Positions 1 through 41,019 of a DNA stretch of 41,019 nt are shown in pieces. How positions within the stretch are numbered: the stretch's first letter is position 1; every line of letters starts with the position of its first letter. The DNA is from Actinomycetes bacterium. GTDB lineage: Bacteria > Actinomycetota > Actinomycetes > Jiangellales > Jiangellaceae. The stretch spans positions 1-41,019 of the forward strand of contig JAJYTA010000018.1 of the NCBI GenBank assembly GCA_021793295.1. The letters run 5' to 3'. The notes under the pieces are model-generated. The model had not been told where the DNA came from, searched no databases, and worked only from the letters and a program-made list of their open reading frames with translations. The translations under genes and the position numbers were made by a program.

Positions 1-735
1 GACGATGTAGTCCGAGCCCATCTCGTCCAGCAACGACGAGCGCATGATCATCAGGTACTGCGCGTAGATGACGGCCACCAGGGTGGCCACGGGCAACACC
101 ATGTGATGGGCGACGTCGGGGACGGCTTCCCAGCCGGACACCCCGGCACTCTGCATGCCGCTGGTGGGGAACCACCCCGCGGTGGAGGAGAAGATGACGA
201 TGAGGATCAGGCCGAGCCAGAAGCTCGGAACCGACCACAACGTGAGCGCGACACCGGTGTTGATGCGGTCACTGGTGCTCCCGTGCTTCCACGCGCCGTT
301 GATGCCCAGCGTCAACCCGATCAGCGCCGAGATCACCACCGCGGTGCCCACCAGCAGGAGTGTGGGCCAGATGCGTTCGGCGATGAGGTCGGTGACCGGC
401 CGGCTGAACTGGAACGAGTCGCCGAAGTCCAGGCGCAGCACGCCCCACAGGTAGTCCACGAACTGCTGGGCCAGGGGATCGTTGAGACCGAAGTCTTCGC
501 GCAATTGTTCCTTCTGCTCCGCGCTGACCGGCCGCCCGTGGGTCATCGTGTTCACCGGGTCGCCGGGAATGATGCGGAACAGGAAGAAGCTCGTGACGAT
601 CACCGCGACCAGCGACACCATGCTCCCCGCGATCCGGGAGCCCAGGTAGTTGAGGGTCTTGTGCAGTCCGGAGAGGTCCCGCACCTCCCCGGGGGGAGCG
701 TGCGGGACCAGGTCCGTGTCGACCGGGCCTGCCAT
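1..735 (-). CDS. Peptide/nickel-type ABC importer permease (DppB/OppB family), C-terminus cut by window edge
   Basis: Inner-membrane permease of a family 5 peptide/nickel ABC importer. The reverse strand reads open for 245 codons from an ATG at 735 to base 1, so the C-terminus lies outside the window. After a hydrophilic N-terminus of about 35 residues comes the first membrane helix and the family signature FFLFRIIPGDP, then further helices with TLLLVGTAVVISALIGLTLG and FWLGLILIVIF. The visible end (MRSSLLDEMGSDYIV) is the start of the EAA loop that contacts the ATPase. The start lies 7 nt after the stop of the substrate-binding protein gene, so the two are co-transcribed. Substrate cannot be told; dipeptides or oligopeptides are the usual cargo. 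The N-terminal extension before the first helix is longer than in typical DppB. Confidence 0.9.
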   Translation of the reverse strand, partial: MAGPVDTDLVPHAPPGEVRDLSGLHKTLNYLGSRIAGSMVSLVAVIVTSFFLFRIIPGDPVNTMTHGRPVSAEQKEQLREDFGLNDPLAQQFVDYLWGVLRLDFGDSFQFSRPVTDLIAERIWPTLLLVGTAVVISALIGLTLGINGAWKHGSTSDRINTGVALTLWSVPSFWLGLILIVIFSSTAGWFPTSGMQSAGVSGWEAVPDVAHHMVLPVATLVAVIYAQYLMIMRSSLLDEMGSDYIV

Positions 736-742
736 CCGGCCC

Positions 743-2602
743 CTACTCGCGATCCTCGGCCGTGGCGGAGCGGCGCCGCGCGAGGAAGAAGACGGCGCCG
801 ATCACCACTGCCGCGGCCACGATGATGCCGATCACCAGGGCGGTGTTGCTGCCGTCATCGCTGTCCGATGCCGCCGATGCGTCGCCACCGCCGCCTTCGC
901 CGGAACCCTCGGCACCGGCGGGCACCGCCGACCACCAGCTCCAGTAGCCGTCCTGGCCGTAGTAGTTGCCGCCCGGGTCCGGCTGCGGGGTCATCTCGGC
1001 GATGACGTCGCTGCGGTAGGCCTCGAGGGCGTCGGCGTAACCCCAGACGACGAACACGTTGGTCTCGTACAGGATCTCCTGCATCTGCTTGACCAGCTCG
1101 GCCCGGGCGTCGACGTCGAGCTCGGCGAGCTGCTGCTGGTACAGCTGGTCGTACTCGTCGTTGCAGAAGTACGCGTCGGACAGGTACGGACCGCCGACCT
1201 CGGTCGGCAGGCCGGAGCACAGGTTGATCGACAGCACGTAGTTCGGGTCCGGGTTGACGCTCCACCCGGTGGTGAGGATGTCGTACGTGCCGTCGTCGAG
1301 CAGGGAACCGACCTCGGAGACCGGCTCGACCTTGAGCTCCATGCCGGCGTCGGAGGCCCATTCGGCCATCATCTGGGCGGCCTGGACGTACTGCGGGTTG
1401 TCGGCGTGGACGTTGAACCGGAACGACAGCGGGCGCCCGTCGGGGGAGACGCGGATGCCGTCGTCACCCATCGTGTACCCGGCGTCGTCGAGAAGCTGGT
1501 TGGCCGCGTCGATGTCGAACTCTTCGGAGACCGGCCTCTCGGGCTCCCAGTGGTAGATGTCGTATCGCGAGGGGATGTAGCCGGCGTTGGGCTCGCCGAA
1601 TCCGCCGTAGGCGACTTCGTAGATCGCTTCGCGGTCGATGGTGCGCACCAGGGCCTCGCGGACCACGGGGTCTTGCAGCGCCGGGTGACCGTCGCCGAAG
1701 GGGGTGCCGTCTTGCAGCGTGGCGCCCGGGTTGAGGGTCATGCCCTGGAACCGCTTGCCGTCGGCCTGGTTGAGCTCGATGTTCTCTTCACCCTCGAGGG
1801 AGCGGAACTGGGCCGGTGTCAGCCCCTGCACGAAGTCGACCTCGCCGGCCCGCAACGCCTCGACCTGGGCGTCGGCGTCGTTGATGGTCCGCAGGACGAG
1901 CTCGTCGAACTGCGGCGCGCCGCGCCAGTAGTCCTCGTTGGGCTCGAACGTGATCGTCTGGTTGGGCTGGTAGTCGGTCAGGATCCACGGACCGTTGCTG
2001 ACGATCGGGAACTCTTCGTCGTTGTTGAACGCGCCGTAGTCCTCGATGCCGGACCAGATGTGTTCAGGCAGGATCGGCACGTCCAGCGCCAGCATCGTCA
2101 CCTGCGGCTGGGAGAGCTGGATCTCGACGGTGTACTCGTCGGTGGCGGTGACGGTCTCGAAGTTCTCGACGAAGTTCCCGTTGGCCTCGGCGGCAGCAGG
2201 GTCGGTCATCATCGTGTTGAACGTCCAGGCGACGTCCTCGGCGGTGACCGGCTCGCCGTCGGTCCAGGTGGCGTCCTGGCGGATGTGGTAGGTCCAGGTC
2301 AGCCCGTCCTCGGAGGTCTCCCACGACTCCGCGAGAGCGGGGATGGTCTCACCGGTCTCGGGGTCGTAGTTGGTCAGGAAGTCGTACATCCACCGGTGCA
2401 GGCTGGTGGTGATGACGCGCACGGCTTGGAACGGGCTGAGGCTGTCGACCTCTTGGGAGACCGCGATGGTGATCGAGGTCTTCTCGTCGCTGTCGGCCTG
2501 GGCGGGTGGCGCGCCGACGGCCACGCCGGCCAGCCCTGCCGCGAGCGCGGCTGCGCCCGCGGCGAGCCTGCCCGGGCGGGTACGGGTCACAGATATCGCC
2601 AT
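743..2602 (-). CDS. ABC importer substrate-binding protein, family 5, with C-terminal membrane anchor
   Basis: Extracellular solute-binding protein (SBP_bac_5) that feeds the permease downstream. The ATG at 2602 has GAGG 13 nt upstream; an in-frame GTG at 2632 would add 10 residues but has no visible ribosome-binding site. The N-terminus is a Sec signal peptide (RPGRLAAGAAALAAGLAG, then AQA). No lipobox cysteine is present. The mature domain has family landmarks such as LAESWETSEDGLTWTYHIR and a REALVRTIDREAI segment. After a Ser/Gly/Asp-rich linker the protein ends with a hydrophobic helix (ALVIGIIVAAAVVIGAVFF) and an ARRR stop-transfer tail. It therefore looks anchored by its C-terminus rather than by a lipid, which is unusual for binding proteins of Gram-positive bacteria. 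The ligand is unknown. Confidence 0.9.
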   Translation of the reverse strand: MAISVTRTRPGRLAAGAAALAAGLAGVAVGAPPAQADSDEKTSITIAVSQEVDSLSPFQAVRVITTSLHRWMYDFLTNYDPETGETIPALAESWETSEDGLTWTYHIRQDATWTDGEPVTAEDVAWTFNTMMTDPAAAEANGNFVENFETVTATDEYTVEIQLSQPQVTMLALDVPILPEHIWSGIEDYGAFNNDEEFPIVSNGPWILTDYQPNQTITFEPNEDYWRGAPQFDELVLRTINDADAQVEALRAGEVDFVQGLTPAQFRSLEGEENIELNQADGKRFQGMTLNPGATLQDGTPFGDGHPALQDPVVREALVRTIDREAIYEVAYGGFGEPNAGYIPSRYDIYHWEPERPVSEEFDIDAANQLLDDAGYTMGDDGIRVSPDGRPLSFRFNVHADNPQYVQAAQMMAEWASDAGMELKVEPVSEVGSLLDDGTYDILTTGWSVNPDPNYVLSINLCSGLPTEVGGPYLSDAYFCNDEYDQLYQQQLAELDVDARAELVKQMQEILYETNVFVVWGYADALEAYRSDVIAEMTPQPDPGGNYYGQDGYWSWWSAVPAGAEGSGEGGGGDASAASDSDDGSNTALVIGIIVAAAVVIGAVFFLARRRSATAEDRE

Positions 2603-2780
2603 GATGATGCGGGTACCTCGCAATCGCGTCACGCGTGGTGCCTATGAGGGGACGTCGTCGGCGCCGCGGGGCGCTCGGGTGTCGTGGTCGGGGGACCGCA
2701 CTGTGTGGTTGTCGGCGCCGGTGGTTCGCAGGGGTGGCCTCGTTCCACAGCCGGCTGAACGGTAGACCTGTTGGGCGGTT

Positions 2781-2809
2781 GGTCTATCACCGGCAGCACC
2801 CTACGTCAA
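2781..2809 (-). promoter_or_regulatory. Candidate sigma-70 promoter for the ABC importer operon
   Basis: On the reverse strand a TTGACG -35 box (2809-2804) is followed after exactly 17 bp by TAGACC (2786-2781). It would give a leader of about 170 nt before the ATG at 2602. The -35 match is good and the -10 match is weak. Confidence 0.35.
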
Positions 2810-2986
2810 TGGTCTGGACCTGTGCGCCGGGGGAACTCCCTGTGGGCTATGCACGATCGAAACCGAACTGGAGATCTTCTCGTGACCTTGGCTGAGTGGA
2901 GGACGAACAGGTGAGCTTCCCGAGTTTGGCGCGTGGTTTTCCGGGATTCGGTCGAAGTGGTCCGCATACCGGCCGATGGCCGTCGC

Positions 2987-3030
2987 AGCGTCGCCCGCGC
3001 CGGCGACGCTCGGCCCGCCCCGGGGCGGGC
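2987..3030. promoter_or_regulatory. Two adjacent inverted repeats just upstream of dxr
   Basis: AGCGTCGCC (2987-2995) pairs perfectly with GGCGACGCT (3002-3010) across a 6-nt loop. It is followed by an 18-bp perfect palindrome, GCCCGCCCCGGGGCGGGC (3013-3030), ending 25 bp before the dxr ATG. Neither has a T-tract. They could form a leader structure, a protein-binding site, or a terminator for transcripts entering from upstream; the sequence does not decide. The rest of the 2603-3055 gap holds no credible gene. Confidence 0.45.
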
Positions 3031-3055
3031 GCGGACCGAGCGGAACAATAGGGCC

Positions 3056-4255
3056 ATGGCCAGTCCCCGTGAGGTCGTCATCCTCGGTTCCACCGGATCG
3101 ATCGGCGTCCAGGCGATCGATGTCGCGAAACGTAACCCCGACCGGCTCCGGGTGGTGGGCCTGGCTGCCGGCGGCTCCGATCCGGAGACCCTGGCCGCAC
3201 AAGCGCTCGATCTCGGTGTGTCCGCGGTCGCGGTGGCCCGCGCCAGCGCGTCGTCGGACCTGCAGCTCGCGTTCTACGCCGAGGCGCAGCGGCGCGATTA
3301 CCCGTCCGGCGGCTTCCGGGTGCCGAAGATCCTCGCCGGCCCCGATGCGGCCGCCGAACTGGCCGCCAGCGAATGCGACGTCGTCCTCAACGGCATCACC
3401 GGCTCGATCGGCCTCGGCCCCACGCTGGCCGCGCTCGGCGCGGGGCGGCAGCTCGCGTTGGCGAACAAGGAGTCGCTGATCGCCGGCGGACAGCTGGTCA
3501 AAGCCGCCGCACAGCCGGGCCAGATCGTGCCCGTCGACAGCGAGCACAGCGCGCTGGCCCAGGCCCTGCGCGGGGGCAGCGCCGACGAGGTCCGCCGCCT
3601 CGTGCTCACCGCGAGCGGCGGGCCGTTCCGCGGCCGCCGCCGCGACGAGCTCACCGCGGTCACCCCCGAGCAGGCACTGGCGCACCCGACGTGGTCCATG
3701 GGGCCGGTGGTCACCATCAACTCGGCCACTTTGGTCAACAAGGGCCTGGAGCTCATCGAGGCGCACCTGCTGTTCGACATGCCGTTCGACGCCATCGAGG
3801 TCGTCGTGCACCCGCAATCGATCGTGCATTCCATGGTCGAGTTCGTCGACGGCTCCACGCTGGCTCAGGCCAGTCCGCCGGACATGCGCATTCCCATCGC
3901 GATGGCACTGACCTGGCCGGACCGAGTACCCGACGCCGCGCCGGCCTGCGACTGGAGTACCGCGTCGACGTGGGAGTTCATGCCGCTCGACCACGAGGCG
4001 TTCCCAGCCGTGCAGCTCGCCCGCGCCGCCGGTGAGCGCGGCGGGCTCGCGCCTGCGGTGTACAACGCGGCCAACGAGCAGTGCCTGGCCGCGTTCGTCG
4101 AGGGGCGGCTGCCGTTTCTCGGCATCGTCGACACCGTCGCTCGTATCCTTGACGAGTACCGTGACGGCGACGCGACGAGTGTCGACGACGTCGTCGCCGC
4201 CGAGGACTGGGCGCGGGCCCGCGCCCGCGAGATCGTCACACCGGAGGACCGCTGA
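3056..4255 (+). CDS. dxr: 1-deoxy-D-xylulose 5-phosphate reductoisomerase
   Basis: Second enzyme of the MEP isoprenoid pathway: converts 1-deoxyxylulose 5-phosphate to 2-C-methylerythritol 4-phosphate with NADPH and a divalent metal, in the cytoplasm. The 399-residue protein starts [17 protein letters not shown], with the NADPH-binding GSTGSIG at residues 11-17. LANKESLI, the SEHSAL metal/substrate region, [12 protein letters not shown] and [11 protein letters not shown] are all family landmarks. The frame is open further upstream to 2933, but that extension is Arg-rich and unlike the family, so the ATG at 3056 was chosen. The stop codon is directly followed by the ATG of the rip1-like gene (TGAATG), so the genes are tightly coupled; ispG of the same pathway follows. 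Confidence 0.96.
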
Positions 4256-5572
4256 ATGGATCTGCTCGCCGTCGCAGGCATTCTGCTGTTCCTCGTGGGG
4301 TTGATGCTCTCCATCGCCCTGCACGAGATCGGCCACCTGGTGCCGGCGAAGTTGTTCGGCGTGAAGGTCACGCAGTACATGGTCGGCTTCGGGCGCACGA
4401 TCTTCTCGCGCCGCCGAGGTGAGACCGAGTACGGCATCAAGGCGGTCCCGCTCGGCGGATACGTGCGCATGATCGGGATGTTCCCGCCCGAGCCCGGCAG
4501 CGAAGACGGCCAGCTGCGCCAGTCCAGCACCGGGCTGTTCCAGACCATGGCCCGGGACGCGCGCACCGCCGCGCGCGAAGAGATCGGGCCCGGCGACGAA
4601 GACCGCGTGTTCTACCGCCAGGCGTGGTGGAAGAAGCTCATCGTCATGCTCGGCGGCCCGGCCATGAACGTCGTACTGGCCATCGTCCTGGCCGGTGGAG
4701 TGCTGATGACCTTCGGCAATCCGGACAAGCCGGTCCATTCCACCGTCGTCAGCTCGGTCAGTGAGTGCGTCAAGTCGCAAGAGCAGGCCGATCGCCCCTG
4801 CACCCCGGGCGATCCGGAGGCGCCGGCGAACGAGGCTGGGTTCCAGCCGGGCGACAAGGTGATCGCGGTCGGCGGCACCGAAGTGTCGTCGTGGCCGGCC
4901 ACCTCCGCGGCCATCGCGGAGGCCGGCCCGGGACCCATCGACGTCGTGGTCGAGCGTGACGGCGAGCAGCTGACCCTGACCCCAGAGCTCATCGTCACCG
5001 AGCGGCCCGACCCCGACGGCGAGATCGGCGACGTTCGCGAGACGAGCTTCCTGGGCATCGCGCCGACCTTCCAGCACTACCAACGCGAGGACGTCGGCGG
5101 AGCGTTGGTGTGGACCGGCGACTTCGTCAGCCGCACGGCCGAGGCGATGTCGCGGGTTCCGCAACGGATGGTCGACGTCTGGGACGCCGCGTTCGGCGGC
5201 GGCGAGCGTGGTCATGACACGCCGGTCAGCATCGTCGGCGCGGGCCGGATCGGCGGCGAGATCGCCTCGGCCGACGAGTTCACCGCCGGACAGCGCATCG
5301 CGACGTTCGTCATGCTCCTGGCCTCGTTCAACATGGCCATCGCATTGCTCAACCTGGTGCCGCTGCTGCCACTGGACGGCGGGCACGCGGCCGGCGCCAT
5401 CTGGGAGGCGCTCAAGCGCGCGTTCTGCCGGGTCTTCCGGCGACCCGAGCCGCAACCGGTCGACGTCGCCAAAGCCCTGCCGATCGCCTATGGCGTCGCT
5501 GTCGTCCTGGTCTGCATGAGCGCCCTGCTGATCTACGCCGACTTCGTGAACCCGGTTCGATTGTTCGGCTGA
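4256..5572 (+). CDS. rip1: M50 site-2 intramembrane metalloprotease (Rip1/RseP family)
   Basis: Membrane zinc protease that cuts transmembrane substrates such as anti-sigma factors (known for mycobacterial Rip1 and E. coli RseP; substrates here are not known). Helix 1 holds the zinc motif HEIGH (residues 23-27). The PDZ region follows a hydrophobic segment ([15 protein letters not shown]) and contains [13 protein letters not shown]. The C-terminal [11 protein letters not shown] supplies the third ligand, Asp374. At 438 residues it has the usual family length. The ATG follows the dxr stop with no gap and ispG starts about 20 nt downstream. The order dxr-rip1-ispG-GNAT matches the mycobacterial locus (Rv2870c-Rv2867c). 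Confidence 0.94.
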
Positions 5573-5592
5573 TTCGACGGAGAATGGAAACC

Positions 5593-6744
5593 ATGAGTGT
5601 CGCCCTGGGAATGCCCGCGCTTCCGCCGCCGGTGCTTGCGCCGCGCCGCAAGTCCCGCAAGGTCAGCGTCGGCAAGGTCGACGTCGGCGGTGACGCGCCG
5701 GTCAGCGTCCAGTCGATGACGACCACCCCCACCACCGACATCAACGCCACCCTCCAGCAGATCGCCGAGCTCACTGCGGCCGGCTGCGACATCGTCCGGG
5801 TCGCCGTGCCCAGCGCCGACGACGCCGAGGCGCTGCCGGCCATCGCGAAGAAGTCGCAGATCCCGGTCATCGCCGACATCCACTTCCAGCCGAAGTACGT
5901 CTTCGCCGCCATCGACGCCGGCTGCGCCGCCGTACGGGTCAACCCCGGCAACATCAAGAAGTTCGACGACAAGGTCGGCGAGATCGCCAAGGCGGCCGCC
6001 GACGCCGGTGTGTCGCTGCGTATCGGTGTCAACGCCGGCTCGCTGGACAAGCGCCTGCTGGACAAGCACGGCAAGCCGACGGCCGAGGCCCTGGTCGAAT
6101 CCGCGGTCTGGGAGGCGTCTCTGTTCGAGGAGCACGACTTCCACGACTTCAAGATCTCGGTCAAGCACCACGATCCCGTCGTCATGGTCCAGGCCTACGA
6201 GATGCTCGCCGAACGCGGCGACTGGCCGCTGCATCTGGGGGTCACCGAGGCCGGCCCGGCGTTTCAGGGCACCATCAAGTCGTCGGTCGCCTTCGGCTCG
6301 CTGTTGTCGCGCGGCATCGGCGACACCATCCGGGTGTCGCTGTCGGCGCCGCCGGTCGAGGAAGTCAAGGTCGGCCTGCAGATCCTGCAGTCGCTCAACC
6401 TGCGCGAGCGAAAGCTCGAAATCGTGTCCTGCCCATCGTGCGGACGGGCTCAGGTCGACGTCTACACCTTGGCCGACAAGGTCACCGCCGGGCTCGAGGG
6501 CATGGAGGTGCCGCTGCGCGTCGCGGTCATGGGATGCGTCGTCAACGGCCCCGGCGAGGCTCGCGAGGCAGACCTCGGAGTGGCCTCGGGCAACGGCAAG
6601 GGGCAGATCTTCGTCAAGGGCGAGGTCATCAAGACCGTGCCGGAATCGGAGATCGTCGAGACCCTCATCGAGGAGGCCATGCGGATCGCTGACTCGATGG
6701 CCGACACCGCCGAGCCAGGGCAGCCCAACGTGACGGTCGGTTAG
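5593..6744 (+). CDS. ispG: 4-hydroxy-3-methylbut-2-en-1-yl diphosphate synthase (IspG/GcpE)
   Basis: Late MEP-pathway iron-sulfur enzyme: reductively opens 2-C-methylerythritol 2,4-cyclodiphosphate to HMBPP. An ATG at 5584 is in frame, but GGAG (5579-5582) is only 1 nt from it and 10 nt from the ATG at 5593, so 5593 is preferred (383 residues). [12 protein letters not shown] and [13 protein letters not shown] mark the TIM-barrel start. The three cluster cysteines are in CPSCGR (Cys280, Cys283) and [10 protein letters not shown] (Cys315), all present. It belongs to the dxr operon, placing two MEP steps in one transcript. Confidence 0.96.
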
Positions 6745-6759
6745 GTTCAGGGAGTCGCG

Positions 6760-7605
6760 GTGCTGGGGACGTCGCCCGCCGTACGGACGCTGGGTCCGCA
6801 AGATCTGGGTGACGTGCTGCGTGTGCTCGACCGTACCCCGTACCTCGACGTCTTCGTGGCCTCGCGCGTGCACGCCTCCGGCCTGGTGCCCTCGCGGCTG
6901 GGCGGTGAGCTCTGGGGCTACTACGAATCCGACCAGTTGCGCTCGCTGTGCTACTCCGGCGCAAACCTGGTGCCCGTGGCCGCCGACGGCCTGGCGACGA
7001 AACTGTTCGCTGACCTCGCCGGCCGACGTGGACGTCGGTGCTCGTCGATCGTCGGGGCCGCCGACGCGGTCCTGGCGATGTGGGACCTGCTGCGTCCCGA
7101 GTGGGGCCCGGCCCGCGAGGTCCGGTCGTGCCAGCCGGTCATGCAACTGACCGGCGGGCCGATCGTCCCGCCGGACCCGAAAGTGCGGCGGGTCCGCCCG
7201 GGCGAGATCGACATCCTCATGCCGGCGGCGGTGGCGATGTTCACCGAAGAGGTCGGTATCGCGCCCACCGGCAACGACGGCGGCGCCTACTACCGGGCGC
7301 GCATGGTCGAGCTCGTCCGGTCGGGACGGGCCTTCGCCCGGTTCGACGACGGCGCCATCGTGTTCAAAGCCGAGGTGGGCGCCGTGACTCCGCGGGCCTG
7401 CCAGGTGCAAGGGGTGTGGGTGCATCCGAACCGCCGCGGCGAGGGCCTGTCGATCGGCGGGATGGCTGCCGTCGCCGCGTTCGCGTTGCGCGACATCGCC
7501 CCGACGGTGTCGTTGTACGTCAACGACTTCAACGTGGTCGCCCGCGAGACCTATCGGCGCGTAGGGTTCACCGAGGTCGGCCGCTTCGCCACCGTCATGT
7601 TCTAA
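6760..7605 (+). CDS. DUF4081 and GNAT-domain acetyltransferase, ispG neighbour
   Basis: A 281-residue protein with an N-terminal DUF4081-like half and a C-terminal GNAT fold. The acetyl-CoA loop region reads GVWVHPNRRGEGLS (near residues 220-235), followed by YVNDFNVVARETYRRVGF, the typical beta6/alpha4 end of GNAT proteins. The GTG at 6760 has AGGGAG 6-7 nt upstream. It is the last gene of the dxr-rip1-ispG run and corresponds by position to Rv2867c of M. tuberculosis. Acceptor substrate unknown. The stop codon is followed after 16 bp by a copy of the 77-bp repeat. Confidence 0.88.
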   Translation: MLGTSPAVRTLGPQDLGDVLRVLDRTPYLDVFVASRVHASGLVPSRLGGELWGYYESDQLRSLCYSGANLVPVAADGLATKLFADLAGRRGRRCSSIVGAADAVLAMWDLLRPEWGPAREVRSCQPVMQLTGGPIVPPDPKVRRVRPGEIDILMPAAVAMFTEEVGIAPTGNDGGAYYRARMVELVRSGRAFARFDDGAIVFKAEVGAVTPRACQVQGVWVHPNRRGEGLSIGGMAAVAAFALRDIAPTVSLYVNDFNVVARETYRRVGFTEVGRFATVMF

Positions 7606-7621
7606 CCCCCGCGCTGTCTGA

Positions 7622-7698
7622 AATGATCATGTTCACTTGGCGATTCCCTGCCACACCACCCGTGCACGCCTGTTGGTGCAGCAGAACTCCGCGTGGTG
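7622..7698 (+). repeat. 77-bp dispersed repeat, copy 1
   Basis: Starts with the invariant AATGATCATGTTCACTTGG (containing the palindrome ATGATCAT) and ends in GTGGTG. By eye it matches copy 3 at 64 of 77 positions without gaps. It contains CACCACC, the palindrome CGTGCACG and two GTGGTG-like motifs that could pair with CACCAC. It begins 16 bp after the stop of the GNAT gene, in the same orientation. It is the most diverged of the three copies. Confidence 0.85.
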
Positions 7699-7715
7699 CA
7701 CCCGGCCGATAGCGC

Positions 7716-8957
7716 ATGGATGCGATGATCTCTCCTGTGCGCCTCCCGGTCTTGGTCTCCGGTTCCGTTGCGCTGGTACTCCTCGCAGTGGGCTGTTCCG
7801 GCAGCGGCACCGACGACGACAGCGCCGGTTCGTCGCCGAGCCCGCCGCCGGCATCGGCCAGCTCGCCGCCGGCGGCCACCCCATCGGCATCCCCGACGCC
7901 TACGCCGCAGCCCCGGACTTTCACACTGGCTGCGACCGGCGACGTGCTCTTGCACGAACGGCTGTGGGTGCAGGCGCGCAAGGACGCCGCAGCCGGCACG
8001 ACGATGGACTTCGCCCCTCAGCTGGCCAGCATCAAGCCGGTCATCAGCGCCGCCGACCTCGCGATCTGCCACCTCGAGGTGCCCCTGGCCCCCGCCGACG
8101 GCCCCTACGAGGGCTATCCGACGTTCTCCGGCCCCCCGCAGGTCGTCACCGGGCTCGCCGCGACCGGCTACGACGCCTGCACCACCGCCTCGAACCACAC
8201 GTTCGACCAAGGCGCCGCCGGCGTGGACCGGACGCTCGAGATGCTGGACCAGGCCGGTCTGGCCCACGCCGGTTCCGCCCGGTCGCCGCAGGAAGCACAG
8301 CGCACGAGCATCCTCCAGGTCGACACGGACGGCGCACCGGTCACGGTGGCCCTGCTGTCGTACACGTTCGGCTTCAACGGCATCCCGTATCCGGACGGCG
8401 AGACGTGGCGGAGCAACGAGATCGTCGAAGCGGACATCGTCGCCGACGCGGCGACTGCGCGGGCTGACGGCGCGGACGTCGTCGTCGCGGCGCTGCACTG
8501 GGGCGACGAGTACGTCCACGAGCCGAACGAGCTCCAGCGCGACCTCGCTCCGCAGCTGATCCGTTCCCCGGACATCGACCTGCTGCTCGGGCATCACGCC
8601 CACGTCGTCCAGCCGGTGCAGAACGTCGACGGTGAGTGGATCGTGTACGGCATGGGCAACCTGATGGCCAACCACGCCGAACCACAAGGCCCCAAGTCCG
8701 AGGGGTTGCTGACGAGGTTCACCTTCACCGAGAACCTCGACGACGGTGGCTTCGACGTCAGCGCCGCGGAGTACCTGCCGCTGTACCAGACCTACGAGCC
8801 GCCGGTCGAAGTGTTGGACGTCGTGACGGCCCTGCGTACCGGCGACGTCGGCACCGCGGGGAAAGCCCGTCTCGAGCAGGCGCTGGCGCGTACCACGCAG
8901 GTCGTCGAAAGCCTCGGCGGCGCCGACGACGGACTGCGGATGCTCGCGTCGAGCTGA
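7716..8957 (+). CDS. CapA-family metallophosphatase-like lipoprotein
   Basis: Predicted lipoprotein of the CapA/PGA_cap family, related to the poly-gamma-glutamate synthesis protein CapA and to calcineurin-like phosphatases. It has a lipobox (LLAVGCSGS, Cys27), then a Ser/Pro/Ala-rich linker, then the domain starting [33 protein letters not shown] and [13 protein letters not shown] supply the His/Asp/Asn residues expected for metal binding. Three in-frame starts are possible (ATG 7716, ATG 7725, GTG 7737); none has a strong ribosome-binding site, and the GTG has GATGAT 7 nt upstream, as in a leaderless gene. No capBC or other poly-glutamate genes lie nearby, so a capsule role is not supported here. 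Confidence 0.85.
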
Positions 8958-9075
8958 AGCGGGCACCGTCTGGTCGGCCCGGAGCCGAGAATCCGGTTCG
9001 TTGCCGGCATGGCGACGGATATCCTCGACGAAAGTCTTGCACCGTGTCCGCACTCACACCGTTACAGGAGTACTC

Positions 9076-10839
9076 GTGGTCCTGCGCATGTCGACACTGT
9101 TCCTGCGAACCCTGCGCGAGGATCCGGTGGACGCCGACGTTCCCAGCCACAAGCTCCTGGTGCGCGCCGGCTACATCCGCCGCGCCGCCCCCGGTATCTA
9201 CTCCTGGCTACCGCTGGGCTACATGGTGCTGCGCAACATCGAAACGATCGTGCGCGAAGAGATGAACGCGATCGGCGCGCAGGAAGTGCACTTCCCGGCG
9301 CTGTTGCCGCGCGAGCCCTACGAGGCGACCAATCGCTGGGAGGAGTACGGCGACAGCCTGTTCCGGGTCAAGGACCGCAAGGGCGGCGACTACCTGCTCG
9401 GGCCCACGCACGAAGAGATGTTCACCTTGCTGGTCAAGGACCTCTACTCGTCGTACAAGGACCTGCCGCTGTCGCTGTACCAGATCCAGACGAAGTACCG
9501 CGACGAGCAGCGCCCGCGGGCCGGCATCCTGCGCGGCCGGGAGTTCGTGATGAAGGACTCCTACTCCTTCGACGTCTCCGACGAGGCATTCATGCGCTCG
9601 TACCAGGCGCATCGCGAGGCCTACATCAAGATCTTCGACCGGCTCGGCCTCGACTACGTCATCGTCGCGGCGATGTCCGGCGCCATGGGCGGTTCGGCCA
9701 GCGAGGAGTTCCTGGCCATAGCCGACAACGGTGAAGACACCTACGTCCGCTCTCCGGGCGGCTACGCGGCCAACGTCGAGGCCGTCCGGACACCGGTTCC
9801 CGCGCCGGTGCCCTACGACGACGTCCCGGCCGCCCACGTGGAGGACACCCCGGACACGCCGACCATCGACACTCTCGTCGATCACCTCAACGGGCACTTC
9901 CCGCGTTCGGACCGCCCGTGGGGCGCCGCCGACACGTTGAAGAACGTGCTGGTGGTCCTGCGCCATCCGGACGGGACGAGGGAACCGCTGGCCATCGGCG
10001 TGCCGGGCGACCGCGAGGTGGACGAGAAGCGGCTGGCCGCGCAGGTCGAGCCGGCCGAGGTCCAGCCGTTCACCGACGAGGACTTCGCCGCGCATCCGAC
10101 GCTGGCGAAGGGCTACATCGGCCCTGGCGTGCTGGGGGAGAAGAACGCGTCGGGAATCCGCTACCTCGTCGACCCGCGAGTCGTGGAGGGCACCCGCTGG
10201 GTGACTGGTGCGGACCAGCACGGCAAGCACGTCATCGATCTGGTCGCCGGCCGAGACTTCACGCCCGACGGCACCATCGAGGCCGCCGAGGTGCGTGACG
10301 GTGACCCGGCCCCGGACGGGTCCGGGCCGCTCGAGACCGCGCGCGGCATCGAGATGGGGCACATCTTCCAACTCGGCCGGAAGTACTCCGAGGCGCTGGG
10401 TCTGCGCGTGCTCGACGAGAACGGCAAACTCGTCACCGTCACCATGGGCTCCTACGGCGTGGGGGTGTCGCGGGCGGTCGCGGCGATCGTGGAGAACTCC
10501 CACGACGAGGCCGGCATCATCTGGCCGCGCGAGGTCGCGCCGGCGGACGTGCACCTGGTGGCGACAGGCAAGGACGACGCCGTGTTCGACGCCGCCGAGC
10601 GCCTGGCCGGCGAGCTGGACGCAGCCGGCGTGCGGGTCCTCTACGACGATCGCCGCGGCGTCAGCCCGGGGGTGAAGTTCAAGGATTCCGAACTGGTGGG
10701 TGTGCCCACCATCGTGGTGGTGGGCCGCGGGCTCGCCGACGGTGTCATCGAGGTGAAGGACCGCCGCAGCGGCGAGCGTCGTGAGGTGGCTCTCGACGCC
10801 GCGGTGACCGAACTCGTCGATCTGTGTAGAGCGGGGTAG
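9076..10839 (+). CDS. proS: Prolyl-tRNA synthetase, bacterial type
   Basis: Charges tRNA-Pro with proline; class II synthetase of 587 residues, the length of the bacterial form with an editing insertion. After [13 protein letters not shown] come [19 protein letters not shown] (motif 1 area), GPTHEEMFT and [17 protein letters not shown] (motif 2), and the insertion domain of about 160 residues containing KNVLVV and [16 protein letters not shown]. Motif 3 reads GSYGVGVSR, followed by the anticodon-binding domain. The GTG at 9076 lies 5 nt after GGAG (9067-9070); the ATG at 9088 is poorly placed for that site. TATCCT at 9020-9025 is a candidate -10 box. The stop TAG is immediately followed by the ATG of the AraC gene. 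Confidence 0.96.
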
Positions 10840-11685
10840 ATGCAGCTCACGCGGCACGACGGTGACACCGGGTGGTGGGAGATGGCTCGCTGCCTGCCAC
10901 ACCCGGCGTTGCGCCGCGACGTCCTCGGTTACACCGGATACACCGAGCACACGCTGCAACCGGTGCGCCGCCGTGAGCTGCCGGGCCCGCGGGTCTCGGT
11001 GATCATCAGCTTCGGACCCAGCATCGACGTGCTGAGCTCCGGCGATGGACTGCTCGGCCGGCTGACCTCGTTCGTGGCCGGCTGCGCGGATCGCCACGCG
11101 GTGACCGAGTACGTGGGCGGTCAGCAGGGCCTGCAGATCGAGTTCACCGCGCTCGGGGCGTTCCGGCTGCTGGGGCTGACCGGTGACGAGATCCGCGACG
11201 GCGTGCTGGACCTGGCGGACCTCTTCGGTCACCGCCGGGTGCAGGAACTGACCGACCGGCTGGTCAGCGCGCCGGACTGGCCGGTGCGGTGCTCGATCAT
11301 GGATCATCACGTCCTCGAACTGGCCGAGGACGCTCGTGCTGTGGACGACGCGATCGGCTGGGCTTGGCAACGCCTGGTCGACTCCCGCGGGCAAACGGCC
11401 GTCGGTGGGTTGGCCGCCGACATGGGCTGGAGCCGCCGCCATTTCATCCAACGCTTCCAGCGCCAGGCCGGGCTCAGTCCGAAGACGGCCGCGCGGGTGA
11501 TCCGGTTCGACCACGCGGCTCGCCAGCTTGCCCGGCGTCAGCGGATCAGCGACGTCGCAGCCGCTACCGGGTACGCCGACCACAGCCACCTGGTCCGCGA
11601 CTTCCGGGCGATGGCCGGCTGTACGCCGTCACAGCTGCTCGCCGAATGGGGGCTCGACGACGCCATCCCGCCCGGTCAGTTGTGA
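10840..11685 (+). CDS. AraC-family transcriptional regulator
   Basis: A 281-residue regulator with a C-terminal AraC double helix-turn-helix: LAADMGWSRRHFIQRF as the first motif and ISDVAAATGYADHSHLVRDF as the second, ending in the usual P-S-Q-L segment. The N-terminal 170 residues form a sensor domain with no clear ligand clue. The ATG directly follows the proS stop, so it probably shares the proS transcript. Target genes are unknown. The stop codon is followed within 2 bp by a strong inverted repeat that may end the transcript; the next gene is sthA in the same direction. Confidence 0.88.
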   Translation: MQLTRHDGDTGWWEMARCLPHPALRRDVLGYTGYTEHTLQPVRRRELPGPRVSVIISFGPSIDVLSSGDGLLGRLTSFVAGCADRHAVTEYVGGQQGLQIEFTALGAFRLLGLTGDEIRDGVLDLADLFGHRRVQELTDRLVSAPDWPVRCSIMDHHVLELAEDARAVDDAIGWAWQRLVDSRGQTAVGGLAADMGWSRRHFIQRFQRQAGLSPKTAARVIRFDHAARQLARRQRISDVAAATGYADHSHLVRDFRAMAGCTPSQLLAEWGLDDAIPPGQL

Positions 11686-11687
11686 TC

Positions 11688-11743
11688 GGTGATCGTTGCC
11701 GAATTCTGGTGGCCAGGGCAGCCACAACGCGCCAACGATCACC
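11688..11743. repeat. Inverted repeat with inner stem after the araC stop codon
   Basis: GGTGATCGTTG (11688-11698) is perfectly complementary to CAACGATCACC (11733-11743). Inside, GTGGC (11709-11713) pairs with GCCAC (11721-11725) around a 7-nt loop, so the whole 56-bp unit can fold into a two-tier hairpin. There is no T-run as in an intrinsic terminator. The unit may be a dispersed palindromic element or a 3' end structure. Confidence 0.8.
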
Positions 11744-11811
11744 CCCTGAGTGGCACGGTTCTGCCGGGAGCGTCAAGCTTGGAACTACCGACGCCGGCGG
11801 AGGAGCGAACT

Positions 11812-13224
11812 GTGGACGAACCGGAGTACGACTACGACCTGCTTGTCATCGGCTCCGGGCCAGGCGGGCAGAAGGCGGCGATCGCCGCAGCGAAACTGGG
11901 TCACCGGGTCTGCATCATCGATCGGCGCGACATGGTCGGCGGTGTCTGCGTGAACACCGGGACGATTCCGTCGAAGACCCTGCGTGAGGCGGTCATCTAC
12001 CTCACCGGATTGTCCATGCGGGAGTTGTACGGGCAGTCGTACCGCGTCAAGCGCGACATCACCGTACAAGACCTGCTCGCCCGGACCCATCACGTCATCG
12101 GCCGTGAGATCGAGGTCGTCCGGTCGCAGCTGTTCCGCAATCACGTCGACCTCGTCATCGGCACCGCCCGGTTCACCAGCGCCCACAGCGTGGTCGTCGA
12201 GGGCTCGGGGGAGCGCCGGAACATCAGCGCGGCCAACATCATCGTCGCGACGGGGACCCGCCCGGCCCGGCCGGAGCACGTGGAGTTCGACGAAGGACGA
12301 GTGGTCGACTCCGACGGCATCTTGTCGCTGGAGCGCATCCCCGAGTCGATGGTCGTGGTGGGGGCCGGGGTCATCGGCATCGAGTACGCCTCGATGTTCG
12401 CCGCCCTGGGGACCAGGGTCACCGTCGTCGAGCGGCGCGAGCGGATGCTCGAGTTCTGCGACCCCGAGGTCGTGGAGTCGCTGAAGTTCCACCTGCGTGA
12501 CCTCTCCGTGGCCTTCCGGTTCGGAGAAGAGGTCGAGAAAGTACAAATCGGGCAGCGCGGTACGGTGACGACGCTGGCCAGCGGCAAGCGGATACCGGCG
12601 GAGACCGTCATGTACTCGGCGGGACGCCAAGGCGAGACCGACCAGCTCGATCTGCCGGCAGCCGGGCTCGAAGCCGATGCCCGCGGGCGTATCCAGGTCG
12701 ACGACGCCTATCGCACGGCGGTCCCGCACATCTTCGCCGTCGGCGACGTCATCGGCTTCCCCGCGCTGGCGGCCACCAGCATGGATCAGGGCCGGCTGGC
12801 GGCGTTGCACGCCTTCGGCGAGCCGGTCAGTCAGATGCGCGACATCCAGCCCATCGGCATCTACACCATCCCGGAGATCTCCTACTGCGGGCGGACGGAG
12901 GTCGAGCTGACCGAGGAGTCGGTGCCGTACGAGGTGGGCATCGCGCGCTACCGCGAGCTGGCCCGCGGGCAGATCGTCGGTGATTCGTACGGCATGCTCA
13001 AACTGCTGGTCGCACCGTCCACGCGCCACGTGCTCGGGGTCCACGTGTTCGGCACCGGCGCCGCCGATCTCGTGCACATCGGGCAGGCGGTCATGGGCTG
13101 CGGTGGCACGGTCGACTACCTCGTGGACACTGTGTTCAACTATCCGACGCTGTCCGAGGCGTACAAGGTCGCCGCGCTGGATGTGACGAACAAGCTGCGC
13201 GCGCTCGACCGGTTCGACCTGTAG
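11812..13224 (+). CDS. sthA: Soluble pyridine nucleotide transhydrogenase (Si-specific)
   Basis: FAD flavoprotein of the dihydrolipoamide dehydrogenase-like family that transfers hydride between NAD(H) and NADP(H) in the cytoplasm. The FAD fingerprint GSGPGG is at residues 14-19 and the second nucleotide-binding motif is [16 protein letters not shown]. The redox-disulfide region reads [14 protein letters not shown]: only Cys46 remains and Thr51 replaces the second cysteine, which separates SthA from true disulfide reductases. [14 protein letters not shown] and the C-terminal dimerisation domain are intact; length is 470 residues. The GTG at 11812 follows GGAGGAG by 6 nt; upstream in-frame codons run into the inverted repeat and were rejected. 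Confidence 0.93.
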
Positions 13225-13242
13225 TCCGCGCCGGGTTGCCGC

Positions 13243-13740
13243 TCACTGCGGCGATTCGGGTGTTTCGGTATCGCTGGGCGTCTGCGGTGTCGGGGACGCC
13301 TGCGTACCAGGGGTGCCTGGGCGGCCGCTCAGCCCCGGGAAGGCGACCGGCTCGCCGCCCCAGCGACCACGCGCGACGGAGGCAGCGACCAACGCCTGCG
13401 CGGCGAACTCGCGGAGCTCGCCCGATTGCGCCGCGCCGACCAGATCGGCGTACAGCGCCGCGAGCCGGGTTTCCATGAGCACGGCGAGCTTGCTGGCGCT
13501 CGCGGCGTCGGTGACCGGTTGCGGCAGTTCGTACGTCGGCGCCGACGCTTCGGGCTCGCCCCCGCCCGCGCGGATCAGCGCCGCGAGATCGTCGCGGCGG
13601 TCCCGGTGGGCCTGCAGGGCCCGAGCAGCCGTTTCAGCGTCGTCAGACAGGTGTGCGCCGACGACGCCGTAGCCGTAGACGCAGGCGTGTTCGCCGGCCA
13701 GTGCGGCCTGGGCGGCGGTGAGTTCGTCTTCGGCGTTCAT
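13243..13740 (-). CDS. DUF4439 ferritin-like protein
   Basis: A 165-residue protein of the DUF4439 family, which has a ferritin-like four-helix fold. It starts MNAEDELTAAQAALAGEHACVYGYGVVGAHL, with helix-rich sequence through AAQALVAASVARGRWGG and a Pro/Thr/Ser-rich tail. The ATG at 13740 is 7 nt after the stop of the upstream lipoprotein gene on the same strand, so the two form an operon. Pairs of this type near proS and rimP are common in actinobacteria (recalled from related genomes). Function is not established; few of the Glu/His residues needed for a di-iron site are visible. Confidence 0.82.
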   Translation of the reverse strand: MNAEDELTAAQAALAGEHACVYGYGVVGAHLSDDAETAARALQAHRDRRDDLAALIRAGGGEPEASAPTYELPQPVTDAASASKLAVLMETRLAALYADLVGAAQSGELREFAAQALVAASVARGRWGGEPVAFPGLSGRPGTPGTQASPTPQTPSDTETPESPQ

Positions 13741-13747
13741 CGCGATC

Positions 13748-14269
13748 TCACGCCGATTCCAGGGTGGCGGCATGGGCGGCTTCGCATGCGGCCACCGAGG
13801 CCAAGACGGCGGCGAAGCGTGAGCCGCTGGCGGCGAGGCAGTCGGCGACACGGGCCTCAGCGGCGGCGCTCTCGGCTTCGGCGACGGCGGCGAGCGCCGC
13901 GGCGGCATCGGCGGGTACGTCGGCCGATCCCGGCGAGGGCGGCGCCAGGGGATCGGATGCGCTGAACGGCAACGGTCCACCCTCCACGAGGACGTCCAGG
14001 TGCTCGGTGTGCCGCGCGGTGAACGGCGCCAGCGTGTCGGACAGCCCCGGGTGGGCGGTCAGTGTCGCGGCGTACAGGCCCAACAGCGCGCGCTCGGCCT
14101 CGACGGCTCGCCACCGCACTTTCACGTCCATGTCGACGTCGAGGCGGTGACCGGGTGCGGACTTCGGCACGGCGTCGTCGGCACAAGCCGCCAGGGCCGT
14201 ACCGAGCATCGGGAGGCCGGCCAGGCAGATGAGCAAGCGCCGCCTGCGGACGTCCACCGTGTTGGTCAC
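13748..14269 (-). CDS. Ferritin-like lipoprotein, partner of the DUF4439 gene
   Basis: Small secreted lipoprotein. An Arg-rich start (RRRRLLICLAGLPMLG) leads to the lipobox LAAC (Cys29 from the GTG used). The rest is an Ala/Glu-rich helical domain with RWRAVEAERALLGLYAATL and FTARHTEHLDVL, similar in layout to ferritin-like actinobacterial lipoproteins. The GTG at 14269 is preferred because TATGGT (14282-14277) lies 7 nt upstream, the spacing of a leaderless gene; an ATG at 14281 would add four residues. It is the first gene of a two-gene minus-strand operon and is divergent from rimP. Confidence 0.75.
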   Translation of the reverse strand: MTNTVDVRRRRLLICLAGLPMLGTALAACADDAVPKSAPGHRLDVDMDVKVRWRAVEAERALLGLYAATLTAHPGLSDTLAPFTARHTEHLDVLVEGGPLPFSASDPLAPPSPGSADVPADAAAALAAVAEAESAAAEARVADCLAASGSRFAAVLASVAACEAAHAATLESA

Positions 14270-14276
14270 GCCGGTC

Positions 14277-14282
14277 ACCATA
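14277..14282 (-). promoter_or_regulatory. Candidate leaderless -10 box for the ferritin-like lipoprotein gene
   Basis: TATGGT on the reverse strand, 7 nt before the GTG at 14269. No clear -35 box is seen. The remaining 200-bp divergent region up to rimP shows no second convincing promoter, although rimP must have one. Confidence 0.35.
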
Positions 14283-14481
14283 GTCGTAGGCTCCGGGGCG
14301 GGTCGGAGCCGACCGCGCCGGCCGGGGTGGCCGGGAACACGCGGTCACCGCGGGACGCCGTGTCTGCGCACGTGTTCGGCTATTGTTGATGAACCGGCGC
14401 AGGTCGCGCCGGACGGCTGAGGGTGTGCTGCGCGCGTCGCGTACGCCGGTGGATGACAATTCGACAGCGAGGAGGGCACGG

Positions 14482-14961
14482 ATGAGTTCCGCCAGTCGTG
14501 ACCTTCTTCAACAGGTGATCGCCCCTGTTGTCGCGGCGGAGGGCCTCGACCTCGAGGAACTCGATCTCGCCCAGGCGGGTAAACGAAGCCGCCTGCGCAT
14601 CATCGTCGACGCCGACGGCGGCGTCGATCTCGACCGATGCGCCGAGACCTCCCGGCTCATCTCGCGTGCGCTCGACGACAGCGATGCCATGGGCGACATG
14701 CCCTACACCCTCGAGGTCAGTTCCCCGGGGGTTTCGCGCCCGCTGCGGCTGCCTCGGCATTGGGCGCGGGCCGTGGGCCGGCTGGTCCGAGTCCGGTTGC
14801 ACGACGGCACCGATTTCACCGGCCGGGTGGTTCGCGCCGACGACACGCAGGCCGTTCTCGATCTCGACGGCGCTGTACGTGAGGTCGCGTTCGTCGACGT
14901 CCGCAAGGCCAAGGTCCAGGTCGAATTCCGTCGCGATGACGACGACGGCACCGAGGAGTGA
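14482..14961 (+). CDS. rimP: Ribosome maturation factor RimP
   Basis: Assists late assembly of the 30S subunit. The 159-residue protein has [20 protein letters not shown] at the start, then [19 protein letters not shown] and the family signature [14 protein letters not shown], followed by the C-terminal SH3-like domain ([18 protein letters not shown]). The ATG at 14482 has GCGAGGAGG at 14467-14475. The open frame continues upstream to 14383 but that part does not resemble the family. First gene of the rimP-nusA-ylxR-infB-DUF503-rbfA-truB run; its stop is 7 nt before the nusA GTG. Confidence 0.95.
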
Positions 14962-14968
14962 GGGCGAC

Positions 14969-15970
14969 GTGGACATCGACTTGTCGTTGCTGAGGGCGCT
15001 GGAGCGCGAGAAGGACATTTCATTCGACCTCGTGGTCGAGGCGCTCGAGCGTGCCTTGCTCCTGGCTTATCAGCGATCGGAGAAGTCGCAACCCAAGGCG
15101 CGCGTCGAGCTCGACCGCAACACCGGCCACGTCACGGTGTGGGCCCAAGAGGTCGACGAGGACGGCAATGTCGTGCGCGAGTGGGACGACACCCCCGAAG
15201 GCTTCGGGCGAATCGCGGCGACCACGGCCAAGCAGGAGATTCTGCAGCGTCTGCGTGACGCCGAGGACGAGATCACCTTCGGCGACTTCCTCGACCGTGA
15301 GGGCGACATCGTCTCGGGCACCATCCAGCAAGGCCACGACCCGCGCAACGTGATGGTCAATCTCGGCAAGGTCGAGGCGGTGCTGCCCGCGGCCGAGCAG
15401 GTGCCGGGCGAGCGCTACGAGCACGGCAGCCGGATCCGCTGCTACGTGCTGCAGGTCCGCAAGGGCGCGCACGGCCCCATCGTCACGGTGTCGCGTTCGC
15501 ACCCCAACTTGGTGAAAAAGCTGTTCATGTTCGAGGTGCCCGAGATCGCCGACGGCACGGTCGAGATCGCCGGCATCGCACGCGAAGCAGGACACCGCAC
15601 CAAGATCGCAGTGCGAGCCACGGTGCCTGGCGTCAATGCCAAGGGCGCCTGCATCGGTCCGATGGGGTCGCGGGTCCGCGCGGTGATGACCGAGCTGAAC
15701 GGTGAGAAGATCGACATCGTCGACTGGTCCGAAGACCCCGCCGAGCTGGTGGCCCACGCGCTGTCGCCGGCCCGAGTCCAGCGCGTCGACATCGTCGACG
15801 CCGAAGCGCGGTCGGCTCGCGTCATCGTTCCCGACTTCCAGTTGTCGCTGGCCATCGGCCGCGAAGGGCAGAACGCCCGGCTGGCGGCCCGGCTCACCGG
15901 CTGGCGCATCGACATCCGGTCTGACACCGACCCCGAGGCGATCGTTCAGCGCGCTGACGCACCTGCGTGA
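14969..15970 (+). CDS. nusA: Transcription termination/antitermination protein NusA
   Basis: RNA polymerase-binding elongation factor. The 333-residue protein has an N-terminal polymerase-binding domain ([19 protein letters not shown]), an S1 domain containing IVSGTIQQG and [13 protein letters not shown], and two KH domains including [18 protein letters not shown] and [19 protein letters not shown]. The acidic C-terminal repeats of E. coli NusA are absent, as is normal in actinobacteria. The GTG at 14969 follows AGGG closely and lies 7 nt beyond the rimP stop; the longer frame starting inside rimP is not used. Confidence 0.96.
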
Positions 15971-15992
15971 CGGATTCGCGTCCATGAGACGC

Positions 15993-15998
15993 TAGACT
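15993..15998 (+). promoter_or_regulatory. Candidate internal leaderless -10 box for ylxR
   Basis: TAGACT, then 6 nt, then the ylxR GTG at 16005. No ribosome-binding site precedes this GTG, which fits a leaderless start inside the nusA-infB operon. The -35 region is not recognisable. Confidence 0.35.
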
Positions 15999-16004
15999 GT
16001 CCGC

Positions 16005-16352
16005 GTGGAAGACCGCGCGGACGGCCGGCCGCCTGTGCGCACGTGTATAGGTTGTCGGTCTCGTGCGGTGAAGTCCGACCTGCTCCGTGTCGTCGCGGGC
16101 GGTGCCGGCTCATCTGGAAAACCGGGTGAACTGGTCCCCGACCTCGACGGCCGGCGTCCGGGACGTGGGGCGTACCTGCATCCACGTCCCGAGTGCCTCG
16201 ACCTTGCCGAGCGACGTCGAGCGTTCTCACGCGCATTGCGCCGCGAGGGCCCGCTCGACGTCACAGAACTGCGTCGATGGTTCGCTGAGCAGGCGGATCG
16301 ATCCGGTCGACCCCGACGGTCGGCTGGCCAGAACGAAGGAGACACGACGTGA
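16005..16352 (+). CDS. ylxR: YlxR/RnpM family RNA-binding protein
   Basis: Small basic protein of the YlxR (DUF448) family, found between nusA and infB in most Gram-positive bacteria; B. subtilis YlxR/RnpM modulates RNase P. The signature RTCIGCR is at residues 12-18 and GRGAYLHPRPECLDLA in the middle; the C-terminus is Arg-rich. 115 residues. The GTG at 16005 is 34 nt after the nusA stop and has no ribosome-binding site, but a TAGACT -10 box lies 6 nt upstream. Confidence 0.9.
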   Translation: MEDRADGRPPVRTCIGCRSRAVKSDLLRVVAGGAGSSGKPGELVPDLDGRRPGRGAYLHPRPECLDLAERRRAFSRALRREGPLDVTELRRWFAEQADRSGRPRRSAGQNEGDTT

Positions 16353-16443
16353 CGCTCACGAGCGCTCGATGAGCACGCAGCGATGAGCACGCGCAACACC
16401 TAGCCGGTCCGAGCCGTACGCGCCCGGGCCGAGAAGGAGAGCA

Positions 16444-19389
<2,946 letters not shown>

Positions 19390-19426
19390 TCCTGGTCGCT
19401 GCTGGTCGCTTGGTGGCTTCGTTGGC

Positions 19427-19549
19427 GGTGGTGCCGGGTTTCCTCGTGGGCTGCTCGCAGGCTCGCTTGACGCCCGCTCCGGAAATCCCGGCCCCACCGC
19501 TGCGTGCGGCCCTGCGACGGTCACCTGCGTGGTTCCGTAGCCACGCGGG
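19427..19549 (+). terminator. Two hairpins between infB and the DUF503 gene
   Basis: GGTGGTGCCGGGTTTCC (19427-19443) pairs with 19481-19498 with one mismatch and one bulge. CCTGCGTGG (19524-19532) pairs with CCACGCGGG (19541-19549) around an 8-nt loop with one wobble. Neither has a T-tract. They may reduce read-through or be mRNA-processing sites in the 194-bp gap. Confidence 0.4.
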
Positions 19550-19583
19550 CTCCTGTCATCTGTAGGTCGGTGGGGAGCGATAG

Positions 19584-19952
19584 GTGTTCGTGGGGACGCT
19601 GAGGTTCGACCTCCTGCTCGGTGACGTTCGGTCGCTGAAGCAGAAGCGCGGCGTGATCCGACCGGTGATCGCCGAGCTGCGCCGGCGCTTCGACGTGGCC
19701 GTGGCCGAGGTCGGTCAGCTGGATCTGTACCGCCGATCCGAGATCGGCGTGGTGGTCGTGGCCGCCGACATACGCCGCTGCGTGGAAGTGCTCGACCTCG
19801 TGGAGCGACACGTCGCCGAACGCCCGGAGATCGAACTGTTGTCGGCACGGCGTAGGTTTCACTCTGACGAGGACGACCCGCACGTCTTCCCCGAGGCCAT
19901 CGGGGGTACGGACGACGGTGGCACGAGAGAACGAGGAGGGACCCATGGCTGA
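19584..19952 (+). CDS. DUF503 family protein
   Basis: A 122-residue protein of the DUF503 (YlxP-like) family, which sits between infB and rbfA in many Gram-positive genomes. The core reads GTLRFDLLLGDVRSLKQKR, then VIAELRRRFDVAVAEVGQLDLYRRSEIGVVVVA, the usual hallmarks. The C-terminus (FPEAIGGTDDGGTRERGG) is hydrophilic. The GTG at 19584 has GGGGAG upstream. The last 8 nt overlap the rbfA start. The precise function is unknown; a link to ribosome assembly is suggested only by position. Confidence 0.88.
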   Translation: MFVGTLRFDLLLGDVRSLKQKRGVIRPVIAELRRRFDVAVAEVGQLDLYRRSEIGVVVVAADIRRCVEVLDLVERHVAERPEIELLSARRRFHSDEDDPHVFPEAIGGTDDGGTRERGGTHG

Positions 19953-20427
19953 TCCAGCGCGCGCCCGCAAGTTGGCCGACCGGATCCGCGAGATCGCGGC
20001 GGAGACTCTGGAGCGCAGGGTCAAGGATCCGCGGCTGGGGTTCGTGACCATCACCGACGCCAAGATCACCGGCGACCTGCGCGATGCGACTGTCTTCTAC
20101 ACCGTCTACGGCGACGAGAACGAGCGCACGGCCACCGCCGCCGCCCTCGACAGTGTGAAGGGGCTGGTCCGGTCCGAGGTCGGGCGTCGCACCGGGGTGC
20201 GGTACACGCCGACCTTGCAGTTCGTGGCCGACGCCATCCCGGACAACGCCGCGCACCTCGACGACCTGTTGCGTACCGCCCGCGAGGCGGACGAGCAGGT
20301 GGCCCGGGTGGCTGCCGATGCTCAGTACGCGGGGGAGCGTGATCCGTACCGGCGAGCCGATGACGACGCGGGCGCGGACGATCTCGGCGACGACTCGACG
20401 GAAGGCGTCGACGACGACCGTGCCTGA
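19945..20427 (+). CDS. rbfA: Ribosome-binding factor A
   Basis: KH-fold factor needed for 16S rRNA 5'-end maturation and cold growth. 160 residues: MADPARARKLADRIREIAAE, then LERRVKDPRLGFVTITDAKITGDL and the typical LRSEVGRR-like segment VRSEVGRRTGVRYTPTLQF. An acidic tail (about 30 residues, rich in Asp) is beyond the core. ATG at 19945 is preceded by GAGGAGGG and overlaps the DUF503 stop by 8 nt; truB in turn overlaps the end of rbfA by 8 nt, so all three are translationally coupled. Confidence 0.95.
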   Translation: MADPARARKLADRIREIAAETLERRVKDPRLGFVTITDAKITGDLRDATVFYTVYGDENERTATAAALDSVKGLVRSEVGRRTGVRYTPTLQFVADAIPDNAAHLDDLLRTAREADEQVARVAADAQYAGERDPYRRADDDAGADDLGDDSTEGVDDDRA

Positions 20428-21295
20428 GCACAACGGGCTCGTCATCGTCGACAAGCCGGCCGGCTGGACCTCGCACGACGTCGTCGCCCGGTTGCGTCGG
20501 CTGGCCGGCACCCGCCGCGTCGGCCATGCCGGCACCCTGGATCCGATGGCCACCGGTGTTCTGGTGGTAGGCGTCGGCCGCGCGACCCGCCTGCTGGGTC
20601 ATCTCGCGTTGACGGACAAGACCTACGAGGCGACCATCCGGCTCGGGGCGACGACGGTGACCGACGACGCCGAGGGCGAGGTCACCGGAGGCAGCAGCGC
20701 AGCAGCGGTCACCGACGAGCAGATCGCCGGCGGCGTGGACGCGTTGACCGGCGAGATCCAGCAGGTCCCCAGCGCCGTGTCGGCGATCAAGATCGACGGT
20801 GTGCGCTCGTACAAGCGGGTGCGCTCTGGCGAGGACGTCGAGTTGGCGCCGCGACCGGTCGTGGTGCACCGTTTCGAGGTGTCCGACGTGCGCCGTGTCG
20901 GCCCGTTCGTCGACGTCGACGCGCACGTCGTGTGCTCGTCGGGCACCTACGTCCGGGCCCTGGCCCGCGACCTGGGCGCCGCACTGGGCGTGGGCGGACA
21001 CTTGACGGCGCTGCGGCGCAGCGCGGTCGGGCCGTACGGGCTCGACGACGCGCGCACTCTCGACGAGCTGGCCGAGCGCTTCGAGGTGATGCCGCTGGCC
21101 ACCGCTGCAGCTGCGGCTTTCCCGCGGTTGGACGTGGACCACGAGACGGCGGTGCGGGTAGCGCACGGGGCGCCGTTGGAACCGATGGGCCTCGGTCCAG
21201 GTCCGGTGGCGATCTTCGGCCCGGACGGTACGCTGCTCTCCCTGGCCGAGGACCGCGGCTCTCGCGCCAAGCACATCGCCGTGTTCGCAGGATGA
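20420..21295 (+). CDS. truB: tRNA pseudouridine-55 synthase
   Basis: Makes pseudouridine 55 in the T-loop of tRNAs. 291 residues beginning VPEHNGLVIVDKPAGWTSHD; the catalytic Asp41 lies in GHAGTLDPMATG. YEATIRLGATTVTDDAEG and SGTYVRALARDLG are further family motifs, and a C-terminal extension is present. GTG at 20420 overlaps the rbfA stop (GTGCCTGA); an in-frame ATG at 20360 would add 20 Thr/Arg-rich residues not seen in the family. The rbfA-truB order without a DHH phosphoesterase gene between them resembles Streptomyces rather than Mycobacterium. Confidence 0.95.
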   Translation: MPEHNGLVIVDKPAGWTSHDVVARLRRLAGTRRVGHAGTLDPMATGVLVVGVGRATRLLGHLALTDKTYEATIRLGATTVTDDAEGEVTGGSSAAAVTDEQIAGGVDALTGEIQQVPSAVSAIKIDGVRSYKRVRSGEDVELAPRPVVVHRFEVSDVRRVGPFVDVDAHVVCSSGTYVRALARDLGAALGVGGHLTALRRSAVGPYGLDDARTLDELAERFEVMPLATAAAAAFPRLDVDHETAVRVAHGAPLEPMGLGPGPVAIFGPDGTLLSLAEDRGSRAKHIAVFAG

Positions 21296-21305
21296 GGCGC
21301 AGACC

Positions 21306-21761
21306 ATGACCAGGGCCGATCGTCAGCAGGTGCACGAGCAACTCGAGTCCGAGCTCACCGTGTTGTGGCGCCGGGTCAGGCGGCTGTCGATCGCCTTGGC
21401 GCGCCAGGTCGACGCCGGCATCGACGTGGCCGCCTACGGATTGTTGAGTGCGCTGAACGACGCCGGCGACGTGCGCGCGGGTGATCTGGCCGATCGGTTC
21501 GGTCTGGACAAGTCCACGGTGAGTCGCCAGATCGCGCAGATGGAATCGTTGGGCTTCATCGAGCGGGTGCCGGATCCGCTCGACGGGCGAGCGCGCCTGA
21601 TTCGCACCACCGAGGTCGGCCGGGCTCGGGTGCGCCAGTTGCGCGGAGCGCGGGGGGAGTGGTTCGGCTCGGCCCTGCAGCATTGGGACGCCGCTGACGT
21701 CGACCAGTTGGTCGAGCTGCTGGGCCGGTTGAACGAGGCGCTGGAGTCCCGCGACCCGTGA
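21306..21761 (+). CDS. MarR-family transcriptional regulator (first of two)
   Basis: A 151-residue winged-helix regulator. The DNA-binding part reads RAGDLADRFGLDKSTVSRQIAQMESLGFIERVPDPLDGRARLI, with the recognition helix at KSTVSRQIAQME and the wing at DGRARLI. Flanking helices form the dimerisation region. It starts 10 nt after truB and probably rides on that transcript. The second MarR gene and its operators lie downstream. Ligand unknown. Confidence 0.88.
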   Translation: MTRADRQQVHEQLESELTVLWRRVRRLSIALARQVDAGIDVAAYGLLSALNDAGDVRAGDLADRFGLDKSTVSRQIAQMESLGFIERVPDPLDGRARLIRTTEVGRARVRQLRGARGEWFGSALQHWDAADVDQLVELLGRLNEALESRDP

Positions 21762-21806
21762 GGTGAGCGGCCCGCCTGCTGCCGGGTCCAGGCACCACAC
21801 AAACAA

Positions 21807-21849
21807 GTTGCGTGCAGCAACCAATGAGGTTATAGTTGCATGCGTCAAC
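21807..21849 (+). promoter_or_regulatory. MarR-type double operator over a sigma-70 promoter
   Basis: The -35 box TTGCGT (21808-21813), a 17-bp spacer and the -10 box TATAGT (21831-21836) form a good promoter. Two related 15-mers, GTTGCGTGCAGCAAC (21807-21821, perfect 5-bp arms) and GTTGCATGCGTCAAC (21835-21849, 4-bp arms), sit 28 bp apart over the -35 box and the expected start site. This is the layout of an autoregulated MarR promoter. It drives the second marR gene and the MFS gene. Confidence 0.75.
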
Positions 21850-21878
21850 CAAACGTATAACTCACGCGGAGCTCATGA

Positions 21879-22376
21879 ATGAGCGACGACGTCTGGGGCG
21901 AGGTCGTCGAACAGGCGCGGCTGCTGATGCGGTCGACCAAGCACCTCGCGCAGCGGCATCTGGAGATCTACGAAGGCATCGGGCCCACTCTCGCCGGGAT
22001 GCTCGGCCTGCTGGCCAAGGAAGGGCCGATGCGTCTGACCGAGCTGTCCGGCCGGTTGCACGTCGACCCCTCGGTCGCCAGCCGGCAAGCTGCCGAGTTG
22101 GTCGATCGGGGCCTGATCGCCCGGCGTCCTGACCCCGCTGACGGGCGAGCCGGCCTGTTCGAGGCCAGCCCGGCCGGCAGCGCGATCCTCGAGCGGGCCC
22201 ACCGCCGGCGTACGGCCGTCCTGACCGCCGCGCTCGGCGACTGGAGCGAGGACGAGGCCCGGCACCTGGTCGCGTTGATGTCCCGGCTCAATGCCGACTT
22301 CCGCCATGCGCTGTGCCGCGATGCGGAAGCGGCGAGCGCCGATACGAGGGTTCCCGAACCCGAGAGGATCTCATGA
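21879..22376 (+). CDS. MarR-family regulator of the adjacent MFS transporter gene (second of two)
   Basis: A 165-residue MarR protein. RLTELSGRLHVDPSVASRQAAELVDRGLIARRPDPADGRAGLF is the winged helix; the recognition helix is at PSVASRQAAELV. GGAG at 21868-21871 serves the ATG at 21879; an ATG at 21875 is out of frame. Its stop overlaps the MFS start (ATGA), so regulator and transporter are one unit under a promoter with two operators. By analogy with known marR-transporter pairs it most likely represses both genes until a ligand binds; this is inferred. Confidence 0.88.
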   Translation: MSDDVWGEVVEQARLLMRSTKHLAQRHLEIYEGIGPTLAGMLGLLAKEGPMRLTELSGRLHVDPSVASRQAAELVDRGLIARRPDPADGRAGLFEASPAGSAILERAHRRRTAVLTAALGDWSEDEARHLVALMSRLNADFRHALCRDAEAASADTRVPEPERIS

Positions 22377-23974
22377 CGAAGCCGACCGGCACCCACGACA
22401 CCTCGCTGGCCGCCAGCGACGTCGAAATGACGCATCGTCAAGTGCTCGAGGCGCTGTCCGGGCTGCTGACCGCCATGTTCGTCGCGATGCTGTCCGGCAC
22501 CATCGTCGCCAACGCCTTGCCGCGCATCATCGGCGACCTGGGTGGCAACCAGAGCCAGTACACCTGGGTGGTGACGGCGACGCTGCTCGCGGCCACGGCC
22601 ACGACGCCGATCTGGGGGAAACTCTCGGACCGGATGAGCAAGAAGCTGCTGGTCCAGCTGTCCATCTGCGTCTTCGTCCTCGGCTCGGTGCTGGCGGGGT
22701 TCTCACAGAACACCGAGATGCTCATCGGGTTCCGTGTCCTGCAGGGCCTGGGCATGGGCGGGCTGCAGGCGCTGGTCCAGATCGTGCTCGGGTCGATGGT
22801 CAGTCCCCGCCAGCGCGGGCGTTACATGGGCTACTTCGGCGCCGTCATGGCCGTGGCCACCGTCGGCGGACCGCTGCTCGGCGGCGTGATCGTCGATTCT
22901 CCGCTGGGCTGGCGGTGGTGCTTCTGGGTGGGCGCGCCCGTGGCCGTCGTCGCGCTGATCCTGCTGCAGAAGACGCTGCACCTGCCCGTCCTGACCGCCG
23001 ACACGCCCATCGACTGGAAGGGCGCGCTGCTCATCCCGGGCGGTATCAGCGTCCTGCTGGTGTGGGTGAGCCTGGCCGGCGGCGACTTCGCGTGGGTCTC
23101 GTGGCCGAGTGCCGCCTTCGTCTTCGGAGCGCTGGCGCTCATCGTGGCTGCCGTCGTGGTGGAGCGGCGGGTACCCGACCCGGTCGTACCGCCGCGGCTG
23201 ATGCGGCAACCCACCATGGTCTACGCGATCGTGGCCAGCGTGGCAGTCGGCACCGCGATGTTCGGATCGTCGGTGTTCCTCGGGCAGTACTTCCAGATCG
23301 CGCGCGGACACAGCCCGACCGAGGCCGGGCTGCTGATGCTGCCGATGATCGCCGGGCTGATGTTGGCCACCACCATCACCGGGCAACTGGTGACGCGGAC
23401 CGGGAAGTGGAAGCGGTTCCTCGTCGGTGGCACGTTCTTCGTGGTGGCCGGTCTGGCGATGCTGGGCACCATCGACCACGCGACGCCGCTGTGGCGGGTC
23501 GGCATCTTCATGGCCGTCATGGGCATCGGAGTCGGCTCCACCATGCAGAATCTGATTCTCGCGGTGCAGAACGGTCTGGACTACCGCGATCTCGGCGCGG
23601 GAACGTCGACGGTGACGTTCTTCCGCACCCTCGGCGGTGCCGCGGGCGTATCGGTGCTCGGCGCCGTGGTGGCCGCGCGGGTGTCCGCGCTGATCGCCGA
23701 GGGCCTGGCCGGGACACCCGGGGCCAGCGAGGCGACCCAGAGCGGTGGTTCCACGTCGCTGGATGTGGCGTCGATGCCGCCGCAGGTCCGTACCGTCGTC
23801 GAGCATGCCTATGGCGACGCCACGGCCTTGGTCTTCCTGATCTCGGCGGCCCTGGCCGTCATCGGCTTCGTCGCCGTGCTGTTCATGCGTGAGACGTCGC
23901 TGCGCACGACCATCGGGTTCACCGCGTCGTCGCCGGATGCCCAGGCGCCGGATGAACAGCCGGTGCGCACGTAG
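22373..23974 (+). CDS. DHA2-type MFS drug efflux transporter, 14 membrane segments
   Basis: Proton-coupled exporter of the EmrB/QacA group. 533 residues from the ATG at 22373, which overlaps the preceding marR stop and follows GAGAGGAT. About 14 hydrophobic segments are visible. GKLSDRMSKK is the motif A loop between helices 2 and 3, and VGGPLLGGVIVD matches motif C of drug/H+ antiporters. Substrates cannot be told; the marR gene in the same operon suggests an inducible export response to a small aromatic or drug-like compound. A frame extension upstream of 22373 lies within marR and is not used. Confidence 0.92.
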   Translation: MTKPTGTHDTSLAASDVEMTHRQVLEALSGLLTAMFVAMLSGTIVANALPRIIGDLGGNQSQYTWVVTATLLAATATTPIWGKLSDRMSKKLLVQLSICVFVLGSVLAGFSQNTEMLIGFRVLQGLGMGGLQALVQIVLGSMVSPRQRGRYMGYFGAVMAVATVGGPLLGGVIVDSPLGWRWCFWVGAPVAVVALILLQKTLHLPVLTADTPIDWKGALLIPGGISVLLVWVSLAGGDFAWVSWPSAAFVFGALALIVAAVVVERRVPDPVVPPRLMRQPTMVYAIVASVAVGTAMFGSSVFLGQYFQIARGHSPTEAGLLMLPMIAGLMLATTITGQLVTRTGKWKRFLVGGTFFVVAGLAMLGTIDHATPLWRVGIFMAVMGIGVGSTMQNLILAVQNGLDYRDLGAGTSTVTFFRTLGGAAGVSVLGAVVAARVSALIAEGLAGTPGASEATQSGGSTSLDVASMPPQVRTVVEHAYGDATALVFLISAALAVIGFVAVLFMRETSLRTTIGFTASSPDAQAPDEQPVRT

Positions 23975-24092
23975 GGTTGCCCGACGTCGAAGGCCGACGG
24001 AACCGCCTGGCTTGCCGCCGGGGTTGTCGGGAAGAATGACAAGCGGTCGCGCGAAACTCGCGCGGCGCTGAGGCCGTCGACCGGGAGAGCAC

Positions 24093-25058
24093 GTGCATCG
24101 TTGGACCGATCTCGCCCAGGTGCCGCGCGACTTCGGCCCCTCGGTCGTGACCATCGGCAACTTCGATGGCGTCCACCGCGGCCACCGCAGCGTGCTGACC
24201 CGCATGGTCGCCGACGCCCGCGCAGCCGGGGCCAAGGCCGTCGTCGTGACATTCGACCCGCACCCGCGGATGTTGCACAACCCCGACGACGCCCCGGAGC
24301 TGATCTGCGGCATCGAAGACCGCTTGGAGCTGCTGGCCGAGACCGGGCTTGATGCCGTCCTCGTGCAGCCGTACACATGGGAGTTCGCTCGGCAGTCGCC
24401 TGAGGAGTTCGTCCGCCGGTTCCTCGTCGACGGGCTGCGAGCCGCCACCGTCGTCGTCGGGCGTGACGTCCGGTTCGGCTGGCGCAACGAGGGCGACCTG
24501 TCCACGATGCTCGCCCTGGGCGAGCGCTACGGCTTCTCCGTCGAGGTCATCGACGACGTCCGTCCCTCATCGGAAAAGGCCCACCGGCGGTGGTCGTCGA
24601 CCTGGGTCCGTGAACTGCTGGCCGAAGGACGAGTCGCCGAAGCGGCGGAGATCCTGGGGCGTCCGCACCGGGTGCGAGGGGTCGTCGTCCGCGGCGATGC
24701 GCGCGGGCGTGACCTGGGATTTCCCACGGCGAACCTGTCGCCGGACAGCGTCGGCATGATTCCCGCCGACGGCGTCTACGCAGGCTGGCTACGCCGCACG
24801 TCAGCAGCCGATGCGGCCGAGCCGGAGCCGCGGATGCCCGCGGCGATCTCGGTGGGGACGAACCCGACCTTCAACGGCACGACGCGCAGGGTCGAGGCTT
24901 ATGTCCTGGACCGCACCGATCTGGACCTCTACGACGACGAGGTCCTGCTCGAGTTCGTCGACGCCATCCGCCCGACACTGCGCTTCGGCTCGGTGGACGA
25001 ACTGGTCGCGACCATGACCGACGACGTCGCCAAGGCCCGGGCCATCCTCGGCGTCTAG
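24093..25058 (+). CDS. ribF: Bifunctional riboflavin kinase/FAD synthetase
   Basis: Phosphorylates riboflavin to FMN and adenylates FMN to FAD. The N-terminal nucleotidyltransferase domain has [10 protein letters not shown] (22-31) and VVTFDPHP; the C-terminal kinase domain has [22 protein letters not shown] and a [18 protein letters not shown] segment. 321 residues, the normal length. The GTG at 24093 has GGGAG about 6 nt upstream. In many actinobacteria ribF follows truB directly; here the MarR-MFS module sits between them. A 7-bp hairpin (CGCGCGA aac TCGCGCG, 24049-24065) lies just before the gene. Confidence 0.95.
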
Positions 25059-25392
25059 GGAGCGGTCGCTCCGCTGCGCTGGTGAAAGTCGTGGGCGGCC
25101 GGCGCACCCCGAGGTGTGTGGCCGTAGCCCGGGTACGCTGGTGTTGCGGCCGCGCGCGCCGGTGACCTGGAGCGCTTTGTCGATGAAGTGCATCGGGCCT
25201 GGTTCGGCGACGCGAAGTTCGCTGCCGGCATTGCGCCTGGCCGCGGGGGAGCGGACGAACACGCAGGTGGCGATTCGTTCTCGGCCCCGGTGCGCTGGTA
25301 TCCTTGGCGCCGCCGTCAGAACGGCCGCGGATTTCAGTGCCCCGGTGGACATGCCCGGACGCGCCGCGCAACGATCAAAGACAAGGAGTTCC
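25059..25392 (+). promoter_or_regulatory. rpsO leader and promoter region
   Basis: 334 bp without a credible gene. TATCCT at 25299-25304 is the best -10 box, giving a leader of about 80 nt; TACGCT at 25134-25139 is a weaker second candidate. The leader contains the hairpin GCCGT CAGA ACGGC (25312-25325), a possible site for S15 autoregulation. The rest shows nothing recognisable. Confidence 0.45.
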
Positions 25393-25662
25393 GTGCCGAC
25401 CGACACCGCCACGAAGCAGAAGATCATCGCCGAACACGCACGTGCCGAGGGCGACACGGGCTCGCCCGAGGTCCAGGTCGCGCTGCTCACGCACCGCATC
25501 AACCACCTCACGGAGCACCTGAAGACGCACAAGCAGGACCACCACAGCCGTCGTGGGCTGCTGCTGCTGGTCGGCCAGCGCCGTCGGCTGCTCAAGTACC
25601 TGCAGAAGGCGGACATCACGCGTTACCGCGCACTGATCGAGAAGCTCGGTCTGCGCCGTTAG
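25393..25662 (+). CDS. rpsO: 30S ribosomal protein S15
   Basis: Primary 16S rRNA-binding protein of the 30S platform. Exactly 89 residues, the standard length: [40 protein letters not shown], then [20 protein letters not shown] and [23 protein letters not shown] at 25393 follows AAGGAG (25383-25387). The frame stays open far upstream but that part is not S15. pnp follows after a 226-bp gap with two hairpins, the classic rpsO-pnp arrangement. Confidence 0.97.
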
Positions 25663-25671
25663 CCGTCGCCG

Positions 25672-25705
25672 AGGGAGCGGTCTCCCGCCGTGGGAACCGC
25701 TCCCT
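25672..25705 (+). terminator. rpsO-pnp intergenic hairpin
   Basis: AGGGAGCGGT (25672-25681) pairs perfectly with ACCGCTCCCT (25696-25705); an inner TCCC/GGGA pairing extends the stem. There is no T-tract. By analogy with rpsO-pnp regions elsewhere it may be an RNase III cleavage site or a partial terminator. Confidence 0.65.
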
Positions 25706-25776
25706 TCGCCGTAGCAGTTACTTTCACAACTGAACATCCGAACTCGAACAGGGCGGGCAGCCTCGATCGATGCAGG

Positions 25777-25834
25777 GCCGGTCCTCGGTAGTGGCTCTCG
25801 GGGATTCATCCGCGGGCTTCCATCGAAGACCGGC
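25777..25834 (+). promoter_or_regulatory. Long-range hairpin in the pnp leader
   Basis: GCCGGTCCTCG (25777-25787) pairs with CGAAGACCGGC (25824-25834), 10 of 11 positions, enclosing 36 nt. It lies 54 bp before the pnp ATG. PNPase mRNA leaders are known autoregulation targets; whether this one is used is inference. Confidence 0.4.
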
Positions 25835-25888
25835 ACATACCAGATCACCTTCGTGGCGCCCTCCCGTGATTCATCAGGAGGACGACCC

Positions 25889-28117
25889 ATGACGGGTCCG
25901 CAGATCCACAGCGCCGAAGCCGTGATCGACAACGGTCGCTTCGGCAAGCACACCATGCGGTTCGAGACCGGTCAGCTGGCCCAGCAGGCCGCCGGCTCGG
26001 CAACCGTGTTCTTCGACGACGAAACGATGTTGCTGTCGGCCACCACGGTGTCCAAGCAGCCGAAGGAGCACCTCGACTTCTTCCCACTGACCGTGGACGT
26101 CGAGGAGCGGATGTATGCCGCGGGCCGCATTCCCGGCTCGTTCTTCCGGCGCGAAGGCCGGCCCAGCGAAGAAGCCATCCTGACCTGCCGCCTCACCGAC
26201 CGTCCGCTGCGCCCGTCGTTCGCGAAGGGCCTGCGTAACGAGGTCCAGGTGGTCATGACGGTCATGTCGTTGCACCCCGACCACCTGTACGACGTCATCG
26301 CCATCAACGCCGCCTCCGCATCCACGCAGTTGTCGGGGCTGCCGTTCTCGGGCCCGATCGGTGCCGTGCGCGTCGCGTTGATCGAGGACCAGTGGGTGGC
26401 CTTCCCGAACCACTCGCAGCTCGCCGAGGCCGTGTTCGACATGGTGGTGGCCGGACGGGTACTGCCCGACGGCGACGTGGCCATCATGATGGTCGAGGCC
26501 GAGTCCACGGCCGAAACGTGGAACCTCGTGCAGGCCGGGCGCACGGCCCCCACCGAAGAGATCGTCGCGGCGGGCCTCGAGGCGTCCAAGCCGTTCATCA
26601 CCGAGATGGCGAACGCGCAGCGCCGTCTGGCCGACGCCGCGGCGAAGGAAACCCAGGAGTTCCCGCTCTTCCTCGACTACACCGACGAGATCTACGCCGC
26701 CGTCGAAGCTGCCGCCCGCGACGAGCTGGCCAAGGCGCTGACCATTGCCGGCAAGACCGAGCGCGAAGACCGTCTCGACGAGATCAAGACCGACGTCAAG
26801 GCGCAGCTGGCCGAGCAGTTCGAGGGCGCGGAAAAGGAGGTCAGCGCGGCCTTCCGGGCGCTGACGAAGAGCGTGGTGCGCGAGCGGGTGTTGCGCGATC
26901 AGGTACGTATCGACGGACGTGGCGTCACCGACATCCGTACGTTGTCCGCGGAGGTCGGCCCGATCCCGCGCGCGCACGGATCGGCGCTGTTCGAGCGGGG
27001 AGAGACCCAGATCCTCGGCGTGACCACGTTGAACATGCTCAGCATGGAGCAGAAGCTGGACACCCTCTCTCCCGAGACGTCCAAGCGCTACATGCACAAC
27101 TACAACTTCCCGCCGTACTCGACCGGTGAGACCGGCCGCGTCGGCAGCCCGAAGCGGCGCGAGATCGGCCACGGTGCGCTGGCTGAGCGCGCGTTGCTGC
27201 CGGTCCTGCCGTCGCGCGAGGAGTTCCCGTACGCCATCCGGCAGGTCTCCGAAGCCCTCGGCTCGAACGGGTCGACGTCCATGGGTTCGGTCTGCGCGTC
27301 GACGATGTCGCTGCTCAACGCCGGCGTGCCGCTGCGCGCCCCGGTCGCGGGCATCGCCATGGGCCTCATCTCCGGAGAGGTCCAGAACGAGTCCGGTGAG
27401 ACCGAGCGTCGCTACGTCACGCTGACCGACATCCTCGGTGCCGAAGACGCCTTCGGCGACATGGACTTCAAGGTCGCCGGCACTCGAGAGTTCGTCACGG
27501 CGTTGCAGCTGGACACCAAGCTCGACGGCATCCCGGCCTCGGTGCTGGCAGCGGCGCTGCAGCAGGCTCGCGACGCGCGGCTGACCATCCTCGACGTCAT
27601 GGCCGAGGCCATCTCCGAACCCGACGAGATGAGCCCCTACGCCCCGCGCGTCATCTCCATCACGATCCCGGTCGACCAGATCGGCGCGGTGATCGGGCCC
27701 AAGGGCAAGATCATCAACCAGATCCAGGACGACACCGGCGCCGAGATCGGCATCGAGGACGACGGCACGATCTTCATCGGCGCCACCGACGGCCCGGCCG
27801 CCGAAGCGGCTCGTACCGCGATCAACGCCATCGCCAACCCGACGATGCCTGAGGTCGGCGAGCGCTACCTCGGCACTGTGGTCAAGACGACCAGCTTCGG
27901 CGCGTTCGTGTCCCTGCTGCCCGGCAAGGACGGCCTGGTGCACATCTCCAAGCTGCGGGTCCTGGCCGGTGGCAAGCGGGTCGAGAACGTCGACGACGTC
28001 GTCGTGGTCGGACAGAAGATCCAGGTGGAGATCACCGAGATCGACGACCGCGGCAAGCTGGCGTTGACGCCGGTGACCGACGAAGAGTCGGAGACCGCGG
28101 AAACCGCCGGCGTCTGA
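25889..28117 (+). CDS. pnp: Polyribonucleotide nucleotidyltransferase (PNPase)
   Basis: Phosphorolytic 3'-5' exoribonuclease and polymerase. 742 residues with two RNase PH domains ([15 protein letters not shown] and the first-domain [14 protein letters not shown]; second domain with [29 protein letters not shown], and [10 protein letters not shown]), then a KH domain ([13 protein letters not shown]) and an S1 domain ([29 protein letters not shown]). The ATG at 25889 has AGGAGG 7 nt upstream; 12 upstream in-frame codons were rejected. The M16 peptidase gene starts 9 nt after the stop. Confidence 0.97.
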
Positions 28118-28125
28118 CACCCCAC

Positions 28126-29442
28126 GTGAGCGCCTTCACGCGCACGCTGCTGGGAGAGGACGATGGCGGCCTGGTTCGCCGCAGCGTCCTTCCCAGCGGT
28201 CTGCGCATCGTGACCGAAGCCGTGCCGACGGTGCGGTCGGTGTCGATCGGTATGTGGGTCGGCGTGGGCTCGGTCGACGAGTCACCGTCGGAGGCCGGCG
28301 CCACCCACTACCTCGAGCATCTGCTGTTCAAGGGCACGGCGAAACGCAGCGTGCTGGACATCTCCTCGGCCATCGAGTCTGTGGGCGGTGAGCTCAACGC
28401 GTTCACCGCGAAAGAGTTCACCTGCTATTACGCCCGGGTGCTCGACACCGACCTGTCGCTGGCTGTCGACGTCGTCGCCGACATGGTGACCTCGTCACTG
28501 ATCCAGCCGGACGACGTCGAGAGCGAGCGCGACGTCGTGCTCGAAGAGATCGCCATGCGCGACGACGACCCGTCCGATGCCGTCCACGACCTGGTTTCCG
28601 GGCAGATGTGGGGCGACAGCCCGCTGGGCCGCTCGATTCTCGGCACGGTCGCCAGCATCACCACGATGACACGAGACACCGTCCACGCCTATTACCGCAA
28701 GCACTACCTGCCGCGGAACATCGTGGTCGCTGCCGCTGGCAACCTCTCGCACGACGAAGTCGTCGCCCTGGTGGAGCGAGCTTTCGCCGACGCGGGCTTC
28801 GGCGTCGAGGACGACGAGCCGGCGCGGCCGAGAATCGGAGGATCAGCGCCGGTCAACGCCAGCGGGGCGACTGTGCTGAACCGGCCGACCGAACAGGCCA
28901 ACGTGGTGCTCGCGGTGCCGGGACTGGCCCGTAACGACGAGCGCCGGTTCGCCCTGGGGGTGCTGAACGCCGCGCTGGGCGGAGGCATGTCGTCGCGGCT
29001 GTTCCAGGAGATCCGCGAACGGCGCGGCTTGGCCTACTCGGTGTATTCCTACGCCGCCCAGCATGCGTCGACCGGCATGTTCGGGGTCTACGTCGGCTGT
29101 CAGCCGAAGAAGATCGACCAGGTGCTCGACCTGTGCCGGTCGATCCTGAACGACGTCGTCACCTCCGGCATCACCAAGGAAGAGCTGGATCGAGGCAAGG
29201 GGCAAGCGCGCGGCGGGCTGGTGCTCGGTTTGGAGGACACCAGCGCCCGGATGAGTCGCCTGGCGAAATCGGAGCTGGTGTACGACGAACTGCCCAGCGT
29301 CGACGAACTGCTCGCCCGCGTCGACGCGGTGACCATGGACCACGTCCGCGAGCTGGCCGAGTCCATCCTGTCGGCTTCGCCGGCCCTGGCCGTCGTCGGG
29401 CCGTTCGACGAGCCCGCGAGGTTCGACACCGTCCTCACCTGA
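28126..29442 (+). CDS. M16-family zinc metallopeptidase (pitrilysin type)
   Basis: A 438-residue inverzincin. HYLEH at residues 61-65 is the HxxEH zinc motif, and the distal glutamate lies in the VVLEEIAMRDDD helix. The C-terminal half carries the R/Y substrate-binding motif region (FQEIRERRGLAYSVYSY). One catalytic and one inactive half per chain is the family layout. GTG at 28126 is 8 nt after pnp, so it is co-transcribed. pnp followed by an M16 gene, often with dapB after it, is common in actinobacteria (recalled, e.g. Streptomyces); here dapB is displaced by a 3-kb island. The 77-bp repeat starts 10 bp after the stop. Confidence 0.93.
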   Translation: MSAFTRTLLGEDDGGLVRRSVLPSGLRIVTEAVPTVRSVSIGMWVGVGSVDESPSEAGATHYLEHLLFKGTAKRSVLDISSAIESVGGELNAFTAKEFTCYYARVLDTDLSLAVDVVADMVTSSLIQPDDVESERDVVLEEIAMRDDDPSDAVHDLVSGQMWGDSPLGRSILGTVASITTMTRDTVHAYYRKHYLPRNIVVAAAGNLSHDEVVALVERAFADAGFGVEDDEPARPRIGGSAPVNASGATVLNRPTEQANVVLAVPGLARNDERRFALGVLNAALGGGMSSRLFQEIRERRGLAYSVYSYAAQHASTGMFGVYVGCQPKKIDQVLDLCRSILNDVVTSGITKEELDRGKGQARGGLVLGLEDTSARMSRLAKSELVYDELPSVDELLARVDAVTMDHVRELAESILSASPALAVVGPFDEPARFDTVLT

Positions 29443-29452
29443 CGCCGGTTCG

Positions 29453-29529
29453 AATGATCATGTTCACTTGGTAATTGCCTGCCCCACCACCCATGCACGC
29501 CTCGTGATGCGACACAAGTCCTCGTGGTG
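29453..29529 (+). repeat. 77-bp dispersed repeat, copy 2
   Basis: Ungapped match to copy 3 at 73 of 77 positions by eye, starting AATGATCATGTTCACTTGG and ending GTGGTG. It begins 10 bp after the M16 stop, in the same orientation. It differs from copies 1 and 3 in the central palindrome (CATGCACG instead of CGTGCACG). The surrounding gap 29443-29798 (356 bp) contains this repeat and the inverted repeat at 29650-29720 and no credible gene. Confidence 0.9.
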
Positions 29530-29649
29530 TGCGGTCTTGCGACAAGGCCCGATCAGCTCATCAGGGGCGTCCGGCTCACTGCGTGCGTTGAGCGTCGGGC
29601 GTCGGGCGGGGTCGTGTCACACGCCGTCCTCGCCAGGAAACGTGAGACG

Positions 29650-29720
29650 TGTCGTGAAGATCGTCGTGCCTGAATGTGCGCCCTATGGCGGCTGTTTCGG
29701 GCACGACGATCTTCACGACA
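29650..29720. repeat. 21-bp perfect inverted repeat (long hairpin)
   Basis: 29650-29670 (TGTCGTGAAGATCGTCGTGC and one more C) is perfectly complementary to 29700-29720. Four more inner pairs (29671-29674 with 29696-29699, one wobble) extend the stem to 25 bp, and CGCC CTAT GGCG (29680-29691) makes an apical stem. No T-tract follows. It lies between the M16 gene and trmL, which converge here, and has the look of a miniature palindromic element. Confidence 0.9.
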
Positions 29721-29798
29721 GCGAAATCAGCCGCGCGCGATCCGGCCGCACCGCCGACACGACGTCCGCCCGGGAGGTCTAGCAGGTCAGCCGGACGT

Positions 29799-30260
29799 TC
29801 ATGCGCCCGGGTAACCGTGCTGGCGCCACGCCTCGTAGGCGGCTACGGCCGCAGAGTTGGACAGGTTCAGCGATCGCCGTCCCGGCCGCATCGGGATGCG
29901 GACGCACTCGGTGACGACCGGATCGGTCAAGACCTCATCGGGCAGCCCGTCCGGTTCTGAACCGAACAGCAGGACGTCGCCGGCCTGGTAGGCGATGTCG
30001 CTGTGTCGCGTGGACGCCGTCGTGGCGAAGGCGAACACGCGCGTGGGCTCGATGGCCTTCCACGTCGAGTCCAGATCAGCGTGGACGGAGACGTCGGCGA
30101 GGTCGTGATAGTCCAACCCCGCTCGGCGGAGTTTGGCGTCGTCGAGATCGAAGCCCAGCGGCTCCACGAGGTGCAGGTGAGCGCCGGTCGCTGCGACGAG
30201 GCGGATCGCATTGCCGGTGTTCGGCGGGATCCGCGGCTCGAAGAAGACGACGTGGAACAC
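29799..30260 (-). CDS. trmL: tRNA (cytidine/uridine-2'-O-)-methyltransferase, TrmL type
   Basis: SPOUT methyltransferase that modifies the wobble position 34 of certain tRNA-Leu species in E. coli. From the GTG at 30260 it has 153 residues, close to the family's usual 157, and begins VFHVVFFEPRIPPNTGN. SPOUT motif 2 is FGSEPDGLP and motif 3 is IPMRPGRRSLNLSNSAAVA; together they form the knot and bind S-adenosylmethionine. The reading frame continues upstream through a tandem repeat giving a Ser/Pro-rich stretch, which is not part of the family; GGAG 6 nt before 30260 supports the shorter start. It faces the M16 gene and lies between two inverted copies of the 77-bp repeat. Confidence 0.9.
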   Translation of the reverse strand: MFHVVFFEPRIPPNTGNAIRLVAATGAHLHLVEPLGFDLDDAKLRRAGLDYHDLADVSVHADLDSTWKAIEPTRVFAFATTASTRHSDIAYQAGDVLLFGSEPDGLPDEVLTDPVVTECVRIPMRPGRRSLNLSNSAAVAAYEAWRQHGYPGA

Positions 30261-30348
30261 CGGCGGCTCCGTTCGCTGCTCGCTGGACACGGGTCGGGAC
30301 ACGCAGCAGCTTATGCCGGTGGCGTCCGTGGCGCGTAGCGGAGGCTTC

Positions 30349-30420
30349 GGTGTCGACGACAGTGACGGGGTCGACGACGGTGACGGGGTCGACGACGGTG
30401 ACGGGGCCGACGACGGCGAC
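30349..30420. repeat. Four tandem 18-bp repeats next to 77-bp copy 3
   Basis: Four units of GGGGTCGACGACGGTGAC type (30349-30366, 30367-30384, 30385-30402, 30403-30420); the middle two are identical and the outer two have a few changes. The array ends 2 bp before copy 3 of the 77-bp element. It lies upstream of trmL; read in the trmL frame it would give a Pro/Ser-rich peptide, probably not translated. Confidence 0.9.
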
Positions 30421-30422
30421 GA

Positions 30423-30499
30423 CACCACGAGGTCTTGTGTCGCACCACGAGGCGTGCACGGGTGGTGGGGGAGGCAATTACCAAGTGAACATGATCATT
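30423..30499 (-). repeat. 77-bp dispersed repeat, copy 3 (overlaps a stop codon)
   Basis: Reverse-strand copy starting AATGATCATG at 30499 and ending GTGGTG at 30423. The TGA stop of the sigma-like gene (30497-30495) is formed by bases 3-5 of the element. It contains two direct copies of CCTCGTGGTG 20 bp apart, either of which could pair with the upstream CACCAC. It has the same gene-relative position and orientation as copies 1 and 2. Confidence 0.9.
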
Positions 30500-31292
30500 C
30501 GACCCGGGTCGGGGGCGGAGAGTCGGCGCGCACAGCGGCGGCGATCTTGCGTACGGCACGGCTGCAGCGCTGCCGCGCGGCCGCCCAACTGAGGCCGTGC
30601 AGCTGAGCTGCGGCGCTGCCGCCGCGGCAGCCCGGACCGGGTGCGTAGACGTCCAGGACCAGCGTCGCGTCTTGAGCAGTGACCGTGCCGGTGTCGACAG
30701 CCCACGCGAGGAGCTCGACGAGCTCGAGGTCCGGCGGCACGTCGCGGTGCGGTGCGTCGACGCGGTGCAGATCGTCCGGCGTGGTGGGGGTCTCATGGCG
30801 CTGGTGGGCATGGTCGGCGACGGTGAGGTGCAGCGTCTCCATGGCGATGTTGGCTGCGACCTTCGATGTGCGCCGATCGACGGGATAGGTGGCGATCACG
30901 GTCCACAGCGCGGTGATCGCGGCCTCTTCCAACGCCGCAGGGACGTCCCGCCCGGCGTGCGAGGACGCGATGCGGATCGCCTTGCCGAGCATGAGCTGAA
31001 GCACCGTCCGGCTCGCGAGCTCGTCGCCGCGGCGGCCGAGACGAAGCAGGGCGAGCAGGATGTCGTCGGCTTGTGCACGGCCCGCTCGAGCGACCCGCCG
31101 CTCCAGCGCCGGTAGGTCCGCGCACCCGGCCAGCGCCGGGTGCGCGCCGGCCCACGCGCGCACAGCCGCACCCGTGGTGGGATCGGCGCACAGGTGGGCC
31201 CACTCGGCGTTGAGGCGCCCGGCGAGCCCGGTCTCACGGCGGCGAGGTGTAGGTGCGGGGGGTGCGGACGGGACGGCGAGGGTGGCGGTCAC
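30495..31292 (-). CDS. Sigma-70-like helix-turn-helix protein of unknown role
   Basis: A 265-residue protein of an uncharacterised actinobacterial family. NAEWAHLCADPTTGAAVRAW and AHPALAGCADLPALERRVAR are near the start; LLALLRLGRRGDELASRTVL and ITALWTVIATYPVDRRTSK resemble sigma region 2-like helices; the C-terminal LSWAAARQRCSRAVRKIAAA resembles a region 4 helix-turn-helix. The GTG at 31292 has a strong AAGGAG 5-6 nt upstream; an upstream in-frame ATG at 31379 lacks such support. Whether it acts as a sigma factor is unknown. It is divergent from the unknown gene at 31506, and two DnaA boxes lie between them. Its stop codon lies inside 77-bp copy 3. Confidence 0.7.
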   Translation of the reverse strand: MTATLAVPSAPPAPTPRRRETGLAGRLNAEWAHLCADPTTGAAVRAWAGAHPALAGCADLPALERRVARAGRAQADDILLALLRLGRRGDELASRTVLQLMLGKAIRIASSHAGRDVPAALEEAAITALWTVIATYPVDRRTSKVAANIAMETLHLTVADHAHQRHETPTTPDDLHRVDAPHRDVPPDLELVELLAWAVDTGTVTAQDATLVLDVYAPGPGCRGGSAAAQLHGLSWAAARQRCSRAVRKIAAAVRADSPPPTRVE

Positions 31293-31416
31293 GGTGGCTC
31301 CTTCCGGATGAACCGATGCCGCCAGGCAACACACCCGCTCTTGCCGAGAGACTTGCCCAGCCGCTGGGCCGGGCGGCAACCGTTCTTGCCCGCCTCAGCC
31401 GCCACCCGGGCAAGGC

Positions 31417-31454
31417 TTGTCCACAACCGCGTGACCAGCGCGGAGTTGTCCACA
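31417..31454 (+). promoter_or_regulatory. Two DnaA-box matches (TTGTCCACA) in direct orientation
   Basis: TTGTCCACA at 31417-31425 and again at 31446-31454, starts 29 bp apart. TTGTCCACA is the preferred DnaA box of high-GC actinobacteria. They lie in the 213-bp region between the divergent sigma-like gene and the unknown gene. Two boxes do not make an origin; control by DnaA, or a titration site, is possible. Confidence 0.6.
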
Positions 31455-31470
31455 GATCGGGTCTGCGCCG

Positions 31471-31499
31471 TTGTGCCGAGGAAACCGCGCGGACAGGCT
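31471..31499 (+). promoter_or_regulatory. Candidate leaderless promoter for the unknown gene at 31506
   Basis: TTGTGC (31471-31476), a 17-bp spacer and CAGGCT (31494-31499), then 6 nt to the ATG at 31506. The -10 box is imperfect. The start codon has no ribosome-binding site, which fits a leaderless mRNA. The second DnaA box ends 16 bp upstream of the -35 box. Confidence 0.35.
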
Positions 31500-31505
31500 C
31501 GGGGC

Positions 31506-33315
<1,810 letters not shown>

Positions 33316-33342
33316 GACGCCCGAACGGGGCCACGCGAGGTA

Positions 33343-33391
33343 TCGTCCGGATCTTTCGTCCGGGTCTTTGCGTCGGGGTCTTTCCATCCGG
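33343..33391 (+). repeat. Short tandem repeats upstream of ggt
   Basis: TCGTCCGGATCTT (33343-33355), TCGTCCGGGTCTT (33356-33368) and TGCGTCGGGGTCTT (33369-33382), followed by a partial unit TCCATCCGG. Period 13-14 bp. They lie 58-106 bp before the ggt ATG, where a regulator or promoter would be expected. A TATCGT hexamer overlaps the first unit. Confidence 0.7.
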
Positions 33392-33448
33392 CCCGGGAAC
33401 CGCCAGGGTTGGAGATCCAACGCCCCGGAACGGCCGAGGAGGAACGTC

Positions 33449-35284
33449 ATGGCGTTCGGACGGACCAGTCGGCTCAGCGCCGTCATCGCAGCAGCGACCC
33501 TGGCCGGCACGGCCTTGCTCAGCCCAGCTGGCGAGGCCGACGCCGCCGGGACAGGCAGCGGCAAGGACGCCCAGCGCAAGGACGCGGTGGCCACCGGCTT
33601 CGGCGGCGCGGTCACCACCGTTGATGCCGACGCCACGGCGGCGGGGCTGGAGATGCTGCGCCGGGGAGGCACGGCGGCTGACGCCGCTGTCGCCGCGGCG
33701 GCGGCGCTCGGTGTGACCGAACCGTTCTCCGCCGGGATCGGCGGCGGCGGGTTCTTCGTCCACTACGACGCCAGCAGCGGCGACGTGTCCACCATCGACG
33801 GGCGGGAGTCCGCACCTGCGGCTGCGACGCCGGAGCTGTTCGTCGACCCCGAGACCGGCCAACCGTTGCCTTTCGACGAAGCCAGGGTGAGCGGGCTGTC
33901 CGTCGGCGTCCCGGGCACGTTGGCGACCTGGGACGAGGCGCTCGGGCGGTGGGGCCGTTACTCGTTACGCCACACGCTGCGTCCGGCGATCCGGTTGGCC
34001 TCGCGCGGATTCGTGGTGGACGAGACGTTCCGATCGCAGGTCGAAGGAAACCAGGACATCTTCGCCGACTTCCCGGCCTCGGCAGAGCTCTTCCTCCCGG
34101 GCGGTGAGCTTCCCGAAGTCGGGTCCAGGCTGCGCAACCGTGATCTGGCGCGCACCTACCGGCAGATCGCTCGGCAGGGCACCGGCGCGTTCTACGGCGG
34201 CGACATCGGGGCCGATGTGGCCGCCACCGTCCAGGAGCCGCCGGTCGCCGACGACGCTGACCGCGTCGTCCGGGCGGGATCCATGACCGAGGCCGATCTC
34301 GCGGGCTACGAGGCGATCGAACGGGAGCCGACCCAGACGCAGTACCACGGCCTCGAGGTCTTCGGGATGGGCCCGCCGTCGTCAGGCGGCTCGACGGTAG
34401 GCGAGGCGCTCAACATCCTCGAGAACGCCGACCTGTCCGCAGCCGACGAAGCCAGCTCGTTGCATCACTTCCTCGAGGCCAGTGCCCTGGCGTTCGCCGA
34501 CCGCAACCGCTATGTAGGCGACTCGGACTTCGTCGACGTGCCGCTGGCCGAATTGTTGTCGCAAGGCTTTGCCGACGAGCGCTTCTGTCAGATCGACCCG
34601 GAGCAGGCCGCGCCGAAGCCCGTCGGCCCGGGCGACCCGGACGGCGACTACGCCCCGTGCGGCGACGTGGCTGCCGTCGGTGGTGCCGGCGAGGAAGGGA
34701 TGTCGACGACCCACCTCACCACGGCGGACCGGTGGGGCAACGTCGTGGCATACACGCTGACCATCGAACAGACCGGTGGCAGCGGGATCACCGTTCCCGG
34801 GCGTGGATTCCTGCTCAACAACGAGCTCACTGACTTCAACTTCGCGCCCACGCAGGGTGAGGCGCCCGATCCGAACCTGCCGGGCCCGAACAAGCGGCCT
34901 CGCTCGTCGATCTCGCCCACCATCGTGCTCGACGACGGTGAGCCGTTCCTCGCGCTCGGCAGCCCGGGCGGTTCGACCATCATCACGACGGTCTTGCAGA
35001 CGCTGCTGAACCGGCTCGATCTCGGCATGGACCTGCCGGAAGCGGTCGCCGCGCCACGGGCATCGCAGCGCAACACCCCGGCGGTCACCGCCGAACCGGC
35101 GTTCATCGACTCATCGGCCGGCGCCGAACTCGAGGCGATGGGTCACGACTTCGAGGCCATGCCCGACATCGGAGCCGTCACCGGCCTGGAGTTTCTCGGA
35201 CACGGTCTCGTGCAGGCTGTCGCCGAGCCGCAGCGTCGTGGTGGGGGTAGCGCCGCGGTGCTCGTCCCGGTGGGGCGCCGATAG
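33449..35284 (+). CDS. ggt: Secreted gamma-glutamyltransferase
   Basis: Ntn-hydrolase that cleaves or transfers gamma-glutamyl groups from glutathione and similar peptides. 611 residues with a Sec signal peptide (SAVIAAATLAGTALLSPAG...ADA), so it acts outside the cell. ADAAVAAAAALGVTEPFSAGIGGGGF and RESAPAAATPELF are typical of the large subunit. The self-cleavage site is GEEGMSTTHLTT with the nucleophile Thr420, and SPGGSTI provides the glycines of the oxyanion region. ATG at 33449 has GAGGAGG upstream. Leu173 is encoded by TTA (33965-33967), a rare codon that can tie expression to bldA-type tRNA in streptomycetes. Confidence 0.94.
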   Translation: MAFGRTSRLSAVIAAATLAGTALLSPAGEADAAGTGSGKDAQRKDAVATGFGGAVTTVDADATAAGLEMLRRGGTAADAAVAAAAALGVTEPFSAGIGGGGFFVHYDASSGDVSTIDGRESAPAAATPELFVDPETGQPLPFDEARVSGLSVGVPGTLATWDEALGRWGRYSLRHTLRPAIRLASRGFVVDETFRSQVEGNQDIFADFPASAELFLPGGELPEVGSRLRNRDLARTYRQIARQGTGAFYGGDIGADVAATVQEPPVADDADRVVRAGSMTEADLAGYEAIEREPTQTQYHGLEVFGMGPPSSGGSTVGEALNILENADLSAADEASSLHHFLEASALAFADRNRYVGDSDFVDVPLAELLSQGFADERFCQIDPEQAAPKPVGPGDPDGDYAPCGDVAAVGGAGEEGMSTTHLTTADRWGNVVAYTLTIEQTGGSGITVPGRGFLLNNELTDFNFAPTQGEAPDPNLPGPNKRPRSSISPTIVLDDGEPFLALGSPGGSTIITTVLQTLLNRLDLGMDLPEAVAAPRASQRNTPAVTAEPAFIDSSAGAELEAMGHDFEAMPDIGAVTGLEFLGHGLVQAVAEPQRRGGGSAAVLVPVGRR

Positions 35285-35301
35285 GGCCAGAGCCGGTCGT
35301 T

Positions 35302-35607
35302 TCAGGTGAGAGCGCGCAGGAGGGCGGTGGTCGCGGCAGCGACGAGGATCACCACGAGGAACGACTGGCGCAGCAACAGAGCGACCACCGCAGCTGCCAT
35401 ACCGGCGAGCAGCCGATAGTCGACGGCGAGCCGCCCGCCTGCGTCGAACAGGCCCGTCGCGACGAGCGCGGCAAGCATCGCCACCGGCAGGAACAGGGCC
35501 ACCCGACGCACCGCGTGGTGTTCGAGCCAGGCTGCGGGAACGGAGACGCCGGCGAGTTTGAGCAGGTAACAGCCGAGTGAGGCGGTGACGACGGCGAGCC
35601 AGATCAT
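35302..35607 (-). CDS. azlD: AzlD-type branched-chain amino acid export subunit
   Basis: Small membrane partner (101 residues) of AzlC in a branched-chain amino acid exporter (LIV-E family). Starts MIWLAVVTASLGCYLLKLAG and has about four hydrophobic helices, ending VVILVAAATTALLRAL. ATG at 35607 overlaps the azlC stop (ATGA), so the subunits are translated together. Converges with ggt, 17 bp apart with no evident terminator between them. Confidence 0.9.
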   Translation of the reverse strand: MIWLAVVTASLGCYLLKLAGVSVPAAWLEHHAVRRVALFLPVAMLAALVATGLFDAGGRLAVDYRLLAGMAAAVVALLLRQSFLVVILVAAATTALLRALT

Positions 35608-36296
35608 GACGACTCCTCGTGTCGGCGACGCGGTAACAGGCCGGCCACCACCGCGATAGGCGCCGCTGCGAGTACCGGCAGCCCCGCCGGGACGAGCGGG
35701 ACGAGCAGCGTGGCGACGAGCGCGCCGCCCGCGGCGACCCACCGCGCGGTGGCCACCCGCAATCGCGGCCACAACAGAGCCAGGAACGCTGCAGGAGCCA
35801 TGGCGTCGAGCCCCAACGCGCCCACGTCGCCGACTCTGGAACTGGCCAGCGCGCCCACGAGCGAGCCGATGTTCCACAGCGAGAACAGCATCGTGCCGGT
35901 GGCCCAGAAGGCGTATCGCTGTTCGTCGGGTTCGTCGCGGGCGATGGCCATGGCCGTGGTCTCGTCGATCACGAGGTGGGCGGCGACCAGGCGCCGGGGC
36001 CCGCGCAGCCCGGCGCGGCCGAGGATCCGGGTGATCGGCACGCCGTAGAAGGCGTTGCGGGCCCCGAGCAGCAGCGCTGTCGGGATTGCCGCCAGCCCGC
36101 CGCCGCCACCGCCGATGACGCCGACCAGGGCGAACTGAGACGCCCCACTGAACATGACCAAGCTCAGCACCATGGTCTGGGCGATGTCGAGGCCAGAGGC
36201 GATGGAGACCGCTCCGAACGAGGCGCCGAATGCGCCTGCGTAGGCGGCCATGGCGAGAGCGTCACGGCGAATCTTCGTGCGGTTGTCTGAGCTCAC
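35604..36296 (-). CDS. azlC: AzlC-type branched-chain amino acid exporter
   Basis: Large membrane subunit of an AzlCD exporter, the pair called BrnFE in corynebacteria. 230 residues with about 7 hydrophobic segments; signature stretches are MVLSLVMFSGASQFALVG and LLLGARNAFYGVPITRIL, and LVIDETTAMA follows. The GTG at 36296 is chosen: TACTGT (36309-36304) lies 7 nt upstream and no ribosome-binding site is seen, as for a leaderless mRNA. An in-frame ATG at 36326 would add 10 residues. It is divergent from the ASCH gene. Confidence 0.9.
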   Translation of the reverse strand: MSSDNRTKIRRDALAMAAYAGAFGASFGAVSIASGLDIAQTMVLSLVMFSGASQFALVGVIGGGGGGLAAIPTALLLGARNAFYGVPITRILGRAGLRGPRRLVAAHLVIDETTAMAIARDEPDEQRYAFWATGTMLFSLWNIGSLVGALASSRVGDVGALGLDAMAPAAFLALLWPRLRVATARWVAAGGALVATLLVPLVPAGLPVLAAAPIAVVAGLLPRRRHEESS

Positions 36297-36303
36297 CGCG
36301 ACG

Positions 36304-36397
36304 ACAGTAGTCAACATGCCCGACACCGCGGAACCGCGGTCACCCGCCTGCGCGGAACAATCGGTCGCAGCCCGGCCCGCCCGCGGTCGGCTACAGT
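36304..36397. promoter_or_regulatory. Divergent leaderless promoters with a central palindrome (azlC / ASCH gene)
   Basis: On the minus strand TACTGT (36309-36304) precedes the azlC GTG by 7 nt; on the plus strand TACAGT (36392-36397) precedes the ASCH-gene GTG by 7 nt. Between them lies ACCGCGG AA CCGCGGT (36325-36340), a 7-bp inverted repeat at about -25 to -40 of the azlC promoter. It could be an operator for azlCD. No Lrp-like gene is near. Confidence 0.5.
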
Positions 36398-36404
36398 CAC
36401 GAAC

Positions 36405-36992
36405 GTGCTGTTCGCGAAGCGTTTCTGGCCTGGTATCGCGGACGGGTCGGTGACGCTGACCTTCCGTCGATGGAAGCAGCGTCAGGCCGTGCCCGGACGG
36501 GCCTACCGGACGGCGGCCGGCATCATCGACGTGAACGCGGTGACCGTGGTCGACCCGAGCGAGATCACCGATGACGAAGCACGCGCCGCGGGTTACCCGG
36601 ATGCGGCCGCCTTGGTCGCCGATCTGCGCGGCGAACCCGGCCTACCGGTCTTCCGCATCGGGTTCGCGTTGGCCGCACGGCCGGATCCGCGCACTGAACT
36701 CGCCAATGACGCACATCTGAGCAGCGACGACGTCACCGCCATCACCCGACGGCTCGACCGCCTCGATGCGGCGTCGCCCTGGGGCGCGTGGACGCGGAGC
36801 ACACTCGAGCTGATCGCGACGTACCCGGAACGCCGCGCCGGTGATCTGGCCGAGATGGCCGGGCGCGAGCGCGCGCCGTTCAAACTCGACGTCCGGAAGT
36901 TGAAGAATCTCGGGCTGACCGAGAGCCTGCCGGTCGGTTACCGGCTGTCGCCGCGCGGGCGTGCTTACCTGGACGCGGTCCGGCCGCACTGA
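36405..36992 (+). CDS. ASCH-domain protein with winged-helix-like C-terminus
   Basis: A 195-residue cytoplasmic protein. The N-terminal part (MLFAKRFWPGIADGSVTLTFRRWK, then AYRTAAGIIDVNAV) looks like an ASCH domain, a fold related to PUA and thought to bind RNA. The C-terminal part (DLAEMAGRERAPFKLDVRKLKNLGLTESL, then YRLSPRGRAYL) resembles a winged helix. The GTG at 36405 lacks a ribosome-binding site but has TACAGT 7 nt before. Similar two-domain proteins exist in other actinobacteria (recalled); function unknown. Confidence 0.78.
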   Translation: MLFAKRFWPGIADGSVTLTFRRWKQRQAVPGRAYRTAAGIIDVNAVTVVDPSEITDDEARAAGYPDAAALVADLRGEPGLPVFRIGFALAARPDPRTELANDAHLSSDDVTAITRRLDRLDAASPWGAWTRSTLELIATYPERRAGDLAEMAGRERAPFKLDVRKLKNLGLTESLPVGYRLSPRGRAYLDAVRPH

Positions 36993-37002
36993 GCCCCGGG
37001 CG

Positions 37003-37638
37003 TCACTTCGGTGGTGTCTGCGCGGGGCCGACGTGGTCGTCGAGCCACTGGCTCACTGGTGCGAGCTCGCGCCAGGCCGTGGCCACCCGCTCGGCGGCCT
37101 CGGCCGAGTGCAGCCACGGCGGCGAGCCGTAGTCGGCATAGCCGACCAGTGATTTCAGCCGCAACAGCTCGAGCCGCTGGTGGTCGGCAGGGTAGCCGCG
37201 GGGCCGGGTCTTCAGCGCTTCACCATCGACGACGTACCCCTTGGCTCGCACGGCCTCGACGCGTTCGGCCAGGTCGATGCCGCTGTGCTCGACGTCGACG
37301 GCGGTACGGAAGCGCTCGATCTGGTCCGGCGACATCCGGTAGTAGCCGCTGGCCACGAACAGGCCGGCTGCGCTGATGTGCAGGTAGTTCCCGCCGATCG
37401 TGACGCCCTGCTGGGTCTTGTACGGGGATTTGTCCTTGGCGAAGCGGACGTCGCGGTACGGGCGGAAGAAGTGCGCCGGTCCGAACTCGGCGGCCAGGGC
37501 GTCGGCGAGGGCCCGGAGCGGGTCGCGCACCGAGTTCTCGTACACGGACTTGTTCTTGGCCCAGAACGATTTCGTGTTGTCCGCTTCGAGATCTTCGTAG
37601 AAGTCCAGCGCCTCGACCGGGATGCCGTTGAACGTCAT
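37003..37638 (-). CDS. DUF2461-family protein
   Basis: A 211-residue DUF2461 protein (TIGR02453-like). Family landmarks: ALDFYEDLEADNTKSFWAKN at the start, FFRPYRDVRFAKDKSPYKTQ in the middle, YYRMSPDQIERFRTAV, and LKTRPRGYPADHQRLELLRL near the end. Cytoplasmic, no membrane segment. The ATG overlaps the stop of the GNAT gene (ATGA), so both are one transcript. Biochemical role unknown. Converges with the ASCH gene, only 10 bp apart. Confidence 0.9.
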   Translation of the reverse strand: MTFNGIPVEALDFYEDLEADNTKSFWAKNKSVYENSVRDPLRALADALAAEFGPAHFFRPYRDVRFAKDKSPYKTQQGVTIGGNYLHISAAGLFVASGYYRMSPDQIERFRTAVDVEHSGIDLAERVEAVRAKGYVVDGEALKTRPRGYPADHQRLELLRLKSLVGYADYGSPPWLHSAEAAERVATAWRELAPVSQWLDDHVGPAQTPPK

Positions 37639-38195
37639 GCCGCGTCCTCGCGCAAGTCGGTGTGCAGGCGTACCTGGCGCAGCGTGGCGTGGGCGTCGTC
37701 GGTGAGATCGAGCGTGCGGTGGGCGGTGTCGGCGGCCCAGCCGGCGGGTTCGAGAAAGCCGCGCAGAGCGTCGTCGCCCACGACGAGCCAGATGCGACCC
37801 CGCGTGAAGCCGTCGGCGCGCAGCGTGTCAGCCGCGGCGGCGAGCAGCCGGGAGCCGTGGCCTTCGCCGAGCTCGTCGGGGTCGATGTGGAACGCCACGA
37901 TCTCACCGTCGGTCGGCTGGGCGTCGGGGTCGTCGGACGGTGCGGTGGCAGCGAATCCGACGACTCGGCCGGCTTCGAGAGCGACCAGGACACGGTGCTT
38001 CGCCGTGGGTGGACGGATGACCGCCTGGCTCCAGGCGGCGGCGAACTCCGCGTCGTCGATGTCGTCGATCAGTTCCTGGGGGAGGAGGTCGGCGTAGGAG
38101 TGCTTCCACGCGCGGGCTTGGAGACGACCGATCGCGTCGGTGTCGGCCGCCCACGCCAGACGGACGCTGCGATCGGCGACGGGCTGTTCGGACAC
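37635..38195 (-). CDS. GNAT-family acetyltransferase
   Basis: A 186-residue N-acetyltransferase-like protein: RLQARAWKHSYADLLPQELI is the usual first helix region of this subfamily, AFHIDPDELGEGHGSRLLAAA is the acetyl-CoA loop (here GEGHGS), and FTRGRIWLVVGDDALRGFLEPAGW is the end of the fold. The GTG at 38195 is used because TAGAGT (38208-38203) lies 7 nt upstream; longer in-frame starts reach 38288. It is first in a two-gene unit with the DUF2461 gene. Substrate unknown. Confidence 0.85.
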   Translation of the reverse strand: MSEQPVADRSVRLAWAADTDAIGRLQARAWKHSYADLLPQELIDDIDDAEFAAAWSQAVIRPPTAKHRVLVALEAGRVVGFAATAPSDDPDAQPTDGEIVAFHIDPDELGEGHGSRLLAAAADTLRADGFTRGRIWLVVGDDALRGFLEPAGWAADTAHRTLDLTDDAHATLRQVRLHTDLREDAA

Positions 38196-38202
38196 GCCGT
38201 CC

Positions 38203-38208
38203 ACTCTA
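38203..38208 (-). promoter_or_regulatory. Candidate leaderless -10 box for the GNAT/DUF2461 operon
   Basis: TAGAGT on the reverse strand, 7 nt before the GTG at 38195. No clear -35 box. Confidence 0.4.
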
Positions 38209-38288
38209 CGACCAGGTGCCACCGGCCCGGGTCGGCCCACCACGCAACAGGCGCGGCCCCGGGTGGGTGGCACGTTGAACTGCTCCAC

Positions 38289-38356
38289 GAAACGGGCGAA
38301 ACGGGCGCGATCACTCGCATTCAGCGTGCCAGGTGGTCACATTCAGCGTGCCAGGC
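38289..38356 (+). repeat. Direct repeats upstream of the paa operon
   Basis: Two tandem copies of CGAAACGGG (38289-38306), then TCRCATTCAGCGTGCCAGG twice (38316-38334 and 38338-38356, one mismatch, period 22, about two helical turns). They lie about 65-130 bp upstream of the paaA -35 box, in the 262-bp region shared with the divergent GNAT gene. The placement fits a binding site for an activator or repressor. Confidence 0.65.
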
Positions 38357-38421
38357 GCCGGGGAGAGGCGGCCGGGGCTCGGGGGGCGGCGAAGGGTATT
38401 ACACCATCACGGCACATATGC

Positions 38422-38451
38422 TGGACAGGTGTCACATGCGCCGCATAGCCT
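38422..38451 (+). promoter_or_regulatory. Candidate leaderless promoter for paaA
   Basis: TGGACA (38422-38427), an 18-bp spacer and TAGCCT (38446-38451), then 6 nt to the paaA ATG at 38458. The start codon has no ribosome-binding site. Confidence 0.55.
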
Positions 38452-38457
38452 GGCCCC

Positions 38458-39423
38458 ATGGACGGCAGCGACGAGCAGGAAGCGGCGTTCTACGCGATCA
38501 TCGACGCCGACGGCCGAATCGAGCCTCGCGACGACATGCCCGAGGCGTATCGTCGCTCGCTGGTCCGCCAGATCGCCCAGCACGCGCACTCCGAGATCAT
38601 CGGCATGCAGCCGGAAGGCAACTGGATCAGCCGGGCGCCCAGCTTGCGGCGCAAGGCGATCCTGCTGGCCAAGGTGCAGGACGAAGCCGGGCACGGCCTG
38701 TATCTCTACGCCGCGGCCGAAACTCTCGGCGTCTCCCGCGACGAGCTGCTCGACAAGCTGCACACCCGGCGCCAGAAGTACTCGTCGATCTTCAACTACC
38801 CCACGCTGACCTGGGCGGACGTAGGTGCGATCGGCTGGCTGGTGGACGGGGCGGCCATCACCAACCAGATCCCGCTGACGCGCTGCTCCTATGGCCCCTA
38901 CGCCCGGGCCATGGTGCGCATCTGCAAGGAGGAGTCGTTCCACCAGCGGCAGGGGTTCGAGGCGCTGCTGGCGCTCACGCGCGGCACGCCCGAGCAGAAG
39001 GCGATGGCACAAGACGCGCTGAACCGCTGGTGGTACCCGAGCCTGGCGATGTTCGGCCCGCCCGACACCGAAGGCGGCGGCGCGAAGCGAAGCACGCACA
39101 CCGAGCAGTCCATGCGGTGGGGCATCAAGCGGTTCAGCAACGACGAGCTGCGGCAGCGTTTCGTCGACATGACGGTCCCGCAGGCCGATGTCCTCGGGCT
39201 CCGGATGCCCGACCCTGACCTGCGGTGGAACGATGAGCGCGGGCACTACGACTTCACCCCGCCGGACTGGGACGAGCTGTTCGCGGTGATCAACGGCGAC
39301 GGTCCGTGCAACGCCCAGCGCATCGAGCACCGGGTGTCCGCCCACCACGAAGGCCAGTGGGTCCGCGACGCCGCGTCGGCCTACGCCGCGAAGCGTCAGC
39401 GTCATCTGGAGGGGGTCGCATGA
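38458..39423 (+). CDS. paaA: Phenylacetyl-CoA epoxidase subunit PaaA
   Basis: Catalytic di-iron subunit of the PaaABC(D)E monooxygenase, which forms ring-1,2-epoxyphenylacetyl-CoA in aerobic phenylacetate degradation. 321 residues, normal length. Carboxylate/His ligands are visible in [33 protein letters not shown] and [20 protein letters not shown]-like motifs and the [21 protein letters not shown]-terminus match the family. First gene of a tight operon; its stop overlaps the paaB ATG. Confidence 0.97.
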
Positions 39424-39704
39424 GTGGAATGTGGCCGCTGTGGGAGGTGTTCATCCGTGCGCGCCGGGGCATGTCGCACATCCACGTGGGCAGCCTGCAC
39501 GCGCCGGATGCCGAGATGGCGCTGCGCCATGCGCGCGACGTGTACACCCGGCGTGGCGAAGGGGTGTCGATCTGGGTCGTGCCTTCGAGCCAGATCACGG
39601 CCAGCAGTCCGGACGAGAAGGACGCCTTCTTCGATCCCGCGGCCGACAAGATCTACCGGCACCCGACGTTCTACGACGTGCCGGCTGACGCGCCGCACCT
39701 GTGA
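39420..39704 (+). CDS. paaB: Phenylacetyl-CoA epoxidase subunit PaaB
   Basis: Small bridging subunit of the PaaA/PaaC complex. 94 residues: [20 protein letters not shown] and [20 protein letters not shown] are the family signature, with [12 protein letters not shown] in the middle. ATG at 39420 overlaps the paaA stop (ATGA); upstream in-frame codons lie inside paaA. Followed by paaC after 10 nt. Confidence 0.96.
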
Positions 39705-39714
39705 GGAGAGGCAC

Positions 39715-40518
39715 GTGCGATCTGGCAACGCGAACAGCGGGACGAGGTGGGCTGACGCCGAGCTCACGGCGCGGGCGCAGCCGCTGGTCGAATACACCCT
39801 CCGGCTGGCCGACGACGCCCTCGTGTTGTCCCAGCGGCTGGGGGAGTGGATCACCCGCGCTCCCGAGCTCGAGGAGGACGTCGCGCTGGCGAACATCGCA
39901 CTCGACCTGCTCGGGCAGGCCCGCGCGCTGCTGACGTACGCCGGGCAGACCGAAGGCGCCGGTCGGGACGAGGACGCGCTGGCCTACCTGCGCGACGATC
40001 GTGAGTTCCGCAACGTCTTGTTGGTCGAGCAGCCGAACGGCGATTTCGCCGTCACGATGGCGCGGCAGTTGGTCTTCGCCGCGTACCAGTACGAGCTCTA
40101 CGACCGGCTGCGGGCCAGCGCCGACCAGACCCTGGCCGCGGTCGCTGCGAAAGCGGTGAAAGAGGTCGCCTATCACCGCGAGCACGCCGCGCTCTGGGTG
40201 CGCCGGCTCGGTGACGGCACCGACGAGAGTCGATTGCGGATGGTGGCCGGGCTGGACGCGATCCGCCCGTTCGTCGACGAGCTTTTCGACACCGACGACC
40301 TGATCTCCCAGCTCGGTGCCGTCGCGGTCGATCCTGCAGACCTGCGCGAGCCGTGGGCGGCCTACGTCGACGCGGTCCTCATCGACGTGGGTCTGGAGCT
40401 GCCCGATCCGGACCACACGGCGCGCGGCGGGCGGCTCGGGCTGCACGGCGAGGCTCTGGGTTATCTCCTGGCCGAGATGCAGCACCTGCACCGATCTCAT
40501 CCGGGGGCGTCATGGTGA
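39715..40518 (+). CDS. paaC: Phenylacetyl-CoA epoxidase subunit PaaC
   Basis: Structural ferritin-fold partner of PaaA. 267 residues: YTLRLADDALVLSQRLGEWI, then LANIALDLLGQARALLTYAG, DFAVTMARQLVFAAYQYELY and AVKEVAYHREHAALWVRRLG, all typical. GTG at 39715 follows GAGGAGAG (39703-39710); the frame is open into paaB but the start fits the family. The C-terminus (YLLAEMQHLHRSHPGASW) matches the family end. The last 7 nt overlap paaD. Confidence 0.96.
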   Translation: MRSGNANSGTRWADAELTARAQPLVEYTLRLADDALVLSQRLGEWITRAPELEEDVALANIALDLLGQARALLTYAGQTEGAGRDEDALAYLRDDREFRNVLLVEQPNGDFAVTMARQLVFAAYQYELYDRLRASADQTLAAVAAKAVKEVAYHREHAALWVRRLGDGTDESRLRMVAGLDAIRPFVDELFDTDDLISQLGAVAVDPADLREPWAAYVDAVLIDVGLELPDPDHTARGGRLGLHGEALGYLLAEMQHLHRSHPGASW

Positions 40519-40994
40519 CCTCCACCGCGCACGTGCGCCGCATCGCCGCCGAGGTCCCCGACCCCGAGATGCCGATGATCGGCATCGGCGACCTCGGAGT
40601 CCTGCGCGACGTCGTCGTCGAGGACGATGGCCGCGTCGTCGTCAACCTCACGCCCACCTACTCCGGCTGCCCGGCGATGGAGGCGATCCGCGCCGACGTG
40701 CTCGCCCGGCTGGCCGAGCACGGCGTGCACGACGCCGAAGTCCGCCTCGTGCTCGCCCCGGCGTGGAGCACCGACCGCATCACGCCGGCCGGGCGCGCGG
40801 CACTGCGCCGTCACGGGATCGCCCCACCAGGCCCGGCCGGCTCCGGGCCGGTGCCGATGCAGCTGACCGTGCGGTGCCCGCAATGCGGCTCGCCGGACAC
40901 CAGGGAGCTGTCCCGGTTCGGTTCCACGGCATGCAAGGCGCTGTGGACGTGCTCGGCCTGCCACGAGCCGTTCGACCACGTGAAGGCGCTATGA
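40512..40994 (+). CDS. paaD: PaaD, MIP18-family iron-sulfur assembly protein of the epoxidase
   Basis: Needed for phenylacetyl-CoA epoxidase activity; thought to help mature its iron-sulfur cluster or metal centre. 160 residues: an MIP18 (DUF59) domain with GDLGVLRDVVVED and TPTYSGCPAMEAI (Cys53), and a C-terminal zinc-ribbon-like part with Cys122/Cys125 (CPQC) and Cys147/Cys150 (CSAC). ATG at 40512 overlaps the paaC stop by 7 nt. The stop overlaps the next ATG (ATGA). Confidence 0.95.
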   Translation: MVTSTAHVRRIAAEVPDPEMPMIGIGDLGVLRDVVVEDDGRVVVNLTPTYSGCPAMEAIRADVLARLAEHGVHDAEVRLVLAPAWSTDRITPAGRAALRRHGIAPPGPAGSGPVPMQLTVRCPQCGSPDTRELSRFGSTACKALWTCSACHEPFDHVKAL

Positions 40995-41019
40995 CCACGA
41001 GCACTGCCCCCAGCCAGAC
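40991..41019 (+). CDS. First codons of the next paa gene, presumably paaE (cut by window edge)
   Basis: ATG at 40991 overlaps the paaD stop in an ATGA junction and reads MTTSTAPSQ to the end of the window. Only nine complete codons are present, so identity rests on the usual paaABCDE order; PaaE is the ferredoxin-NADP-type reductase that feeds electrons to PaaA. Confidence 0.5.

Follow-up and report, generated by a model that had tools for sequence, protein, structure and literature searches.

A REP-like palindromic repeat family behind stop codons in Jiangellaceae

The window analyzed here, a stretch of 41,019 nucleotides from a Jiangellaceae genome (contig JAJYTA010000018.1), raises the question of why the same 77-bp sequence should recur directly behind the stop codons of different genes. 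The earlier note described three gap-free copies that begin with the same 19 bases, and suspected either a mobile repeat targeted to gene 3' ends or a conserved RNA 3' end. We recovered all three copies at 7622-7698 (+), 29453-29529 (+) and 30423-30499 (-). The exact 19-mer start was common to all of them and had 0 matches in 100 shuffles.

7622..7698, + strand: first copy of the 77-bp element (copy 1), 16 bp past the stop of a DUF4081/GNAT gene (6760-7605, + strand)
7622..7635, + strand: tag of copy 1, the invariant 14-nt AATGATCATGTTCA, which holds a TGA stop and the ATGATCAT palindrome
29453..29529, + strand: copy 2, 10 bp past the stop codon of a gene for an M16 peptidase (28126-29442, + strand)
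29453..29466, + strand: 14-nt tag of copy 2
30423..30499, - strand: copy 3, in which element positions 3-5 (TGA, 30497-30495) serve as stop codon for the upstream - strand gene
30486..30499, - strand: 14-nt tag of copy 3
29453..30499, unstranded: inverted pair of copies 2 and 3, 73/77 identical, flanking a SpoU-methylase gene (29799-30428, - strand)

The distances of 16 bp and 10 bp first given for copies 1 and 2 agree with stop codons at 7603-7605 (TAA) and 29440-29442. The value of -2 for copy 3 holds if the stop codon is left uncounted: the upstream gene (30495-31379, or a shorter form with its start near 31163) enters the element by 5 nt. On its 3' side copy 3 adjoins an 18-bp tandem repeat (CGGGGTCGACGACGGTGA), present four times at 30348-30421. 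Elsewhere in the window, an Actino-pnp RNA (RF01688; 25777-25834, + strand) lies immediately 5' of an ORF that begins at 25853, the arrangement expected for pnp.

Copy number and placement in the window genome

The window genome belongs to the genus Haloactinopolyspora of the Jiangellaceae. Scanning it with the 19-mer at up to 3 mismatches gave 105 matches, while the reversed control gave none. In the 969 kb around these matches, a selection that under-samples copies without the tag, we read 94 full copies, all of them exactly 77 bp long and without gaps. Element positions 1-14 were identical in 94/94 copies, positions 1-10 having served as the selection. A full-length profile HMM added only one copy, on contig C218, with an altered tag. 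The base preceding the element was a purine in 93/94 copies and the base after it was usually a pyrimidine. An alignment of 78 copies drawn from Haloactinopolyspora and from several species of Jiangella was gap-free over 77 columns.

All placement figures rest on gene calls from a home-made codon-usage gene finder. A same-strand gene precedes 68 of the 91 intergenic copies in the window genome, and in 65 of these 68 the tag falls in the range -18 to +25 nt relative to that gene's stop. Overall, 70% of the copies, compared with 17% of random intergenic positions, fall within 60 nt of such a stop. Thirty copies contribute part or all of the stop codon itself. The commonest offset is -5 (19 copies), at which the element's TGA at positions 3-5 closes the gene; at -18 (6 copies) the element's TAG at positions 16-18 does so, and at -1 (5 copies) the element's first base finishes the stop codon. 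The same arrangement was found in H. alba, where 26/29 copies lie behind a same-strand gene and none between divergent genes, and in Jiangella, where most copies likewise lie behind a same-strand gene near its stop. The excess of same orientation was significant in the window genome (P = 1e-6) and in H. alba (P = 8e-6). A genome-wide search thus returned what the earlier note had anticipated, namely many further copies of equal length just past stops in the gene's orientation, placed far from randomly with respect to genes. Its wording that copies lie always just after a stop codon is too strong, since for 23 of the 91 gene prediction gives no preceding same-strand gene.

In the window genome the element occurs in 27/143 convergent, 49/550 tandem and 6/125 divergent intergenes, and in H. 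alba in 15/179, 12/611 and 0/175, respectively. For tandem intergenes, the median residual gap was 135 bp with the element and 43 bp without it, and gaps of 20 bp or less made up 4% versus 41%. Because the element-bearing tandem intergenes are long, the copies appear to sit where transcription units end, not within operons. They are scarce between divergent genes and within operons.

Palindromic origin and the RNA reading

The two arms of the 77-nt unit pair at register i + j = 87 with 55-60% Watson-Crick matches, compared with 21-45% when slid, and this register is that of an 86-bp palindrome. Such an 86-bp parent form is carried by relatives at loci L327, L330 and L331. L327 (in genome G014) is a perfect palindrome, identical to its reverse complement at 86/86 positions, and L330 and L363 match theirs at 68/86. 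We therefore read the 77-mer as a version of this palindrome whose 3' arm has decayed over its final 9 nt. Variation among the copies of the window genome consists mostly of two-base switches, for example CC to GG at positions 38-39 and 48-49 and GA to AG at 59-60. Template switching between the arms of a hairpin is a documented process in general (PMC8794818) and may account for these switches.

Three stems show covariation between genera and score above 500/500 shuffles in a structure model that we drew by hand on the palindrome register; relatedness alone can inflate a test of this kind. RNAalifold at default settings found no consensus fold. In the window genome the RNA fold is hardly better than that of shuffles (mean z -1.1), and both element strands fold about equally. 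Neither a U-tract nor a T-run is present at the window copies; with this and the weak fold in the window genome, we rejected an intrinsic terminator. Strand-specific RNA selection was rejected as well, since G.T versus A.C mismatches gave no consistent transcript-strand signature and differed between species. Window copies 2 and 3 each have an in-frame TAA, which argues against a coding function, and none of the window copies matched an Rfam model at the gathering score. With a near-shuffle fold, equivalent strands, no U-tract and no strand signature in the mismatches, the initial idea of a conserved RNA 3' end stands only as a possibility.

Distribution and turnover among relatives

Named contigs with the tag belong to Haloactinopolyspora and Jiangella, apart from isolated single matches elsewhere. 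A covariance model built from the 78 copies gave from a few to at least 150 matches per genome in 18/22 Jiangellaceae; owing to palindromy some loci match on both strands, so that these counts exceed the number of loci. None was found among the candidates scored in G017, G018, G021 and G008. Among 148 sampled genomes of the class, 4 genomes from 2 other families had a few weak matches. Genome G007 holds a second class of palindromic repeats of about 80 bp (L167:8757-8856 and roughly 40 more loci), which match the model on both strands; one that we read begins GATGATCATCAAGG. In the window genome, a separate hairpin with TGATCATGTCCGCTGGG arms lies 11 nt past a stop (C254:9434, L115:3435-3490) and may represent a second TGATCA-ended family.

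Individual sites turn over. The site of copy 1 is empty in 19/19 other Jiangellaceae genomes read there, and several sites of the window genome are empty in H. alba. About 3/9 comparable sites are common to the two (C5:29548, C296:33493 and C317:9998). This is more sharing than free random insertion predicts, and part of the pattern could accordingly reflect a function at fixed sites. At one empty site (C307:39439), H. alba, G020 and G013 have TGATCA, the same as the element's first bases, on or next to their natural stop. About 4-7% of genes, elements included, carry TGATCA at their TGA stop, and only some of the compared sites have it while most compared empty sites do not; we therefore rejected pre-existing TGATCA as a general target. 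Where the window genome has copy 1, G002 (L289) has a different perfect hairpin with TGATCATGAACACTAG arms, about 20 nt past the stop of the DUF4081 gene. Depletion of other hairpins behind elements was also looked at, with too few cases.

The 3' end of mshC carries a copy in 9/21 genomes of two genera, -5 to about +8 nt from the stop, with a species-typical sequence in each. The mshC copy of the window genome is 0.83 identical to its own paralogues and 0.77 to its H. alba orthologue, while those of G003 and G007 are 0.88 alike. These identities point to concerted change at this site between genera and to descent within one genus. In 7 of these genomes an inverted pair of elements encloses one gene between mshC and PAC2, an architecture like that of copies 2 and 3 around the SpoU-methylase gene. 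The enclosed gene is reversed in G007 and G013 (L300, L298) relative to the other seven genomes (L296, L297, L299, L307, L308, L310 and L311), and in G013 only the first copy was seen. The gene may have been flipped by an inversion between the two oppositely oriented copies.

Many Jiangella copies form tail-to-tail pairs. The outer spans of the 26 listed pairs were 188-190 bp in 17/26 and 157, 167-168, 196, 200 or 210-211 bp in the rest. These spans lie mostly near multiples of 10.5 bp (P = 0.03, from six span classes and one chosen period), so helical phasing is suggestive only. Most spacers of at least 34 bp contain an inner palindrome like GGNAANCGNTTNCC, which we take to resemble a LacI-type operator.

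L318, L335, L345, L350, L359, L361 and L167:15194-15382: Jiangella tail-to-tail pairs, spans near 189 bp, with an inner GGNAANCGNTTNCC-like palindrome

The pairs of the window genome (220-287 bp) showed neither phasing nor a GGNAANCGNTTNCC-like motif. Between two convergent copies on C248 (L030), the spacer contains tandem repeats of about 25 bp (CCACCCGGCGATTCGCCTCGTGGCG) that are like the element's 3' end.

Possible explanations and known systems

REPs are explained by RAYT transposases, and the Jiangellaceae hairpins behave in a REP-like way without any Y1 transposase. PF01797 (Y1, TnpA_REP transposase) was found in 0/22 Jiangellaceae genomes, with the control search positive in 5 reference genomes, which led us to reject RAYT mobilization. 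Something else must therefore spread or homogenize these repeats. Target-site duplications of 3-9 bp were not appreciably above shuffled flanks. Clustering of the genes that flank elements returned what we read, from their sequences, as ABC transporters, dehydrogenases and orthologous sites, with no transposase-like neighbor as a common candidate.

The explanation that we favor, and consider probable, is a REP-like DNA element of Jiangellaceae that a putative trans-acting factor maintains at the ends of transcription units. The parent form is the 86-bp palindrome with AATGATCA at both ends; Haloactinopolyspora and Jiangella have derived from it a polar 77-nt unit, with 5' tag and arm register intact and the final 9 nt of the 3' arm decayed. 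A putative protein may recognize tag and hairpin at the DNA level and spread or rewrite copies by transposition or conversion. Copies would be retained where transcription units end, with the tag next to the stop codon, since there the built-in TGA or TAG continues to close the upstream gene and the hairpin stays clear of coding and promoter DNA. There the element would form the end of the message, as stop codon plus 3' structure, and might thereby affect the mRNA. The data show the family, its palindromic origin, its placement, its turnover and its concerted change, whereas the DNA-level enzyme and any mRNA effect are inferred. Several points count against this REP-like reading, namely the lack of a mobilizing gene and of a target-site duplication, the weak fold in the window genome, and the 23 of 91 copies there with no preceding same-strand gene. 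A bolder version, which we put forward tentatively and think rather unlikely, is that a RAYT-independent system copies or converts tagged hairpins onto stop-codon ends, with recognition of the AATGATCA tag and hairpin setting the orientation to the gene and with pairs serving as helically phased protein platforms and inversion substrates.

Part of the same evidence would suit a non-autonomous transposon (MITE) that is purely selfish, has no host role and is directed to stop codons by a transposase of unfamiliar type. Species-specific subfamilies, empty sites, the tight distance to stops, the invariant tag and the TGATCA at empty site C307:39439 all speak for it. Nevertheless, the target-site duplication is lacking, TGATCA stops are sparse and absent from most compared empty sites, and the mshC copy persists across genera. 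Terminal inverted repeats are perfect in the 86-bp form, but the 77-bp copies have lost one of them. We consider a MITE unlikely, if with a real chance of being right. An RNA 3'-end function is possible in itself. As the full explanation, a functional RNA element would terminate, protect or regulate the upstream mRNA (as terminator, exonuclease barrier or ribosome-stalling hairpin) under site-wise selection with minor mobility. The tag facing the stop codon in gene orientation, the three covarying stems and the mshC site conserved between genera are consistent with it; so are reports that REPs located up to 15 nt from stops stall ribosomes in E. coli (PMC12306157) and the common view that REPs act as RNA (PMC3733652). 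However, many sites are empty in relatives, and the fold in the window genome stays near shuffle level with no strand preference. The copies also lack the U-tract that, going by the title of one study cited in PMC8355165, mycobacterial RNA polymerase reportedly requires at intrinsic terminators. We regard this explanation as distinctly unlikely. A chromosome-organization site of BIME/RIP type, with element pairs bound by a nucleoid or architectural protein, would fit the 26 Jiangella pairs, their spans and the GGNAANCGNTTNCC-like palindrome in their spacers. We think it improbable, given the marginal phase test and the unphased, motif-free pairs of the window genome. The repeat targeted to 3' ends of the earlier note is upheld by orientation and tight stop distance in the window genome, H. 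alba and Jiangella, and presence and absence among species fit a mobile or turning-over element.

The family offers a clear case of repeats providing stop codons in a fixed orientation. The series from the perfect 86-bp palindrome to the decayed, polar 77-mer, together with genomes with and without the family, makes both mobilizer and host effect directly testable. As the earlier note had stated, we found no name for the repeat; its class, however, is recognizable as REP-like. REPs are high-copy palindromic units with a tagged end that lie downstream of genes, between convergent or tandem genes, commonly in oppositely oriented pairs; the termini of GTAG REPs often supply the TAG stop codon of flanking ORFs, and CGTC REPs have also been reported without transposase association (PMC3733652). 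The Jiangellaceae element is likewise extragenic, high-copy and palindromic with one conserved tagged end, is enriched between convergent and tandem genes and scarce between divergent ones, supplies stop codons and forms inverted pairs. It differs from GTAG and CGTC REPs (BIME, REPIN) in its size of 77 nt (86 in the parent) rather than 20-40, its tag AATGATCAYGTTCA, its fixed length without indels, its strong orientation to the upstream gene and the absence of a Y1/RAYT gene in 22 genomes. Length and tag place it outside the GTAG and CGTC superfamilies, and we therefore call it a REP-like family whose sequence, length and polarity are new.

In the E. coli RIP/BIME, two inverted palindromic units surround a short inner IHF site. 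Jiangella pairs are similarly inverted units around a motif like a protein site, but their GGNAANCGNTTNCC is unlike an IHF site and the window-genome pairs are without it. Mycobacterial MIRUs, which insert at start codons and couple their ORF to the downstream gene at -4 nt (PMC12548453), are also actinobacterial, of similar size, apparently mobile and tied to gene ends. The Jiangellaceae elements instead lie past stops at transcription-unit ends, and the frame from the element's ATG hits the TAA of window copies 2 and 3 at positions 20-22. With intrinsic terminators they share a hairpin-forming sequence directly past the stop codon, but in place of a U-tract they have an invariant tag, concerted evolution and an internal stop codon.
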